From contig NZ_CP050497.1 of the NCBI RefSeq assembly GCF_018336815.1, positions 2,604,001-2,668,000 on the forward strand: a DNA stretch of 64,000 bases, in the 5' to 3' direction. A program made the translations under genes and the position numbers. The notes under the pieces were generated by a model. That model saw nothing but the letters and a program-made list of their open reading frames with translations. It ran no database searches and was not told the DNA's origin. This document shows, one piece after another, positions 1 through 64,000 of this stretch; the first letter of the stretch is position 1, and every line of letters starts with the position of its first letter. This DNA is from Treponema vincentii. GTDB taxonomy: Bacteria > Spirochaetota > Spirochaetia > Treponematales > Treponemataceae.

Positions 1-587
<587 letters not shown>

Positions 588-760
588 TTAGAGGTTTTCC
601 TTAAACTTATTTGCGATGTTTCGGCAAAGCCGAAATTTGACGGGCATCTCTAAAAATCTAACCGAGTTTTTAGAGATGCCCTATATACTATAAGTCGGTT
701 TCGGTAATTATGCAAGTTCAAGGCCGAAGGGAAACGCATCCGGCCGTTTTTTTAATACCC

Positions 761-839
761 CGCGGAAAAATTGATACTATTCGACCAGAGTTGAACCTCT
801 TCGCGGTTCAAATGGTCTCATAGTCTCAATTTTTTCGCG
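761..839. repeat. Nested palindrome, outer arms 14 bp
   Basis: CGCGGAAAAATTGA at 761-774 pairs with TCAATTTTTTCGCG at 826-839 with one mismatch. Inside lie ACTAT/ATAGT, GACCA/TGGTC and TTGAACC/GGTTCAA arms, closing on a TCTTCGC loop. The same ground plan with different arm sequences occurs at 49597-49759, where the outer arms are a perfect 20 bp. Confidence 0.75.
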
Positions 840-885
840 ATTTTTATCTACCCTGCCTGATGCGTTTACCTATTTACTGGAAAAA

Positions 886-915
886 TGTGCGAAATTTTAG
901 GCAAAATTTCGCACA
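886..915. repeat. 13-bp perfect inverted repeat
   Basis: TGTGCGAAATTTT (886-898) and AAAATTTCGCACA (903-915) are exact complements separated by AGGC. There is no U-tract beyond either arm, so it does not look like a standard terminator; it lies about 170 bases before the nicotinamidase gene. Confidence 0.6.
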
Positions 916-1087
916 GAAGGAAGGCCACCGCTAAAAATATTTTTAATGCGGTCGCCTTGACTTGAAATAAACGATAGAAAATTATATATGAGAATGTATG
1001 CATCAGTACATGGCGCCTTTAAAAATCTAACAGGGGGTTTAGCGATGCCTCTATGCGAGAAAATATCGGATTGACGGAGGATTTTCA

Positions 1088-1613
1088 ATGAAAGATGTGT
1101 TAGTGGTTATCGATATGCAGAATGATTTTGTCAGCGGGAGTTTGGGTACAAAAGAAGCGCAGGCGATTGTGCAAAATGCCGTAAAAAAGATTGAGACCTT
1201 TAAGGGGCACATTGTCTTTACGCAGGATACACACCCAAGTTCTTATTTGAAATCTCAAGAAGGAACGTTTTTACCTGTTCAGCATTGCATAAAAAACACA
1301 GAAGGGTGGGAACTTGTTGCTCCGGTAAAAAAACTCATGACCGATCAAGTCTACGAAAAGCCGACTTTCGGTTCACTTTCGCTGGCGGAAGCCTTAAAAA
1401 CTTTAAATGAAAAAACACCGATCCATTCTATTACACTGATAGGATTGTGCACGGATATTTGCGTTGTGTCGAATGCGCTGTTGTTAAAAGCTTTTTTTCC
1501 CCGAAGTCCCCATTCATGTCGATGCCGCTTGCTGTGCGGGAACAACGCCCGAAAATCATAAGGCAGCGCTGCAGGTTATGAGGATGTGTCAAATTATTAT
1601 CGAAAATGAATAG
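1088..1613 (+). pseudogene. Nicotinamidase/isochorismatase-family gene, frameshifted
   Basis: The product begins MKDVLVVIDMQNDFVSGSLG, with the first catalytic Asp in IDMQNDF; EKPTFGS supplies the expected Lys, and GLCTDICVVSNALL carries the nucleophilic Cys of the nicotinamidase (PncA-like) family, which deamidates nicotinamide for NAD salvage. The frame breaks in CTTTTTTTCCCCGAAG (1491-1505). As read the ORF ends at 1561 with an alien tail, but removing one T or C restores PEVPIHVDAACCAGTTPENH and a stop at 1611-1613, giving 174 residues, normal for the family. GGAGG precedes the ATG. It is either a recent +1 frameshift or a homopolymer sequencing error; seven other genes here share the same kind of lesion. 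Confidence 0.8.
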
Positions 1614-1631
1614 CCGAGACTGAATAAGATT

Positions 1632-1861
1632 ATGGATTCTACGATACGATTGCTCCCTGCCGATGCGGTGTACACTGTGTATGAGCGGCTGCGCTTGGCG
1701 AAGAAAGCTTGAAAGGCTATATCAATTTCATTAATTTGTATCCGACAAAGGCAAAGCGGATTATCGCGCTTAGCAAAATTCTGATAGACCACTATTATTC
1801 AAAAGTACCGCATTGGAAAGCCTTCCGTGTGTCGGGCGGAAAACGGCAAATGTTGTGCTGA
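1632..1861 (+). pseudogene. Decayed coding remnant, unrecognised
   Basis: Protein-like sequence continues across a frame change near 1685: MDSTIRLLPADAVYTVYE, then in another frame ESLKGYINFINLYPTKAKR and ILIDHYYSKVPHWKAFRVSG, ending at a TGA at 1859-1861. The break is not at a long homopolymer, so this looks like genuine decay. I do not recognise the family. The stretch from 1862 to 2013 shows no open frame and contains the TetR-operator-like site described separately. Confidence 0.3.
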
Positions 1862-1936
1862 ATGTAAAGGTTGTTGCGGAAATTATCCTCTGATGTAAAA
1901 AATCTTGACCCTGCAAAAAATATCCGCTACCATAGC

Positions 1937-1949
1937 AGTGATATATATC
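1937..1949 (+). promoter_or_regulatory. Candidate TetR operator, copy 1
   Basis: AGTGATATATATC at 1937-1949 occurs again, identically, at 3201-3213 in front of the ABC exporter pair. The two copies also share spaced bases just downstream (T.G.TAT). One copy lies before the tetR gene and one before its presumed target operon, the expected layout for an autoregulated TetR repressor. Confidence 0.5.
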
Positions 1950-2013
1950 GTCGGTATATTTGGCATCTGTAAAGCGATAGTTTTTGAAGATACCGATCAG
2001 CATGGGGTAAAAA

Positions 2014-2596
2014 ATGGGCGTATCAGATACACAGAAAAAAATATTGGAAGTCGGAAAACAGGAATTTTTTGGAAAAAGGTTTTAAAGATGCATCTTTAAG
2101 AAAGATTGTAGCGGATGCCGGTTTTACGCAGGGGGCATTCTACGGTTATTACCCCGATAAGGAAGCACTATTTACTGCGCTGGTGTCCGAAGCGGCAGAC
2201 GGTTTGGTTGAACAATTTAAACATGCGCAAGAAGCTCACTTTGATTTAATCGAAAAAAGTGAAACGCAATTCAGCAGAAAACTGTCTACGGAATATCTGC
2301 ATATTTTCGTAAACTATATTTATGATAATTTCGATGTATTTAAACTCGTAATTTGCCGGTCTGCCGGAACAAAGTACGAGCATTATATTCACGATTTAGT
2401 TGAGCTTGAGGTATCTGTCGCCGAAAAATACTACCGCCTTTTACGGAAACAGGGCAAGCTTGAAGGTACCGTGAGCCGTGAACTGCATCACATGATTACA
2501 AGCGCGTATTTTACCGCCGTGTTTGAAACCGTTGCGCATGACATGACTCGCAAAAAAGCGCTTGAGTATGTAAAAGAACTGGCTGTCTTTTTTTAA
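2014..2596 (+). pseudogene. TetR/AcrR-family repressor, frameshifted in the DNA-binding domain
   Basis: From the ATG at 2014 the frame reads MGVSDTQKKILEVGKQEF and then breaks in a run of six T (2065-2070). With one T removed it continues as LEKGFKDASLRKIVADAGFT and GAFYGYYPDKEALFTALV, a typical TetR N-terminal helix-turn-helix, followed by about 130 residues of ligand-binding helices to the stop at 2596 (193 residues in all). As read, only a TTG-initiated fragment from 2069 is open, and it would lack helix 1. TetR proteins repress drug-export genes and release DNA on binding a ligand. The ABC pair at 3239-6807 downstream and the shared AGTGATATATATC motif suggest its target. Recent inactivation and sequencing error are both possible. 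Confidence 0.75.
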
Positions 2597-2684
2597 CTGC
2601 GGTTGGGACGGTATTTTAAAGCTAACGTAAGATTGTGAAGTGGTGTCGCTGTAAGGCCTAACGACTAACGATATGAGGAGTACT

Positions 2685-3131
2685 ATGCGTTTTATAATTG
2701 AAACAAAAAAATCAAAAGATGAGATTCTTCAAATAATACGCGACAATACTTACATAAAAACTTCTGTATTTGATTTTCCCAAAGAGGACAAATATTTTGA
2801 AGGGAGCGTATCTGAAAATTCATTTAAAATTTGTAGATGTATACATTATCGAAATTCATTTTTGCCTTTGATAATCGGAACTATTGAAGCACATGAGTAT
2901 GGTTCAACAATCAACATCAGAATGAGAATGGCTATCCCTGTTATCGTTTTTTTAGTTATATGGTTGACCGGCGTACTTGCGGGATGCCTAATAGTTCCAT
3001 TCGCCGGATTTCCCATGCCGGCTGCTTTAGTCCCTTATATCATGCTTGTTTTTGGGATTTTGCTTGTCATAATCCCAAATAAAATTGAAGCTAAAAAGGC
3101 AAGAGAAAAGTTAGAAGAGCTTTTAACATAA
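2685..3131 (+). CDS. Small membrane protein, unknown function
   Basis: A 148-residue protein starting at the ATG at 2685, which has GAGGAG five bases upstream; an ATG at 2673 is in frame but lacks such a site. The first 80 residues are soluble (MRFIIETKKSKDEI...), followed by two hydrophobic segments at about residues 85-110 and 113-135, the second ending at PNKIEAKKAREKLEELL. I recognise no domain. It lies between tetR and the exporter pair on the same strand and may be co-transcribed. Two-helix proteins of this kind are common in treponemes, but nothing in the sequence indicates a role. Confidence 0.65.
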   Translation: MRFIIETKKSKDEILQIIRDNTYIKTSVFDFPKEDKYFEGSVSENSFKICRCIHYRNSFLPLIIGTIEAHEYGSTINIRMRMAIPVIVFLVIWLTGVLAGCLIVPFAGFPMPAALVPYIMLVFGILLVIIPNKIEAKKAREKLEELLT

Positions 3132-3200
3132 GCTTAAACGGGAGTTTTTCCATTCCCTCTCCACTCCCTTGACAAAATCTCCGCTTTTCTATTTTATATC

Positions 3201-3213
3201 AGTGATATATATC
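3201..3213 (+). promoter_or_regulatory. Candidate TetR operator, copy 2
   Basis: AGTGATATATATC repeats the site at 1937-1949. Here it overlaps the palindrome ATATCAGTGATAT (3196-3208) and lies about 25 bases before the exporter's start, just downstream of a TTGACA at about 3170. A repressor bound here would cover the -10 region and the transcription start. Confidence 0.5.
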
Positions 3214-3238
3214 ATTGCTATAAAATAATGAGGAAAGG

Positions 3239-5044
3239 ATGGAGAAATTGTCAAAAACCGGTGAACATACTGCGGAAAAAACCGCTTTACAGTATCTATT
3301 GGAGCTTGCAAAACCCTGTAAGAGGCTTCTCGTCACTTCTGTGATTTTTGCCGTATTGGGCGCAGCTGCGGGAATTGTACCATACCTTGCCGTGTCCCGC
3401 CTTATCATTCGGATATGCGCACGGGATTATACCCTACAGGCAATTTTTGTAACGGCACTTATTGCACTTGCCGGGTATCTTGGGCAGCTCTGTCTGTCTA
3501 CACTTTCTACAATACGCTCTCACCGTGCAGCCTTTACTGTGCTTAAAAACATCCGTATGCAGCTGACGGCAAAGCTCTCCCGCGTTCCGATGGGTTTTAT
3601 ATTGGATACCCCATCCGGTAAATTCAAAACAATGCTGGTTGATACGGTTGAAAAACTGGAATTGCCGCTTGCTCATATCATACCGGAACTGACGGCAAAT
3701 CTGCTGATTCCCTTTTTAATGTTAGTCTATTTCTTTTCTCTTGATTGGAGGTTAGCGCTTACCGCTTTTGCAACTTTCCCGCTCGGTCTTATTTGTTATA
3801 TGGGGATGATGAAGGATTATGAAAAACGGTATGCAAAAGTTCTCACCGGAAGTAAAAATATGGATGCCGCAACGGTTGAATACATCGGCGGCATTGAAGT
3901 AATAAAGGCCTTTAATCAAAGTACTGCATCATATCGGAAATATACTGAGGCAATAGCGGAAAATGAGAATGCGAAAGCGGAATGGTTTAAAAAGACCAAT
4001 CCCTACTACGCTGCGGGAATTGCAATTGCTCCTTCCAGTTTATTAGGTGTGCTGCCGCTCGGCTGTTGGTTTTTCATACACGGGAGTATATCCGCCGGAA
4101 GTTTTATATCGTGTATCATCTTGTCGCTCGGTCTTATTGCACCGCTTATCCAAGCGCTGCGTTACACGGACAGTCTTGCAATGGTAGACTCTACCGTAAA
4201 AGAAATTGCGAAACTGTTGGAAGCGGAAGAAATGAACCGTCCGAAAAATGCTGTGCCAATTAAAGAAAATACTATTGCGTTTTCTCATGTATCGTTCGCA
4301 TATAGCGATACGGAAGTTTTGCATGATATTTCATTTCAAGCGGTTCCGAATGGGATGACTGCATTTGTCGGTCCGTCCGGTTCGGGAAAATCTACCATTG
4401 CCCGCTTAATCACCTCGTTTTGGGAAGCGAGTACAGGCTCGGTTATGATAGGCGGCTGCGATGTACGGAACATTCCGCTTTCGCAAGTGATGGAACGAAT
4501 TGGCTATGTTTCACAGGATAATTATTTATTCCATTTATCCATTCGGGAAAATATACGGATTGGAAAACCGGACGCTACGGATGCCGAGATAGAACAGGCT
4601 GCAAAGAAAGCAAGCTGCCACGATTTTATCAAGGCACTTCCTCAAGGGTATGATACGATCGCAGGAGACGGAGGGAATAATCTTTCCGGCGGAGAGAAGC
4701 AGCGCATTGCAATCGCACGCGCAATACTAAAAGACAGCCCCATCATTGTGCTGGATGAAGCGACCGCTTTTACCGATCCCGAAAATGAAGCAGTCATTCA
4801 GCGTTCCATCGGAGAACTGGTCGCAGGAAAAACATTGATCGTCATTGCACATCGGCTTTCGACTATCACGATGGCAGATAAAATCATCGTTATGAATCAC
4901 GGACGTATTGAAGCGGAGGGTGGGCATCAATCGCTGTTGGAATCGTGCGAACTGTATCGCACACTTTGGAATGCGCACATCAGCGTAAGCGACAAAAAGG
5001 AGAACGGTTTAACTTCAACCGCTGCTTTAGGAGAAATTGTATGA
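3239..5044 (+). CDS. ABC exporter half-transporter (TMD-NBD), first of a pair
   Basis: This 601-residue protein has six membrane segments over about residues 30-320 and a nucleotide-binding domain with Walker A GPSGSGKST near residue 378, signature LSGGEKQR, Walker B IIVLDEAT and H-loop IVIAHRLS. Its sites look intact. The next gene encodes a second half-transporter whose start overlaps this stop by four bases (ATGA), so a heterodimer in the inner membrane is likely. The architecture matches exporters and also the YbtP/YbtQ siderophore importers, which share this fold, so the direction of transport cannot be fixed from sequence. GAGGAAAGG precedes the ATG. The tetR gene upstream favours export of a toxic compound. 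Confidence 0.85.
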   Translation: MEKLSKTGEHTAEKTALQYLLELAKPCKRLLVTSVIFAVLGAAAGIVPYLAVSRLIIRICARDYTLQAIFVTALIALAGYLGQLCLSTLSTIRSHRAAFTVLKNIRMQLTAKLSRVPMGFILDTPSGKFKTMLVDTVEKLELPLAHIIPELTANLLIPFLMLVYFFSLDWRLALTAFATFPLGLICYMGMMKDYEKRYAKVLTGSKNMDAATVEYIGGIEVIKAFNQSTASYRKYTEAIAENENAKAEWFKKTNPYYAAGIAIAPSSLLGVLPLGCWFFIHGSISAGSFISCIILSLGLIAPLIQALRYTDSLAMVDSTVKEIAKLLEAEEMNRPKNAVPIKENTIAFSHVSFAYSDTEVLHDISFQAVPNGMTAFVGPSGSGKSTIARLITSFWEASTGSVMIGGCDVRNIPLSQVMERIGYVSQDNYLFHLSIRENIRIGKPDATDAEIEQAAKKASCHDFIKALPQGYDTIAGDGGNNLSGGEKQRIAIARAILKDSPIIVLDEATAFTDPENEAVIQRSIGELVAGKTLIVIAHRLSTITMADKIIVMNHGRIEAEGGHQSLLESCELYRTLWNAHISVSDKKENGLTSTAALGEIV

Positions 5045-6807
5045 TTACTATGTTTAAACGATTGTTGCATTTTTCAGGTGCGGAAAAAAGAAGATTGATA
5101 CTCTCTTTTATTTTTCATATCGGTAATTCGTTTTTTGAAATGCTGCCCATTATGGCAATTCTGACGGTTCTCTCCGGAATCCTTTCCGCCATTTCAGGAA
5201 ATGGGATGCCGTACAAAACGATTTGGGTATCGCTTGGAATTATGCTGCTCAGTATTGTGGGCAAAATCGTTTTTATCAATATCGCTTCTATAAATAGAAC
5301 ATTGGGAAGTTTTGCCATGTGCAGCGAGTGGCGGATGAACCTCGGTGAAAAATTAAAGCGTGCTCCGATGGGATATTTTAGTGAGCATCGATTAGGAGAC
5401 ATTACCGCTGCGGTTACCACCACGCTCGGCGATCTTGAAACAAGTGCGGTAACGGTACTGGAGGCGGTTGCAGGCGGATTTATTCATGCCTTTGTTATCA
5501 ATGTATGGTTGTTTGTTTATGAATGGAGAATTGGCGTACTGATGCTTGCCGGTCTTTTAATCTCGTTCTTGATTTATGCAAAAACACAAGCTGCGGGAGA
5601 AAAATATTCACCGCGCAGGCAGGCGGCGCAAGCACAACTGGTAACCGGTATTTTGGAATACATTCAAGGGATGACGGTAGTAAAAGCATTCGGACTCGGC
5701 GAGCAATCCGGTAAAACGGTTGATGCAGCAATCAGTGAAAGCGCAGCGGCAAATATCATTTTGGAAAAGATTTTTTCCGAACTCGCAGCTGCTTTTCAAA
5801 CAATATTCAAAGTGGTTAGAGCGGCAATACTCATTACAGCGCCCTATCTTTTACTGCATGGAAATATAACACCGGAAAAGTGTTTGTTGCTGACTGTCGC
5901 AAGTTTTATGATTTATGCAACGGTGGAACTTGCCGGAAGTACGGCAGCTGTTGCACGGGTAGTTGATGCATCCCTTGACCGGTTGGAAGAAATATCGGAT
6001 ATGCCGCTGCTGGATGAAAACGGTACGGAGCATATTCCGAATAATTATGACATTACGGTTCGGAATATTTCTTTTTCGTACGATAGAAATGATACAAAAG
6101 AAGTGATACGGAATATCGATTTTACGGTGCCGCAGAAAACAAGCTGCGCGATTGTCGGTCCGTCCGGTTCGGGAAAAACGACACTATGTAATTTAATTGC
6201 ACGTTTTTGGGACGTCAGTCAGGGTGAAATTTTACTCGGTGGTATCAATGTTAAGGATTACACATGTGACAGTCTTTTGAAAAATTTTTCTATTGTATTT
6301 CAGCACGTATACCTATTTGAAGATACGATAGAAAACAATATCCGTTTCGGTAAGCCGGATGCAACGATGGACGAAGTGATTGCCGCAGCAAAAAAAGCCT
6401 GCTGTCATGATTTTATTTCTGCACTGCCGGACGGGTATCAAACGAGAATCGGCGAAAACGGCGCAACACTGTCGGGGGGAGAAAAGCAGCGTATCTCCAT
6501 CGCGCGGGCAATTCTCAAGGATGCGCCTGTTGTTATTTTAGACGAAGCGACTGCCAGTGTCGATCCTGAAAATGAACATGAGTTGCAAACAGCTATCGAG
6601 GAGCTGACAAAAAACAAAACACTCTTGATGATTGCGCACCGGTTGAATACGGTACGTAAAGCGGATCAAATTATTGTGCTTGACGAAGGACGCATTGTGC
6701 AGCAGGGTACTCATACCGAACTTATGCAGCAGGACGGACTATACCGGAGATTTGTCGGCATCCGCGAAGAAGCAATCGGGTGGAAGATTGATCGGAGAGA
6801 AGCATGA
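5041..6807 (+). CDS. ABC exporter half-transporter, second of a pair
   Basis: I place the start at the ATG at 5041, which overlaps the preceding stop as ATGA; the longer open frame from 4945 is just the shadow of the upstream gene. The 588-residue product has six membrane helices (about residues 20-310) and an intact nucleotide-binding domain: GPSGSGKTT near residue 372, LSGGEKQR, VVILDEATASVDPENE and LMIAHRLN. It should pair with the 3239-5044 product. The next gene (6804) also overlaps by four bases, so the three form one operon. The substrate is unknown. Confidence 0.85.
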   Translation: MITMFKRLLHFSGAEKRRLILSFIFHIGNSFFEMLPIMAILTVLSGILSAISGNGMPYKTIWVSLGIMLLSIVGKIVFINIASINRTLGSFAMCSEWRMNLGEKLKRAPMGYFSEHRLGDITAAVTTTLGDLETSAVTVLEAVAGGFIHAFVINVWLFVYEWRIGVLMLAGLLISFLIYAKTQAAGEKYSPRRQAAQAQLVTGILEYIQGMTVVKAFGLGEQSGKTVDAAISESAAANIILEKIFSELAAAFQTIFKVVRAAILITAPYLLLHGNITPEKCLLLTVASFMIYATVELAGSTAAVARVVDASLDRLEEISDMPLLDENGTEHIPNNYDITVRNISFSYDRNDTKEVIRNIDFTVPQKTSCAIVGPSGSGKTTLCNLIARFWDVSQGEILLGGINVKDYTCDSLLKNFSIVFQHVYLFEDTIENNIRFGKPDATMDEVIAAAKKACCHDFISALPDGYQTRIGENGATLSGGEKQRISIARAILKDAPVVILDEATASVDPENEHELQTAIEELTKNKTLLMIAHRLNTVRKADQIIVLDEGRIVQQGTHTELMQQDGLYRRFVGIREEAIGWKIDRREA

Positions 6808-7397
6808 AATATAAAAGATTTTATTCGCGCAGAGGGTTTGTCAGTTCAGGAAAATTAATGCCGCACATATTAGATCATATAGACACAACCTATAAGGAAA
6901 AAATGCAACTTCTTATTCAAGAACTCGATCGTGGAGCATGGACAGAAAAACAAAAGGAGCGGCAAAAGAGCAGTATCATATCAAACATAGCGCTCTATAA
7001 AACTTTTATCGACAACGGAATTCCTGCGCAAGAGGCAAAGGAATTGGTAAAAGAATATTCTTTTTATATTGCCGGAAAAGCACACCGTATTTTGAATACA
7101 TTGTTTCATATTCCCGGCTTTTTTAAACTGTTCCGATTTTTTATGAGACAGGGAATGACCGGTGAAGAAATTTGGATAAGTAAAACGTTAGCCGACAATG
7201 TGAAAGAGTATTCTACGGATGTTTTAAAGTGTCTTTGGTTTGATACCTGTACTTATTTTAACTGTCCGGAAATCTGTGAGATATTTTGTTTATGTGATCA
7301 TATCGTATTTGGAAATATAAAAAAATTGCAATTCGATAGGAGCGAAACATTAGGAATGGGCGGTAAAAAATGCGACTTTTGTTTTCGCTCCTGTTAA
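6804..7397 (+). CDS. L-2-amino-thiazoline-4-carboxylate (ATC) hydrolase-like protein
   Basis: A 197-residue protein translated through an ATGA overlap with the ABC gene. The C-terminal half has the pattern I associate with the ATC_hydrolase family (PF14196): CPEICEIFCLCDHIVFGN, then SETLGMGGKKCDF with closely spaced cysteines. The namesake enzyme opens the thiazoline ring of ATC on the way to L-cysteine, but most members are uncharacterised and many lie beside transporters. Here the linkage to an ABC pair suggests that it modifies, binds or senses the transported compound. There is no signal peptide, so it should be cytoplasmic. Family assignment is by remembered motif only. Confidence 0.65.
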   Translation: MKYKRFYSRRGFVSSGKLMPHILDHIDTTYKEKMQLLIQELDRGAWTEKQKERQKSSIISNIALYKTFIDNGIPAQEAKELVKEYSFYIAGKAHRILNTLFHIPGFFKLFRFFMRQGMTGEEIWISKTLADNVKEYSTDVLKCLWFDTCTYFNCPEICEIFCLCDHIVFGNIKKLQFDRSETLGMGGKKCDFCFRSC

Positions 7398-7722
7398 AAA
7401 ATAGGGAACCTCTAAAAACCGCAAGCCTATCGGCTTGTTCTGTAAGGAAATGATTTATCATATCCGCTAAAGCGAATTGCGAATCAGTTTTTTAGAGTTG
7501 AGCTTTGCTCACCGGTTTTCCTATATACTATAAAGCGGTTCGGGCAATTATGCAAGTTCAAGGATGCAGTTCAAGGATGCAGCACAATCGCATCAGGTAC
7601 TTTTTATCTATCCTGCCTGATGTATTTGCCCGTCGTCTTTTCATAAACGTGAAGGTATGGTACACTTTTCTCAATTATAAAATATATCCAAAACATTAAT
7701 TTTCCTATAAGCGAGGTTATCA
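7398..7722. repeat. Non-coding repeat-bearing gap
   Basis: No gene is seen. The gap opens with GAACCTCTAAAAA (the hairpin motif at 567) and includes CTATATACTATAA and AATTATGCAAGTTCAAGG, as in the 683-725 repeat. The 13-mer AGTTCAAGGATGC is repeated exactly in tandem at 7555-7567 and 7568-7580. TTTTATCTATCCTGCCTGATG near 7605 matches the repeat end near 840. The last 60 bases are AT-rich and probably hold the lipoprotein promoter. Confidence 0.65.
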
Positions 7723-8199
7723 ATGAAATCATTAAAAAATGCAAAACAGCTCATACTCTTATTCGGTGTACTCGTATGCGTAAGTTATTTATCATCTTGC
7801 CAAACGGCAAATAATGCTGCTAAGGCAAAAGAGGAGCCGCAGGTATCCGGCGAAACCTCAAATTCGAAATCCGGTTTATATCGTGCCATGGCAGAAGGGG
7901 TAACAAAGCAATGCCCCTTGAAAGTTGATGAGGCGACCACGCTAACAAAGCTCGAGTATAAAGAGGAACAGCACGCACTTGCATACACATATCTCTTCTC
8001 CGGCGGTGTTTATGAAGAGTTAGACGCGCAAACGTGGGCTGTCGTCCAAAAAACAGCAACAGAGATGCTGAAAGAAAAGCTCAAGACTAATCAACCGGTT
8101 TCACAAGTAAGAAGCGATGGCCTTACATTAATGTACATTTATAAAGACAAAAATGACAAAGAACTATTTGTCGTAACGCTTCTGCCCGGCGAATATTAA
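7723..8199 (+). CDS. Putative lipoprotein, unknown function
   Basis: A 158-residue protein with a lipoprotein signal peptide: MKSLKNAKQ, a hydrophobic stretch and the lipobox SYLSSC, with Cys at about residue 26. After cleavage it would be lipid-anchored, probably periplasmic or at the outer membrane. The mature part is soluble with a Lys/Glu-rich linker; I recognise no domain. GCGAGG lies upstream of the ATG. It stands alone between the repeat gap and the convergent transporter operon, whose last gene ends 26 bases away. Confidence 0.7.
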   Translation: MKSLKNAKQLILLFGVLVCVSYLSSCQTANNAAKAKEEPQVSGETSNSKSGLYRAMAEGVTKQCPLKVDEATTLTKLEYKEEQHALAYTYLFSGGVYEELDAQTWAVVQKTATEMLKEKLKTNQPVSQVRSDGLTLMYIYKDKNDKELFVVTLLPGEY

Positions 8200-8224
8200 C
8201 GGAAACTTGCCTCTATTGCGAGCA

Positions 8225-9895
8225 TCAGAACGCGATCTTTTTATCTTTCGATACCCGCATAAATATGATCAGCGTTAGTACGGTCATCAATGTGAGAATA
8301 GCGGACATCGCTGCAGCAATCCCGTAATTGCCTCGTGATACATACGTGTAAATCTGAATTGTCAGTGTTGTCGTCCGGTAGTTGTATAAAATAACGCCGG
8401 AGGACAGTTCCGTAATAATTGCAATCCAGCTCAATAGGGCGCCTGAAATAATGCCGTTAGACATCATCGGCATCGTTACCTTAAAAAAAGCCTTCATTTT
8501 ACTGCATCCGAGCGATAAAGCCGCTTCTTCAATTGACATCGGAATTTGCTGCAATGTGGCGACGGACGAGCGGATGGTGTATGAACAACGCCGTATTACC
8601 AAAGCAATGATCATGATTGCGGCGGTTCCAACCAGCACTATCGGTTTCCGGTTAAATGCAATGACAAGCGATATACCGACAACAGCGCCGGGTATGACAT
8701 ACGGAATCATCGACAACGTGTCTATTGTTCGATTTACAATATTATCCCGTCTAATGACCAAATAGGCAATTAATACGGAAAAGAGCACAATCAGTACGAT
8801 GGCTGTCCCTCCGATTAAAAAGGTATTTGGAATGGCATTTTGCAGCTTGGAGAAGGCGTCCCGATAACTTTGCAGCGAATATCCGCTGACAAACAGCTTT
8901 CCCGACGCTTTTCTAAATGACGTATAGATCACATAGAGTTGCGGAGCATAGGCCGTAAATACCACGATATAGCAAAAAGCGTGAATCAAAAAACTTTTTA
9001 TTCCATGAATTTCTTTTGATTGAATCGGATGCAGCGCATTCATCGTGAATCTGAATTTATTGTTAAAGTACCGCTGGATAAGGAATATCAGTGTGGTGAT
9101 CAGAATACCGATAACCGCCACTGCGCAGGCAAAATGAGTATCGCCGCCGGTTTCACTCATAAATGAATTATATATTTCAACAGGAAACGTCCGGTATCCT
9201 TCTCCGATAAATAGCGGCGTTCCGAAATCGGCAAATGCGCGCATAAACACCATAAGAGCTGCGGCAATAATGGTCGGCATACATAAGGGGATTATCAAGG
9301 TAAAAAACCGTTTAGCTCCCGAGCAGCCCATATTTTCACTCGCCTCTAAAAGGGAATTATCGATATTCCTGAGCGCACCTGAAACATACAGGAAAACGAG
9401 AGGGAAAAGCTGTAAGCAGAGCACAAGCATTATTCCTCTGAATCCGTATATGCTCGGTATTTTAATGCCTGTCAGACTTTTGATAAAATTCGATATAAGA
9501 CCGTTTCTGCCGAGCAGCAAAATCCACGAATACGCTCCGATAAAAGGCGCTGACATACTGCTCATGATGATGACAATCTGCAGCATTTTAGCGCCTTTAA
9601 TTTTATACATATTCATAAAGTAGGCAATCGGAACGCCGATCACTAATGCCAAAAAGGCTGCCGAAATACTGACTTTAAAAGAGTTGGCTATGGTTCCGGC
9701 ATAATACGGGCGGGATAGAAATCTTTCAAAGTAACCGAATGTGAGCTTCCCGCTCGGATCTACCGCCGAATTACGCAACAGCATAACAAGGGGATAGAGC
9801 ATAAAAAGAGCAAATAAGAAAAGAATGCTCAAAGAGATAATAGTCCAAATATCTTTTTTCGGTTTTACTCTTCCACTACTGATGACGGTTTTCAT
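8225..9895 (-). CDS. Double-domain ABC permease, Fbp/Afu (iron or sugar-phosphate) type
   Basis: About 556 residues with roughly twelve membrane segments and two copies of the binding-protein-dependent permease domain. Each has an EAA loop: EASENMGCSGAKRFFTLIIP in the first half and EEAALSLGCSKMKAFFKVTM in the second. A fused permease is typical of FbpB, ThiP and AfuB. I choose the ATG at 9895 because GGAGG lies seven bases upstream; a GTG six bases further up is also in frame. It follows the ATPase gene directly and completes an importer with the binding protein at 11109. Annotation as a ferric transporter would be the default, but the linked nanE argues for a sugar-phosphate or amino-sugar substrate. 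Confidence 0.88.
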   Translation of the reverse strand: MKTVISSGRVKPKKDIWTIISLSILFLFALFMLYPLVMLLRNSAVDPSGKLTFGYFERFLSRPYYAGTIANSFKVSISAAFLALVIGVPIAYFMNMYKIKGAKMLQIVIIMSSMSAPFIGAYSWILLLGRNGLISNFIKSLTGIKIPSIYGFRGIMLVLCLQLFPLVFLYVSGALRNIDNSLLEASENMGCSGAKRFFTLIIPLCMPTIIAAALMVFMRAFADFGTPLFIGEGYRTFPVEIYNSFMSETGGDTHFACAVAVIGILITTLIFLIQRYFNNKFRFTMNALHPIQSKEIHGIKSFLIHAFCYIVVFTAYAPQLYVIYTSFRKASGKLFVSGYSLQSYRDAFSKLQNAIPNTFLIGGTAIVLIVLFSVLIAYLVIRRDNIVNRTIDTLSMIPYVIPGAVVGISLVIAFNRKPIVLVGTAAIMIIALVIRRCSYTIRSSVATLQQIPMSIEEAALSLGCSKMKAFFKVTMPMMSNGIISGALLSWIAIITELSSGVILYNYRTTTLTIQIYTYVSRGNYGIAAAMSAILTLMTVLTLIIFMRVSKDKKIAF

Positions 9896-9897
9896 AT

Positions 9898-11010
9898 TCA
9901 CACCTCCAGATCGTTCTGTACGCCGAGAACGATATTCTTCTTACCGTCGCCGGTGAATATGTTTATTTTTTCTTTTTTTACCCCAAGGGTGATTGACGCG
10001 CCTTTCGGTATGGTGCTGTCAATTTCGGATTCCATGACAATATTCAGTTTTGTTCCGTCTTTTAAGTGCACAAAGTAATGTGTGTTAAGACCGAGGAAAA
10101 TACAGTCATCGACGACGGCAGAAATACCGTTACCGTTTTCTTTTTCAATAATAAACTCCTCGGGTCGTATGGAAATTTTTACATTTTTTTCGGTTTTAAA
10201 CTTATCTTGGATATTATCAACCGCTATTCTGTCGCCGGTCGGCAAAACAAGAAAGGGAGTGCCGTCTTGTATTTCCATAGTACCGTCGAGGACGTTGGTA
10301 TGTCCGATAAAGGTCGCAACAAAAAGGTTCGCCGGCCGTTGATACAGATCCTTCGGTCTTCCGATATGTTGGATGTAACCTTTATTCATAACCGCAATCC
10401 GATCGGAAACAGCCATCGCTTCTTCTTGATCATGCGTAACATAGACAGTCGTAATACCGATTTTGTTTTGAAGTTCTTTTATTGTCGTGCGCATTTCCAC
10501 ACGGAGTTTTGCGTCAAGGTTTGACAGCGGTTCATCCATAAGCAGAACACTCGGTTTAATAACGAGCGCACGGGCTAACGCTACACGCTGCTGCTGTCCG
10601 CCGGAAAGATTTTCGGGCATTCTGTCTTTATACTCATCAATTTGCATGAGCTTTAAAAACTTATCAACTTCTTTTTCTATTTCATCCTTAGGCAGCTTTC
10701 GATTTTTTAGACCGAAGGCTACATTAGCTTTTACCGTCATATTGGGAAAGATAGCATAGTTTTGAAAAACCATTCCGATATTTCTTTTTGCAGGGTCTTT
10801 GTCATTGATTCTATCTTCATCAAAGTAGAAATCTCCGCCTTCGATTGAATTAAATCCGGCAATCATTCTAAGAAGCGTTGTTTTACCGCATCCCGAAGGG
10901 CCGAGGAGCGTGAAAAACTCTCCCTCTTTAATGTTTAAAGAAAGGCCGTCTATAACTGTATTTTCTCCATATTTTTTTACGGCATTTTTTATAGAGATGT
11001 TTACGCTCAT
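9898..11010 (-). CDS. ABC importer ATPase, FbpC/PotA type
   Basis: A 370-residue cytoplasmic ATPase with Walker A GPSGCGKTT near residue 38, Q-loop FQNYAIFPNM, signature LSGGQQQR, Walker B VLLMDEPLSNLD and H-loop YVTHDQEEAMAVSDR. The C-terminal 130 residues form the TOBE/OB regulatory region found in the MalK/FbpC/PotA group. It is the energy-coupling subunit for the fused permease at 8225-9895, whose ribosome site lies in this gene's last codons. All catalytic motifs are intact. The substrate cannot be read from the ATPase. Confidence 0.9.
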   Translation of the reverse strand: MSVNISIKNAVKKYGENTVIDGLSLNIKEGEFFTLLGPSGCGKTTLLRMIAGFNSIEGGDFYFDEDRINDKDPAKRNIGMVFQNYAIFPNMTVKANVAFGLKNRKLPKDEIEKEVDKFLKLMQIDEYKDRMPENLSGGQQQRVALARALVIKPSVLLMDEPLSNLDAKLRVEMRTTIKELQNKIGITTVYVTHDQEEAMAVSDRIAVMNKGYIQHIGRPKDLYQRPANLFVATFIGHTNVLDGTMEIQDGTPFLVLPTGDRIAVDNIQDKFKTEKNVKISIRPEEFIIEKENGNGISAVVDDCIFLGLNTHYFVHLKDGTKLNIVMESEIDSTIPKGASITLGVKKEKINIFTGDGKKNIVLGVQNDLEV

Positions 11011-11027
11011 TTCGTTCTCCTATTGAG

Positions 11028-11067
11028 TTACTGCTTGTCCCCTCATACGAGGATGAACAAGCAGTAA
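11028..11067 (-). promoter_or_regulatory. Intra-operon stem-loop between binding-protein and ATPase genes
   Basis: TTACTGCTTGT (11028-11038) pairs exactly with ACAAGCAGTAA (11057-11067), with CCTC/GAGG extending the stem inside. It lies just upstream of the ATPase start with no long U-tract. Such hairpins often protect the upstream message, giving more binding protein than membrane subunits; that role is inferred. Confidence 0.55.
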
Positions 11068-11108
11068 TTTCGAGTATCTCTAAACGATTCTATTTGTTAG
11101 AGGTTTTC

Positions 11109-12173
11109 TTATTTTGTAACTAAATCGATCCACTTTTCCTGCCATTCTTTTTTGTGTTCTGCGCAATAATTGATGTCTTCATATGCGACATTAATGGTAG
11201 AAAAAGCCGGCATATTTTTACTGGTATTCTCGACAGAGGTCATTACCGGTCTGATTGTCGTCGGCGCATAACCTTTCTGTCCTTCTTCGGAAATGATAAA
11301 GTCGATGAAAGCTTTTGCGTTATCCATGTTCTTGCAATTTTTTACAATTGCTGCGCCGGCAGGAAGCCAGACCGCTCCTTCTTCGGGATAGACAACCATC
11401 AGATTCGTTGCTCCGTCTTCAAGCAGGCTGATACAGGGATCTTCATAAGATACGCCGACTGCATATTCGCCGTCTGCAGTCGCTTTGTAAATCTGACTTG
11501 ACGATGAAATAATCGATCTGTTCAGCTGCTTAACAAACTGTGCGACAAACTCCCATGCTTTATCGTCATAGGGTTTTTCTCCCATAACAAGAAGCATATT
11601 GGTCAATTCCGCCCATGCGCTTGAGGAAGCCGCGGGATCTCCCATTGCAATTTTTCCCTTTAATTCAGGGCGCAGAAGGTCTTTATATCCTTTAAATTCT
11701 TCCGGATTCAAACCTATCTCTTTAAAAACATCTTTATTGAGAAGGAGCGCCGCGCTTCCGGACAATTTCGTGTAGGTGAAATAGCCGTTATAGCTTTGAT
11801 ATGCTTCGGGCAGATTTTTATCATTCGGCGAAACATAGTGCTCATAGAGATCGGGATGATCTTTCCAGAATGCAAGGTTCACCGCACCCCAGTTGATGTC
11901 AGCTTGCGGATTTGCTTTTTCCGCCTCAAGTCTGGCAAGAACGTCGCCGGTGCCCATTGACTGGAGAATAACCTTGATGCCTGTAGCTTTCTCGAAAGCG
12001 GGAACAACGGCGGCTATTTCGGAATCGGAATTGGGAGAGTAAATAACAACTTCTTTACTCGTCTGCTTGCCGGTTTCTTTTGCAGTTGTCTGATCGGCGT
12101 CTTTCTTTGCACAAGCAGCAAAGGAAAACAGCATGATTGTAACTGCTGCCAATAAAAATAGTCTTTTTTTCAT
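11109..12173 (-). CDS. Substrate-binding lipoprotein of the Fbp/Afu-type transporter
   Basis: A 354-residue lipoprotein: MKKRLFLLAAVTIMLFSFAAC carries the lipobox FAAC with Cys at about residue 21. The mature part starts VVIYSPNSDSEIAAVVPAFE and contains ATGIKVILQSMGTGDVLARL, the typical beginning of class II periplasmic iron/AfuA-type binding proteins (SBP_bac_6 group). I do not see an obvious paired tyrosine motif for ferric iron, but that is weak evidence. AGGAGG precedes the ATG. It is the second gene of the nanE operon and would deliver substrate to the permease at 8225-9895. AfuA of this family binds hexose phosphates, which fits the nanE neighbour. Confidence 0.85.
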   Translation of the reverse strand: MKKRLFLLAAVTIMLFSFAACAKKDADQTTAKETGKQTSKEVVIYSPNSDSEIAAVVPAFEKATGIKVILQSMGTGDVLARLEAEKANPQADINWGAVNLAFWKDHPDLYEHYVSPNDKNLPEAYQSYNGYFTYTKLSGSAALLLNKDVFKEIGLNPEEFKGYKDLLRPELKGKIAMGDPAASSSAWAELTNMLLVMGEKPYDDKAWEFVAQFVKQLNRSIISSSSQIYKATADGEYAVGVSYEDPCISLLEDGATNLMVVYPEEGAVWLPAGAAIVKNCKNMDNAKAFIDFIISEEGQKGYAPTTIRPVMTSVENTSKNMPAFSTINVAYEDINYCAEHKKEWQEKWIDLVTK

Positions 12174-12210
12174 ACTATCATCCTCCTATGATGATTTTAT
12201 TGATATTGTT

Positions 12211-12930
12211 TCAGTTTCGGCTTTCTGCCGAAGCGTTGATCGCGTGCACAAATCTTTCTGCGATTTCTTTAGGGCGGGTTATTGCGCCGCCGACAACGAC
12301 TGCCAGGGCGCCGAGTCTGAGCATCTCGGCGGCATCTTCCGGCCTATGAATACGACCTTCTGCAATAAGCGGAACAGCAATAGAGGCCGTTATTTTTCTC
12401 GCAAGTTGATAATTCGGGCCGTCAAGTATGGTTGCGGAATTATCGCCTACATAACCGTTCATCGTAGTGCCGACAAAATCGATTCCTGCCGCCGCCGCGT
12501 TGTACGCATCTTCAAAAGAAGCACAGTCCGCCATCAGCAGCTGATGAGGATATTTTTTCTTTATCGCACGGATGTATTCCGAGGCAGTTAGGTTTCCCGG
12601 CCGTGATAACGGAGTACAATCGATAGCAATGACCTCGCAGCCAACCGCTACAAGCTGATCAACCTCATCCATAGACGGGGTAATATAGGCTCCAAAACCT
12701 TCATAATTTTTTTTGATTATTCCTATGACGGGAAGATTCACCGCTTTCTTTATGTCGGTAATATCTTGTATTCCATTGCATCGGATACCTTTAGCCCCCG
12801 CTTCTGCAGCAGCCCTTGCCATGAGGGGCATGATACCGCCTTCCGGTCTATAAAGGGGTTCGCCCGGAAGGGCTTGGCAGGACACAATAAGCCCGCCCTT
12901 TATGCAGGAGATGAAAACTTCTTTTGTCAT
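12211..12930 (-). CDS. nanE: N-acetylmannosamine-6-phosphate 2-epimerase
   Basis: A 239-residue TIM-barrel enzyme matching NanE, which converts ManNAc-6-phosphate to GlcNAc-6-phosphate in sialic-acid and amino-sugar catabolism. Visible landmarks are IVSCQALPGEPLYRPEG at the N-terminus, GAKGIRCNGIQDI, LPVIGIIKKNY, VIAIDCTPLSRP, the barrel-end loop LMADCASFEDAYNAAAAGID and IAEGRIHRPEDAAEMLRLGA. It is the first gene of the operon with the Fbp/Afu-type transporter. No nanA or nanK is in the window. A promoter lies 60-90 bases upstream, divergent from that of malQ. Confidence 0.93.
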   Translation of the reverse strand: MTKEVFISCIKGGLIVSCQALPGEPLYRPEGGIMPLMARAAAEAGAKGIRCNGIQDITDIKKAVNLPVIGIIKKNYEGFGAYITPSMDEVDQLVAVGCEVIAIDCTPLSRPGNLTASEYIRAIKKKYPHQLLMADCASFEDAYNAAAAGIDFVGTTMNGYVGDNSATILDGPNYQLARKITASIAVPLIAEGRIHRPEDAAEMLRLGALAVVVGGAITRPKEIAERFVHAINASAESRN

Positions 12931-12993
12931 ATTGTATAGCGTAGCTCCAATTTAATAATCAGGACAATAACATCACTTTATGATATTGTAGGA

Positions 12994-13022
12994 AGTATAC
13001 CATTCCTTATAACAGATTGTAA
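12994..13022 (-). promoter_or_regulatory. Predicted promoter of the nanE-transporter operon
   Basis: On the minus strand TTACAA (13022-13017) and TATACT (12999-12994) are 17 bases apart, a good sigma-70 match. It drives leftward transcription into nanE, about 65 bases away, back to back with the malQ promoter at 13052. Confidence 0.55.
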
Positions 13023-13051
13023 AGGAAAAATTTTATCATTTTTTTGCGATA

Positions 13052-13080
13052 TTAGCACTTTATAATAAATATGATATAAT
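13052..13080 (+). promoter_or_regulatory. Predicted promoter of malQ
   Basis: TTAGCA (13052-13057), a 17-base spacer and a perfect TATAAT (13075-13080) lie 24 bases before the malQ ATG, with AGGAGG between. Confidence 0.65.
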
Positions 13081-13104
13081 CCGTATCTACCAATAGGAGG
13101 TACT

Positions 13105-14865
13105 ATGCGTTCACAGCTTTTAAACCGTTCTGCAGGAATACTGCTCCATCCCACTTCTCTTCCGAGTAATGAAGGAATTGGAACGCTGGGAAAATCCGCG
13201 TATAACTTTATCGATTGGCTTCATTTCGCGCATATACGGCTATGGCAGGTACTGCCGCTCGGGCCGACCGGCTATGGGGATTCTCCCTATGCGGCATTTT
13301 CGAGCTTTGCAGGGAACCCTCTGTTGATCGACTTGGAAACACTTTCGGAGCAAGGATATTTGACTGATGATGATATAAAGCTGCCGGAGTACCTTTCTAC
13401 GGACGGTAATATCGACTTCGGCTCGGTAGTCTATTGGAAAATACCGCTCTTAAAAAAAGCCGCATCAAAATTTCTTAACAAGATTAAAGAAAAAGAAAAC
13501 ATCTCCGATGCGGGATTGGAAGAAGCCTTCCGGCATTTTAAAAAGAAAAAACATCTTGGCGACTATGCCCTCTTTATGTCGATTAAAGAGGTATATGATG
13601 TAAAGGCTGCTCAGGAAGGACTCTTTGGAAAACTGTGGAACAATTACTGGCCGAAGGCTCTTGCCTGCCGCGATTCGGAAACGTTAAACCACTGGGCGCA
13701 GGAGCACTTGCACGAAATTGAATTGTATAAGGTTATTCAATTTTTCTTCTTTGAACAGTGGACTCATCTTCGACGATATGCAAACGAAAAAGGTATTTCG
13801 ATTATCGGGGATATCCCGATCTTTGTTGCGCCGGATTCTTCGGATGTATGGGCGAATCAAAAACTTTTCCAGCTGGATGAAAACGGCGTACCGACAGCGG
13901 TTGCCGGAGTACCGCCCGACTATTTTAGCGCAACGGGGCAGCTGTGGGGAAACCCGCTCTATAATTGGGAAGCGATGAAGGCCGATAAATACCGCTGGTG
14001 GATTGACCGCATTGACGCATGTTTGGAGCTCGTCGATTATATTCGTATCGATCACTTCCGTGGTTTTGAAGCGTATTGGGCGGTACCCTTCGGCGCTCCG
14101 ACTGCGGAAAAAGGCGAATGGCTGCCCGGCCCCGATCATCTTTTTTTTGAAGCGGTACAGCGCGCATTGCTCAAAAAGAACAGCGAATATGCCAAAGGTT
14201 TGCCGATTATTGCCGAAGACCTTGGGGTTATTACCCCGCAGGTGGAGCGTCTCCGCGACGACTTCCATTTGCCGGGAATGAAAATCTTGCAGTTTGCATT
14301 CAGCGCCGCAGAGGTGCGGGAAGCCGGCTTTACCGATGCCTTTTTGCCGCACCGGTATACGCAAAACGCTGTCGTGTACACCGGTACGCATGACAACACG
14401 ACACTGCGGGCATGGCTCGATACGCTTTCGCGGGATGATTTTGAAGTGCTATTGTTCTACCTCTACGGTGAAAGACCTGCCGTAGAATTACTTGACGAGC
14501 TGTTTTCGGCGGAGCATACTGAAGCAGGGAATAGTACGTCCGAACCGACAGAGCATACCGCAGCACGGCACGACACGGCCGATGCGGCGTCTCCTGCAGC
14601 AGATGATGGGACGGCTTTGCAAATGTCCGCCTTCAAAGACGATCTCTGCGCCGAACTGATTAAGCAAGCGTTTTTCTCCGTAGCGGTATTTGCCGTTATT
14701 CCGTTCCAAGACCTGTATGCACTGGGAGCGGAGGCGCGCATGAACGAACCTTCTACCCTTGGGAAAAACTGGACGTGGCGCATGCCGCGCGGTTTGCTTA
14801 CCCCGGAATGTGCCGAATGGCTGAGCGATTTAGTTACCGCATCCGGCAGGTGCGGGGTAAAATAG
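13105..14865 (+). CDS. malQ: 4-alpha-glucanotransferase (amylomaltase)
   Basis: A 586-residue GH77 enzyme that transfers maltosyl units between alpha-1,4-glucans in glycogen or maltodextrin metabolism. Visible motifs are SAGILLHPTSLPSNEGIGTLG at the start, QVLPLGPTGYGDSPY, the nucleophile Asp in YIRIDHFRGF, the acid/base Glu in IIAEDLGVITPQV and the third Asp in YTGTHDNTT. AGGAGG lies five bases before the ATG. About 45 residues of low-complexity Ala/Thr/Glu-rich sequence (near residues 470-515) interrupt the C-terminal part before AFFSVAVFAVIPFQDLY and are not usual for MalQ. A run of eight T at 14141-14148 is in frame here. Confidence 0.95.
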   Translation: MRSQLLNRSAGILLHPTSLPSNEGIGTLGKSAYNFIDWLHFAHIRLWQVLPLGPTGYGDSPYAAFSSFAGNPLLIDLETLSEQGYLTDDDIKLPEYLSTDGNIDFGSVVYWKIPLLKKAASKFLNKIKEKENISDAGLEEAFRHFKKKKHLGDYALFMSIKEVYDVKAAQEGLFGKLWNNYWPKALACRDSETLNHWAQEHLHEIELYKVIQFFFFEQWTHLRRYANEKGISIIGDIPIFVAPDSSDVWANQKLFQLDENGVPTAVAGVPPDYFSATGQLWGNPLYNWEAMKADKYRWWIDRIDACLELVDYIRIDHFRGFEAYWAVPFGAPTAEKGEWLPGPDHLFFEAVQRALLKKNSEYAKGLPIIAEDLGVITPQVERLRDDFHLPGMKILQFAFSAAEVREAGFTDAFLPHRYTQNAVVYTGTHDNTTLRAWLDTLSRDDFEVLLFYLYGERPAVELLDELFSAEHTEAGNSTSEPTEHTAARHDTADAASPAADDGTALQMSAFKDDLCAELIKQAFFSVAVFAVIPFQDLYALGAEARMNEPSTLGKNWTWRMPRGLLTPECAEWLSDLVTASGRCGVK

Positions 14866-14893
14866 CTGTACACGCGGTATATCTGCACTACAG

Positions 14894-16765
14894 TCAGCAA
14901 TACTTTTTCCCGATTAATAACTCGCATACGGCTTTTGTCTTTGCATCGGCATCTTGTTTGTTGCCGCCGGATTCAAGCCGTTTGATTTCATTCAAAATGA
15001 TTTGATGATTTTCCGGCGTAACTTTAAATTGCGAAGCAAACACAAGACCGAGCAGCAGCATACAGACCGGCAACACAATAAACATCAACCTGATTTTATT
15101 GAGTGTTTCTTGTTTTTGCTGCGGCTTTTGCACTTGCCCGATGCCCGAATACTGAAAATCGATTGTATCTAATAATACTTTTAAATCGTATAAATCGGAT
15201 TTGGCATAAAATGCAGGCGGAAATATTTTCTTATAGACATTTCCTTCTTTCTTATATAAGCAGGTTATGAGAAATTTATCATGGGCTTGAGCAAAGTCTC
15301 CGGTATGAAATGATGGTATAATAAAATCATCAAATATATTTACAGGTATCTCTGTAAAAGAAGTATTGTTTTCAAAAAAAGAGGAAATCTCAACGCCGGC
15401 GGTATCCTTATACTTTTTATAGATATTTTTTATTATCCCGTCCGTATCTTTACTGATATATTTCAAATGCACGTTGCCGTCTTCATACAAGGTGTAATAT
15501 TTCTCTATTTCCGAAAACGGTGTCGCGGTATTTTTACAAAGTGTTTCGGCTTCTGCAAATTGGCTTTGCGTCAAAATTGAAGGTACCGGATTTTTATATC
15601 CTATTTTACCTAACCCAATACCGATTGTCGGCATAATAATCAAGCCTAAGAACAGTTTCCGCGTAAGTGTCATCGCCGCCGAATATGTACCCGTACGCTG
15701 TTTTCCGCTCATCACGCGGTCTATATCGGAAATAAACGGTAATAGTTGATGAGGAATTAAGTTATTCGCTGATATGCCTATCCCCATAAGCACCATATTT
15801 AATATTACTGGGACATTGCCCGAAGTAGGAGTATGAAACCCCATCAATAAAATAGCAAGAATAAATACGGACAGGGCAACAATGTAAACAGGTTTATGCC
15901 CTTTTCGATTGATAAGATAGCTGTGCACCGGCAGCGCTACCATCATGCTAATGAGAAGACTCCCCTGCGCGATGACAAAAATGCTGCCCTTGTTTAAATA
16001 ATCGACAATATAAAAGAGCACAAACGACATAAAAATATCGAGCGCACCGAAAGAGCACACGTACATCGCAATATGAATCCTACACGACTTGTTTTGAAAT
16101 AACGACAAGAAATTTTTTATAAATGACTGGGTAGGTTTTTTTACGACTTCATCTTGAGGCAGTTCCCATGTTTCAAAATAGAGCGGAATCCACGGTAATG
16201 CAAAGATGAGTGCAAATACGCATCCCATGATAAAATATCCGTGTGCGCTCCCGTTGAAATGATCAATAATCGGCTGCGCCAATAATCCACCGAGCAGCGT
16301 CGCAACAAATGAAAACATCAGACGGGTGCTGTTCAGTTTATTTCGCTCAGAAAAATCTTTTGTTATTTCAGCACTTAACGATGTATATGGAATAGATGCT
16401 ACTGTTGCAACTGTAAAAAAGATAATATATGCAACGGCATAAAAGATAAATTTACCGGTTTGGCTTTCAATGGTAACCGGAAACCAGATCAGAATAAACG
16501 ATAGGGCTATCGGAAGAATGGAAACCAAAAACCATACGCGCCGCTTTCCGAACCGCGTCCGCGGCGTGTTATCGGCGATATATCCCATCATCGGATCGGA
16601 AATTGCATCCCATATCTTACCGATCGCCGGAATTAACCCTGCCAATGCAGGATGCACCCCGATGACATTAACCAAATAATACATTGAAAATGTCGTAACA
16701 ATAAAAAAGCATCCGCCCCCGTACAAATCCCCGCCGCCATAGGCAAGGTATGTACGCCATGTCAT
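14894..16765 (-). CDS. GPH-family sugar:cation symporter with a large C-terminal insertion
   Basis: The first 420 residues resemble GPH/MelB-type transporters: MTWRTYLAYGGGDLYGG at the start, then GKIWDAISDPMMGYIADNT and RTRFGKRRVWF, the conserved loop between helices 2 and 3. I start at the ATG at 16765 because AAGGAAAG precedes it and the family begins this way; an upstream ATG at 16786 is in frame. The protein is about 170 residues too long. A hydrophilic stretch, from AEAETLCKNTATPF to LLDTIDFQYSGIG, lies before the last hydrophobic segment IRLMFIVLPVCMLLLGLVF. I do not recognise the inserted domain. The gene is convergent with malQ, which suggests a maltodextrin or glycoside substrate, but the specificity is inferred. 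Confidence 0.8.
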   Translation of the reverse strand: MTWRTYLAYGGGDLYGGGCFFIVTTFSMYYLVNVIGVHPALAGLIPAIGKIWDAISDPMMGYIADNTPRTRFGKRRVWFLVSILPIALSFILIWFPVTIESQTGKFIFYAVAYIIFFTVATVASIPYTSLSAEITKDFSERNKLNSTRLMFSFVATLLGGLLAQPIIDHFNGSAHGYFIMGCVFALIFALPWIPLYFETWELPQDEVVKKPTQSFIKNFLSLFQNKSCRIHIAMYVCSFGALDIFMSFVLFYIVDYLNKGSIFVIAQGSLLISMMVALPVHSYLINRKGHKPVYIVALSVFILAILLMGFHTPTSGNVPVILNMVLMGIGISANNLIPHQLLPFISDIDRVMSGKQRTGTYSAAMTLTRKLFLGLIIMPTIGIGLGKIGYKNPVPSILTQSQFAEAETLCKNTATPFSEIEKYYTLYEDGNVHLKYISKDTDGIIKNIYKKYKDTAGVEISSFFENNTSFTEIPVNIFDDFIIPSFHTGDFAQAHDKFLITCLYKKEGNVYKKIFPPAFYAKSDLYDLKVLLDTIDFQYSGIGQVQKPQQKQETLNKIRLMFIVLPVCMLLLGLVFASQFKVTPENHQIILNEIKRLESGGNKQDADAKTKAVCELLIGKKYC

Positions 16766-16935
16766 TTTTCTTTCCTTTATGTTCATGCACCTATGATACA
16801 ATAAGGGGTATTATATTACAACCAGTCCTTTTGAAAATAGAACCAAAGAATAAGCCGTTTAATACATTTCCTTTCTGTGGATATACTCATTTTCATTCCC
16901 GAGGACGATGATAAAACGGAAACGCTCGTCTCCTC

Positions 16936-17136
16936 ATGAGCGAACAGTTGGAGATAGACGAATTGGAAGAATGCATAAAAGCAAAATCAAACGTTCCATT
17001 TTATCCCGCAGTCGATGCCAGCCTCAATAACCCCTGCAACAAAAAAGATAAGAATGCAATTTTCAGAGCATTGGGTTTAGACGACGATCTTGATTATGAG
17101 GGTAATTTAAAACTGCATGAAAAACTCAAAACGTAG
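16936..17136 (+). CDS. Short hypothetical protein
   Basis: A 66-residue acidic ORF, MSEQLEIDELEECIKAKSNV to LDYEGNLKLHEKLKT. Its ATG overlaps the stop of a shorter upstream frame (GTG at about 16878, VDILIFIPEDDDKTETLVSS), so the two may be pieces of one older gene. There is no clear ribosome site and no recognisable domain. It may be a remnant. Confidence 0.3.
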   Translation: MSEQLEIDELEECIKAKSNVPFYPAVDASLNNPCNKKDKNAIFRALGLDDDLDYEGNLKLHEKLKT

Positions 17137-17552
17137 TTGATAGCAAGGCGCCCTGCTCCGAAACAGAAGTTTCCAAGCACATCCATGCCAAGTTCAAAAA
17201 TTGACTTCCTTGTCAATTTTTGAACGCGAGTTTTTGCTGCACAAAAACATCGCTGCTACGTAGAACCACGGACATCCCTGTCCGTTCTGATACGTTGAGG
17301 ATTTTTAGTAGCGGCACCTGCTGTAAACCCTTCCGTAAGCCTTTTGGAAATAGACGATGCAGATACAAGGAGCCTAGCAAATTCCAACCGGAGGCGTATC
17401 TTTGATACGTTGAGGATCTTCAGAAGCGGCACGGATGCCGCGCGTATTAAGCAGAAACAAGTTTGACACCGGTCAAACTTGTGTTCAGCGAAGTACACGG
17501 ACGTACTTCGCTGAACGAGCGACAACGCAGATGCCCTCCTATTTGTCAAAGA
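17137..17552. repeat. Hairpin array C (GGA-loop hairpins), non-coding
   Basis: No gene is supported. On the minus strand: a 13-bp-arm hairpin at 17193-17224 with loop AAGGAA, a hairpin at 17227-17252 without GGA, and ACGGACA/TGTCCGT arms at 17268-17285 with loop AGGGAT. On the plus strand: GCGGC/GCCGC at 17426-17441 (loop ACGGAT), a GGA-less hairpin at 17457-17482, and a perfect 14-bp-arm hairpin at 17483-17516 (loop ACGGAC). A middle segment (about 17330-17420) including GCAGATACAAGGAG is related to the minus strand of 57613-57736. Short open frames across it are by-products of the palindromes. Confidence 0.75.
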
Positions 17553-19469
17553 TCAGTCGAGTTCGAAAGCGCCGGTATACAGGCGATAATACACTCCCTT
17601 CTTTTCCAGTAGGGAGGTGTGTGTGCCGCGCTCGATAATTTCGCCGTGGTCCAAGACCATGATAACGTCGGAGTTCATGACGGTGGAAAGGCGGTGGGCA
17701 ATGACGAATACGGTTCGTCCTTCCATCAACCTATCCATACCTTTTTGAATGAGCGCCTCGGTTCGGGTGTCGATTGAAGAGGTCGCTTCATCCAAGATCA
17801 TAACGGGCGGGTCGGAGACTGCGGCACGGGCAATGGATAATAGCTGCCGCTGCCCCTGCGAAAGGGAGTTTTTGTTGCCTTCAATAACTGTATCGTACCC
17901 GTGGGGCAGCATCATAATAAAGTTGTGGGCGTTGGCAAGTTTTGCCGCTTCGATACACTGTTCGTCGGAGGCATCCAAGTTGCCGAAACGGATGTTTTCC
18001 ATAATAGTGCCGGTAAATAAATTCACCTCTTGCAATACGATACCGAGCGAACGCCGCAGGTCTTCCTTTTTAATGTGGGTAATCGGGATACCGTCGTAGG
18101 TAATAGTGCCGCTGTCAATATCGTAAAAGCGGTTGATCAAATTGGTAATCGTTGTTTTGCCCGCGCCTGTTGCCCCGACAAACGCAACTTTTTGTCCGCG
18201 CTCGGCAAAAAGATTTATATCCTTCAGCACTTTTTTATCGGGTGAGTACCCGAAATCGACATGCTCAAAAATCACCTTGCCTGTAAGACGGGTTAGTGCA
18301 ACGCTGCCGTCTTCGCGTGGTTCCTTCCACGCCCATACACCCGTGCGTTCCGCCACTTCGATTAGCGCGCCCGCTTCTTCCTGTGCGTTGACAAGCGTAA
18401 CGGTACCGGCATCTTCCTCCGGCGCTTCGTCCATCAGTGCAAAAATCCGCGCGGCTCCCGCAACGGCATTAATCACCGAATTAAGCTGATTGGAAAGCTG
18501 AGAAATAGGATTGGTAAAACTACGCGACAGCGTTAAAAACGAAGCGATGGTACCGAGCGTCAGCGTGTTGATCCCTGCGATAGTCGGATTGGGGGCTTTC
18601 GCAATGGCAAACCATGCCCCGACGAGTGCGACAATCACATATTGGACATAGCCGAGCGCATTCATAAAGGGCATGATGATATTTGCATACGAGTTCGCTT
18701 TTGCAGCGCTTTCCTGCCACGCGGCGTTCTTTTCTTTAAACTCAGCTTTTACCGCTTCCTCACGGCAGAATACTTTAATCACTTTCTGCCCGTTTATCAT
18801 CTCTTCAACATAACCGTTCAGCTGCCCAAGCGTATCCTGCTGCCGGACAAAATAGTAGCCGCTCTTTCCTGCAACGAACTTAATCACTTTCAAAATAGAA
18901 AAGATGGAAGCGACAACAATAACCGTCAAGTACACGCTCTGGTACAGCATCGCAAAGAATACCGTCACAATCGTACACACGGAGGAAACCAGTTGCGGCA
19001 TCGACTGGGTAATCATCTGCCGGAGCGTGTCGGTGTCGTTGGTGTAGCGGCTCATAATATCGCCGTGAGTATGCGTGTCAAAATAGCGGATGGGGAAGCT
19101 CTGCATCTTGCCGAACATTTCATCGCGGATCCGCTTGAGCGTCCGCTGCGCAACGTTAATCATCAAGCGGCTGTAAATCCATGAGCAGAGCACCCCGACG
19201 CCGTAAATTGCGGCGATAATCATAAGTGCCCGTAACAGACCGGTAAACACCGGATTAGTTTCCGCAAGCAGCGGCATAATATATTGATCGATCAATACTT
19301 GCAGGAACAGAGATGAAGCGGCGGTTGCTCCTGCGCTTAACAAAATACAGACCGTAACAATCACCAAAACGGCTTTATACTGTTTGAGGTACGCAAGAAG
19401 CCGTTTGACGGCAGGCATGGAAAGCTTCATTTCCGGTTTAGCTGTGTGAGCTGGTTTCATATTACTCAT
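17553..19469 (-). CDS. ABC exporter half-transporter, LmrD/MdlB-like
   Basis: I place the start at the ATG at 19469 (MSNMKPAHTAKPEMKLSMP), which overlaps the stop of the upstream half-transporter by eight bases; the longer open frame to 19607 lies inside that gene. The product is about 638 residues with six membrane helices over residues 30-330 and a nucleotide-binding domain: GATGAGKTT, LSQGQRQLLSIARA, VMILDEATSSIDTRTE and FVIAHRLS. The signature is LSQGQ rather than LSGGQ, as in one half of many BmrCD/LmrCD-type heterodimers. About 30 extra residues sit between the membrane part and the nucleotide-binding domain. The partner is the 19462-21280 gene; the substrate is unknown, with multidrug or lipid export usual for this group. 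Confidence 0.88.
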   Translation of the reverse strand: MSNMKPAHTAKPEMKLSMPAVKRLLAYLKQYKAVLVIVTVCILLSAGATAASSLFLQVLIDQYIMPLLAETNPVFTGLLRALMIIAAIYGVGVLCSWIYSRLMINVAQRTLKRIRDEMFGKMQSFPIRYFDTHTHGDIMSRYTNDTDTLRQMITQSMPQLVSSVCTIVTVFFAMLYQSVYLTVIVVASIFSILKVIKFVAGKSGYYFVRQQDTLGQLNGYVEEMINGQKVIKVFCREEAVKAEFKEKNAAWQESAAKANSYANIIMPFMNALGYVQYVIVALVGAWFAIAKAPNPTIAGINTLTLGTIASFLTLSRSFTNPISQLSNQLNSVINAVAGAARIFALMDEAPEEDAGTVTLVNAQEEAGALIEVAERTGVWAWKEPREDGSVALTRLTGKVIFEHVDFGYSPDKKVLKDINLFAERGQKVAFVGATGAGKTTITNLINRFYDIDSGTITYDGIPITHIKKEDLRRSLGIVLQEVNLFTGTIMENIRFGNLDASDEQCIEAAKLANAHNFIMMLPHGYDTVIEGNKNSLSQGQRQLLSIARAAVSDPPVMILDEATSSIDTRTEALIQKGMDRLMEGRTVFVIAHRLSTVMNSDVIMVLDHGEIIERGTHTSLLEKKGVYYRLYTGAFELD

Positions 19470-21280
19470 CGGAACCTCCGAAAGCCTCAGTTTTGGAAGC
19501 TTTTCCATAGTCTGTTGCTGCGCCGTTTTTAGCTGCGCCATCGGTACCTTTGGCTTGAGTTTCAAAGACTTCTTTATAGATGGCGCTTGTTTGTAACAGT
19601 TCACCATGCGTACCTACCGCAGTAATTGCGCCGTTATCAAACACAAGGATTTTATCCGCATGCTGCACGGAAGAAATCCGCTGCGCAATAATGATCTTTG
19701 TTGTATCCGGCAGGAAGTCTTTAAATGACTTTTGAATCAGTGCGTCCGTTTTGGTGTCCACCGCACTGGTTGAATCATCAAGAATTAAAATCTTAGGTTT
19801 TTTAAGGAGCGCTCGCGCAATACAGAGCCGCTGCTTTTGTCCGCCGGAAACATTGGCTCCGCCCTGTTCGATACGGGAGTTATACCCATCCGGCATTGCT
19901 TCCACAAATTCGGCAGCGCAGGCAAGGCGGCACGCTTCGGCAATGTCGGCATCGCTTGCATGTTCATTCCCCCACTGCAAATTACTCTTTACCGTACCGG
20001 CGAACAATTCGTTTTTCTGCAACACCATCGCCACCGCATCCCGCAGCGTTTTTATGTCGTAGTCTTTTACGTTCACCCCGCCGACGCTGACCGAACCTGC
20101 GGTAACATCGTACAAGCGGGGTATCAGCTGCACAAAAGAGGTCTTGGAAGAACCCGTGCCGCCGATAATCCCCACCGTTTCTCCCGACCGGATAACAAGG
20201 TTCGCATTGTCGATTACTTTTTTTATCGGCATCCGCAGTATACATAAAGTCGGCATGGGCAAATTGAATGTCGCCGTTTTTTACCGCCATCACCGGATGC
20301 TCGGGATTTTTAATATCCGGCCGTTCGTTCAAAACTTCGGCAATGCGTTCCGCAGATGAGCGGGAAATGGTAATCATCACAAACACCATCGAAAACATCA
20401 TCAAGCTCATCATAATCTGCGTTGCATACGAAAAAAGCGCCATCAGCGAGCCGGTCGTTAAGCCCTGCGCGGCATCATTCCCGCTCGCAACAATCGCCCG
20501 TGCCCCGAACCACGAAATCAAAATCATACAGGTGTAAATACAGAACTGCATCAACGGCATCATCAGTGTGATGTACCGCTCCCCTTTTGAAAAGCCCCGG
20601 TAAATCGATTCGGAAATCTTTTCAAACTTAGCAATTTCGTACTCTTGCCGGTTAAACGATTTTACCGCCCGCACACCGCGTATGTTTTCCTGCACCACAT
20701 TGTTGAGCTTATCGTAGGTTTTGAAAACAGTTCTAAATATCGGATGCACCTGTCGGATAATAAGAAAGATACCGAGTCCCAAAAGCGGAATCATACCGAG
20801 AAAGATGAGGGAAATGTTGGTACTGATTCTAAACGATGCAATCATCGCAAAGATCATCATCCCGGGTGCGCGCACGGCAAGTTTTACCAGCATCTGATAG
20901 GAGTTGAGCACGTTTGTTACATCGGTGGTAAGCCGCGTTATAATGGAAGACGATGAAAATTTGTCGATATTGGAAAAAGAAAAAGTCTGCACGTTATTGT
21001 ACATATCCTGCCGCAGATTTGCTGCAAAACCCGCCGACGCCTGTGCCGCCGTAACCGACGAAAACACACCGGTAAGCAACTGGATAAGCGCAAACACCAA
21101 AAGCGCCGCCCCATACTTGAATACTGTGTGCATAGCTCCGGCTTCAATTCCAAAATCAATGAGATACGCCATACAGGAGGGGATGATAATTTCAAACACC
21201 ACCTCCGTAATTGTCAGCAGCACTGCGATAACGGATGTCCGTTTATATTCCCGCAGGCTTTTTGATAGAGTCTTGAGCAT
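19462..21280 (-). pseudogene. ABC exporter half-transporter, split by a +1 frameshift
   Basis: From the ATG at 21280 the frame encodes six membrane helices (MLKTLSKSLREYKRTSVIAV...) up to ADFMYTADADKK, then breaks in a run of seven A (seen as T at 20218-20224). Dropping one A joins it to VIDNANLVIRSGETVGIIGG, with Walker A GGTGSSKTSF, NVSGGQKQRLCIARALLKKP, ILILDDSTSAVDTKTD and IIIAQRISSV, ending at 19462. The Walker A has Ser-Ser where Gly is usual, and the switch His is replaced by Gln (AQRIS); with Asp in place of Glu after Walker B (LDDST), this looks like the degenerate-site partner of a heterodimer. The overlapping gene at 17553-19469 supplies the other half. Confidence 0.8.
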
Positions 21281-21350
21281 AGTGGAAATAGGATAGCACA
21301 GTCTGAAAAAAATGAATATACGGGCGGGTAGAATATAAATTGAAACGCCT

Positions 21351-22893
21351 CTATATCACTCCCGCTTTTTCAAAATGCTTTTTTAATATCCGCATAGAAA
21401 TCCACGCTCCCGCGAAACCCCAGAGCATTTTCTTGGTATCATTATTTAAATTGAAATCGGCGTGAACCATTCCGCTTTTTAAATAAATAATTCTGTTGCA
21501 GACAGACAGTAAAAATTCATAGTCATGCGATATTACAAATATAAGCCTACCTGCATTTGCCTCAGTGAGAATACTTTTAGAAACCAAATCCATAGAATGT
21601 TTATCCAAGCCGCTTGTCGGTTCATCTAAAAAAAGTATCTTACAGTTATTGCAAAAAGCCGCTGCAATGGTAAGCCTTTGCTTTTGACCTCTTGAGAGGG
21701 CAAGCGGATGCCGTTCTTTTAAATCAAGAATTTCAAAATCCGATAAAACGGTTTCTTTTTCCGTGCCGTTCAAACCGCCGCCTTTCTTTCCTATATCCAA
21801 TTCATCCGCTACGGTGTTACCGAAAAGTTGAAAGTCTGAGTCCTGCATGACAAAATACATACTCCCCGCTCTTTTCTTATAGCTCCGCTTTTCTCCTTTA
21901 ATTAAAACGCTTCCGCTTTTTTCTTTTAACAAGCCTGTACACAATTTAGCAAGAGTTGTTTTACCCGCTCCATTTTCACCGATAATGCCGATAACTTCTT
22001 TTTCATAAGCTCTTATTGATATGTCTTTAAGCACATCGGTTTTTTCCTGTTTTGAATGTGAATATGAAATATTTTTTATTTCAAACAATGGGGTGGTTTT
22101 ATCGATAATACTTTTAGAATGAACCGTATCAAGATTTTCCAAATATATGGGTCGAATATTTTTATTGTTTTTTTGCAGCTCAAAAAAATTCGTCTTTTGA
22201 GTATTCGCCCGTAATTCTTCCCTTATCCATAATGAGCATACGGCTGCATAAGGCCGAAAGATAAAATAATCGATGCTCCAAAACGATAATGGTTTTCCCT
22301 TCGTCTTTTAAGCTCCGTAATATGTTTTCCAAATCAAAGATGGAATGAATATCCAGATTGGCTGTAGGCTCGTCAAATAAAAAAATATCAGGTGACATCG
22401 CATAACATGACGCGATAGCCAGTTTTTGTTTTTCACCGCTTGAAAGTTTAAAGATACTCTTCTCTTTTAGCTGATTTATTCCAAGCAGCTTCAAACTTTT
22501 GTCTACCCTTTTCAGTATTTCTTCCCTGTTCAAAAACATATTGCTGCAGCCGAAAGCCGCTTCACTAAAAGGATCGGTCATAAAAAACTGACTTCGCGGA
22601 TCTTGGAATACACAGCCTACCATGCAGCCTATTTGTGAAAGCTCCATAGTGCGTATATCTTTTCCGTTTAGATAAGCTTCGCCCGTTAACACTCCGTCAT
22701 AGTAATGCGAGATGAGGCCGTTGATAACAGAGCCGAGTGTGCTCTTCCCGCTTCCGCTTTTTCCGGTAATAACAACAAATTCTCCTTTTTTTATTTCGAG
22801 GTTTATATTGTCAAGAATGAGGAGACCTGTCCTTGTTTTATACGAAATATTTTTTAGCGAGAGCACATTCCGCTCCCGTATTGTGCTTTCCAC
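21351..22893 (-). pseudogene. Dual ECF/Cbi-type ATPase, split by a +1 frameshift
   Basis: The first open frame (22893-22180) is one ATPase: TGKSGSGKST, VFQDPRSQFF, KLSSGEKQKLAIAS, IFLFDEPTANLD and VLEHRLF. It stops just after KDEFF in a run of seven T (A at 22182-22188). Removing one T continues as ELQKNNKNIRPIYLENLDTV into a second ATPase (22142-21351): GENGAGKTT, MQDSDFQLF, LSRGQKQRL, ILFLDEPTSGLD and VISHDYE. Together they make a protein of about 513 residues with two CbiO-like domains, the layout of duplicated EcfA ATPases that power vitamin or metal uptake with a CbiQ-like T subunit and an S subunit. Neither subunit is in the window. The start overlaps the upstream ABC gene by 40 bases. 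Confidence 0.8.
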
Positions 22894-24578
22894 AGCCGAG
22901 CATAGTACCCATCTTTTTCCAAAAGTTCATCGTGTTTTCCTTTTTCGATAAGACAGCCTTTTTGAAACACAAGGATTTGATCTGCCTTTTGAATAGTCCT
23001 TAAATGATGAGCGATCACTATGACCGTTCTGTTTTTTGCAAGTTCAGTAATTGCTTCTTGTATCAAGGCCTCGTTTACGGGATCGACATTACTGGTCATC
23101 TCGTCGAGGATTAAAATCGGAGCGTCTTTTAAAAATGCTCGTGCAATGGAAATCCGCTGTCTTTGTCCGCCGGATAAGAGACCTCCGTTTTCTCCAATAT
23201 CCGTTTCATAGCCTTTCGGCAAGCTCATAATAAAATCGTGAATCTTTGCCTTTTTTGCAGCTTCGATGATTTCTTCTTTCGTTGCTCCTTTTTTTCCTAC
23301 TCGGATATTTTCTTCGATGGTGTTATCGAAAAGCTGAACATTTTGCATAACAATACTGATGCGATCCAAAAGCTCATCGTAGGGAATATCTCGAATATCG
23401 GTACCGCCGAGTGTAATACTTCCGCCTTGCACATCGTAAAACCGCAACAGCAAATTCGTAACCGTTGTCTTACCGCTTCCCGATTCTCCTACAAGCGCGG
23501 TCATCGTGTTCTCAGTAATGTCAAAACTTATATTTTCCATTTTGAACTCATCTTCTTCATAAGAAAATCCCACATCGTTAAAAACAATATCGTTTTGTGC
23601 AGGAGTAACTCCGTCCGTTTTATCGGCTATTACATCAGCATGAAGAATTTTCCCCAAGCGGTGATAACTGTCTACGGCAGACACATAATACATATAGTGC
23701 GTTTCCATCGCTGCAAAAGGTTTATAAAATTCTTTTGAAATGACTGCGATAATCATAAAGCTGAGCACATCGATGCTTCCACGTAACGCGGCAAGACCTG
23801 AATACATGAAAAGAACAAAATACCCTGCATCGATTAAAAATGCAAAAACCGAAAGCTGTCTTGCCTTAAAACGGGACGCAGCCTTACTTGTTTCTCCGAA
23901 TTTTTTTGTCTTTTCAAAAAGTTCATTATCCAGACTTTTATTATGCGAAAAACTTTTGAGCACCGGAATACCGCGTACATATTCGACAAATAAACTCACC
24001 ATATCGGCAAGAGCGGAATTATTGTTATGCTCCGTTTTTTGTGCTCCCTTAATTGTGTAAAAAAGGTAGGCAAGCGAAAGCGGAATCGACGCGGCCATAA
24101 CAAGGGCTGCACTAAGGTTGATAAGGCAAAGACCTATAAATACCGCAAAAGCAATGAGAAAATCACCGAACATCCGCGGCCACATATGACCGACTACCAT
24201 GGACATATTGTCCACATCTTTATGAAGAATTGTATTTAATTCTCCCAGCCGTTCATTCGTATAAAATCCCAAACTAAACAGCTTTAATTTTACAATCATC
24301 CGCTCCCGTATTTGCTGCACCACATCAAAGCCGGCTCCGTGCTTTTTTAAGTCGGCAATCATATTGCAAAGTCCCTTAAAAACGACCAAGCCTATCAGTG
24401 TTGCAAAAGCCCCGTAGAGCCCCTGCACATTAGTCCCGGCAGCAATCTTAAACAACATCGAAAACACCGTAAGTAACATCCCCACGGAACTCAACCCGTA
24501 CAAGGTAAAAAACAGAGAAGAAATACATACATTGATTTTGCCCCGCTTACTCAAAAATGCAAATAATTCTTTATACAT
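22854..24578 (-). CDS. ABC half-transporter, fourth of the TetR-linked operon
   Basis: A 574-residue TMD-NBD protein: membrane helices over about residues 15-300, Walker A GESGSGKTT near 358, LSGGQRQRISIARAFLKDAP, LILDEMTSNVDPVNE and VIVIAHHLRTI. All key residues are present. It lies between another half-transporter (24601-26461) and the dual ECF-type ATPase, which starts inside its last 40 bases. The combination of half-transporter pairs with an ECF ATPase is known from siderophore/haem-type loci in Firmicutes, but also occurs with unknown substrates. It probably pairs with the 24601-26461 product. Confidence 0.85.
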   Translation of the reverse strand: MYKELFAFLSKRGKINVCISSLFFTLYGLSSVGMLLTVFSMLFKIAAGTNVQGLYGAFATLIGLVVFKGLCNMIADLKKHGAGFDVVQQIRERMIVKLKLFSLGFYTNERLGELNTILHKDVDNMSMVVGHMWPRMFGDFLIAFAVFIGLCLINLSAALVMAASIPLSLAYLFYTIKGAQKTEHNNNSALADMVSLFVEYVRGIPVLKSFSHNKSLDNELFEKTKKFGETSKAASRFKARQLSVFAFLIDAGYFVLFMYSGLAALRGSIDVLSFMIIAVISKEFYKPFAAMETHYMYYVSAVDSYHRLGKILHADVIADKTDGVTPAQNDIVFNDVGFSYEEDEFKMENISFDITENTMTALVGESGSGKTTVTNLLLRFYDVQGGSITLGGTDIRDIPYDELLDRISIVMQNVQLFDNTIEENIRVGKKGATKEEIIEAAKKAKIHDFIMSLPKGYETDIGENGGLLSGGQRQRISIARAFLKDAPILILDEMTSNVDPVNEALIQEAITELAKNRTVIVIAHHLRTIQKADQILVFQKGCLIEKGKHDELLEKDGYYARLWKAQYGSGMCSR

Positions 24579-24600
24579 AAAAACTCTTCTTATCTAATTG

Positions 24601-26461
24601 TTAATTAGGAATTAATTCCCCCGCGACTTCCCATCCGGCGGCTTTTTGTTGTTCTTGTATCATCTCAAAGTAGGTGCCGCGCTTTTGCATAAGTTCCGTA
24701 TGAGTCCCTTTTTTCTTCGATACGGCCGTTTTTCAACACGAGGATTTGATCCGCATTATGAATGGTGTTCAGCCGATGAGCGATGACAAAGACTGTTTTA
24801 CCCTGCATCAGCGTATCCAAGGCGGTGTTGATTTTCCATTCGTTGTCGGCATCGAGTGAGGCGGTCGATTCGTCTAAAAGCACGATGGGCGCATTTTTTA
24901 AAAGAGCACGGGCAATAGCAATGCGCTGTCTTTCGCCGCCTGAAAGAGCAGCCCCGCCTTCCGCAAGCAGGGTGTTATATCCGTCAGGCAGCTCGCTGAT
25001 AAACTCATGACATTGAGCCGCCTGTGCCGCAGCGATAACCTCCGATTCCGAAGCATCGGGCTTTCCGATTTTAATATTATTGTAAATGGTGTCCGACAGT
25101 AAAATGCTGTCTTGAAATACCGCACTGACGGACTGCAAAAGCGTATCGGGTTCTGTTTCTTTTATATCCTTTCCGCCGATTTTAACCGTACCTTTTTGCG
25201 GATCCCAAAAGCGGGCTATTAAATTGGCAATCGTGGTTTTGCCTGAACCTGACGGGCCGATGAGAGCAGTTACCGTTCCCTGCTTTGCCTCAAAAGAAAT
25301 GGAATGCAATACCGCTGTTTGTTTTGCACCGTCTATTCCCCGTTCGGTATTAGATTCACCGCTTTGGTTTTGAAACGTATGGAACGGTTCTCGATAAGAA
25401 AATGAAACATCCTCAAAGGAAACATCAAAAGGCTGACTTTGTTCCCGCCTTGTTTCTCCCACCGTTGTGCCGGTATTTACCTTTGCAGTTCCGGCAGTTT
25501 GTACGCACGGTAGGGGCTGAGCCGTATACGCTTTCTGCACATGTTCCGCCGCAGGCTTTAAACCTTTTAGTAAACCGTATGCGTGTTCAAATGAAATTAA
25601 TACCCCCGAAAGCGCAAGGCTCATCAACATAAAAGCGGTGAGTTTTTCGGGGCTGGCCGATCCACTCTTCAGAATATATACGGAAGATAAAAGAGCAAGC
25701 GGTAGTAAAAAATGAGCTGCTATAAAATAGACGGCAGCAGGCAGCGAAAGTTTTATTTCCGCTTTGATATTGGTTTTTCTTACCGTTTCCAACGACTGCA
25801 GCATTCTGTCAAATTTTTCTCCGGTTAGATTATACGCCTTAAACACTTTTATTCCTTTAATGTATTCCAGCACAATGGAAATCATACGAGCGGTGAGTCG
25901 ATGCTTTTCATTTCCGAAATGTTCCGCCAAGCTGTTTCCCCAATGCAAAAACGGAACAAGCACAAGGAGCGTTATTGTTTGCGCTATCGCCAAGGGAACA
26001 TCGATACAATACATACCGATTAAAATCAGCGCCGCCGTTACCGCAGTTTTTACCAGTGCGGGAAGCGTATGCGTAATGATCAGTTCAAAATTGGTAATAT
26101 CTTTTACAAGGGTTTCCAAAAGAGCACCTGAACTGTGCCGGTTAAAATAGCCGAGGCTTAACGCGCGATAGTGATTTGCCAAATCGAGCCGCATTTGCGC
26201 ACATACTTCCGCCCCGCGAGCAAAGCAGAGATAGTAACCCGTGCGGTAAATAATTAAACGGAATACCACCGCCCCCAAACAAATCAGCGAATAGGTAATG
26301 ATAATTTCTCCGGTCAATGTGTTACGTACTAATCCTACCACCGTAAAATAGAGCATAATGTATAAGAGCATACCGCCTACAGAATCAAGCGACATTAAAA
26401 TAATCGGCAGCCTTAATTCTTTCCGTTTTTCTTTTAATACATGTGCAATCAGTTTTAACAT
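24601..26461 (-). pseudogene. ABC half-transporter, third of the operon, frameshifted near its C-terminus
   Basis: From the ATG at 26461, one base after the preceding stop, the frame encodes six membrane helices, a linker of about 60 residues rich in Thr/Gly/Glu, and a full nucleotide-binding domain: GPSGSGKTT, LSGGERQRIAIARALLKNAP, IVLLDESTASLDADNE and FVIAHRLN. As read it ends at 24665 in an alien tail. The break is in six A (T at 24709-24714). With one A removed the end becomes EEKGTHTELMQKRGTYFEMI and runs to a TAA at 24601-24603, the usual C-terminus of such proteins. Only the last 35 or so residues are affected, so function could survive even if the lesion is real. Confidence 0.8.
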
Positions 26462-26462
26462 A

Positions 26463-28235
26463 TCAGTTTTCCTCCTTTATATTTATACTGTCGTGGTTGA
26501 GAGCGGATATGTACGTGCGCTGCATCTGTGCATACAAACCGTTTGTATTCATCAGTTCAGTATGGCTACCTTGTTCAGCGATGCTGCCTTTTTCAAAGAC
26601 AAAAATAGTATCCGCATTTTTTATCGTGTGCAGACGGTGCGCAATCATAATGACCGTTTTTCCTTTGAGCAAATTTTGCAATGCGACTTGAATCTTATGT
26701 TCATTTTGAATGTCTGAATATGAAGTTGCTTCATCAAAAATGAGGATAGGCGCATTTTTAACTAACGCACGCGCAATAGAAATCCGTTGCCGCTCTCCGC
26801 CTGAAACCTTTACACCCTCTGTGCCGATTTTCGTTTCATAACCGTCGGGCAAACTCATAATAAAATCGTCAATTTGAGCTGCCTGTGCTGCCTTGCGTAC
26901 TTCTTCCAAAGAAGCGGCACTTCCCATGCGGATATTTTCGAGCAGCGTGTCTTCCAATAAAAACACCTCTTGAAACACAAACGAGGTAAGCGCCATAAGG
27001 TTCTCCGTTTGCAGTTCCGTAACGGGAATACCGCCGATAGAAATAGTGCCTGCAGAGCTATCCCAATATCGCCCGATAAGTTGGGCGGCGGTGGTTTTGC
27101 CTGCACCGGAAGCTCCGACAAAGGCATTGACGGTTCCCGCCTTTACACATAGCGAAACATCATTTAAAGCATTCCGTCCGTCTTCTCCATACGAAAATGA
27201 AACACCGTCAAACCGGACATCATAACGGCCATTTAGCGGAAGCGTTTTTGATCCGCTTTTCATCTGAGGCTCTTCCAAAATTTTTTTAACCGCTGCAAGT
27301 CCGCCGCCGAGTTCCATCGACTGCATAGCAATCGTAACCGAATTTAAAAACGATGTATAAAAGCACACCGTCAAAAGAATAAAAATCAAAAAAGAAGAAA
27401 CGGACAGCGAGCCTCTTACATAAAGGAACCCTCCTGCCGGCAGAGTGAATAAGATTGCCGAATCCAAGATAACCGATGCTGCCGAAAGCGGATTACACGA
27501 AGCGGTGCACATCTTTTTCCAGCAAACGGTATACGTCTGTAAAGCGGTTTTATACTGTTGAAATTTTTCGGCTGTTACGCGGTACATCTTCATCACCGGC
27601 ATTGCAGAAATATATTCCGTAGCCGATGCATTCAAGGCTTCCATATCCTTTGCAAAATCGTTCGCCAATCCCGAAAAATTACTTGCCGCTATCATCATCA
27701 TCGGAACGGCAATACCGAGCAGCATAGGAACGAGCATAACCAATGCCATAAGCCAATGGAGATGCAGCATAAATACAAACATCGCAAGGGGAACAACCGC
27801 CGCCTGCGTGAGTTCCAAAGTGCTGTGCGCTAAAAAAGATTCCACTCTATCGATGTCATCAAACAGGGTTGTCTTGATTTTACCCGCTGCATTTTTTTGA
27901 AAAAAGCCTGCATTCAGATACGAGATATGTTGCAAGACTTTTATCTTTACCGTATGCATCGTATTAAATGCCGCCGTGTGCGAACAAATTCCCGCTATCG
28001 ACATCAACACTGCCTGTACCGCTGCTGCTGCAACACACATAACAGCCCAATGTAGCAGCGCTTCCGCACTCATCGACCGAGCAATAATCATTTCCAAAAT
28101 CCGGTACACCGCAATGTACGGAACCAACGACAACACCGAGCCGATCGCTGCAAGCACCATACCCGCAGCCAATTTTCCCCGCTCCGCCTTAGCCAGCGTA
28201 AAAACATACGCCGCTCCAACTTGTTTATCCGCCAT
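26463..28235 (-). CDS. ABC half-transporter, second of the operon
   Basis: A 590-residue TMD-NBD protein: helices over about residues 20-315, Walker A GASGAGKTT near 372, VSGGERQRISIARALVKNAP, LIFDEATSYSDIQNE and IMIAHRLH. AAAGGAG precedes the ATG. It starts 10 bases after the gene at 28246-29964, whose product is the likely partner. D-loop YSDIQNE differs from the usual SVD/SLD and may mark the weaker ATP site. The substrate is unknown. Confidence 0.87.
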   Translation of the reverse strand: MADKQVGAAYVFTLAKAERGKLAAGMVLAAIGSVLSLVPYIAVYRILEMIIARSMSAEALLHWAVMCVAAAAVQAVLMSIAGICSHTAAFNTMHTVKIKVLQHISYLNAGFFQKNAAGKIKTTLFDDIDRVESFLAHSTLELTQAAVVPLAMFVFMLHLHWLMALVMLVPMLLGIAVPMMMIAASNFSGLANDFAKDMEALNASATEYISAMPVMKMYRVTAEKFQQYKTALQTYTVCWKKMCTASCNPLSAASVILDSAILFTLPAGGFLYVRGSLSVSSFLIFILLTVCFYTSFLNSVTIAMQSMELGGGLAAVKKILEEPQMKSGSKTLPLNGRYDVRFDGVSFSYGEDGRNALNDVSLCVKAGTVNAFVGASGAGKTTAAQLIGRYWDSSAGTISIGGIPVTELQTENLMALTSFVFQEVFLLEDTLLENIRMGSAASLEEVRKAAQAAQIDDFIMSLPDGYETKIGTEGVKVSGGERQRISIARALVKNAPILIFDEATSYSDIQNEHKIQVALQNLLKGKTVIMIAHRLHTIKNADTIFVFEKGSIAEQGSHTELMNTNGLYAQMQRTYISALNHDSINIKEEN

Positions 28236-28245
28236 AAAAACTCCT

Positions 28246-29964
28246 TTACCCCACCCGCCAGTTGTCTACTTTGTTTTGGGCTTCGACCATTTCTTTATAA
28301 AAGGTGCATCGTGAAATCAATTCTTCATGTGTGCCGGAATCCAGTATGCGGCCTTTATCCATAACGATTATTTTGTCCGCGTTTTGTACGGTGTTCAGGT
28401 GATGCGCAATCGTGATAACCGTTTTATTTTTTCTTAATTCTTCGATAGCCTCGTTTATGAGTTTTTCGTTTTCGCTGTCAACCGCCGCCATCGCTTCATC
28501 TAAAATAAGAATTGGAGCATTTTTAAGAATCATCCGAGCAATGGATATTCTTTGCTTTTCTCCTCCCGAAAGTTTTACCCCCATCTCTCCGACCCTTGTG
28601 TTGTAGCCATGAGGCAGGGCGGAAATAAAATCATGACATCGTGCTTTTTGAGCGGCTTCTATCACTTCCGATTCGGAAGCACCTGCCTTACCGATCGCGA
28701 TATTTTCAAAGATGCTCATATTAAAAAGAATTACTTCCTGCTGAACACTTCCGATAAGAGCGGAAATGCTGTCCGTATCATAGTGTGAAATATCTTTGCC
28801 CGAAATTGTGAGCACACCTGAATCAACATCCCAAAAACCCATGATAAGATTCGCAAGCGTGCTTTTACCGCAGCCGCTCGGCCCGACAAGCGCATTTAAA
28901 GTGTTTTCTTTACACTGTACCGTAATATCTTTTAACGCAAAGCCGTCTTTTTCATACTTAAAATGTACGTTCTTGCATTCTATATCTCCTGTTTTTAGCT
29001 TTTCGTTGATCTTTTTTTTTGCAAGAGGAGCACAGAGAATCACCGCTATGCTTTTGAGCTTTTCAGTAAACACGATGGAAAAATGATGGAGCGTTGCGGT
29101 TTTACTTATTGCCGACACAAATACCGAAGATAAGATAACGGACAATATAAACTGAGCGGTAGAAATATTGTTATGTAAGAGCAGTATACTTCCTAACATC
29201 ATAACCGATACCGCTCCGGCTTCCATAAAAATATCGATAAGCACCATCGGGCACGTAACGGCCCCCATACTCTTTTTTACATCTTGCACATAAGAGCGTG
29301 CAGAATCCAAAGTTCTGCTGCTAAAACACTCTTCTTTTGCAAAGGCCTTTATGACGGCAATATTTTTTACATATTCCATCATGTCTTCCCTCATCTGCAT
29401 TTCTCGTTCAAAATATATTTGAAATCTTTTTTGCATGGTCTTTGCAGATAATTGTTGTACAAGGAACATGAGCGGTACCCCTGTAATCATTATTAATGCG
29501 AGCCGGTAATCTATAAAAAGCATTGCAATAAAAACCAGAACAGGAAGAAGAGTTGCCGCCATAATTTCCGGAAGACCGTGCGCCAGATATATTTCAATTT
29601 GCTCTACATCGTGTTCAACAATGCTTGTAAGCTCGCCGGTAGTATGCTTTTTAAAAAAGCCTAAATTCAATTTTTTAAGGTGTTCAATTATGGCAAGGCG
29701 TAATTCCGTCAATGTACTAAAAGCCCTGTCATGAGCTGTCTTTACGGCAAGATAATTACAACACGCCTTGAGCATAAACGAAATGAAAATACCTCCGGCA
29801 ATCATTTTAAAATATTCCCTTTCCGCTTTTCCCGAAAATAGGCTGCTTATTACCAGTACCAATAAAACCTGCGGTAGTAAGTCAAACACTATTTTAAGTG
29901 CAAGCAGCACATTGGACAAAAAGGTTTTACCCGTTACCTGTTTTTTCAATTCCTTTTCAGTCAT
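28246..29964 (-). CDS. ABC half-transporter, first of the operon
   Basis: A 572-residue TMD-NBD protein beginning MTEKELKKQVTGKTFLSNVL, with six helices to about residue 300 and Walker A GPSGCGKST near 358, LSGGEKQRISIARMILKNAP, LILDEAMAAVDSENE and ITIAHHLNTV. AAGGAG lies upstream of the ATG. It heads five same-strand genes ending at 21351, and the 24-bp palindrome at 30024-30047 and a TetR gene lie directly upstream. A homopolymer of nine T (29012-29020, minus-strand A) is in frame in this gene, showing that long runs here are not always wrong. Confidence 0.87.
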   Translation of the reverse strand: MTEKELKKQVTGKTFLSNVLLALKIVFDLLPQVLLVLVISSLFSGKAEREYFKMIAGGIFISFMLKACCNYLAVKTAHDRAFSTLTELRLAIIEHLKKLNLGFFKKHTTGELTSIVEHDVEQIEIYLAHGLPEIMAATLLPVLVFIAMLFIDYRLALIMITGVPLMFLVQQLSAKTMQKRFQIYFEREMQMREDMMEYVKNIAVIKAFAKEECFSSRTLDSARSYVQDVKKSMGAVTCPMVLIDIFMEAGAVSVMMLGSILLLHNNISTAQFILSVILSSVFVSAISKTATLHHFSIVFTEKLKSIAVILCAPLAKKKINEKLKTGDIECKNVHFKYEKDGFALKDITVQCKENTLNALVGPSGCGKSTLANLIMGFWDVDSGVLTISGKDISHYDTDSISALIGSVQQEVILFNMSIFENIAIGKAGASESEVIEAAQKARCHDFISALPHGYNTRVGEMGVKLSGGEKQRISIARMILKNAPILILDEAMAAVDSENEKLINEAIEELRKNKTVITIAHHLNTVQNADKIIVMDKGRILDSGTHEELISRCTFYKEMVEAQNKVDNWRVG

Positions 29965-30023
29965 ATCTACTCCTTTCTACATCTATAATGCACATGTATA
30001 TTCGTTTATCTTTAAAACCAAAT

Positions 30024-30047
30024 AATATTGAATATTTATTCAATATT
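30024..30047. promoter_or_regulatory. Perfect palindrome, likely TetR operator of the ABC operon
   Basis: AATATTGAATA (30024-30034) and TATTCAATATT (30037-30047) are exact complements around TT. The site lies 60 bases before the first exporter gene and downstream of the same-strand tetR. Size and symmetry fit a TetR dimer operator. Confidence 0.6.
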
Positions 30048-30060
30048 GATAGATAAAATG

Positions 30061-30080
30061 AGGAGCGGTTGAACGCTCCT
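30061..30080 (-). terminator. Stem-loop after the tetR gene
   Basis: AGGAGCG and CGCTCCT form a 7-bp GC-rich stem around GTTGAA. Read leftward it follows tetR by 20 bases and is itself followed by CATTTTATC, a weak U-tract. It would partly separate tetR from the exporter operon. Confidence 0.45.
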
Positions 30081-30100
30081 AAAATAAATCTTCTTCTATA

Positions 30101-30671
30101 CTAAAGTGATTCCACGCCGTTGAAATAACACTTATTAAGAACAAAGAGCATATCTTCTGCCCATTTTTCATTTTTATAGTGCCGTGCAATTTCCATAAGC
30201 CCCTCAACATAATTATTTGCCAAAATATGAGCAAGCATTGGATCGTGCTTGGTTTTTGAATATCTCTTTAACCCATCTTTTATATGCTGTTCCAATCGTT
30301 TAACCCACATATCTTTTGCATTCTCATGTTTCGTTCCCGAGCTTTTGTCTATCAAAATGATGAGTTTTATTCTACTCTTTAATAGTTTGGGAAGTTGAGA
30401 TGCTCCGCCCCGATTAAATCTTTCATAGGGACTTCCGGCCTCCATCTTTTCTTCATCTTCCATCATCTTAATGATGTTATCCAATACACCTGCGACTACT
30501 TCATCAAATAATCCTTCTTTGTTTTTTGAAGTAGGTATAAATAAGCGCAACGGGAATATCAGCCTGTTCTGCAATATCCGTCAGCTTGGCGCTTCTATAA
30601 TCTTGTTCATAAAATATTTTTTCCGCAGCCGTCAGAATCCTATTCTTAACTTCTTCTTTTAGCACCTGCAC
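30101..30671 (-). pseudogene. TetR-family repressor of the ABC operon, frameshifted
   Basis: A GTG start at 30671 (AAGGAG about 12 bases upstream) gives VQVLKEEVKNRILTAAEKIF and SAKLTDIAEQADIPVALIYT, a clear TetR helix-turn-helix. The frame breaks in six A (T at 30522-30527). With one A removed it continues YFKNKEGLFDEVVAGVLDNI and a 140-residue ligand domain to 30101. As read only a headless fragment is open. It lies directly upstream of the four half-transporters and the palindrome at 30024, so it should control them. The same kind of +1 lesion occurs in the first tetR (2014). Confidence 0.75.
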
Positions 30672-30802
30672 GGTAGAAATGTTCTCCTTTCTATTCCGTT
30701 AATACTGAATTATAATTTAATATTAAAAAGAAGTCCGATATTTGTCAAGTGAGGCTGACACTTTTGAAAATATATGGATAGATACTTATTTCAAAAGTGA
30801 TT

Positions 30803-30820
30803 ATACACCCGATAGGGTAT
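30803..30820 (+). promoter_or_regulatory. hip operator 1
   Basis: ATACACCCGATAGGGTAT is the reverse complement of the 30846-30863 site at 16 of 18 positions; each is itself a near-palindrome of ATACCC/GGGTAT half-sites. The pair lies upstream of and within the hipB promoter, as expected for autoregulation by HipB dimers. Confidence 0.65.
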
Positions 30821-30837
30821 GTTTTCGTACTCTTCTT

Positions 30838-30866
30838 TTGACATTATACCCTAGAGGGTGTATATT
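30838..30866 (+). promoter_or_regulatory. hipBST promoter with embedded operator 2
   Basis: A perfect TTGACA (30838-30843), 17-base spacer and TATATT (30861-30866). Operator 2, ATACCCTAGAGGGTGTAT (30846-30863), fills the spacer, so a bound repressor would exclude RNA polymerase. Confidence 0.7.
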
Positions 30867-30901
30867 ATATGTACAAAAACCTCACAGGAGACCATGTTTA
30901 T

Positions 30902-31117
30902 ATGAATAGAATAGCGGAATTCATTAAAGCAAGTAGAAAATCCGCCGGTTTGACACAGGAAGATTTTGCGATTCGATCAGGTCTTGGACTTCGTTTCGTC
31001 CGTGAATTGGAGCAAGGAAAAGAAACCGTACGCATGGATAAAGTGAATGTTGCATTGGCGATGTTCGGCATGGAAGCAGTTCCGGGTAAAAAAGGTGTAA
31101 CTTCGGCAACCAAATAA
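30902..31117 (+). CDS. hipB: HipB-like antitoxin/repressor
   Basis: A 71-residue XRE-type helix-turn-helix protein: MNRIAEFIKASRKSAGLTQE, DFAIRSGLGLRFVRELEQGK and VRMDKVNVALAMFGMEAVPG, the typical HipB layout. I start at the ATG at 30902, 12 bases after AGGAG; an in-frame ATG at 30869 would put the ribosome site inside the gene. HipB-type proteins repress their operon and neutralise the HipA/HipT kinase. Its operators are at 30803 and 30846. A 145-base gap with hairpins separates it from hipS, which is unusual because hip genes normally overlap. Confidence 0.85.
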   Translation: MNRIAEFIKASRKSAGLTQEDFAIRSGLGLRFVRELEQGKETVRMDKVNVALAMFGMEAVPGKKGVTSATK

Positions 31118-31262
31118 GGTTGCCTCGTTAACCGATGAGTTTGCGTACCGCAAACATCACAGATTGTATGTACGCTATCGCGTACCAATTCAGCATCCTC
31201 CAAAATTGATATTTTGTTCGGCTGCTGAATTTTACGGAAGGTCTAACTTCGGCAGCATATAA
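31118..31262. repeat. Hairpin-rich insertion between hipB and hipS
   Basis: The gap holds stems at 31134-31157 (GATGAGTTTGCG/GCAAACATC), 31170-31185 (GTACGC-TATC-GCGTAC) and AATTCAGCA/TGCTGAATT (31187-31231). The first matches, on the minus strand, the GATGTTT...AAACTC hairpins of the arrays at 17 and 49 kb. GGT.TAACTTCGGCA occurs at both edges (about 31094 and 31242), so the piece may have inserted with a short duplication. Confidence 0.5.
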
Positions 31263-31596
31263 ATGAAAAATATATTCAGAACTGCATATGTGTATGTATA
31301 TAATAACTTCGCCGGAAAGTTGTGCGAAACCGATGAGGGATATTCTTTTTCTTATGATGAAACCTATATGGCGCAAGGAGATAATTATCCAGTTTCATTG
31401 ACGCTCCCGATTCGAAAAGACCCCTATACATCAAAAACGTTGTTTTCCTTTTTTTGATGGACTGATTCCTGAAGGATGGCTTCTTGAGGTTGTAAGCCGT
31501 AATTGGAAGATAGACCCTAAAGACAGATTTGCCTTGCTGTTAGTTGCTTGTAAGGATCCTATCGGAAATGTCAGCATAAGTGAGGAAAAGATATGA
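31263..31596 (+). pseudogene. hipS: HipS-like small subunit (HipA N-subdomain 1), frameshifted
   Basis: The frame starts at the ATG at 31263 (MKNIFRTAYVYVYNNFAGKL, then YDETYMAQGDNYPVSLTLPI) and breaks in seven T at 31449-31455. Dropping one T gives FFDGLIPEGWLLEVVSRNWK and ends SISEEKI with a TGA at 31594 that overlaps the hipT ATG. The restored length is 110 residues. This is the Couple_hipA domain encoded separately, as in three-gene hipBST modules, where HipS rather than HipB can act as the antitoxin. If the frameshift is real the kinase may lack its inhibitor, so a sequencing error or slippage is more likely for a living host. Confidence 0.78.
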
Positions 31597-32543
31597 ACTG
31601 TCTGTGTTGTGGAAAGCTGATAAAAGACAATAATGAAAGTAGCGGCTGGCATAAGACATGTATAAAAAAATTTTTCACAACAGCTGTTATTCCGGAAATT
31701 GAAATAACAGACTCAGTGTTGGAAGAACTAGCAAAAGAAAGCACCAATAAAGGGTATACTATTCCGGGTGTTCAGAAAAAACTTTCATTACATCTTTCAA
31801 ATGACGTGTATCCCAGATTGACTGTTGTGAATTACCCTACAGGATATATTTTGAAACCTCAAGTAAAAGAATTTCGTGCGTTGCCGGAATCTGAGCATCT
31901 TGCTATGTCTATGGCAGATAAAGCTAAGATTGTAACCGTTCCTCACGCTCTTGTAAAAAGTAAAGACTCTTATGCGTATATTACAAAAAGAATTGATCGT
32001 GTTTTTTCAAGAAATGCCAATGTAAAGCTCATCGCTATGGAAGATTTTTGTCAGCTTGATTTAAGATTGACTCAAGATAAATATAAAGGCTCTTATGAAC
32101 GATGCGGGAATATTATTAAAAAATACTCTTATCGTCCCGGTCTTGATATAACCGAACTATTTTATCGACTCGTGTTTTCGTTTATTATCGGAAATTCCGA
32201 TATGCATTTGAAAAATTTTTCCTTGATTGAAACGCAATCGGGTTCGGGAGTATATCATCTTTCCCCTGCATATGATTTGCTTCCGGTCAATATCATTATG
32301 CCGGAAGACAAAGAAGAATTTGCTCTGCCGATAAATGGAAAGAAAAACAATATTCATCGTAAAGATTTTCTTATCTTTGCAACCGGTTACGGCATAGCGA
32401 AACTTGCAGCAGAGAAAATGATAGGACAATTGATATCTATGACACCTGTTTTTATTGAAATGTGCCGTAATTCTTTAATACCTGATGATATGAAAAAGGC
32501 CTTTATAGCATTAGTTAATAAAAGAGTATCCGCTCTAAAGTAG
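31593..32543 (+). CDS. hipT: HipT-like toxin kinase
   Basis: A 316-residue HipA-type Ser/Thr kinase lacking the N-subdomain supplied by hipS. It starts MNCLCCGKLI...WHKTCIKKFF, a four-Cys/His knuckle common in split HipA proteins. Then come the Gly-rich loop TIPGVQKKLSL, the nucleotide-binding AYITKRIDR, the catalytic loop IIGNSDMHLKNFSL and the metal-binding YDLLPV. HipA phosphorylates glutamyl-tRNA synthetase; HipT targets tryptophanyl-tRNA synthetase in E. coli; the target here is unknown. GAGGAAAAG lies upstream of the start, and the ATGA overlap couples it to hipS. All catalytic residues look intact. Confidence 0.87.
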   Translation: MNCLCCGKLIKDNNESSGWHKTCIKKFFTTAVIPEIEITDSVLEELAKESTNKGYTIPGVQKKLSLHLSNDVYPRLTVVNYPTGYILKPQVKEFRALPESEHLAMSMADKAKIVTVPHALVKSKDSYAYITKRIDRVFSRNANVKLIAMEDFCQLDLRLTQDKYKGSYERCGNIIKKYSYRPGLDITELFYRLVFSFIIGNSDMHLKNFSLIETQSGSGVYHLSPAYDLLPVNIIMPEDKEEFALPINGKKNNIHRKDFLIFATGYGIAKLAAEKMIGQLISMTPVFIEMCRNSLIPDDMKKAFIALVNKRVSALK

Positions 32544-32733
32544 TATGAAGATAGACAGCGCGGCGGGATAAGCGATTCTTCGTAACGGCATATCCATCGT
32601 TCAGACTGTGCAGAACCGTCTGTTATGCCGTCGATGGTGTTGCCGGTTTCTATGGGCCTATCATTTATTAAAAGATACAATGCTGTGTTGTATGCATGAT
32701 TTACAAATCGCTTTCAAAAATCTTCTTGTTCAT
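32544..32733 (-). pseudogene. Gene remnant with a strong ribosome-binding site
   Basis: Read leftward, GTGGAGGAAAA precedes the ATG at 32733 and MNKKIFESDL, which stops at once; in another frame the sequence goes on FVNHAYNTALYLLINDRPIE and GNTIDGITDGSAQSERWICR. Protein-like text with a good start site suggests a frameshifted short gene or the truncated 5' end of a longer one. I do not recognise it. Confidence 0.35.
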
Positions 32734-32798
32734 TTTTCCTCCACACGAATCACCTTTGCACTGTAATGTGAAAAAGTTGCATAGAAGTATCGTGTAAC

Positions 32799-33749
32799 CT
32801 AGTATTCGTCTGCGGTGAGCAGCGTCAGTTCATCGCGCATGGAACGCCAGCTTTCGTAGCGGTCGGGATGGATATGCCCTGCGTCAAGTTCTTCCAAGAT
32901 GCGGCAGCCGCGCTCGTGAATGTGTGAACAGGAAAGCCCGAAGGCGCACTGTATTGCGGCTGCCTCCATTTCGGGAAAGTAGAAGATGACTTCTTCCGGT
33001 TTAATGCCCCACAGCGCAAAGTGCCTGATACCGGGGGTGTCGATGATATTGAACGGCAGCCGGGTTCCGTCGTCAGCGGTAAAGGTCATCGGTAAAAAAA
33101 CGCCCTGCGTTGTCGTATGGATACCGCGGTCGTACTTAAACGAAATGTCGGCGGTTTTAAGCGCAAGGCTGGGGTCAAGGCTATTCAGTAAGCTCGACTT
33201 TCCGACTCCCGACTGTCCGGTAACGGCACAGGTTTTACCCGAAAGGAGGCGTGCGAACGGTTCAAGTCCTTCCCCCGTCTTTGCGGAGACCTCGCATACC
33301 TGTATGCCGATGCGCTGCCAATCCCGTATCCGTTCCCGCACCGCTTCCGGAATACCCAAATCGATTTTGTTCACAATGATAAGTGCAGAGATTCCTTCCG
33401 CGGCGGCTTGAACCAATGTGCGGTCGGTAAAGCGCGGACGAAAGGGGGGATTGGCAGGGGTGGTAACGCAGAGCAGCAAATCGATGTTTGCCGCTAAGAG
33501 CTGCGGACTGCGCGTTTTCTGATTCCAGCGGATAAAACCGTTGCGCCGCGGTACAAGCGCCGTAATTTGTCCTTGGTCGGGGTTGAGGGCGTCATATTCA
33601 ATATCGACCGTATCGCCGGGCGCTAAGGGGTTGTAATACCCGCGGCTTTCTTTCAGTTTTTTTCCCTTAATGGAACAACGCACTACGTTACCTTCGGGTG
33701 TGCGTACGGTAAAAAAATTATTTGCGCCGCTTAATACCAGCCCCTGCAT
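32799..33749 (-). CDS. rsgA: Ribosome small-subunit maturation GTPase RsgA
   Basis: A 316-residue circularly permuted GTPase. The N-terminal OB domain (MQGLVLSGANNFFTVRTPEG) is followed by NKIDLG (G4), SAKTGEG, then the P-loop GQSGVGKSSLLN, switch TTTQGVFLP, DTPGIRHFAL and the C-terminal zinc cluster CAFGLSCSHIHERGC. RsgA checks the decoding centre during 30S maturation. Its ATG overlaps the murI stop by one base (TAATG), so the two are co-translated. Length is normal. Confidence 0.95.
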   Translation of the reverse strand: MQGLVLSGANNFFTVRTPEGNVVRCSIKGKKLKESRGYYNPLAPGDTVDIEYDALNPDQGQITALVPRRNGFIRWNQKTRSPQLLAANIDLLLCVTTPANPPFRPRFTDRTLVQAAAEGISALIIVNKIDLGIPEAVRERIRDWQRIGIQVCEVSAKTGEGLEPFARLLSGKTCAVTGQSGVGKSSLLNSLDPSLALKTADISFKYDRGIHTTTQGVFLPMTFTADDGTRLPFNIIDTPGIRHFALWGIKPEEVIFYFPEMEAAAIQCAFGLSCSHIHERGCRILEELDAGHIHPDRYESWRSMRDELTLLTADEY

Positions 33750-34537
33750 TACAGCGATCCCTGCCAGTCGAGGTCAAACAGTTCACAGTAACCGCGGTAG
33801 AGCCGGTCGATGCGCTCGGTGATTTCGCCGGTAACATAGCAGCAGTTGCGGGATGCTTCCCCACCGGACGGCGGAGGCAGCACATCCAATGCATGGGAAA
33901 CGACGCCGGGCAAGGAATCGACAACCTTTATTTCCGGAGCGGCGCATTCGGCAAAGGTGTCTGCAAGATGCAAAAAGTGAGTGCACGCCAGTACAATCGT
34001 GTCGACACCGGCGTCTTTAAATTGCCGGATTGCAGGCGCTACCGCTTTTTGTTTTTCTTCATCGGGAGCGGTAATCAGTCCGTTTTCAATTTTTGCAACC
34101 AGTTCCGCATCCGCTCGTCTTTCGATAGTACAATCGGCGGCAAATGATTCAATCAACTTATCAAGATACGGGTCGTTGATTGTCCGCGCCGTGGCGATAA
34201 TCCCGATACGCTTATTAACGCTTACTTCCGCCGCGACCTTTACCGCCGGTACGGTACCGACAAAGGGAATGGAAAAATGTTTGCGCAGTGCATCGAGGGC
34301 GGCGGTTGACATCGTATTGCATACCACGATAACCATTGCGGGATCCAAGCGGTTTATTATTTTTTCCGTAACACCGAGGGCATACTTAATCACTTCCTCA
34401 CGCGTTTTTTCCCCATAGGGAAAATGTTCCAAATCCGCCACATACGCAGCCGATGCTTGCGGCGCTTTTTTATGAAAATACCGGAAGTACGGCAAGCCTC
34501 CTATTCCCGAATCTAAAAAAACATACTTTTTGTGCAT
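33749..34537 (-). CDS. murI: Glutamate racemase
   Basis: A 262-residue enzyme making D-glutamate for peptidoglycan. FLDSGIGGLPYFRYF carries the first catalytic region, ADLEHFPYG the substrate loop, VVCNTMSTAALDALR the first catalytic Cys and LACTHFLHLADTF the second. The start at 34537 begins MHKKYVFLDSGIGG as expected. It overlaps rsgA by one base. Confidence 0.94.
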   Translation of the reverse strand: MHKKYVFLDSGIGGLPYFRYFHKKAPQASAAYVADLEHFPYGEKTREEVIKYALGVTEKIINRLDPAMVIVVCNTMSTAALDALRKHFSIPFVGTVPAVKVAAEVSVNKRIGIIATARTINDPYLDKLIESFAADCTIERRADAELVAKIENGLITAPDEEKQKAVAPAIRQFKDAGVDTIVLACTHFLHLADTFAECAAPEIKVVDSLPGVVSHALDVLPPPSGGEASRNCCYVTGEITERIDRLYRGYCELFDLDWQGSL

Positions 34538-34668
34538 TTAATATAATACCTCATAAAATAAATTCATAATGCGAAATTCATAGTTTTACAATTAAGGATT
34601 ATAAATTATGCATTATTCTTGAGCAAGGTGCATAGAATACAACGGATGCTCCTGTTATAATAAACGCC

Positions 34669-35065
34669 GTGAAAAATTTTGTTCGGCTCTTTTCGTATTT
34701 AAAAGGATTCCGTCTCTTATATCTGCTTGCGCTTATGTTTGCACTGCTTGCTCAGATTGCTGCAGCTCTACAGCCGAGCTTGATTAAAATCGCTAATTAA
34801 TGATGCGCCTAGCTTGATCTTTGACGATTCACTTTCTGCAGTTGATATGGAAACCGATGCGGCAATCAGAGCCGCGCTCAAAAATGAAAATAAACATAAA
34901 ACGGTGATCATCATTTCTCACCACATCGCTACGGTCAAAGATGCCGATATCATCATCGTATTGGAAGACGGAAAAATTACCCAGCAGGGCACACACCGCG
35001 AGTTGCCGGAACGAGGCGGTTTATACAAGCGAATTTATGATATTCAAAACGGTCAAAACTATTGA
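34669..35065 (+). pseudogene. ABC exporter remnant with a large internal deletion
   Basis: A GTG at 34669 opens KNFVRLFSYLKGFRLLYLLA and PSLIKIAN, the first membrane helix of an ABC exporter, then stops at 34797-34799. The next frame supplies only the end of a nucleotide-binding domain: LIFDDSLSAVDMETDAAIRA, TVIIISHHIATVKDADIIIV and QQGTHRELPERGGLYKRIYD, stopping at 35065. Walker A, the signature and most of the membrane domain are gone. AGCTTGAT is present on both sides of the junction (about 34780 and 34811), pointing to deletion between short direct repeats. The 3' end overlaps convergent epmA by seven bases. Confidence 0.8.
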
Positions 35066-36165
35066 GCAGTATCCAGCGTATGATATAAAAAACCGGCAGC
35101 TTCACATCGTGTTGAGTAATTAAGAGTGCGATCCCCCCACATCCCGCTGTATAAAAACGGTTCGAGTGTTTTTTTTCCGCCGAGCAGCATGATGAGGCGG
35201 TCAAAGCCCATCGCGACGCCCGAACAAGGGGGCATGCGGGCGCACATCCCGCCGAAGTTATCCGGTACGGGATGCGGTACCCGCGCGGTTGCATTTTTGA
35301 TTGCAGCCTCATCTGCAAATGAACGGTTGATCTCTCCCGCATCCCGCGCTTCGGTATAGCAGTTTGCAAGCTCCACTCCGCGTACATACACTTCCCACCG
35401 CTCTTTTGTCTTCCATATAAAACGGCGCCCGTCAGCGGCGGTACGCTGTTCCGTCCGTTCCTGTGCAAGGCAAGGTACCCGCGCGGGGTAGTCCAGCAGC
35501 GCAACCGGCACATCGGACGGAAGCTGCGGCTCGATGCAGTGCACCAAGAGCAGTTCGTATAAATCATCCCACGCCCAATCTTCATACTGCGCCCTGCCGC
35601 CGAGACCGAGCCGTTCCGCATGGAAAGCAAGCTCCGGCGTTTCCGCTTCTGCGAGGGAAAAACCGGCGAATCGTTTAAAGGCTTCGTCCATGGTCAGCTG
35701 CAAAAACGGTTTGGAAAGCACCGCACCCAATTCGGGATCAGCAAGCGGCATCCCCGCAACTGCCTGCGCCATAGTCTGTAGAAAAGCTTCAGTAATCTTG
35801 ATGGAATCGCGGCAATCCGCTTGCATGGTGTAATATTCCAGCATGGTAAATTCTGGATTATGAATATGCCCGACGGATTCGCAGTTGCGGTAACATTTGG
35901 AAAGCTGAAACACCGAGCGGCCGTGCGCGGCGATAACCGGCTTGATGAATACTTCCGGGGAGGGAACAAGAAAGAGCGGGACTGCCGCATCCTCGCCGGT
36001 TTTAAAGGGTTTGAGGTACTCCGTGCGGAACACTTCAAGGCAGCTTTCGGGGATGAGCGCCGACGAGAGCGCCGGAGTGTCCAACTCCAGATATCCATGT
36101 GTAATAAAAAAATTCCGCGCCGCCTGTAAACAAGCCGCACGGAATTCGATAGCTTCTATGTCCAT
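35059..36165 (-). CDS. epmA: EF-P--(R)-beta-lysine ligase-like (LysRS paralogue)
   Basis: A 368-residue class II aminoacyl-tRNA synthetase catalytic core without an anticodon domain, as in EpmA (PoxA/GenX), which attaches beta-lysine or lysine to elongation factor P. Motif 2 is in FQLSKCYRNCESVGHIHNPE FTML and motif 3 in SGVAMGFDRLIMLLGG; GVELANCYTEARD matches the LysRS-like active site. The last 25 or so residues (SGMWGDRTLNYSTRCEAAGF...) are longer than usual. No epmB or efp gene is in the window. It runs leftward into the ABC remnant, with aspS upstream. Confidence 0.85.
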   Translation of the reverse strand: MDIEAIEFRAACLQAARNFFITHGYLELDTPALSSALIPESCLEVFRTEYLKPFKTGEDAAVPLFLVPSPEVFIKPVIAAHGRSVFQLSKCYRNCESVGHIHNPEFTMLEYYTMQADCRDSIKITEAFLQTMAQAVAGMPLADPELGAVLSKPFLQLTMDEAFKRFAGFSLAEAETPELAFHAERLGLGGRAQYEDWAWDDLYELLLVHCIEPQLPSDVPVALLDYPARVPCLAQERTEQRTAADGRRFIWKTKERWEVYVRGVELANCYTEARDAGEINRSFADEAAIKNATARVPHPVPDNFGGMCARMPPCSGVAMGFDRLIMLLGGKKTLEPFLYSGMWGDRTLNYSTRCEAAGFLYHTLDTAQ

Positions 36166-36237
36166 AATTTTTTCAAGGCAAACGCATCATCTTGCGGAAT
36201 ATTCCCGCAGAATAATTGATGCCTTGCTTCATCCATG
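36166..36237. repeat. Short dispersed-repeat piece between epmA and aspS
   Basis: GCAAACGCATCAT and CCCGCAGAATAATTGATGCC in this gap match the left end of the array at 49566-49613 (GCAAACGCATCAT and CCCGCAGAATAATTGAGGCC). It is a solo or truncated copy without the GGA-loop hairpins. Confidence 0.6.
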
Positions 36238-38007
36238 CTATTCCCGAATGCTCAAGTGGAGTTCGGCAAGCTGCTTTTCGTCAACCTCGCTGGGGCTTTC
36301 ATCCATGGGGCTGACGGCGAAGGTGTTTTTGGGGAAGGCGATGACCTCTTTAATCGAACTTTCGCCTGCCATCAGCATTACGATGCGGTCAAGCCCGGGG
36401 GCAATCCCTCCGTGGGGCGGCGCGCCGTACTTGAACGCTTCCGTTAAAAAGCCGAACTTCTTTTCCGCATCGGCGGGGTTAAAGCCGACAATGTTGAATA
36501 TCCGCTTTTGCAGCTCCGGGTTATGGATTCTGATTGAACCGGACGCGACTTCGTATCCGTTGAGTACGAGGTCGTACAGGTCGCCTTTTACTTCGCCGGG
36601 GTTTTGCTCCAGCGTGTCAAGGTAGCGTTCCTGCGGCGCAGAGAACATGTGGTGCGCGGGATCCCATTTTTGCTCATCCTCGTTCCATTCAAAGAGCGGA
36701 AAGTCGATAACCCACAAAAAGGCGAATACTTTTGGGTCAAGTAGATTCAAATCCTTGCCGAGCTTGCTTCTGACGGCGCCGAGCGCGGTACAGGCGGTTT
36801 TATACTTTGCGTCCGCAACAAAGAGGAGAAGGTCGCCGTCTTGCGCGTTCAATTTTTTGCATATTTCAGCTTCCGCTCCGGCGCAGTATTTGGCAATGCC
36901 TCCTTCAAAGGCACCGCCTGCAACTTTTGTCCATGCAAGCCCCTTCGCCTTGTATATCTTTGCCGTTGCTTCCAGCTCTTCTATCTTCTTGCGGCTGTAG
37001 CTACCCGCCTGTCCCTTCACGGTGAGCGCTTTAACAGCTCCTCCGGCAGCGAGCGCATCTTTAAACACGGCAAAGTCCGTGCATTCCGCCATCCATGCGG
37101 CATCCTGCAGCTTCATCTCGAACCGGATATCGGGTTTGTCGGTGCCGTAGAGGTCGATGGCTTCATCATAGCTGATACGCGGGAATGACTGCGCCAAATC
37201 CGCGCCGATGGTCTTTTTGAACACCGTGCGAAACATGTCTTCGGTAACGTTGAGGACATCATCGCGGGAGACAAAGCTCATTTCGATATCGATCTGCGTG
37301 AACTCAGGCTGACGGTCGCCTCGCGCGTCTTCATCGCGGTAGCAGCGTGCAATCTGAAAGTAGCGGTCAAAACCGGAGACCATCAGTATCTGCTTGTACA
37401 GCTGCGGGGACTGAGGCAGCGCATAGAACTTACCCGGATACAGGCGGGACGGCACAAGGTAGTCGCGCGCGCCCTCCGGCGTGGATTTAATAAAGGTCGG
37501 CGTTTCAATCTCAAGGAAATTTTTACCGGTCAAGAATTCCCGCACAGCGAACGTAACCTTTGACCGCAGTATCAGGTGATCCTGCATGGTTTGGGAACGC
37601 AGGTCGAGGTAGCGGTACTTGAGCCGGAGATCTTCGTTGGCGTTGGTTTTTTCGTCAATCTGGAAGGGCAGCACCGCGCTCTTTGACAGCACCATAATGC
37701 GTTGAGCCTTAACTTCGATATGGCCGGTCGTCATGTCCGTATTGACCATGGAATCGGGACGCTCCCGCACCGTACCTTCAACGGCAATACAATATTCCAT
37801 CTTCAAACCGGCTGCGGTTTCTTTTAGCTCAGTGCTTGCATCGTCATCGACAACCACCTGTGTCAGTCCGTAGCGGTCGCGTAAGTTTATAAAAGAGATA
37901 CCCCCATGGTCGCGCTTGCGGTGCACCCATCCGTTTAATACTACTGTTTTACCGGCGTCGCTTTTTTGTAATTCTCCGCAGGTAACGGTCCGTTTCATTT
38001 CTATCAT
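36238..38007 (-). CDS. aspS: Aspartyl-tRNA synthetase
   Basis: A 589-residue bacterial-type AspRS that charges tRNA-Asp. An N-terminal OB anticodon domain (VVLNGWVHRKRDHGGISFIN) leads to class II motif 2 CYRDEDARGDRQPEFTQIDI, a GAD insertion domain over about residues 290-400 and motif 3 GGIAPGLDRIVMLMAG. Two ATGs, at 38007 and nine bases later (MKRTVTCGE), are possible; the second is closer to the family start. Length is normal. Confidence 0.95.
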   Translation of the reverse strand: MIEMKRTVTCGELQKSDAGKTVVLNGWVHRKRDHGGISFINLRDRYGLTQVVVDDDASTELKETAAGLKMEYCIAVEGTVRERPDSMVNTDMTTGHIEVKAQRIMVLSKSAVLPFQIDEKTNANEDLRLKYRYLDLRSQTMQDHLILRSKVTFAVREFLTGKNFLEIETPTFIKSTPEGARDYLVPSRLYPGKFYALPQSPQLYKQILMVSGFDRYFQIARCYRDEDARGDRQPEFTQIDIEMSFVSRDDVLNVTEDMFRTVFKKTIGADLAQSFPRISYDEAIDLYGTDKPDIRFEMKLQDAAWMAECTDFAVFKDALAAGGAVKALTVKGQAGSYSRKKIEELEATAKIYKAKGLAWTKVAGGAFEGGIAKYCAGAEAEICKKLNAQDGDLLLFVADAKYKTACTALGAVRSKLGKDLNLLDPKVFAFLWVIDFPLFEWNEDEQKWDPAHHMFSAPQERYLDTLEQNPGEVKGDLYDLVLNGYEVASGSIRIHNPELQKRIFNIVGFNPADAEKKFGFLTEAFKYGAPPHGGIAPGLDRIVMLMAGESSIKEVIAFPKNTFAVSPMDESPSEVDEKQLAELHLSIRE

Positions 38008-38112
38008 AATAGAATAAGTATAGTTAAAACGGAGCGTTTATGCAATTCTGAATTTATACACTTTTGCAAAAGGGGGCTGGAATGAGCGCAAAAGATTCTG
38101 TATACTGCTCCG

Positions 38113-39021
38113 ATGGATGGGACAAATTCACTGCGACAGATTCAAAAATCATTCAAAAAGACCCTCTATTCTCCTAAAATACCGTTGAGTAGCATCCGGG
38201 AGGAATATGATTCTTTTTTTTACTCGCCGTATCTGCCTAACAATACGGATATAACACGAGATACGCTCGATTCGGTACCGGTAGAAATTCTGGAGCCGGA
38301 AGTAGCGGCAGCAAACCGTGTTATTCTTTATGCGCACGGTGGCTCATTTGTAAATGGATCATGTAAGGCTTCACGGAACTTTTGCGCGTCGTTTGCTCAC
38401 GAATGCGCGTGCAAGTTGTTTTTGCCGGAATACCGCCGTGCACCCGAATATCCCTTTCCGGCCGGATTGGAGGATATCTTTATTACCTATCGAGGGATAC
38501 TGAAAAAATACGCCTTTTCTCCGAAGTCGGTCGTTATTGCCGGAGACGAAGCGGGGGCTGCTTTGGCAACGGCGCTTGTTCATTATTTAAGACAAAAAAA
38601 ATTACCGCAGCCTGCCGCGCTCGTACTCATTTCTCCATGGCTGGACATTTCATGCTCAAACGAAGAAATACATACGTTACAAAAATCCGATAAATTTTTG
38701 CTGAAAGAGTCACTTCTGGCAGTTGCCGGACGCTACACAACAGCTGAGAATTTTCAGAACCCCCTGGTATCTCCGCTGTACGGCTCCTTTGAAGGGTTCC
38801 CGCCGATTTTTATTCAGTGCGGCGGTAAAGAAATTCTCTTAGCAGACGCACGGGCGCTCGCACAGAAGATTGAAGCTACCAGCGGACAGGTACAGTTGGA
38901 TATATGGCCGGAGATGTGGCATTTCTTTCAGGCGATGGACGCACAGGCAAAAGAAGCTCACTTAGCGGTAGAGAAAATGGGACAATGGGTGCAGTCTCTT
39001 TTTATTGAGGAAGAACGATAA
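38113..39021 (+). CDS. HSL-family alpha/beta-hydrolase fold protein lacking the nucleophilic serine
   Basis: A 302-residue protein of the hormone-sensitive-lipase/esterase type: oxyanion motif AHGGSFVNGS, then LPEYRRAPEYPFPAGLEDI, and acid and base in LLADARAL and EMWHFFQAM. The nucleophile elbow, normally GDSAGG, reads GDEAGA (VIAGDEAGAALA), with a GAA codon at 38548-38550, so the catalytic Ser is replaced by Glu. It is therefore probably not a normal esterase and may have a binding or regulatory role. TATACT at 38101-38106 is only six bases before the ATG, so a leaderless message is possible; no ribosome site is seen. It is followed two bases later by trhP. Confidence 0.82.
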   Translation: MDGTNSLRQIQKSFKKTLYSPKIPLSSIREEYDSFFYSPYLPNNTDITRDTLDSVPVEILEPEVAAANRVILYAHGGSFVNGSCKASRNFCASFAHECACKLFLPEYRRAPEYPFPAGLEDIFITYRGILKKYAFSPKSVVIAGDEAGAALATALVHYLRQKKLPQPAALVLISPWLDISCSNEEIHTLQKSDKFLLKESLLAVAGRYTTAENFQNPLVSPLYGSFEGFPPIFIQCGGKEILLADARALAQKIEATSGQVQLDIWPEMWHFFQAMDAQAKEAHLAVEKMGQWVQSLFIEEER

Positions 39022-39023
39022 CC

Positions 39024-40250
39024 ATGATGGAATTGGTAGCCCCTGCCGGAAATTTGGAAAAACTACACTACGCGTGGGAATACGGAGCCGATGCCGCTTA
39101 CATCGGCCTCAAAAATTTTTCTTTGCGGGTAAAAGCCGATAATTTTTTTACCGACGAATACAAAACCATCCATGCGCTCAAAGCGCACTATGCAAAACAA
39201 GGTAAACCAAAAAAGCTGCTCTGTGCGCTGAATATTTCTTTTCATAATGAGGACATTAAGGCCTTTTTAGCGGAGGCTGATTATTTTAAGCTCTACCCCA
39301 TCGATGCCTTTATTGTTCAGGATATCGGAATGGTTTCCGTACTGCGCAAGCATTTTCCCGATGTGCCGATCCACCTCAGCACACAGGCAAACTGCATCAA
39401 CTATGAAGCGGTGCGAGTATACCGCGACTTGGGATTTAAGCGCGTGGTACTCGGTAGAGAGGCCTCGCTTGCGGATATTGCCGAAATAAAAGCGCATGTA
39501 CCGGAGATAGAGCTTGAGTGCTTTGTACACGGCGCAATGTGCATTGCGTATTCGGGGCGCTGCCTTATTAGCGCATACCTTACCGGCCGCAGCGCAAATG
39601 CCGGAGCCTGCACCCACTCCTGCCGCTGGGACTATTCGCTTGCCGTTGAAGAAAAAGAGCGCCCGGGTGAATACTTTCCCGTAGAAGAGGGCGACGGTTA
39701 TACGGCGCTTTTTTCGTCTAAAGACCTTTGCATGATAGACTACCTTGCCGACCTGAAAAAAGCAGGCGCCGATGCGCTTAAAATAGAAGGAAGAATGAAA
39801 AGCCTCTATTATACCGCGCTTGTTACCCGCGCCTACCGGAAGCGGATCGACGCCTTATTCGGCAAAATCTCTCCTGCGGAAGCGGAGCCCTTTGTGAAAG
39901 AGCTATACAATACGGCGCACCGTGCGTTCGGTACCGGCTTTTATTTTTCAAAGGATGATGCAAATAAAACAACCCGCGGGGAATCCAAGTCACCGTATAA
40001 TATGGCCGGTACCATCGGGAAAGAACTCGGCACCAACCGCTATGAATTCATATCGATGAATAAGATTACCGCAGATATGCCGCTTGAGTACATCGGTCCC
40101 GACATCTGCGCAATCGAAGACCGCAATTACACCCTGCTCAACCCCGAAACCGATACTGTCCGCGATTGGGTATGCCACGGACATCCCTGCATTATCGAAA
40201 CAAACGTCCCGCTGCGCAGCGGTTTTATCGTGCGTACAAAGAGCTGCTAA
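39024..40250 (+). CDS. trhP: U32-family tRNA hydroxylation protein P (YegQ-like)
   Basis: A 408-residue U32 'peptidase' family protein. The family signature is visible as ECFVHGAMCIAYSGRCLIS, with further cysteines in ACTHSCRW and the KIEGRMKSLYYTALVTRAYR motif. In E. coli and Bacillus the YegQ/TrhP group takes part in 5-hydroxyuridine formation at tRNA position 34, probably using prephenate and an iron-sulfur centre rather than acting as a protease. It begins two bases after the hydrolase-like gene, so the pair is one operon. Assignment to TrhP rather than other U32 branches is by overall pattern. Confidence 0.82.
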   Translation: MMELVAPAGNLEKLHYAWEYGADAAYIGLKNFSLRVKADNFFTDEYKTIHALKAHYAKQGKPKKLLCALNISFHNEDIKAFLAEADYFKLYPIDAFIVQDIGMVSVLRKHFPDVPIHLSTQANCINYEAVRVYRDLGFKRVVLGREASLADIAEIKAHVPEIELECFVHGAMCIAYSGRCLISAYLTGRSANAGACTHSCRWDYSLAVEEKERPGEYFPVEEGDGYTALFSSKDLCMIDYLADLKKAGADALKIEGRMKSLYYTALVTRAYRKRIDALFGKISPAEAEPFVKELYNTAHRAFGTGFYFSKDDANKTTRGESKSPYNMAGTIGKELGTNRYEFISMNKITADMPLEYIGPDICAIEDRNYTLLNPETDTVRDWVCHGHPCIIETNVPLRSGFIVRTKSC

Positions 40251-40303
40251 AATTCGGAAATGATAGAATAGGACATTTTATTCATACGGTCTGTTAGAAA
40301 CGG

Positions 40304-40332
40304 TTGACATTTTTTATAATTTTTGTCAGTAT
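40304..40332 (+). promoter_or_regulatory. Candidate promoter of the ZinT-like lipoprotein gene
   Basis: A perfect TTGACA (40304-40309) is followed by an AT-rich spacer containing TATAAT, and a weak -10 (CAGTAT) at 17 bases or TATAGG at 20. A good AGGAGG precedes the ATG at 40357. The -35 is convincing; the -10 is uncertain. Confidence 0.4.
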
Positions 40333-40356
40333 AGGTAAACTTTAGGAGGTTTTTAG

Positions 40357-41553
40357 ATGTTATCTAAAAAACATATCGGATACGGAGCGGCAGTATTGCT
40401 GTTGCTGACCGTATTTTTCACCGGATGTAAATCGACATCCGCAGCTGCAAAGCTCGAAGCGGGAAACGAACTCTCTGCATGGAAGGGTGAATGGCAATCC
40501 TTTAGCGCGATTTCCGGTGCAACTCAGTTAAATGACGCATATAGAATGCAAGCGGAAAAGATGCCGTACTATACCGAAGACGGATTAAAGGCAGCGGTTT
40601 CTTCTATGTTTGCAACGCCTTTCGTAAAAATCAAGTTTGACGGTTCCAATACCGTATTGTTTACCGTGATGGACAAAGACGGTAACGAAAAACAAATTCC
40701 GTGCGAATATCGTTATACCGGAACGAAGCCCATGCAAGGAATTGAAGGCCACTCATGGTACGCATTTGAGGCGATAAAACCGGTACAGGGCTTAGCGGAA
40801 GCACAGTATTTTATTATCGTACCTCCGGGTCGAGATTCCGAAGATGGCTTATTGCACTGGCACGTACGATTCGGCAGCAAAGACATTAAGTCGCTGGTAG
40901 AAAGCGATCCGCTCTGGTGGCCGAGCTATGCCGATACGGCTGTTTCGCACGAAACTCTGTTAAACGAAATGACCGGCATGATTAAGGAAATTGCGGAGAT
41001 GTTACCGAAAGCGTCCCTTATGCCGTATACGGGCAAATGGATCAACACTGCGCTTATCTATGACGATCCTCGTCCTGCCGTTCAGGAAGCATATACAAAG
41101 CTCATTAAAGAATTTTCCGGAAAGAAAGACGGCAGCGACTTTACCAAAGAAGAAATCATTATGATGGCAAAGAAAAGCTACGGTACTGCTTCCGACTTTA
41201 CGCACCTTGAGTTTATTACCGGAAACGATAAGAACGAACTGGTTGTATGGAAGGGCGACACCGAACTTTCGAGAGTTGCTTACAACCGCGACGGCGCTAA
41301 TAAACTGCGTGCTATGGCAACGGCGTTTGTTGCTTCCGACCGGAAAAAAGCGGGAAAATTCGCCTTTTTATCTATGACGACACCACACGGCAGCCCCGCG
41401 CACATGCATGTATGGTACGGAATGAAGCCGAGCGAAATCGAAAAAACGGACGGTGCAAAGCCGACCTGTATTCCGGCTGACAGCTCCGAAGAATTGGTCG
41501 CAACTCGCGTACTCAGTACGTGCCGTAAGCTTTTAAAAGAAGCGACAAAATAA
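40357..41553 (+). CDS. Lipoprotein with two ZinT-like metal-binding domains
   Basis: A 398-residue lipoprotein (lipobox FFTGC, Cys at about residue 24). Residues 35-215 follow the ZinT/YodA pattern: LSAWKGEWQSFSA near the start, an IPCEYRYTG strand and LLHWHVRFGSKDIKSLVESD, matching the ZinT HFH zinc site and following helix. Residues 220-395 repeat the plan more divergently: YTGKWINTALIYDDPRPAVQ and later PAHMHVWYGMKPSEIE. ZinT is a single-domain periplasmic zinc chaperone that feeds ZnuA, so a tandem, lipid-anchored form is unusual. It probably binds zinc or cadmium in the periplasm; no znu genes are in the window. Tandem duplication is inferred from the paired H-x-H motifs. Confidence 0.8.
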   Translation: MLSKKHIGYGAAVLLLLTVFFTGCKSTSAAAKLEAGNELSAWKGEWQSFSAISGATQLNDAYRMQAEKMPYYTEDGLKAAVSSMFATPFVKIKFDGSNTVLFTVMDKDGNEKQIPCEYRYTGTKPMQGIEGHSWYAFEAIKPVQGLAEAQYFIIVPPGRDSEDGLLHWHVRFGSKDIKSLVESDPLWWPSYADTAVSHETLLNEMTGMIKEIAEMLPKASLMPYTGKWINTALIYDDPRPAVQEAYTKLIKEFSGKKDGSDFTKEEIIMMAKKSYGTASDFTHLEFITGNDKNELVVWKGDTELSRVAYNRDGANKLRAMATAFVASDRKKAGKFAFLSMTTPHGSPAHMHVWYGMKPSEIEKTDGAKPTCIPADSSEELVATRVLSTCRKLLKEATK

Positions 41554-41613
41554 CGTGAAAAGCGGCTACATCGATAAGAAAAAATAGGAGTATCCCTCCC
41601 AAAATAAGTTTTT

Positions 41614-41653
41614 GAGCGGTCTTATATGTCCCCATAAGGCCGCTCTTTTTTTA
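41614..41653 (+). terminator. Rho-independent terminator
   Basis: GAGCGG-T-CTTAT pairs with ATAAG-G-CCGCTC around ATGTCCCC, followed by seven or more T. It ends the ZinT-like gene 60 bases after its stop. Confidence 0.8.
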
Positions 41654-41683
41654 TTTGAGGGGTTAATACCCGCCGTTTCTTAC

Positions 41684-41727
41684 CGGCACGGATACCCGTG
41701 GTTCCAGACAGCAGCGATGTTTTTGCA
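41684..41727 (+). repeat. Degenerate unit of the GGA-loop hairpin array
   Basis: CGGCACGGATACCCGTGGTT then CAGACAGCAGCGATGTTTTTGCA matches the unit heads of the 17- and 49-kb arrays (CACGGAT..CGTGGTT, GCAGCGATGTTT), but the second and third hairpins are missing. It lies 35 bases before the AraC-type regulator. Confidence 0.5.
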
Positions 41728-41760
41728 TTTTTACTTTAAACATGGTATACTTTTTTCATC

Positions 41761-43356
41761 GTGTCGATTCGATCGTTGTGGCAAAACATACAGAAAATTT
41801 CCGCCTCCCGTTCTTTATTTGCACTATGCTGTGTTGCTTGTGTCGCGATAGCTGCCGCTGAATACAGGTTCTTTCGCCGTGCAATAAAAAACCGAATGGA
41901 TACCTGTAAAAACACGCTGATTAAAACGGCTGATACTCTCCATTTAACAATGAGCGAAATACAACGGCTTTCTTATATGCTGATGATCAATACCGACGTA
42001 CAAGCCTTTGTAATGCAGAATACGATTGTACAAGGTTCTGCCGATATACAAATACTTATCAATGCACAGCGTCAGCTCTCATATATCAAATCGGTGCATC
42101 CGGCAATCGATTCGCTGTATCTTTATTCTAAAAAGAGCGACTATTTACTGGAAGCGGACAACGCTTTTTTCGATATAGATGCCATGTATACAGCTCTTTT
42201 TGCATTCCAAGATTTAAACAGCAGACAATGGCGGGAACACTATCTACGGCCTGTATATGTCAATGCATGGTTGCCTGAATCTCCGGTGGTTTCTAAAGGA
42301 ATACGGAGAAAACTTCTTGTATTTGAACAGACCTTTCCTTTGCAAAATACTGCGGCAAATGAGGGAAAGCTCATAATACTTTTAAAAACAAGCTATTTTG
42401 AAGGGCTTTTTTCCGCTCTTCCGGCTTCTACCGAAGCCGTCTTTTGGCTTATTGACAGCAAAGGCAGGCCGCTGCTTATCCGCCCTGACGGGGCAGTAAA
42501 AGAAACCGAACCCGTACAATCCGAAATACAAACAATGCTATCGGCCATGCCGAAACCGATGCAAACCGAAAGAAGCGAGCCGATAATCGTTATGCAACAG
42601 CGTATACGCGGCAAATCTTATTTTCTCTTTGCGCAAGCGATACGGGGTACCGATACTGTCCTTCTTGTAAGCATTCCGCAATTCACATTTGTTCAGCACA
42701 TATTAACCGGACGTTTTGCCGTGTCTGCCGTATTTATGTTTTGTCTTTTATCTTATATCGGATATACAGCTGTATTATTGCTCCGCTTACCGCGAAAAAG
42801 TTCTTCGCAGTCTCCTCTTTGCTCATTTCAGGAATCTCAACCCGAAGCAATCAACAACCCCGACGCAAGCGTCGGGGTATGTTGTTCTCATAAGGTGGTT
42901 GCAGTCGGCTTTAATACCCTTTGTTACGACGCAGAGCGTCGGGGTATTAAACCCTCCGCACGAATCAACGACAACGAACATACGGTATCGGCAGATGTAT
43001 ATCAAGGAAAAGATATAACCCTTATAAATCATATTGCCGAATATATAGAACAATCTTATGCAAATCCGCTTTTAAATCTTTCTCAAATGGCGCAGGATTT
43101 CGGGATGACGGAAAATTTTCTATACTATTTTTTTCGTACCAGAATGCAAAAAAGTTTTGCTCAATATTTGGAAGATAAACGGCTCGAAAAAGCTCAAGCG
43201 CTGATTACGGAAGACACGAAAGCATCGCTTACCGTTTTAGCGGAACGCTGCGGTTATGCAAATACACAAACGTCCCGCCGTGCTTTTAAAAAGCGGTACG
43301 GACTTACGCCTTCGGAATTTAAACGCCAAGTATTTACAGCAAATCCTACACAGTGA
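41761..43356 (+). CDS. Membrane-anchored AraC-family regulator
   Basis: A 531-residue protein read from a GTG at 41761; no good ribosome site is seen, so the start is uncertain. Membrane helices at about residues 18-40 and 320-345 enclose an extracytoplasmic sensor domain (MDTCKNTLIK to VLLVSIPQFTFVQ), and the C-terminus is an AraC DNA-binding domain: NLSQMAQDFGMTENFLYYFF and LAERCGYANTQTSRRAFKKR, ending YGLTPSEFKRQ. This is the YesS-like layout of one-component sensors for extracellular sugars. The linker between helix 2 and the DNA-binding domain is interrupted by about 35 odd residues (NNPDASVGVCCSH...) encoded by the palindromic element at 42853-42951. No target operon is adjacent. Confidence 0.8.
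   Translation: MSIRSLWQNIQKISASRSLFALCCVACVAIAAAEYRFFRRAIKNRMDTCKNTLIKTADTLHLTMSEIQRLSYMLMINTDVQAFVMQNTIVQGSADIQILINAQRQLSYIKSVHPAIDSLYLYSKKSDYLLEADNAFFDIDAMYTALFAFQDLNSRQWREHYLRPVYVNAWLPESPVVSKGIRRKLLVFEQTFPLQNTAANEGKLIILLKTSYFEGLFSALPASTEAVFWLIDSKGRPLLIRPDGAVKETEPVQSEIQTMLSAMPKPMQTERSEPIIVMQQRIRGKSYFLFAQAIRGTDTVLLVSIPQFTFVQHILTGRFAVSAVFMFCLLSYIGYTAVLLLRLPRKSSSQSPLCSFQESQPEAINNPDASVGVCCSHKVVAVGFNTLCYDAERRGIKPSARINDNEHTVSADVYQGKDITLINHIAEYIEQSYANPLLNLSQMAQDFGMTENFLYYFFRTRMQKSFAQYLEDKRLEKAQALITEDTKASLTVLAERCGYANTQTSRRAFKKRYGLTPSEFKRQVFTANPTQ
42853..42951. repeat. Double-hairpin palindromic element inserted in frame in the AraC gene
   Basis: Hairpin 1 (42853-42886): AACAAC and CCGACGC pair with GCGTCGG and GTTGTT. 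Hairpin 2 (42910-42951): TTTAATACCC and GACGC pair with GCGTC and GGGTATTAAA. Both are built on GACGC..GCGTC, as in REP-like intergenic elements. It keeps the reading frame open and adds about 35 residues rich in Cys, Gly and Val. Confidence 0.75.
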
Positions 43357-43378
43357 TTATAGGGCTTCTGTAAAAAAA

Positions 43379-44971
43379 CTACATTTCCCGCAGAGCATTG
43401 AGCGCTTCGGTGTATTCGTCATAGGGGGTGGCACCGTTTTTTCCGATAATCGAATTTTCATGCCCCTTTCCAAGCAAGAGTACCGCATCATTCGGTTGTG
43501 CAAGGGAGAAGGCTTTGCGGATGGCAGTAGGCCGGTCAGGAATAATAAACAGCTCCTCGCCGCGCTTCTTGTTAGGACAGCCTGCTGCAATCATTTCCAA
43601 AAGCTCGACAGGGTCTTCGCCGCGAGGGTCTTCATCGGTGAGGATAACAATATCGCAGTATTCTCCGGCAATCCGCCCCTGCTCCGGTCGTTTAACGGTA
43701 TCGCGCTCTCCGCCCGAACCGAATACGGCAATCACACGACCGCCTTTCGCTTTAACACGGTCTCGGACAGACGGCATAATTACTTGGAATGATGACGGCG
43801 TATGCGCATAGTCGATAAGCACTTCAAAGTCCTGCCCCGCTTCAACACGGCACATTCTCCCTCTGACCGGCACAAGCCGATTCAGCAAGGATACAAGTGT
43901 TTCAAACGGCCCGCCTGTTAAATTATGCACAGCGATAAGGGCAGCAAGGATATTATACACATTAAAAAAGCCGGTTACCGGAGCGACGGCCTCATACACT
44001 TCCTTTACACCGTTAAACGCTGTGTGGATTGTAAAGGTTAAACCGGTCTCCCCTTCATGTACGTTATCGGCATATAAGCCGCCTGCAAAATTTGGAATCG
44101 AGGCCGAAGGAGTTGCCGTAGCGTCGACATGCTTCTGCAAAGCAAATCCGAACACCGGCTGATGTGTTGCCTGTGCAAAATAGGTGGCAGACGGATCTTC
44201 AAGATTGACAATGCCGAAAGCTGCAACCGTTCCGTTTTTTTTCTTATGATCATGGGTATCCAATGCGCGGAATAAGTTCGCTTTATCGTAGCGGTATTGT
44301 TCAAAGGTGCCGTGAAATTCCAAATGCTCCTGCGTAACATTCATAAATACGCCCGCATCGAACTGCACCTGCAATAGGCGCGCCGTTCGGGGAGAAAGCC
44401 CGTGCGATGACGCTTCCACGACTGCATATTCGCAACCGTTATCCCGCATACGGGCAAGCCGTTCCTGCACGGTAACCGATTCGGGCGTTGTTTGATGCGC
44501 CGGATTAGCGACGGATTCATCCCCAAGCGAAAAAGACACGGTTGAAGAAAACCCCGCTTTTTTTCCGGCAAGCCGCAGCAACTGCCAGATAAAGTCGACG
44601 GTGCTGGTTTTTCCTTCCGTACCGGTTACTCCGATTGTTACCAAATCTTTTGAAGGCTCGCCAAAAAAAACAGCTGCAGCGGCGGCCATTGCGGCACGGA
44701 CATCCGACACTTGAACGTAGCAAATATGCTCTTGGTATAATGGAAGCGTTTTTTCGTGGATAACCGCAACGGCGCCCTTCGCAATAGCTGCATCGACAAA
44801 CTTTGAACCATCGGTATGCACGCCGGGCAAGGCAAAAAAAGCGGCGCCTGCCTGCACTTCACGCGAATCATACGAAAGCGAATGAACCGTAACATCTGCC
44901 CCGTGAACAGCTATCGGCTCTATAGAAAAAAGACATTGAAGAATTGATTTTGTATATTGGTTATTACACAT
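43379..44971 (-). CDS. murE: UDP-N-acetylmuramoyl-tripeptide synthetase
   Basis: About 530 residues from the ATG at 44971 (MCNNQYTKSILQCLFSIEPI); an open frame upstream to 45124 crosses a hairpin and is not used. Visible are SLSYDSREVQAGAAFFALPG, the ATP loop VTGTEGKTSTVDF, AVVEASSHGLSPRTA, YAHTPSSFQVIM and EDPRGEDPVELLEMIAAG. MurE adds the third amino acid to UDP-MurNAc-L-Ala-D-Glu. The selectivity loop reads DEDPR rather than the DNPR of meso-diaminopimelate enzymes; treponemes are reported to use ornithine, which would fit. The gene ends just after the AraC gene, convergent to it. Confidence 0.93.
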   Translation of the reverse strand: MCNNQYTKSILQCLFSIEPIAVHGADVTVHSLSYDSREVQAGAAFFALPGVHTDGSKFVDAAIAKGAVAVIHEKTLPLYQEHICYVQVSDVRAAMAAAAAVFFGEPSKDLVTIGVTGTEGKTSTVDFIWQLLRLAGKKAGFSSTVSFSLGDESVANPAHQTTPESVTVQERLARMRDNGCEYAVVEASSHGLSPRTARLLQVQFDAGVFMNVTQEHLEFHGTFEQYRYDKANLFRALDTHDHKKKNGTVAAFGIVNLEDPSATYFAQATHQPVFGFALQKHVDATATPSASIPNFAGGLYADNVHEGETGLTFTIHTAFNGVKEVYEAVAPVTGFFNVYNILAALIAVHNLTGGPFETLVSLLNRLVPVRGRMCRVEAGQDFEVLIDYAHTPSSFQVIMPSVRDRVKAKGGRVIAVFGSGGERDTVKRPEQGRIAGEYCDIVILTDEDPRGEDPVELLEMIAAGCPNKKRGEELFIIPDRPTAIRKAFSLAQPNDAVLLLGKGHENSIIGKNGATPYDEYTEALNALREM

Positions 44972-44974
44972 GGG

Positions 44975-45005
44975 AACCTCTAAAAACCTCAGATTTTTAG
45001 AGGTT
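44975..45005. repeat. AACCTCTAAAAA hairpin at the murE start
   Basis: AACCTCTAAAAA and TTTTTAGAGGTT form a 12-bp stem, a close copy of the hairpin at 567-596, which likewise lies just upstream of a gene start (glpK). Its position right at the murE ATG makes an effect on translation or an attenuator possible. Confidence 0.6.
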
Positions 45006-45221
45006 TGCTTAGATTTGATTGCGGGAAGTATAAACGGCAAGCAGTATTCAGGCAAGAGGAGTAATTCATAAATAATTGAAGACGTCCTATTGAGTAAACA
45101 ATTTCTACCGTTTTCAATTATCAATACCGTAAAAGTCTGGCGTTATTCGCCGATATTATACAGGGCATCTCTAGAGATCAAAGTTTTAGGATGTCCTTAC
45201 AGAAGATACTTGGAGGTTCTT

Positions 45222-45641
45222 ATGAGACGAAGTATGGGTATCACCATCTTACAAATTGCACTTGTTTTTTTCTTACTGGTCAGCGGCGTAACGGGGCTTA
45301 TGCAATCCAGCGCCGGTAATTTAAATCCGGTAGTTACATTTCTTACACAGTTGGTAAAAAGCTCGACGATAAGTACGATTATCATCATCGCGATTGCCGT
45401 ATGCGAACTCATCGCCGGATTTTTCTTGTTGATGGGGTTGTTTACATTCTCTCCGCAGATTCTCAATGTGATTTTGATTATTTTTATCGTATTGTGGATT
45501 ATCAATATTGTTTTGATCGATTTTATCGGAACATTTAACAGCGGCATTCATGGCGTGCACGGTTTATTAACCTATCTGCAGCAGCTATCCGCTCACCTGA
45601 TGGTACTAGGAGCGCTTATCTGCGTACAATATCGCAACTGA
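45222..45641 (+). CDS. Small four-helix membrane protein, DoxX-like
   Basis: A 139-residue protein from the ATG at 45222, with GGAGG six bases upstream; the open frame from 45090 lacks a start site. Four hydrophobic segments occupy about residues 5-25, 45-75, 80-105 and 115-135, a topology like DoxX/DUF4870-type proteins, but I see no diagnostic motif. A strong terminator follows 30 bases after the stop, so it is monocistronic. Upstream, GGGCATCTCTAGAG (45158) is related to the leader hairpin at 642. Confidence 0.6.
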   Translation: MRRSMGITILQIALVFFLLVSGVTGLMQSSAGNLNPVVTFLTQLVKSSTISTIIIIAIAVCELIAGFFLLMGLFTFSPQILNVILIIFIVLWIINIVLIDFIGTFNSGIHGVHGLLTYLQQLSAHLMVLGALICVQYRN

Positions 45642-45670
45642 TTTTTTAAATTGATGGAAGCATCAAAAAA

Positions 45671-45732
45671 GCCGACGTCAAACGGTTGAAGTTAAATTTT
45701 CACCTCGTTTAATGCGTCGGCTCTTTTTATTT
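45671..45732 (+). terminator. Rho-independent terminator
   Basis: GCCGACG-TC-AAACG pairs with CGTTT-AATG-CGTCGGC, followed by TCTTTTTATTTT. It ends the 45222-45641 gene. Confidence 0.75.
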
Positions 45733-45739
45733 TAGGAGT

Positions 45740-45769
45740 CCTCTAAAAGCTTAGTAAGCTTTTTAGAGG
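45740..45769. terminator. CCTCTAAAA hairpin downstream of clpX
   Basis: CCTCTAAAA and TTTTAGAGG form the stem, with an AGCTTA..TAAGCT extension. It is symmetrical and lies between converging genes, 60 bases beyond the clpX stop, so it may end leftward transcription. Confidence 0.5.
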
Positions 45770-45829
45770 CTTTCCTATACAATGACAAATAATAACAAAT
45801 AAGCAAAATACAGCAAAGTTAAAAGCAGC

Positions 45830-47074
45830 TTACGCCGTTTTTTCCGAAATCAGTTTTAGCTCAGGTTTTTCCGTTTCCTCAATAACTTTTTTCGTGATAT
45901 GCAGCTCTTTTTGCCCTTTCATCGAGGGAGCTTCAAACATCGCATCAAGCATTAGTTTTTCGACAATAGAGCGAAGCCCGCGTGCACCGGTATTTTGATC
46001 CAGCGCTTGCTGAGAAATCGCATCAAGGGCAGCATCATCAAAAGTCAGCTTAACGTTATCAAGCTTAAACGATTCTTGGAACTGTTTGATGATGGCATTT
46101 TTCGGTTCAACAAGAATACGCCGCAGGTCTTCGAGTTTTAAATCGCTGAGCGAAACACTGATGGGAAGCCGCCCGATCAACTCGGGAATAATGCCGAACT
46201 TTACCAAATCATCGGGAATGAGCTTGTCGTACAACTCCTGCAAATCCCTTTCTTTTGCAGACCGTACATCAGCCGCAAAGCCCATCGGATTTTCCGCAAC
46301 GCGCGTTTGGATAATCGTATCAAGTCCAACAAAGGCGCCGCCGCAGATAAACAGAATATTGGACGTATCGATCTTCAGCATATCCTGATTCGGATGTTTA
46401 CGCCCGCCCTGAGGAGGAACGGAAGCGACGGTTCCTTCAACAATCTTCAATAGAGCCTGCTGCACACCTTCACCCGAAACATCACGGGTAATCGACACGT
46501 TTTCACTTTTCCGCGCAATCTTATCGATTTCGTCGATAAAAATAATACCGCGCTCGGCACGGGCAATATCGCCGTCTGCATTCTGGATCAGTTTTAAGAG
46601 GATATTTTCAACGTCTTCACCAACATAGCCAGCCTCGGTTAAAGTAGTCGCATCCGCAATAGCAAACGGAACTTTCATCTTTTGTGCAAGTGTCCGTGCC
46701 AATAGCGTTTTCCCCGAACCGGTCGGCCCTATCAATAAAACATTTGATTTTTCAATAACAACGGCATTTCGGTCAGTCGGCGGATGCATAATCCGCTTGT
46801 AGTGATTATAGACGGCAACCGATAACACCCGTTTGGCTTTCTCTTGCCCGATAACATATTCGTCAAGATAGGTCTTTAATTCCATCGGTGTCGGGATATC
46901 CCCTGAAAGCTGCAGAGGCATTGCCATTTTATAAGCGCTCAAGTATTCCTTACAAAGCTGAATACAATGATCGCAGATAGCAACTCCCGGACCGGGAACA
47001 ATTTTACGGCCTGCATCTTCCCGCTTACCGCAAAAAGAGCAAACCAAAGAAGGATCGCTTCTTAATTTAGGCAT
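45830..47074 (-). CDS. clpX: ClpXP protease ATPase subunit ClpX
   Basis: 414 residues from the ATG at 47074 ([20 protein letters not shown]), which overlaps the clpP stop by eight bases with AGGAG inside clpP. The N-terminal zinc-binding domain has CSFC and CDHCIQLC; the AAA+ core shows Walker [16 protein letters not shown], the pore-loop region [16 protein letters not shown], Walker [27 protein letters not shown] and sensor-2 [14 protein letters not shown]. ClpX unfolds substrates and feeds them to ClpP. Length and motifs are normal. Confidence 0.97.
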
Positions 47075-47672
47075 TTTTTCTCCTATCCATAACCATATCA
47101 ACGATGCCGTATTCGCAGGCCTCCTGCGCAGACATAAAGAAATCCCGTTCCATGTCTTCGGCAACCGCCTTCTCCGATTTTCCGGTGTGATGGGCGCAAT
47201 ATTGGATAATCAGCTTTTTTAACCGGAGTATTTCCCGTGCTTGTATGGTAATATCGCTGGCCTGTCCCTGCGCGCCGCCCCACGGTTGGTGAATCATCAC
47301 GCGGGAAGACGGCAGCGCAAAGCGCTTCCCTTTGCTCCCTCCTGCCAAAAGCACGGCAGCCATACTTGCTGCCTGCCCCAGACAGATGGTTTGCACGTCG
47401 GGATGAATATGCTGCATTGTATCGTACATAGCGAGCCCTGCCGTTACCGAACCGCCCGGACTATTGATATAAAGACTGATATCTTTGTCGGGATTCTGCG
47501 ATTCCAGAAAAAGCAGCTGTGCAACTACCAGATCAGCAGTTGCATCGGTTATTTCTCCATCAACAAAGATGATACGGTCCTTTAATAGACGGGAAAAGAT
47601 ATCGTAGCTGCGCTCCCCGTTTCCCGTCTGCTCAATAACATAAGGAACAAGGCTATGCATCCGTTCCGACAT
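47067..47672 (-). CDS. clpP: ATP-dependent Clp protease proteolytic subunit
   Basis: About 201 residues from the ATG at 47672 ([20 protein letters not shown]); an in-frame ATG at 47690 lies inside tig. The catalytic Ser is in [15 protein letters not shown], His in [14 protein letters not shown] and Asp in the following helix; [19 protein letters not shown] is the oxyanion/substrate strand. It overlaps tig upstream and clpX downstream, giving one translationally coupled tig-clpP-clpX operon. Confidence 0.96.
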
Positions 47673-49044
47673 CAGCAGCTCCCTCTCCAAGTAATTGTTC
47701 TACCGTCAGCTTCTCGCCCTGTTTTACCGTCGACTTTTCCAAAAGCTGGGCATAAAGTTTCTTTTCTTTAATATCATCAATCAAGTATTCTTTTTCGCGG
47801 GGGTTACCATCATAATGCTTTTTAACATCTTCCGTTGAAGCCCCTGCGCGTTCGGCTATCGAAGCATATTCTGCTTCAACATCTTCCGGCGAAGCAGTAA
47901 TAGCCCGTTCTTCCATCAGTTTTTCAACAATAATGCGGGTTTTAAGCCGTAGCTCAGCCTCCGCCCGCCATTCACCCATCGCAGATTCTTTAGAAAACTT
48001 ACCGTTTACACCGCCTGTCAGTTTTTCTAAGTTTTCGGGCGACATTCCCAACCGCTGTGCCAGCATAGCCCACCGCCCTTCGAGTTCCGCCTTAATCATG
48101 GACTCAGGCAATTCTATAGGATTAGCTTCCGCCATCTGCTTCAGCAGATCGTCGGTCTTTTTCCGCTCTAAAACATCTTCTACCTGACGGGTAAGATTCT
48201 TCGATATGTCGGCTTTTAAGTCGGCAAGGGTCTTGTATTTCTCGCTGACATCCTGTGCAAGATCATCATCGATAGCGGGCAAGTCTTTGCGCTTCAATGC
48301 AGTTACGGTAACCTTTAACTTGATTGTCTTTCCTGCAAGCTCTTTATCGATATGGTCAGCAGGGTATGTCTTGGTGATAACCTTTTCTTCGCCTTTTTTC
48401 ATACCGATAAGCTCATCATCTACGCCGTAATGGAATTGTCCCTTACCAACGGTAAATACAAAATCATTCCGTTTTGAGCTTTCGATTTCCGCATCGGCAT
48501 CATCAAGCTGTACATAGTTGATAGTTACGATATTATCATTCTGAACGGTATCGGAATCGCTGCAATCGATGACAAGTGCATTGCGTTCCTGTATCAGCTT
48601 CAATTCTTTTTCGATATCGGCATCAGTAACGGTCACTTTGGGAACGGATACCGTGAAGCCTTCCGTCTTTGTTATTTCTACTTTGGGAAGCACATCATAC
48701 AGAACGGTAAATACCAAGTCGGAGTCGAGTTTGAAATCGGGTGTACCGTCAAGTTCAGGCTGCGAATAGGGCAACGGCCGTGAATATTTATCCGCAGCAT
48801 CAAACACTTCTTCCAATACATTCTGAATTACTTCGTCATACGTTTCGGCACGCAGCGTTTCGCCGAATTTTTGTTCAAGGATTTTTACCGGTACTTTGCC
48901 TTTACGAAAGCCCGGTATTTGGAGCTGTTTCGCATATTTTTTCGTTAAAAGTGCATATCGGTTTTGCACCTCATCCTGTTTAACGGTGATCGAAAGTTTC
49001 ATCCGAGACTTTTCGATAGGGGTAAATTCTTTCGTAAAATTCAT
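47653..49044 (-). CDS. tig: Trigger factor
   Basis: About 463 residues. The N-terminal ribosome-binding domain contains the signature [20 protein letters not shown]; a PPIase-like domain follows ([34 protein letters not shown]) and then a helical chaperone domain ending [20 protein letters not shown] favour the ATG at 49044, seven bases after AAGGA; an in-frame ATG at 49050 is also possible. It chaperones nascent chains at the ribosome exit and heads the clp operon. Confidence 0.95.
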
Positions 49045-49112
49045 TGGCATATCCTTATGATCCTAAAAAGGTTTCTCTCAAGAGAACTTTATTCTTTACC
49101 GGAAACGTCCGG

Positions 49113-49147
49113 TTAAAAAAAAAGCGATTCGGATGTACCGAATCGCT
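49113..49147 (-). terminator. Terminator of the tRNA cluster
   Basis: On the minus strand AAGCGATTCGG and CCGAATCGCTT form an 11-bp stem followed by nine U (A at 49113-49121). It lies directly beyond tRNA-Gly. A second small stem, ACCGGA-AACG-TCCGGT (about 49095-49110), follows it. Confidence 0.85.
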
Positions 49148-49155
49148 TCTGTAAG

Positions 49156-49227
49156 AGCGGGAAACGGGGATTGAACCCGCGACATCCACCTTGGCAAGGT
49201 GGCGCTCTACCACTGAGCTATTCCCGC
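49156..49227 (-). tRNA. tRNA-Gly (GCC)
   Basis: The minus strand reads GCGGGAATAGCTCAGTGGTA, with anticodon stem CCACC-TTGCCAA-GGTGG giving anticodon GCC, GGTTCAATCC in the T arm and TTCCCGC closing the acceptor. No CCA is encoded. Confidence 0.95.
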
Positions 49228-49262
49228 AAAATATATCGCTCGGTATGGACTGTGTGGAATCC

Positions 49263-49342
49263 TGCGAGAGGAGGGACTTGAACCCTCACGCCGAGGCACC
49301 AGATCCTAAGTCTGGCGTGTCTGCCAATTCCACCACTCTCGC
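49263..49342 (-). tRNA. tRNA-Leu (TAG)
   Basis: The minus strand starts GCGAGAGTGGTGGAATTGGC and has anticodon loop CTTAGGA (TAG) in stem CCAGA/TCTGG, a long variable arm (TGCCTCGGCGTGA) typical of class II tRNAs, and GGTTCAAGTCC in the T arm. A promoter precedes it. Confidence 0.95.
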
Positions 49343-49361
49343 TCACAAAGTGAGTCGAAAC

Positions 49362-49390
49362 AATATACCGATGATTTCTAGGAAAGTCAA
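49362..49390 (-). promoter_or_regulatory. Promoter of tRNA-Leu
   Basis: On the minus strand TTGACT (49390-49385), a 17-base spacer and TATATT (49367-49362). Transcription would start about 15 bases before tRNA-Leu and run through tRNA-Gly to the terminator at 49113. Confidence 0.75.
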
Positions 49391-49425
49391 GTCCTAACCT
49401 TTAGGCTACTTAACCCCTATTCATC

Positions 49426-49498
49426 TGAGCCATGCAGGCTTCGAACCTGCGACCCACAGATTAAGAGTCTGTTGCTCTACCAGCTGAGCTAATGGCCC
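49426..49498 (-). tRNA. tRNA-Lys (CTT)
   Basis: The minus strand reads GGGCCATTAGCTCAGCTGGT, with anticodon loop ACTCTTAAT (CTT) between CAGA and TCTG arms, GGTTCGAAGCC in the T arm and ATGGCTC closing the acceptor. No CCA is encoded. Confidence 0.95.
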
Positions 49499-49528
49499 AT
49501 TGCTTAAATGTCTTAGCAAGACTGAACG

Positions 49529-49557
49529 AGTATTCCATAATTTCAAAAGAAAGTCAA
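49529..49557 (-). promoter_or_regulatory. Promoter of tRNA-Lys
   Basis: On the minus strand TTGACT (49557-49552), 17 bases and AATACT (49534-49529). The -35 is identical to that of tRNA-Leu and the start falls about 25 bases before the tRNA. Confidence 0.65.
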
Positions 49558-49558
49558 G

Positions 49559-49928
49559 CCCCGTGCAAACGCATCATGGCTATTTCTTAGCATCCCCGCA
49601 GAATAATTGAGGCCGTTCAACCAGAACTGCCACGGATGGCGGTGGTTTTATGCAGCAGCGATGTTTTGTGCACGCACAAAACTCGCCTTCAACTGTTGTA
49701 CACGGATGTACAACAGTTGAAGATGGTTCAAATGGTCTCACGGCCTCAATTATTCTGCGCTTTTATCTACTCTGCCTGGTGAGTTTGCTCTCCTGCCAAA
49801 TCAACATACCGCAGTACCGCCATGGATGGCGGTAGTTTTATGCAGAAGCGATGTTTCGCGGTGACGCGAAACTCGTAGCCAAAACTATACACGGATGTAT
49901 AGTTTTGGCGCAGATGCGTCGTATATTT
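49559..49928 (+). repeat. Hairpin array D (GGA-loop hairpins), non-coding
   Basis: A perfect 20-bp inverted repeat (49597-49616 and 49740-49759) encloses unit 1: GCC/GGC stem with loop ACGGAT (49629-49640), GTTTTGTG-CACG-CACAAAAC (49663-49682) and a perfect 15-bp stem with loop ACGGAT (49687-49722). Unit 2: CCGCC/GGCGG with loop ATGGAT (49817-49832), GTTTCGCG-GTGA-CGCGAAAC (49853-49872) and a perfect 13-bp stem with loop ACGGAT (49878-49909). The units share GGTTTTATGCAG and GCGATG but their arms differ. No gene is supported; the array abuts the cysteine desulfurase stop. Confidence 0.8.
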
Positions 49929-51074
49929 TCAAAAGGACTCGCTGATGGCGCCAAGAGCATCAATAGCTGCCTCTATCTCTTCCGGCGTATTAAACGTAGA
50001 AAAGCTGAAGCGGACAATCCCTTGCGCTTCCGTTTTATAGCTCCGGTGTACAAGCGGAGCGCAGTGGGCACCCGGACGGGTTGCAATGCCGTACCGTTCA
50101 TCAAGGAGGCGGCTCACTTCAGAAGACGGCACGGTTCCAATGTTCAGCCCGATAACGGGACCGGCATTCTGCACTTTCGGTGCATAGAGCGTGATAAACG
50201 GAAGGTCTGCGGCGAGTTTGAAAAAGTATGCGCGCAGCTTTGCTAAATACGCAGCGGCATTCTCTTGTCCGAGATTTTCGATGTATGCACATCCTGCAGT
50301 CAGTCCGGCAAAGGAAGGCACATTCATGGTGCCGGCTTCAAACACATCAGGCATTGTTGCAGGGTGTGTTTTGTCAAAAGAATGAATGCCGCTGCCGCCG
50401 GAAAACACCGGCTTAAAAGCAAAGTCGCCGTTCACGACGATGCCGCCGGTACCCTGTGGACCATACAACCCTTTATGCCCGGTAAAGCAGACAATAGTTT
50501 GTTCATATTGCGAAATATCCATCGGCATGGTACCGGCGCTTTGGGATGCATCGATAATCAGCGTCAACCCATTCTTTCTGCATAAGCCGTAAATTCTCTG
50601 CATATCGGGAACGGCGCCGATAACATTGGAGCAGGCGGTAACAATAATCGCCTTGGTATTGCTCCGTATCTGCGTTTCCATTGCCGTATAGTCAAGCGCG
50701 CCTGTTTCAAGATCAAAGCCGATAATCGAAAGCTCCGCCCCCTGACTTTCCAGCTGATAGAGCGGACGCAAGACCGAGTTATGCTCAAGCGCAGTGGTAA
50801 TGAGGTGATCGCCTGCTCCGAACAAACTTTTGAGCACAAGGTTCAAGGCTGCCGTTGCATTTTGGCACAGGGCAACTTGCAGCGGGTCTGTTATATGGAA
50901 GATACGGGCAACGGCAACACGGGTTTTATACAAAGAGGCGAGTGCCGCATGGGCGGTTTTATGCGCGGCACGCCCCGGATTTGCAAACTGCTGCGAGACT
51001 ATCGCGTCATACACTGCATCTGCAACACTGTCCGGCTTATGGAGTGTCGTCGCACTGTTATCAAAATAAATCAT
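49929..51074 (-). CDS. Cysteine desulfurase/selenocysteine lyase-type PLP enzyme
   Basis: A 381-residue class V aminotransferase: MIYFDNSATTLHKPDSVADA, TTALEHNSVLRPLYQL, the PLP Lys in CFTGHKGLYGPQGTGG and the reactive Cys in RPGAHCAPLVHRSYKT. It removes S or Se from (seleno)cysteine as a protein persulfide. The Cys context and its place after yedF and a DUF3343 gene match the branch linked with selD, suggesting that it feeds selenium into selenophosphate or into labile Se cofactors. Length is normal for the family. Confidence 0.87.
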   Translation of the reverse strand: MIYFDNSATTLHKPDSVADAVYDAIVSQQFANPGRAAHKTAHAALASLYKTRVAVARIFHITDPLQVALCQNATAALNLVLKSLFGAGDHLITTALEHNSVLRPLYQLESQGAELSIIGFDLETGALDYTAMETQIRSNTKAIIVTACSNVIGAVPDMQRIYGLCRKNGLTLIIDASQSAGTMPMDISQYEQTIVCFTGHKGLYGPQGTGGIVVNGDFAFKPVFSGGSGIHSFDKTHPATMPDVFEAGTMNVPSFAGLTAGCAYIENLGQENAAAYLAKLRAYFFKLAADLPFITLYAPKVQNAGPVIGLNIGTVPSSEVSRLLDERYGIATRPGAHCAPLVHRSYKTEAQGIVRFSFSTFNTPEEIEAAIDALGAISESF

Positions 51075-51091
51075 ACTACTTACCCTTCCGA

Positions 51092-51361
51092 CTATTTCCC
51101 AGACATCTTTACAGCAGTTCTGTCTGCACCGTGGACGGTGAGGGTATATACATCCTGATACGCAGCTCCGCTTGTTTTTAATAAGTCAACCGCTTTTTCC
51201 GCATCTTCACGGTTGACCCGCAGCGCCATTCCGCAACCTTCCGAGATTTCCGGAGGGAGCGGGATCAGGCGGGCGCCGGAGAGACCGGTCACTGCCATTT
51301 CCGCTGCGATTGCCTGATGAGCACTATCAAATGAAATAACGCAAAATACTTCGTTCTGCAT
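51092..51361 (-). CDS. DUF3343 protein, putative Se/S carrier
   Basis: An 89-residue protein, MQNEVFCVISFDSAHQAIAA, PLPPEISEGCGMALRVNRED and KAVDLLKTSG, matching the DUF3343 pattern of a small alpha/beta domain with one conserved Cys (SEGCGMAL). Members occur beside selD, yedF and cysteine desulfurases and are named putative Se/S carrier-like proteins; the role is inferred from that context. It lies three bases after yedF. Confidence 0.75.
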   Translation of the reverse strand: MQNEVFCVISFDSAHQAIAAEMAVTGLSGARLIPLPPEISEGCGMALRVNREDAEKAVDLLKTSGAAYQDVYTLTVHGADRTAVKMSGK

Positions 51362-51364
51362 GGT

Positions 51365-51970
51365 TTAGGGCTTTACGACCTTATTGGTACGCATAATTTC
51401 CGTAATACGGTACATATTCGTAGCCGAACCGACTTGCAGTTTCTCTTTTAAGCCATAGAAATCCAAACACAGCCCGCATGCAAGCACTTCCGTTCCCTTG
51501 TCCTGTAAGGTTTTTAAATCCTTGACGGTCTTTTCGTTCTCGGTTGCAAGGCGGATACCGGAGTTATACATCACTACCATTTTAGGGATTCGATCCTGTT
51601 CAGTCAGTGCATACACAAAGTTCTCCAACAGCTTTGTGCCAAAGCCTTCATCACCGGTGCCCATCTTATCGGAATTGATCACCACAACATATTCGTCAAC
51701 GCCTTGTTCCAGCACGCTTGTGTCGTTCAAAATAGTACAAGCCTCGCAGCCTTGAAAGTCGTAGAGTACGGTGTATTCCGCATCATTCAGCTTGGTAACG
51801 CTCGCCTTGATATTCAGCTGCCCAGCCATCTTGGTCAGGTTCTGGGTCGCAATTTCGTTATCCACCCGTATCAGGATGTTTTCGCCTGCGGTGTTTTCGC
51901 TCAATACTTTTTTCGTCATAATGACGGGAATGGGACACACTTTGCCCATCGCATTTACTTCAATCATCAT
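51365..51970 (-). CDS. yedF: Selenium metabolism protein YedF
   Basis: A 201-residue two-domain protein. Residues 1-75 are a TusA-like domain with the active motif GKVCPIPVIMTKK; the C-terminal part is DsrE-like, with DKMGTGDEGFGTKLLENF and VLACGLCLDFYGL, where the Cys residues may carry Se or S. The fused form is the YedF selenium-metabolism type found beside selD. Its start lies just after the duplicated selD tail (51984-52018), showing that yedF once followed selD directly. Confidence 0.85.
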   Translation of the reverse strand: MMIEVNAMGKVCPIPVIMTKKVLSENTAGENILIRVDNEIATQNLTKMAGQLNIKASVTKLNDAEYTVLYDFQGCEACTILNDTSVLEQGVDEYVVVINSDKMGTGDEGFGTKLLENFVYALTEQDRIPKMVVMYNSGIRLATENEKTVKDLKTLQDKGTEVLACGLCLDFYGLKEKLQVGSATNMYRITEIMRTNKVVKP

Positions 51971-51983
51971 TTCTCTCCATATA

Positions 51984-52018
51984 TTATCTCACCACAATCG
52001 GATAATCCGCACGAGGTT
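51984..52018. repeat. Duplicated selD 3' end, copy A
   Basis: TTATCTCACCACAATCGGAT with its continuation to GAGGTT matches 52332-52366 at 33 of 35 positions. Copy B is the real end of selD (..ADYPIVVR stop); copy A is an untranslated duplicate before yedF. The two flank the RHH/PIN fragment. Confidence 0.85.
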
Positions 52019-52046
52019 TTATACATCACATTCTTCAGGTTTGCTG

Positions 52047-52253
52047 TTAGGAGCTTTTTGTAAAACAGCTAAAAACTTTTCTCGCGATCCGTTTTTTTGC
52101 CCGTTGCTCAATATACTGTTCCGTTTGTAGTGCCGATAATTTTTCTCCTATTGCAGCGGCAATAAATTGATTTATTGAGATGTTATCAATTTTAGCAACT
52201 TCTTTTATCATTGTATGATATGAATCCGGGATTCTAATACTCAATGTGCTCAT
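52047..52253 (-). CDS. Ribbon-helix-helix antitoxin-like protein
   Basis: A 68-residue protein, MSTLSIRIPDSYHTMIKEVA and NISINQFIAAAIGEKLSALQ, with the beta strand and two helices of an RHH DNA-binding domain. GGAGG lies upstream of the ATG. Its start overlaps (ATGA) the end of a PIN-toxin tail, so it is the antitoxin half of a toxin-antitoxin pair whose toxin is truncated. It sits between direct repeats within the selenium operon and looks like a recent insertion. Confidence 0.75.
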   Translation of the reverse strand: MSTLSIRIPDSYHTMIKEVAKIDNISINQFIAAAIGEKLSALQTEQYIEQRAKKRIARKVFSCFTKSS

Positions 52254-52331
52254 TTTTGACCTCCATTTAATGTATCTATAAACTCCCGCGGCGTTAGTGC
52301 AACGATTCCTAACTGTTCCGCTTCTTTAAAG
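52250..52331 (-). pseudogene. C-terminal remnant of a PIN-domain toxin
   Basis: In frame up to a TGA overlapping the RHH start is FKEAEQLGIVALTPREFIDT LNGGQK, which resembles the end of PIN-domain toxins (..LGI.VLTP.EFL..L). Everything upstream is replaced by selD sequence, so the toxin has lost its catalytic acids. Family call is by pattern only. Confidence 0.55.
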
Positions 52332-52366
52332 TTATCTCACCACAATCGGATAATCTGCACGCGGTT
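52332..52366. repeat. selD 3' end, copy B of the direct repeat
   Basis: This is the genuine selD terminus; see 51984-52018 for the duplicate. The 313 bases between the copies carry the RHH gene and PIN tail. Confidence 0.85.
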
Positions 52367-53390
52367 CGATGGCGCCGATTTGGAATAGACTGATTCCTGC
52401 CTCGGCAAAGGCCGGTCTGATTTTTTCCGCTTCGGCGGGGCTGACGGCAAAGAGTAAACCGCCTGAGGTTTGCGGGTCAAAGATGATTTCTTCGAGTGCA
52501 AAATCTTTTATGCCGAATTGAATTTTTCCTTGGGCAAAGTTCCGGTTCCGCTGTCCGCCGGCGGTAAGCAAAAATTCACCGGCTGCCTGATACGCTGCCT
52601 CGATATAGGGAATACGGTTTGCGTCAAGGCGGGCGGTAAAATCCGTGCCGGTCATTTCCGAAAGGTGTCCGCTCAAGCCGAAACCGGTTACGTCCGTGCA
52701 AGCATGAACGGTGAAGTTCCGAAGAATTTCGGCTGCGTATTTATTGAGGTAGGTCATCGAGGCAGCTGCTTCGTCAAAGGCGGAGCGGGGAACTTCTCCT
52801 GCGCTGTACGCGGTGGTGATAATCCCGATTCCTAGTTTTTTGGTTAAAAATAACACATCTCCCGCCTGCGGGGTGTTGTTCCGCCAAATGCGCTTAGGGT
52901 GTATCGTTCCCATCACGGAAAGTCCGTATTTTATTTTGGGGTCATGGATGGAGTGCCCGCCCACCAGCGCAGCGCCTGCTTCTTTCACCTTTTCCGCGCC
53001 GCCGGTTAGAATGCTTTGCAGCGCCGCGTATGCATTATCGCGGGTCGCTTCCTCAGGATAGCAGACAATGTTCATTGCACATACCGGCTCACCGCCCATC
53101 GCATATATATCGCTTAAAGCATTTGCTGCTGCAATCTGCCCGAAAAGGGTAGGATCGGTTACCATCGGCGGGAAAAAATCAAGGGTCTGAATGACTGCTA
53201 TATCGGGTGTCAGCTGAATAACGGCCGCATCATCGGAGCTGTCGAAGCCGACCAATAAGCCTTCATGTGAAGTTTTAGGAAGTGTTTTCAGTAAGGCGCT
53301 CAAAACCCCTGCGCCGATTTTTGCATTGCATCCGCCGCAGACAAAAAGTTCATCGCCCTGTCCGCTTGCGGATTTATTATAATTTTCCAT
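52332..53390 (-). CDS. selD: Selenide, water dikinase
   Basis: About 352 residues from the ATG at 53390 (MENYNKSASGQGDELFVCGG); a longer open frame to 53429 has no better start. SelD makes selenophosphate from selenide and ATP. The active-site loop reads CGGCNAKIGAG, with Cys at the Cys/Sec17 position and the essential Lys three residues later; there is no in-frame UGA, so this is the cysteine form. Further motifs are GFDSSDDAAV, TLDFFPPMVTDPTLFGQIAA, ANALSDIYAMGGEPVCAMNI and FDPQTSGGLLFAV. It heads the selenium cluster, but selA, selB and selC are not in the window. Confidence 0.95.
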   Translation of the reverse strand: MENYNKSASGQGDELFVCGGCNAKIGAGVLSALLKTLPKTSHEGLLVGFDSSDDAAVIQLTPDIAVIQTLDFFPPMVTDPTLFGQIAAANALSDIYAMGGEPVCAMNIVCYPEEATRDNAYAALQSILTGGAEKVKEAGAALVGGHSIHDPKIKYGLSVMGTIHPKRIWRNNTPQAGDVLFLTKKLGIGIITTAYSAGEVPRSAFDEAAASMTYLNKYAAEILRNFTVHACTDVTGFGLSGHLSEMTGTDFTARLDANRIPYIEAAYQAAGEFLLTAGGQRNRNFAQGKIQFGIKDFALEEIIFDPQTSGGLLFAVSPAEAEKIRPAFAEAGISLFQIGAIEPRADYPIVVR

Positions 53391-53561
53391 TGATTTATTA
53401 TAATATATGGAGATGCTTTTTACAAGCAAATGTGAGTTGTGATAAAATACGTTTGCAAAACGACACTATCTACACAGACTGATATGCTGAGGTCGCGGTC
53501 GTTTCTTTTGTTTCATGCAATACCCCTACTAACCAGATATTTAGGTTTTAAAAAGATTTTC

Positions 53562-54125
53562 TTACCCTTGTTGATTAAGCTGTAAATATATTTGATCGGC
53601 AAGGCCGAGTCCCGCATTTTTAGTCATTGTGCGGGAAAGCTCTTCGTACATCATATCGTCGTACATTTTACCGGCAAAGCTGTCTTTTCCGGTCAGGCTG
53701 TTTTTGCCGAGTGTACTCCGCATGGAATCGAGCATGATTTTGACAAAGTAGGATTCAAGCTCAAGAGCTTGCTGATACAGTTCGGAGGTTTTATCGATAG
53801 TGGCTTTTGTACCGGAGTGTTGTGCCGCAGAAACGGCGCCCATACCCTTAGGTTGAGCCGCACGATCTGCATCGGTAGGATTGACGATTTCAAATGAGCT
53901 TAGATACTCACCCGGAAGCCGTGTCGAGAGGTTTGAATGAGCGGATTCCTTCGCCGTAGAAAAACGGGCGGATTCGGTCTTTAAGGAATCGAGCAACTGA
54001 GAAAAGCTTTGCGTGTTTTTTGCAGCATGTTTGTTCGCCGGACGAGATCCTTTTGTATGAGAAGTATCCCGCACTACCGACTGCTGCTGCACTGTATAGG
54101 TATTCTGCTTTACCGCTTCAATCAT
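53562..54125 (-). CDS. flgJ: Flagellar rod-binding protein, FlgJ N-domain type
   Basis: About 187 residues from the ATG at 54125, with AAGGAG eight bases upstream; a TTG at 54146 is in frame. The C-terminal third matches the rod-binding domain: QQALELESYFVKIMLDSMRS, DSFAGKMYDDMMYEELSRTM and GLGLADQIYLQLN. The N-terminal 110 residues are Ser/Thr/Ala-rich and disordered. There is no C-terminal muramidase, as usual in spirochaetes. It follows flgG and flgF in one leftward operon for the periplasmic flagellum. Confidence 0.85.
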   Translation of the reverse strand: MIEAVKQNTYTVQQQSVVRDTSHTKGSRPANKHAAKNTQSFSQLLDSLKTESARFSTAKESAHSNLSTRLPGEYLSSFEIVNPTDADRAAQPKGMGAVSAAQHSGTKATIDKTSELYQQALELESYFVKIMLDSMRSTLGKNSLTGKDSFAGKMYDDMMYEELSRTMTKNAGLGLADQIYLQLNQQG

Positions 54126-54146
54126 CAAATCCGCTCCTTCAATCAA

Positions 54147-54941
54147 TTACCGCTTTAAGCCGACTGCGGTACCGAGCATATTGTCGCTGGTTTGGATGGC
54201 TTTTGAGTTAAATTCATAGGCACGCTGTGCGACAATCATGTTGACCATTTCGCTGACGGTAGAGACGTTCGACATTTCCAAAAATTTATGCTCGGTTTTG
54301 CCGAAGCCGTTAAAGCCGGGGCGCCCTGCGATGGCCTGACCAGATGCCGGAGTTTGCCGGAACAAATTGCTTCCTTGAGCGGAAAGCCCGACCGGATTCT
54401 GGAAGCGGTACAGCTCAATCTGACCTACTTCTACCGGATCATCCTGCTCCCCTACCCGCACCGACACCCTGCCGTCTTGACTGATTGCGATTGTGTGCGG
54501 AAGATAGTTTTCCGGGAAAATAATTTCCGGCAAACAGCGGAGTCCGTTTGAGGTTACCAACTGCCGGTCGGCATCGATTTTAAAGGAACCGTCCCGTGTG
54601 TACGCATAGGTGCCGTCATATTGCAGCACACGGAAAAAACCCTCTCCTGCAATAGCCACATCGGTAGAAACACCTGTGTTCTGCAACGAACCTTGTTCAA
54701 AATTCCGCTGCGTTGCGGCGAGCTTTGCACCGTGCCCCATCTCCACGCCGACGGGTGTAATCGTATCTTCGGTTGCAGGTGTTCCCGCCGCCCGAATGGT
54801 CTGATACAGCAGGTCTTCAAACTCCGCCCGCTGTTTTTTAAAACCGCTGGTATTCACGTTTGCAAGGTTGTTTGCAACGGTATCAATATTTGCTTGCTGG
54901 CTGTTCATGCCGGTTGCGGCTGTCCATAAACTTCTTACCAT
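54147..54941 (-). CDS. flgG: Flagellar distal rod protein FlgG
   Basis: 264 residues. The N-terminus MVRSLWTAATGMNSQQANID and DTVANNLANVNTSGFKKQRA, together with the C-terminal EFLEMSNVSTVSEMVNMIVA and QRAYEFNSKAIQTSDNMLG-type heptads, are diagnostic for FlgG. It forms the distal rod through the peptidoglycan. It lies between flgF and flgJ with short gaps. Confidence 0.95.
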   Translation of the reverse strand: MVRSLWTAATGMNSQQANIDTVANNLANVNTSGFKKQRAEFEDLLYQTIRAAGTPATEDTITPVGVEMGHGAKLAATQRNFEQGSLQNTGVSTDVAIAGEGFFRVLQYDGTYAYTRDGSFKIDADRQLVTSNGLRCLPEIIFPENYLPHTIAISQDGRVSVRVGEQDDPVEVGQIELYRFQNPVGLSAQGSNLFRQTPASGQAIAGRPGFNGFGKTEHKFLEMSNVSTVSEMVNMIVAQRAYEFNSKAIQTSDNMLGTAVGLKR

Positions 54942-54964
54942 CTTATTCTCCTACTTCTCCTACG

Positions 54965-55780
54965 CTATTTTACTTTCGCAACCTCGTTCCAAAGTTTACT
55001 CATCATTGTATCTTCGGATTGAATTGTCTTTTGATTTGCTTCATACGCACGGTTAACCTCGATCATGCGTACCATCTCATTGACTACCTTAATATTTGAA
55101 GCTTCGACAAAGCCCTGCATTACAACAGGACGGTCGCCGCCCTCCGCAGCGATAGCAGGTCCCGACACGGGTGTATCAAGATAAAAACTGGAACCGTGCT
55201 TTTTCAGATACCGGTCATTTTCAAACGTAACGATTTTAAGCCGATCGGTAAGCGTTGCATCCGAATCGGGTTCGGTCATCGGCCGTGCATAGATCTCGCC
55301 GTTTTGTTTTACCTGATATTCCTTGTCCTGCAAAAAAATGCGACCATTTTCTCCAAGGACGGGATAGCCTTCTTTGGTCATCAAATAGCCTTCAACACCG
55401 ACGGTAAAGTTCCCGTTGCGGGTATACCGTTCACCGTACGGGGTTTCCACGCAGAAAAAGCCCTTGCCTTCAAGCGCGAGATCGGAGGCCGCATTGGTCT
55501 GCTTTAAGGAACCTTGCTCAAACTCGGTAAAGATTTCATTCAGCTCCACCCCAAGACCGAGTTTTCCGATAATGGGCGCAATGTCTGACGAACCGAAAGG
55601 ATTTTTAACAACGCCGTCATCATTTAAGCGCCGTATCAGTAATTCGGGGAAATTTTTATGGGTCGCAACGTCCCGTTTATAGCTTGTCGTATCGGCATTT
55701 GCTAAATTCTGAGCGATAACGTCCAGCTGTTTTTGCTGAGCGTTCATGCCGCTTGCTGCAGTGTACCAACCTCTAATCAT
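54965..55780 (-). CDS. flgF: Flagellar rod protein FlgF-like
   Basis: About 271 residues from the ATG at 55780 (MIRGWYTAASGMNAQQKQLD), with GAGAGG upstream; an in-frame ATG at 55807 is less likely. DVIAQNLANADTTSYKRDVA and the C-terminal VEASNIKVVNEMVRMIEVNR AYEANQ motif place it among proximal-rod proteins (FlgF/FlhO branch). It is the first gene of the flgF-flgG-flgJ operon. Confidence 0.9.
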   Translation of the reverse strand: MIRGWYTAASGMNAQQKQLDVIAQNLANADTTSYKRDVATHKNFPELLIRRLNDDGVVKNPFGSSDIAPIIGKLGLGVELNEIFTEFEQGSLKQTNAASDLALEGKGFFCVETPYGERYTRNGNFTVGVEGYLMTKEGYPVLGENGRIFLQDKEYQVKQNGEIYARPMTEPDSDATLTDRLKIVTFENDRYLKKHGSSFYLDTPVSGPAIAAEGGDRPVVMQGFVEASNIKVVNEMVRMIEVNRAYEANQKTIQSEDTMMSKLWNEVAKVK

Positions 55781-55874
55781 AAGAACCTCTCTAAAGAATA
55801 TCGGCACAAGGGGAAAAATATGAAGAGGTTTTTATTGAAGCAATTATAATTGGAAGTTTAGTGATTCCATTGCA

Positions 55875-57569
55875 CTATCGTATGCATGTATCTGTGAAGA
55901 AATCCGCATCGGTGATGAGCGAGTAGGCATAGCCCTGTTCCGCAAGGAATTTTTGACGGTGATCGGCGCATTCTTCTTCGACGGAATGGCGGGTTACCAG
56001 CGTGTAAAAAAACGAATCCCGCTCTTTAGGCCGAAGAATACGCCCGAGCCGCTGGGCTTCCTCCTGCCGGCTGCCGAAAGTTCCGGAAATTTGGATTGCC
56101 ACGGAAGCATCCGGTAAATCGATTGCGAAATTCGCTACCTTGGAAACCACCAGTACGGAAATATCGCCCGCTCTGAATGAGTCGTACAACACTTCCCTCT
56201 CGGCATTCGGCGTTTTTCCGGTGATGAGCGGCGCATGTACCTCTTCGGCTATTTTTTTCAGCTGCGTAATGTATTGCCCGATAATCAAAATTTGGTCGTC
56301 GGTATGCCGTGCAAGCAGCTGCCGGACAATTTCGTTTTTTGCTTCGTTCTCACTCGCAATCCGGTGTTTTTCGCGCAAGGGGGCGGCGGCATACTCAATC
56401 TCTTTAGAGACCGGCAAGGGGATGCGTATTTCCGTACAATAGGCGTGAGCAATCCAGCCCTTTTCTTCCAGCTCCTTCCACGGCACGTCATAGCGTTTAG
56501 GGCCGACGAGACTGAATACATCACCTTCGCAGCCGTCCTCCCTGATCAGCGTTGCCGTTAAGCCGAGCCGCCTGATCACTTGCAGCTCCGCGGTAATGCG
56601 AAACACCGGAGCGGGAAGTAGATGTACTTCGTCATAGATAATCAAGCCCCAGTTCCGTTCGCGAAACAGCTTAAAATGAGGGAACTCCGATTCGGTGTCC
56701 GGTCGCCATGTTAAAATTTGATAGGTTGCTACGGTAACCGGCTTAATCTCTTTGGTATCGCTTGAATAAATACCGATGGTATCGGGTTCCAATTCGGTTT
56801 TATCGATTAACTCGCGCTTCCACTGATGCACCGCGGCGGTGTTGGTGGTTAGAATCAATGTATCAGTGTTCAGCATCGACATAACCAGCATACCGACAAT
56901 CGTTTTACCGGCGCCGCACGGCAGCACAATCGTACCGAAACCCGTTCCCGGTCCCTTATCTCCGGTGAATGCTTCCGCCGCTTCCCGCTGATAGTCGCGG
57001 ATGATAAAATCTTTTTCTTTTTTTGTCTGCGTACGTAAATCAACCGCAAGCGGCGCTCCGTCTTTCAACGGTACCTCATCGCGCACCGGCCAACCCATTT
57101 TCAGCAGCGCCTGTTTTACCGTACCGCGGTTCAAAAGCGCAATTAAAAACGAACGCGGTTTTTCCGCCGCGACCAGATATTTTGCAAGCTTAGGCGAAGC
57201 TTTTAATTCTTGATATATTCGGTCGTTTTCCGCCGTTAAATACAAAAACGAATCATCTTCACACTGAGTCAGTTTGATCTTGCCGTATCTACTGAACGTT
57301 TCTTCCACCCAACCGAGTACGGCAGGGGGAATATCAAATCGGGAAAACCGCTTGAGCGTTTCCGTAATTTTTTCGGCAGTAAAGCCTGCGCTTGCGGCGT
57401 TCCATAATGACAAGCCGGTTAAGCGGTAGGTATGCAAGTGTTCGGGAGATTTTTCAAGTTCTGCAAAGGGGATAAGTGCAAAACGCGCATCCGTTGCTTC
57501 CGGCGCATGAACGTCGAGCAATATGGAGCGGTCGCCTTGAATGATAAGCGGTTTTAATGAAGCGGACAT
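55875..57569 (-). CDS. XPB-type DNA repair helicase
   Basis: About 564 residues from the ATG at 57569; a GTG nine codons upstream is also in frame. After an N-terminal region of about 190 residues come the SF2 motifs: RDYQREAAEAF (Q-like), IVLPCGAGKTIVGMLV (I), ILTTNTAAVHQWKREL (Ia), IIYDEVHLLP (II, DEVH), LGLTATLIREDG (III), KVANFAIDLPDASVAIQISG (V) and RQEEAQRLGRILRPK (VI). It resembles bacterial XPB, a 3'-5' helicase relative of eukaryotic TFIIH known from spirochaetes and actinobacteria. No nuclease partner (Bax1-like) is adjacent. It follows a hairpin array. Confidence 0.93.
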   Translation of the reverse strand: MSASLKPLIIQGDRSILLDVHAPEATDARFALIPFAELEKSPEHLHTYRLTGLSLWNAASAGFTAEKITETLKRFSRFDIPPAVLGWVEETFSRYGKIKLTQCEDDSFLYLTAENDRIYQELKASPKLAKYLVAAEKPRSFLIALLNRGTVKQALLKMGWPVRDEVPLKDGAPLAVDLRTQTKKEKDFIIRDYQREAAEAFTGDKGPGTGFGTIVLPCGAGKTIVGMLVMSMLNTDTLILTTNTAAVHQWKRELIDKTELEPDTIGIYSSDTKEIKPVTVATYQILTWRPDTESEFPHFKLFRERNWGLIIYDEVHLLPAPVFRITAELQVIRRLGLTATLIREDGCEGDVFSLVGPKRYDVPWKELEEKGWIAHAYCTEIRIPLPVSKEIEYAAAPLREKHRIASENEAKNEIVRQLLARHTDDQILIIGQYITQLKKIAEEVHAPLITGKTPNAEREVLYDSFRAGDISVLVVSKVANFAIDLPDASVAIQISGTFGSRQEEAQRLGRILRPKERDSFFYTLVTRHSVEEECADHRQKFLAEQGYAYSLITDADFFTDTCIR

Positions 57570-57599
57570 AGCGGATGATTTTACGCTATCCTTCACGTT

Positions 57600-58064
57600 T
57601 AGTCAAATCGGTCTTTTGAAAATATACGGCGCATCTACTGCGTCGTTACGCAAAAGCGAATGCTCAACGTACAGTAAGTACGCCTCCGCTTCGCTTTTGC
57701 TAAACTCCTTGTATCTGCGCCGTCTATTTTCAAAAGCGATGGCTGTAAGGGGATTTCTTTCGTTACTGCGCACAAATTAATCCTCAACGTATCTCAGAAG
57801 CGACACGGATGTCGCTGGTTCCATACAGTAACAAGTTTGCATTGCAAACTTGCAGCCCAAAAATGAACAAGGATGTTCATTTTTGGGCGAGGATGGCGGA
57901 GGTATTAAGCAGCAGCGAGATTTGTGGTATACACAAATCTCGTCGTTGACCAGGGTACAGGGACGTACACTGGTCAACAGTGCATCTACTGCGTCGCTCG
58001 TTCAGCGAAGTACGTCCGTGTACTTCGCTGAATACAAGTTTGACCGGTGTCAAATGGATTATCT
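57600..58064. repeat. Hairpin array E (GGA-loop hairpins), non-coding
   Basis: First a nested palindrome: 21-bp arms (57613-57633/57716-57736, one mismatch), 11-bp perfect arms GCAAAAGCGAA/TTCGCTTTTGC (57650-57700) and CGTAC/GTACG in the centre. Then GCGAC/GTCGC with loop ACGGAT (57800-57815), CAAGTTTGC-ATT-GCAAACTTG (57832-57852), a perfect 14-bp stem with loop AAGGAT (57855-57888), CGAGATTTGTG-GTATA-CACAAATCTCG (57916-57942), a 14-bp stem with loop AGGGAC (57945-57978) and, on the minus strand, a 13-bp perfect stem with loop ACGGAC (58001-58032). The last is the same sequence as 17483-17516. No gene is supported. Confidence 0.8.
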
Positions 58065-58346
58065 TCACTGTGCTGCTTGTTTTTCCGCTGCCATTGCATT
58101 GCGTAAAATGGTATTTATTCGGCTCTGATACCCCTTACCGTATGATTTAAGCCATACAATAATGTCCGAATCAAGACGGATTGAAAGCGGTTTTTTTATT
58201 GGACGATACATTTTAAAAAACTCTTCTTGTGTTAGCTCCGGAATATCAGATGTATCAATCGGTTGTTCAGCAAGTGTTTTTAACTGTTCTATCCGCTGTT
58301 GTGTAAGCATACTTTTAGCTTCTGAAAGTGTCATTGACTGCATCAT
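58065..58346 (-). CDS. brnA: BrnA-type antitoxin, orphan
   Basis: About 93 residues from the ATG at 58346 (MMQSMTLSEAKSMLTQQRIE). The C-terminal part, KKPLSIRLDSDIIVWLKSYG and KGYQSRINTILRNAMAAEKQ, is the BrnA pattern, a ribbon-helix-helix DNA-binding antitoxin. BrnA normally follows and neutralises the RNase BrnT. Here only the first dozen codons of brnT remain upstream, so it is an orphan. It may still act as a repressor or anti-toxin decoy. Confidence 0.82.
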   Translation of the reverse strand: MMQSMTLSEAKSMLTQQRIEQLKTLAEQPIDTSDIPELTQEEFFKMYRPIKKPLSIRLDSDIIVWLKSYGKGYQSRINTILRNAMAAEKQAAQ

Positions 58347-58392
58347 AATATAACCCCTTTTCATTATCCCATTCAAACAACCCATCATCCAT
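58315..58392 (-). pseudogene. BrnT toxin remnant (N-terminal stub)
   Basis: MDDGLFEWDNEKG at 58392 matches the start of BrnT toxins (..FEWD..K..N..KHG), but the frame then runs straight into the brnA 5' region (LYYDAVNDTFRS stop). About 80 codons are missing, including the catalytic residues. The stub is short, so the call rests on the FEWD motif and the brnA neighbour. Confidence 0.55.
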
Positions 58393-58593
58393 ACTTAACG
58401 GTATATACATTTTAGTCATTTGTCAAGCGTATGTTTTTTAGAGTTTTTCCTTAGATTTAATTTGCGATGTAAAAAATTTTAAATAGACAGCAGGCTGTAA
58501 GTCTGATAAAATGTGTTCTAAAAAAGTTACGGTTATCATGTATCTCTCAAAACTCCGTTCTTTTTTCATCACTATTTATCAGAAGGAGATGAT

Positions 58594-59268
58594 ATGAACT
58601 ATTTTGTTCTCATCGGCATTGCGATTATCATTGTCGGTTTTATTTTAAAACTTGACGTTGTCGCAGTCGTATTGATTTCCGGTCTCGTTACCGGGTTGAT
58701 TGCAAAAATGGGACTGGTTGAAGTGCTCAATGCAATTGGAACGGGGTTTGTCAATAACCGTTATATGAGCTTATTTTTTATTTCGTTCCCGGTTATCGCC
58801 ATTATGGAACGGTACGGCTTAAAACTACGCGCTGCGGAATGTATCAAAAAGATTAAGGGCGCAAGCGCCGGTATGGTTATTTGGCTCTACATTGTAATCA
58901 GAACGATCGCCTCCGCTTTTTCGATTCGATTAGGCGGTCATGTTCAATTTATCCGTCCGCTCATTTTGCCGATGGCTGAGGGAGCTGCCCGAAAGAGTAT
59001 CAAACTGACTGACGAAGATATTGAAAAAATCAAAGGGCTTGCCGGCGCTTCCGAAAACTACGGAAACTTCTTCGGGCAAAACATCTTCCCCGTTGCATCC
59101 GGTGTTCTGTTAATTACCGGCACCTTGAAGGAACAAGGGCTTGATATCAGCAATATCGATGTTGCAAAGTATTCCATTTTAGCGGGTGTTGCGATGGTGC
59201 TCATCGCGCTTGTCCAGTGCTGGTTGTTCGAAAAGCATTTAAGAAAAGGGGGGAAGCGCGATGTTTAG
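58594..59268 (+). CDS. 5-oxoproline transporter, DUF969 family subunit
   Basis: A 224-residue membrane protein with about six hydrophobic segments, beginning MNYFVLIGIAIIIVGFILKL; it contains FISFPVIAIMERYGLKLRAA and FSIRLGGHVQFIRPLI, which I associate with DUF969. This family and DUF979 are named as two subunits of a 5-oxoproline transporter because they lie with pyroglutamyl peptidase. AAGGAG precedes the ATG. It overlaps the DUF979 gene by eight bases. Confidence 0.85.
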   Translation: MNYFVLIGIAIIIVGFILKLDVVAVVLISGLVTGLIAKMGLVEVLNAIGTGFVNNRYMSLFFISFPVIAIMERYGLKLRAAECIKKIKGASAGMVIWLYIVIRTIASAFSIRLGGHVQFIRPLILPMAEGAARKSIKLTDEDIEKIKGLAGASENYGNFFGQNIFPVASGVLLITGTLKEQGLDISNIDVAKYSILAGVAMVLIALVQCWLFEKHLRKGGKRDV

Positions 59269-60682
59269 TTTTATCCATTCTCACAGCATGATTATCGACG
59301 AAATTATCTACGGCCTCTGCGGTCTTGTTTCCATTATCACCGCATTCATCTCCTTAAAAGGGAAAAAGCATTTGAGCGGGACGTTTTTGTTTTGGGGTAT
59401 CTTGGGCTTGTTGTTCATGTTCGGCAAAGTGATCGTATTGAACGTTCCGAACGGCGGAGCTATTATCGGCGGATTATTGATTTTGTTGGGTATCCTCACA
59501 CTGACAAAACAAGTAAAGGTTGCAGACCTCCCGACTGCCGAAAAAGAAGAAGTAGAAAAAAATTCGCAAAAGGTCGGCAATAAGATTTTTATTCCGGCGG
59601 TTTTAATCGGCGTTGTAGCAATGCTATTGGCGCAGGTCAAAAGCTTTAATATTTCGCTTGGAACCAATGCTGCCGGTAAGGCAATCATCTTCGGTTTTTC
59701 GACCGCTCAGGTTGTCGGCGCAGCCTCCATTATTGCATTGATTTTTGCGGTGTTATTGGCAAAACCGACATTGAAAAATACCGTCAACGATACTTCAAAG
59801 ATGCTGATGCAAGTCGGCTCCTCAAGCTTACTTCCGCAATTACTCGGCGTTTTAGGAGCGATATTTGCAACTGCCGGTATCGGTAAAATCATCGGCCAGT
59901 TTGCAAGCGGTATTGTACCGCAAGGGGTACCCATTCTCGGTGTTATCGCATACTGCCTCGGCATGGTAATCTTTACGATGATTATGGGTAACGCATTTGC
60001 CGCCTTTACCGTCATTACCATCGGCGTCGGCGTTCCCTTTGTTATTATGCAAGGCGGAAATTCGGCAGTTGTCGGTGCACTCGGTATGACCTGCGGATAC
60101 TGCGGCACACTTTTAACGCCGATGGCGGCGAACTTCAACATCGTTCCCGCAGCAATTTTGGAAACCGAAAATAAATACACGCTTATTAAAACGCAAGCCT
60201 TTATGTCGGTTGCCTTGATCATCGTGCACATCATCTTGATGTCAATCTTCGCCTTTGTAGAAAGAATCGGTATCAACATCGACGATTGCCGCATCCCCGA
60301 TAACGAAGGGAATCAACCGATCGATGAACCGGTGGTAAAAGGCGGCCCCGCTGCATATTTCGTTACCGTTCCGATAAAAGCTATCGTTGAAAACATAAAA
60401 GCGCATAAAATTCCCGCTTCAATTTCCAATACGGCGGGTACTTTTATTTGCAACCATGTTTGTTACGGTGTCGCGCACCTTGCGGCAGCCAGAACGGCGG
60501 CGGGGAAACCGATGAAAAGCGGCTTTATCCATATTCCGTTCCTGCCCGAACAGGTAATCGGGAAACCGGCGCTTACCCCCTCGATGAGCTTGGAAACAAT
60601 TGTCAGCGGCATTACCCACGCACTTGAAGCCATCGTCGAACACGGTTCCGACATAAAAGTTTCGGGCGGAAAGATATGCTAG
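59261..60682 (+). CDS. DUF979 transporter subunit fused to the C-terminal part of pyroglutamyl peptidase
   Basis: 473 residues. Residues 1 to about 325 form a DUF979 membrane protein with nine or ten helices (MIIDEIIYGLCGLVSIITAF..., GMTCGYCGTLLTPMAANFNI). From there the sequence is pyrrolidone-carboxylate peptidase: VERIGINIDDCRIPDNEGNQ, PAAYFVTVPIKAIVENIK, SNTAGTFICNHVCYGVAHL, GFIHIPFLPEQ and SMSLETIVSGITHALEAI. The residues equivalent to Glu81, Cys144 and His168 are all retained, but the first 80 residues, including the GFDPFGG loop, are absent. Three separate genes (duf969, duf979, pcp) are usual, so a deletion probably joined duf979 and pcp in frame. Activity is doubtful; the transporter part may still work. 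Confidence 0.85.
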   Translation: MFSFIHSHSMIIDEIIYGLCGLVSIITAFISLKGKKHLSGTFLFWGILGLLFMFGKVIVLNVPNGGAIIGGLLILLGILTLTKQVKVADLPTAEKEEVEKNSQKVGNKIFIPAVLIGVVAMLLAQVKSFNISLGTNAAGKAIIFGFSTAQVVGAASIIALIFAVLLAKPTLKNTVNDTSKMLMQVGSSSLLPQLLGVLGAIFATAGIGKIIGQFASGIVPQGVPILGVIAYCLGMVIFTMIMGNAFAAFTVITIGVGVPFVIMQGGNSAVVGALGMTCGYCGTLLTPMAANFNIVPAAILETENKYTLIKTQAFMSVALIIVHIILMSIFAFVERIGINIDDCRIPDNEGNQPIDEPVVKGGPAAYFVTVPIKAIVENIKAHKIPASISNTAGTFICNHVCYGVAHLAAARTAAGKPMKSGFIHIPFLPEQVIGKPALTPSMSLETIVSGITHALEAIVEHGSDIKVSGGKIC

Positions 60683-60695
60683 CGGTTCGTACAGC

Positions 60696-61331
60696 ATGAG
60701 TATTATCGGGCTACTGATAACGGCATTTTTACCGGCATCGGCAGCGGTCTGTATTGCAATAAAAAAACACATTCCCGTTTATACGCTTGCCGCCGTATTC
60801 TTTGCAGCGGCAGCGTCACTGCTTCCGGTGCTTGCGCTCCAGCATAGTGTTCATACTTTTTTAGATGCCGGTATTGCAAAACAATCGGAAGCGGTGAGGC
60901 TCCTGTTTAACAGCTTTATTACGACAGCCTGGATAGAAGAAGGTGTAAAAGCAGCGGTATTCGGTTTAACGGCAGCTATAGTTTTAAAAAAAAGATTCGG
61001 CATTACACAAAGTATGCTGCTTGGCGTATTCTTCGGCTTTGTCTTTAGCGGTTTTGAAAATATCTCGTATAGTTTGCGGTATTCCAACGTGCAGTCTCTC
61101 CGGCTTGTTACCGCCGCCGTATTACACGGGACGCTCGGCTGTTTTTATGCATCAATGGCATACACAAAAACAAAGCGGAAAGCTGCGTTCGTCTTTCTCG
61201 CAGCGGTTGTTCTCCACGGGCTTTATAACTTTTTTATTTCGCTGGGCGGCGGCTTCATACTTCCCGCAGCGGCAGTACTCGGCATTGCCTGCTTATATGC
61301 AGTACGGCTTGTTACGCCTTCCCGTCCTTAA
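60696..61331 (+). CDS. PrsW-type intramembrane metalloprotease
   Basis: A 211-residue protein with seven or eight hydrophobic segments and the three PrsW/M82 motifs: the EE-x-x-K pair in WIEEGVKAAVFG, GFVFSGFENISYSL and two His motifs, VLHGTLGCFYA and HGLYNFFISL. PrsW proteases cut anti-sigma factors in the membrane. It starts 13 bases after the transporter gene and its 3' end overlaps the convergent 61312 ORF by 20 bases. Confidence 0.85.
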   Translation: MSIIGLLITAFLPASAAVCIAIKKHIPVYTLAAVFFAAAASLLPVLALQHSVHTFLDAGIAKQSEAVRLLFNSFITTAWIEEGVKAAVFGLTAAIVLKKRFGITQSMLLGVFFGFVFSGFENISYSLRYSNVQSLRLVTAAVLHGTLGCFYASMAYTKTKRKAAFVFLAAVVLHGLYNFFISLGGGFILPAAAVLGIACLYAVRLVTPSRP

Positions 61332-63162
61332 TTCTAAATATCAACTCCACTTCAAGGTCGGAAGCCTTATAATGCCAAAAGATGATATCCGAAGTTTGCT
61401 CCACCGATACGGGGCTGAGTTGATAGAGTTTATACAGAAAAGAATTTGCATTCAGCGGTTCTTGGCGTAAATCCATCGTAATCTCGTACTGCTGAGCTTC
61501 CGTCTTTCGGCATAGAAAATAAGCGGTCTCATTCAGCTCGGCGCCGTTAGCCGTAAAGCGGCGGTCTGCTCCGTACAAGAACGAACCGTTTGCGGCGGGA
61601 GCGGAACAAAATGTATAAACCAAATCGTCTTTAATTTCCTTACCGTTTATCCGCAACCGAATAAGTTCCGCCGCAGCCCCTTGTGCAAGCGCAGCGTGAG
61701 CCTCTGCCGCATTGCCCGCGCCGGTATTTCCGGCAGTACTTGCAGCATTGACGGTATCGGTACTCGTACCGCCGCTTGTGTCGGCAGCATTGTTTCCATT
61801 GGTTCCTACAACGGTATTTCCGGTTGATGCAGTTGCTTTCTGTACAACTTGACCGGTTTGCGTATTCTCTTTTTGAGCAGCTTGAGCGGTTTGCGCTTGC
61901 AGTTTTTCCAGTTCGGTTAAAATCTTTGTTAAAACGGCTCCGCCCGTATCGGTTTGCAAACCGGTTACATTGCCCAAACCTGCATTGCCGCCTAATCCCG
62001 CATCAGTGCCGAGCAAATTATTGAGCAACGTCAGGTTGCCGCTGTTCTGGCTTAATGCCGCCAGCGTTTTAGCGTTGAGTCCGTTCAGCGCCGTTGATTT
62101 TTTTACATCGCTTTTACCGGAATTACCGGAAGCGGCAGCGGCGTTACCTGTCTGTTTCCCCTTCGCCCCTGCTGCGGACGATGGGGTGCGTTTTTGTTGC
62201 AAAAACGTCGGAGGCTGAATAACGGGAGGCGCAGGCGGCCGAGTGATCCCTCCGCCGATAGTAACTTCAGGGATGTCCGGTATCGCAGGTATTTGCATTT
62301 GCCCGACTCCGGTATTATCCGCAGCGAGAGGAGAAATCAGCCGCAGCAAAAAGAAAAAACAAAAGATAAACGGCGTTACGGGCATCTTTGCAAGCGTGTC
62401 TTCCAACTCGCTGAGCCGCGCTTGCAGGCTGACAATCGTGCGCTCAATTCGGCGCTTTTCATTTTCCAACTTACGCCGCGGGTCTTCATCCTGCGGTTTA
62501 CTTTTCACGCTGTCGCGCACAAACGCAGGACTGTGCTTTTGTAAAAAAAGATCCTCTGCTGCGGCGCGTTTATCGGGATTTGCAATATTCGCAACCACCT
62601 TCATCGCTTCATAGCCGAGTTCCGGCTTTACATCGAACGCATGTATTTTCTCAATCGTCGCAGCGGAGGCGCGCGGCAGGCACAGCACACGGTCGATATA
62701 ATCTTCGTAGCGGACACCGGCTTGCTTACAGAGCACCCGCGCCTTGCTTAAAAGCCTACCGAGTTCCTTCATCAGCTTGCCGTCCTCCGCCATGATGGTC
62801 GTCCTGATTGTATCCGTCAGTTCGAGCAGTTCAGGCGATTCTTCCATAGCGATTTTATACAGCCCCTTCTCCTCCGCCTTTTGCAGCAGCCGGTGAAAAT
62901 AGCTCCAAAACCGCTGCGTATGCACACGGCCGGAACGGGTGCCGTCCAGCTCGCAGAGCCGATGATGCGTATATTCGTGAATAGCGGTGTACAGCAGTTC
63001 GTTATCGACGGAAAAGTTTTTATTGTGCAGCAAAATCTCATGCGTATCGCTTTTATAAAGCCCGTTGACTTTCTTGCTCGCCTTGCCGGTAAACGTTACC
63101 GAAAATTCAAGTTCCGACTCTTCAATCTGCAATAATATCTCTTTTACCTGATCCTGATTCAT
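61312..63162 (-). CDS. Zinc-peptidase-like domain joined to a membrane/periplasmic domain
   Basis: From the ATG at 63162 (MNQDQVKEILLQIEESELEF), which overlaps the corrected rsmE stop as ATGA, the frame runs 616 residues. Residues 1-185 contain HEYTHHRLCELDGTRSG, an HExxH-like zinc motif written HEYTH, and helical sequence ending in a coiled coil (RRIERTIVSLQARLSELEDT). Then PFIFCFFFLLRLISPLAA, a membrane span or signal sequence, leads to about 350 residues rich in Pro, Gly, Asn and Ala ending in a beta-rich domain (YRLDLRQ-like ITMDLRQEPLNANSFLYKLY). It may be one membrane protein or two genes joined in frame at the ATG of MPVTPFIF (about 62390). I do not recognise either half. Confidence 0.6.
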   Translation of the reverse strand: MNQDQVKEILLQIEESELEFSVTFTGKASKKVNGLYKSDTHEILLHNKNFSVDNELLYTAIHEYTHHRLCELDGTRSGRVHTQRFWSYFHRLLQKAEEKGLYKIAMEESPELLELTDTIRTTIMAEDGKLMKELGRLLSKARVLCKQAGVRYEDYIDRVLCLPRASAATIEKIHAFDVKPELGYEAMKVVANIANPDKRAAAEDLFLQKHSPAFVRDSVKSKPQDEDPRRKLENEKRRIERTIVSLQARLSELEDTLAKMPVTPFIFCFFFLLRLISPLAADNTGVGQMQIPAIPDIPEVTIGGGITRPPAPPVIQPPTFLQQKRTPSSAAGAKGKQTGNAAAASGNSGKSDVKKSTALNGLNAKTLAALSQNSGNLTLLNNLLGTDAGLGGNAGLGNVTGLQTDTGGAVLTKILTELEKLQAQTAQAAQKENTQTGQVVQKATASTGNTVVGTNGNNAADTSGGTSTDTVNAASTAGNTGAGNAAEAHAALAQGAAAELIRLRINGKEIKDDLVYTFCSAPAANGSFLYGADRRFTANGAELNETAYFLCRKTEAQQYEITMDLRQEPLNANSFLYKLYQLSPVSVEQTSDIIFWHYKASDLEVELIFRIKDGKA

Positions 63163-64000
63163 TGCACTCCTCTCATATCCCATGCGCCGGATAATGCAAG
63201 ACACACTGCAACAGCGGAAGTAACGGCGGTTTCCGTACGCAAAATTCTCCGTCCCATAGTATAGGCAGTGAATTGCTTTTTTTGCAAACAACAGCCGTTC
63301 ATTCAGACTCCAGCCCCGCTCATTCCCGACAGCAAGCCACAGCGTTTGTTTTCCGTCCCACTGCAGCTGAGGCAGCGGATACATCACAGGAATGCAGAGT
63401 GTGTCGCCTTGTTCACTATGCGCTTGTTCAATACGGTCTTGCCCAATACGGCCTTGTTTCATGCGATTTTGTTCAATAGAACCTTGAGAACCTTGCTCAA
63501 TTTGAAAAGGAACATCGAGCACCGCCCGCAGATGATCCGGACGGATATCATCCTCATACCGGTCGAAAAAATGCCGTACACTATAGGCTCGATACACGTT
63601 CGGGATATGAGTATCCCCTGCCTGACTGCATCCGTCAATCAGCAGCCGCTCTATCTCCGTTTCCGCAGCGATATCGGCCTGTAGATAGGATTTTTCCCCC
63701 AGCTCGGTACCGGTCAGATACAGTGCCTCAATTCCAAGCCCTGCGACATCACGCAAAATACGGCGCAGCTGAATGGGACGCGGAAACCCGAGTATCAGTC
63801 TGATGGGCGGCAACGCTAGATCCGGAAAGGCTCCATCAACCCCATCAGGAGCTTGCTTATCCGCTACGGTAAACCGTGCAGTCAACAGCTCATCGGAAAG
63901 GGAAGTGATCTCCGCCGTTCCTTTTTCCCCGTCAATGATACCCGCCTTGAATACTGAACCCACACCGAGCTTCAGCACTTTTTTGATATGTAAAAAGCGT
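63159..64000 (-). pseudogene. rsmE: 16S rRNA m3U1498 methyltransferase, frameshifted and incomplete at the window edge
   Basis: The frame is open to the window end (..FLHIKKVLKLGVGSVFKAGI), so the first residues are outside. The PUA-like N-domain is followed by the knot fold: LGFPRPIQLRRILRDVAGLG, IEALYLTGTELGEKSY and WLAVGNERGWSLNERLLFAK. The frame then breaks in seven A (T at 63277-63283). Dropping one A gives QFTAYTMGRRILRTETAV and ends GAWDMRGVQ at 63159-63161, the expected RsmE C-terminus with the knot motif ILRTETA. As read, the frame runs on into the next gene to make an artificial 888-residue ORF. A Gln-rich insertion (SIEQNRMKQGRIGQDRIEQA) is unusual for RsmE. Confidence 0.82.

Follow-up and report, generated by a model that had tools for sequence, protein, structure and literature searches.

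The high-affinity RNA element of the Csr/Rsm system has been described as an ANGGAX hexaloop which sits straight on a stem and is closed by a C-G pair; the N of the loop is dispensable, albeit at a cost in affinity (PMC4005645, in its accessible portion). RsmZ and the CsrB repeats, CAGGA(U/A/C)G, provide examples of the N-less form of the loop (accessible parts of PMC4005645 and PMC7652899). As far as the available text of the latter source goes, the SELEX consensus of CsrA is RUACARGGAUGU, presented mostly in hexaloops with the AC and GU paired, and most of the selected hairpins have no more than 4 pairs, which was read as a sign that long stems are perhaps unfavourable (PMC7652899). For the spirochaete Leptospira biflexa, a non-coding RNA termed CsrA-like was suggested to act on CsrA (excerpt of PMC8668096). 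In Treponema denticola, csrA belongs to a flgN-flgK-flgL-fliW-csrA cluster, and in the accessible part of the respective article FliW is named beside csrA, but an RNA antagonist is not (PMC9481697).

TD-2 is a catalogued RNA motif which Rfam (RF03162; clan CL00124, together with TD-1) lists without a function beyond the type “Gene; sRNA”. Its source is reportedly a work of Weinberg from 2017. Literature searches returned no paper on TD-2 RNA in Treponema or on RF03162, and searches on TD-2/RF03162 and on CsrA in Treponema or in repeats revealed no link between CsrA and TD-2; the accessible part of PMC2864571 does not mention TD-2. Here we analyse a 64 kb stretch of the Treponema vincentii genome, referred to as the window, which contains three hairpin arrays that belong, with practical certainty, to TD-2. 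We interpret TD-2 as a dispersed palindromic Treponema repeat, the GGA strand of which would present CsrA sites when transcribed and may act as a dispersed sink; judged from sequence comparisons, we give this reading a probability of roughly 55%.

TD-2 units in the window

The initial annotation had reported eleven hairpins with a common six-base loop in three arrays (17193–17516, 49629–49909, and 57800–58032). The arrays were recovered at these positions, and the loop is indeed shared; the hairpins, however, number twelve, and the loop ACGGAT occurs five times instead of four. A cmscan search identified the arrays as copies of TD-2, five of which, scoring 60.5–75.1 bits, pass the gathering threshold of RF03162 (covariance-model score ≥48.7 bits). 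A TD-2 unit spans about 100 nt and is composed of HP1 (short stem, GGA loop), a linker, HP2, and HP3 (stem of about 14 bp, GGA loop). HP2, the middle hairpin between the two GGA hairpins, has no fixed loop and had been overlooked; it completes the unit.

The first array consists of a copy with HP1, HP2 and HP3 on the minus strand (17188–17285, 67.7 bits) and a plus-strand copy (17425–17520, 60.5 bits). In the former, a hairpin scan located HP3 at 17192–17225 (loop AAGGAA, perfect 14 bp stem) and HP1 at 17268–17285 (AGGGAT, 6 bp), and in the latter HP1 at 17426–17441 (ACGGAT, 5 bp) and HP3 at 17483–17516 (ACGGAC, 14 bp). Both copies of the second array are on the plus strand. The copy at 49626–49725 (66.8 bits) comprises HP1 at 49626–49643 (ACGGAT, one T-G pair in the stem) and, from the hairpin scan, HP3 at 49687–49722 (ACGGAT, 15 bp); the copy at 49816–49915 (75.1 bits) comprises HP1 at 49815–49834 (ATGGAT, 7 bp) and HP3 at 49878–49909 (ACGGAT, 13 bp), both likewise from the scan. 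The former copy lies within a larger element at about 49595–49760, a long inverted repeat (CCGCAGAATAATTGAGGC...) which frames the TD-2 copy and forms an outer stem in the RNA fold. Similar frames occur at positions 502964 and 834459 of the genome, and the orthologous region of the related genome G368 has the frame but lacks the TD-2 core.

The third array starts with a plus-strand copy at 57799–57888 (65.4 bits), in which the hairpin scan located HP1 at 57799–57816 (ACGGAT, 6 bp) and HP3 at 57855–57888 (AAGGAT, 14 bp), and an inverted-repeat search HP2 at 57832–57852. It is followed in tandem by a sixth, degenerate copy on the same strand (57883–57982; 52.8 bits in the genome search, contig positions 2661883–2661982), the HP1 of which is decayed; the inverted-repeat search located its HP2 at 57916–57942 and its HP3 at 57945–57978 (AGGGAC, one mismatch in 14 pairs). 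The two agreements with the SELEX ligand at 11 of 12 positions which the initial annotation had noted are found at 57865–57876 and 57955–57966. An inverted HP3 on the minus strand (58001–58032; ACGGAC, 13 bp, from the hairpin scan) has the same arms as the hairpin at 17483–17516. The array is flanked by a leftward-reading XPB-like helicase gene (from 57596) and by a BrnA antitoxin gene ending at 58065, which reads into the array antisense to most of its GGA hairpins. A long imperfect inverted repeat (57613–57736; arms of 26 nt, 88%) adjoins the array. Elsewhere in the window, a TD-1 RNA (RF03155, 65.8 bits) is located at 31127–31236 on the plus strand, upstream of a gene with a HipA_C domain (31593–32543).

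Ten hairpins of the form C-[ANGGAN]-G on a perfect stem (≥5 bp) are present in the window, all of them within the three arrays, as compared to a mean of 0.14 and a maximum of 2 in 100 order-1 Markov resamples; the two further GGA hairpins each contain one imperfect pair (the T-G pair at 49626–49643 and the mismatch at 57945–57978). When the loop was not preset, six of the seven perfect hexaloop hairpins in the window whose stems reach 12 bp had ANGGAN on either strand, as did 7 of the 17 whose stems reach 7 bp. RNA folds of the arrays were much more stable than those of shuffled sequences (z –9.6, –10.1, and –6.5). The Markov resamples and the loop-free scan, together with the hairpin counts in shuffles and the genome-wide reversed control described below, rule out chance hairpins. 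Nine of the twelve GGA hairpins are on the plus strand and three (17192–17225, 17268–17285, and 58001–58032) on the minus strand, a mixture not mentioned in the initial annotation; an array thus is not a single RNA full of GGA loops.

Loops and stems of the GGA hairpins

Alignment of 147 genomic copies yielded the HP3 consensus ACANGGANGT, in which only the two N positions are free. A (139 copies) and C (138) precede the loop, its fixed positions are A (139), G (143), G (143) and A (144), and G (141) and T (139) follow; at the first N, the counts are C 75, A 53, T 13 and G 6, and at the second N, T 81, C 36, A 22 and G 8. These columns lean towards GGA, because the Rfam model which found the copies includes the loop, while the HP1 columns were blurred by the hairpin finder used. 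Independently of Rfam, the bare 12-mer TACANGGANGTA occurs 146 times in the genome (77 forward, 69 reverse) as compared to two occurrences of its reversed control, whereas the permuted pattern TACANGAGNGTA occurs 6 times and its own reversed control 9 times. The genome-wide excess of GGA loops, the absence of which the initial annotation had named as evidence against its proposal, hence is present.

An Rfam-free scan of 646 kb of own and related stretches, all taken around TD-2 copies, detected 357 GGA hexaloop hairpins (stem ≥6 bp), as compared to an average of 18.7 over three mononucleotide shuffles. GGA occupies loop position 3 in 330 of the 357, and the other registers account for 14, 9 and 4; among the 330, the loop starts with A in 316 and is closed by C-G in 317. 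Of the 23 GGA pentaloop hairpins with a stem score of ≥10, ten are closed by C-G, and each of these has the loop AGGAC or AGGAT, i.e., the form which lacks exactly the dispensable N. A looser and less clean scan (stem ≥6 bp) returned 35 pentaloops, 23 with GGA at position 2, 11 of which start with A and 12 of which are C-G-closed. Twenty relatives, sampled by random 20 kb stretches, yielded 16 hexaloop hairpins (stem ≥9 bp), two of them ANGGAN; these numbers are too small for a genome comparison.

The commonest HP3 loop of TD-2, ACGGAU in RNA letters, is also the loop of an RsmE ligand (PMC4005645, accessible portion). The HP3 hairpins present an ANGGAX hexaloop on a stem with C-G closure, and by comparison of the sequences, loop and closing pairs match the Csr/Rsm element position by position, free positions included. 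On the strength of this motif, RNA of the GGA strand probably binds CsrA, so that the suggestion of a CsrA-type site in the initial annotation appears well supported. The stems of 14 bp, which exceed the ≤4 pairs of most SELEX hairpins, count against it.

Among 108 unique ANGGAN hairpins, the uppermost HP3 pairs are C-G (105), A-T (106) and T-A (90), followed by G-C (85) or A-T (15), which resembles the RUAC of the SELEX ligand. The outer arms vary in sequence yet stay paired, with 98.0% Watson-Crick pairs as compared to 60.3% when the letters of the 3' arm were re-dealt. Between similar arms, 369 changed positions were two-sided (206 transversions, 163 transitions) and 106 one-sided; these are pairwise counts and not independent events. 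DNA-level palindrome repair likely contributes to this pairing. Selection at the RNA level was assessed from G-T versus A-C mismatches in the stems, read on the GGA strand. A first, less clean count gave G-T/A-C ratios of 14/16 for HP3, 10/2 for HP2, and 24/18 over the three hairpins (p 0.44), after leaving out, from 148 hairpins each, 65 duplicate and 50 weak HP1, 36 duplicate, 5 weak and 1 undetected HP2, and 25 duplicate and 10 weak HP3. In a cleaner set of 267 hairpins, 38 G-T were found versus 19 A-C mismatches (p 0.016, with related hairpins not being independent), and 14 versus 7 in the T. vincentii genome alone (p 0.19). G-T pairs make up about 1% of the stem pairs of this set, which is low for ordinary RNA stems. 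The data thus give, at most, a weak hint of RNA-level selection on the stems.

Dispersal of TD-2 and co-occurrence with csrA

The 2.71 Mb genome (one contig) contains at least 147 TD-2 matches in both directions, 136 of them over the cut-off. The count is a lower bound, as 150 of 699 candidates were scored; the window copy at 17425–17520, absent from the genome list, was added by hand to give 148 copies. A replication-strand bias was not seen (77 plus versus 71 minus), the skew data being sparse. Three relatives within the genus have at least 150, 85 and 100 matches. In a sample of the phylum, with at most 10 candidates scored per genome and stricter filters, 58 of 392 genomes had a TD-2 match at E ≤0.001, and 51 of the 58 belong to the same family. 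Outside the family, five of six elements inspected by eye keep the C-closed ANGGAN HP3 (two in G177, two in G212, one of two in G374). Treponema putidum OMZ 758 carries TD-2 as well, with 13 of the 19 stretches that match the HP1-plus-linker pattern; four isolated hits, each in an unrelated or unclassified organism, may be due to chance. One genome, G276, has at least 116 TD-2 matches; the two inspected (L257, L272) are nearly alike and many others have similar scores, pointing to a recent burst.

Seven orthologous loci were chosen from flank matches. One is identical over two copies (496780 and 496915 in T. vincentii), one has lost the GGA (loop ACGAAT in G288, corresponding to 460251), one lacks the copy, one lacks a copy and has HP2 and HP3 of the next copy exchanged, and three are too rearranged to align. 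The missing copies, 2653626 and 2569497 in T. vincentii, are both absent from G368; at 2653816, HP2 and HP3 are swapped as a block relative to G368, with HP1 and the linker nearly unchanged. These comparisons indicate that TD-2 units are reshuffled, gained and lost in the manner of repeats. Several of 25 isolated TD-2 copies inspected are accompanied by recurring modules such as TATTTTCAAAAGG and CCTCAACGTATC, indicating that TD-2 is often part of larger composite repeats. The copies at 139876 and 1107553 have similar flanks (GTACCTCATCTTT...CTGATGGGGCAGTTTG), and since the former overlaps a long ORF, some copies may be read in frame.

As the initial annotation had presumed for treponemes, CsrA is encoded in the genome. 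The csrA gene (product of 73 aa) overlaps the end of fliW, and a flagellin-like gene, probably flgL, is located upstream. The protein aligns with solved chains of the CsrA family, and its PDB relatives by sequence include 2JPP, an RNA-bound RsmE entry. csrA was found in 75 of 78 genomes, namely in 55 of the 58 TD-2-positive ones and in all 20 listed TD-2-negative ones, which thus have csrA without a TD-2 match; the other 314 TD-2-negative genomes are outside this count. Co-occurrence of TD-2 and csrA is therefore uninformative. In three TD-2-positive genomes, G306, G215 and G351, csrA was not found; all three have flagellins, and the absence may reflect assembly gaps. In G306, one contig edge carries a truncated fliW, and the edge of another contig a weak csrA-like fragment (E 0.19). 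Searches of G215 and G351 gave no fliW, no flgL-like match, and no csrA match even at E 10, and a true loss of the operon would look alike. The GGA of HP3 is kept in six of six elements of G215 and in the single element of G351; if csrA is really absent from these genomes and not hidden in an assembly gap, this counts against CsrA.

Twenty-eight of 30 loci were inspected by eye, and 20 of these elements keep a C-A(N)GGAN-G HP3 while 8 do not. Elements of G306, G070 and G345 share HP2 and the linker with the other copies, yet their HP3 loops lack GGA and are of the type CGCTATTTCAGCG; none of the 13 inspected of the 22 matches in G306 had GGA in HP3, and two elements each were inspected in G070 and G345, both of which have csrA. 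At several of the loci L237, L238, L267, L269, L280 and L281 in these three genomes, HP1 is of the type TTCGCAATGAAATGAGAA. A CsrA site is thus not indispensable to the element, and this speaks for a repeat that has a biology of its own and, in most lineages, carries the site as well.

Competing explanations and related systems

A dedicated CsrB/RsmZ-like sRNA, transcribed from the arrays by a promoter of its own, would agree with the Rfam type and with the series of GGA hairpins on the plus strand at 57799–57982 and 49626–49909. GGA hairpins are not confined to one strand, however, neither in the window nor in the genome, where both orientations are present in 13 of 30 multi-copy regions. Promoter-like matches, identified with a consensus which may not suit Treponema, are at background for the array at 57800 (1 versus 0.8) and for the first array (0 versus 0.4); the second array has three weak ones versus 0.7, and a weak plus-strand match (9/12) lies upstream of it at 49513–49541. 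Over the 148 copies, neither a family-wide promoter nor a conserved upstream element was detected (column information ≤0.1 bit farther than some 25 bases upstream of the Rfam match), and a terminator-like site was not found at the 57800 array. Relative to genes, assigned by a greedy ORF picker (ORFs ≥100 aa) and not by a gene caller, 36 copies are sense, 48 antisense, 38 convergent, 23 divergent and 3 other; both motifs are intact in 27, 41, 29, 19 and 3 of these, respectively, or 119 of 148. A sense bias is absent, as tandem-gene regions contain sense-only copies in 19, antisense-only copies in 30, and both in 9 cases (p 0.15). Dispersed in both orientations, without sense bias or a visible family-wide promoter, the copies do not support the transcribed decoy arrays of the initial annotation, and we regard a dedicated sRNA as highly improbable. 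A cis-acting 3'-UTR or terminator element of neighbouring mRNAs would be consistent with the intergenic position of most copies in the same ORF set and with HP1 followed by GGTTTTAT or GTTTTAT at 49626–49643 and 49815–49834, which was called terminator-like (4 sites in the region versus 0.3 in shuffles). It is very unlikely in view of the missing sense bias and of the TD-2 copies between divergent genes in 16 of 96 regions.

A more serious, if still somewhat unlikely, alternative is a palindromic repeat acting at the DNA level, REP- or MITE-like, the GGA loop of which would be read on single-stranded or cruciform DNA by a mobilising or recombining enzyme, the likeness to a CsrA site being coincidental. 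TD-2 is dispersed, occurs in both orientations, and is present or absent at the level of single loci, as expected of REP or MITE elements. The roughly 150 copies show no relation to transcription; copies are absent or exchanged at orthologous loci and abound in G276; the palindromes are nearly perfect, with few G-T pairs and with transversions outnumbering transitions in the pairwise two-sided changes; related elements have other loops, and GGA loops persist where csrA was not found. Against a purely DNA-level element, the free positions of the Csr/Rsm site, the C-G and then A-T closure and the C-G-closed, N-less pentaloops would all have to be accidental, and the modest excess of G-T on one strand points to RNA.

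In the reading we prefer, that of a repeat carrying CsrA sites, GGA strands of individual copies would be transcribed by read-through, antisense transcription or local promoters; the two GGA hairpins of a transcribed copy would bind CsrA, perhaps with a single CsrA dimer spanning both, and the many copies could form a dispersed sink which buffers CsrA alongside the FliW protein encoded beside csrA. We propose that, as CsrA would recognise nothing beyond the loop and the uppermost pairs, the arms are free to vary. Weighing against this reading are the missing sense bias, the loops of antisense copies, which are as intact as those of sense copies, the mixed orientation of multi-copy regions, the lack of a conserved promoter, the scarcity of G-T pairs, the elements with non-GGA loops in genomes which have csrA, the orthologous copy that has lost its GGA, and the 20 genomes with csrA but no TD-2 match. 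A selected role of TD-2 as a CsrA sink is conceivable but doubtful. Equally tentative is the wider proposal that a mobile palindromic repeat has spread about 300 canonical CsrA sites through Treponema genomes, where it would serve as a distributed sink, or be a selfish element dependent on CsrA, and would take the place of a CsrB-type sRNA, with free arms kept paired by palindrome repair and a selected loop. Should the hairpins bind CsrA, a ligand would be gained for an orphan family that numbers well above 100 copies per genome, and TD-2 would add to Csr control an RNA layer made up of many repeat loci instead of one sRNA gene.

The copies in the window share the three-hairpin architecture and the loops of TD-2 in Rfam; the genome-wide numbers, the orientation, the behaviour of the arms and the match to the CsrA site are added to that record here. 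Hairpins with A(N)GGAX loops and C-G closure are common to TD-2 and the decoy RNAs CsrB/CsrC and RsmX/Y/Z, as described in the accessible parts of PMC4005645 and PMC7652899, but whereas each of these is one sRNA locus, TD-2 consists of dispersed units on both strands with long, near-perfect stems. As a spirochaete RNA with a suggested role towards CsrA, TD-2 would resemble the CsrA-like ncRNA of L. biflexa that is mentioned in one sentence of the available text (PMC8668096).

REP/BIME and MITE-type repeats have many, mostly intergenic copies in both orientations and form mosaic clusters. TD-2 resembles them in each of these respects; unlike those repeats, it combines a fixed loop and fixed top pairs with arms that vary from copy to copy.
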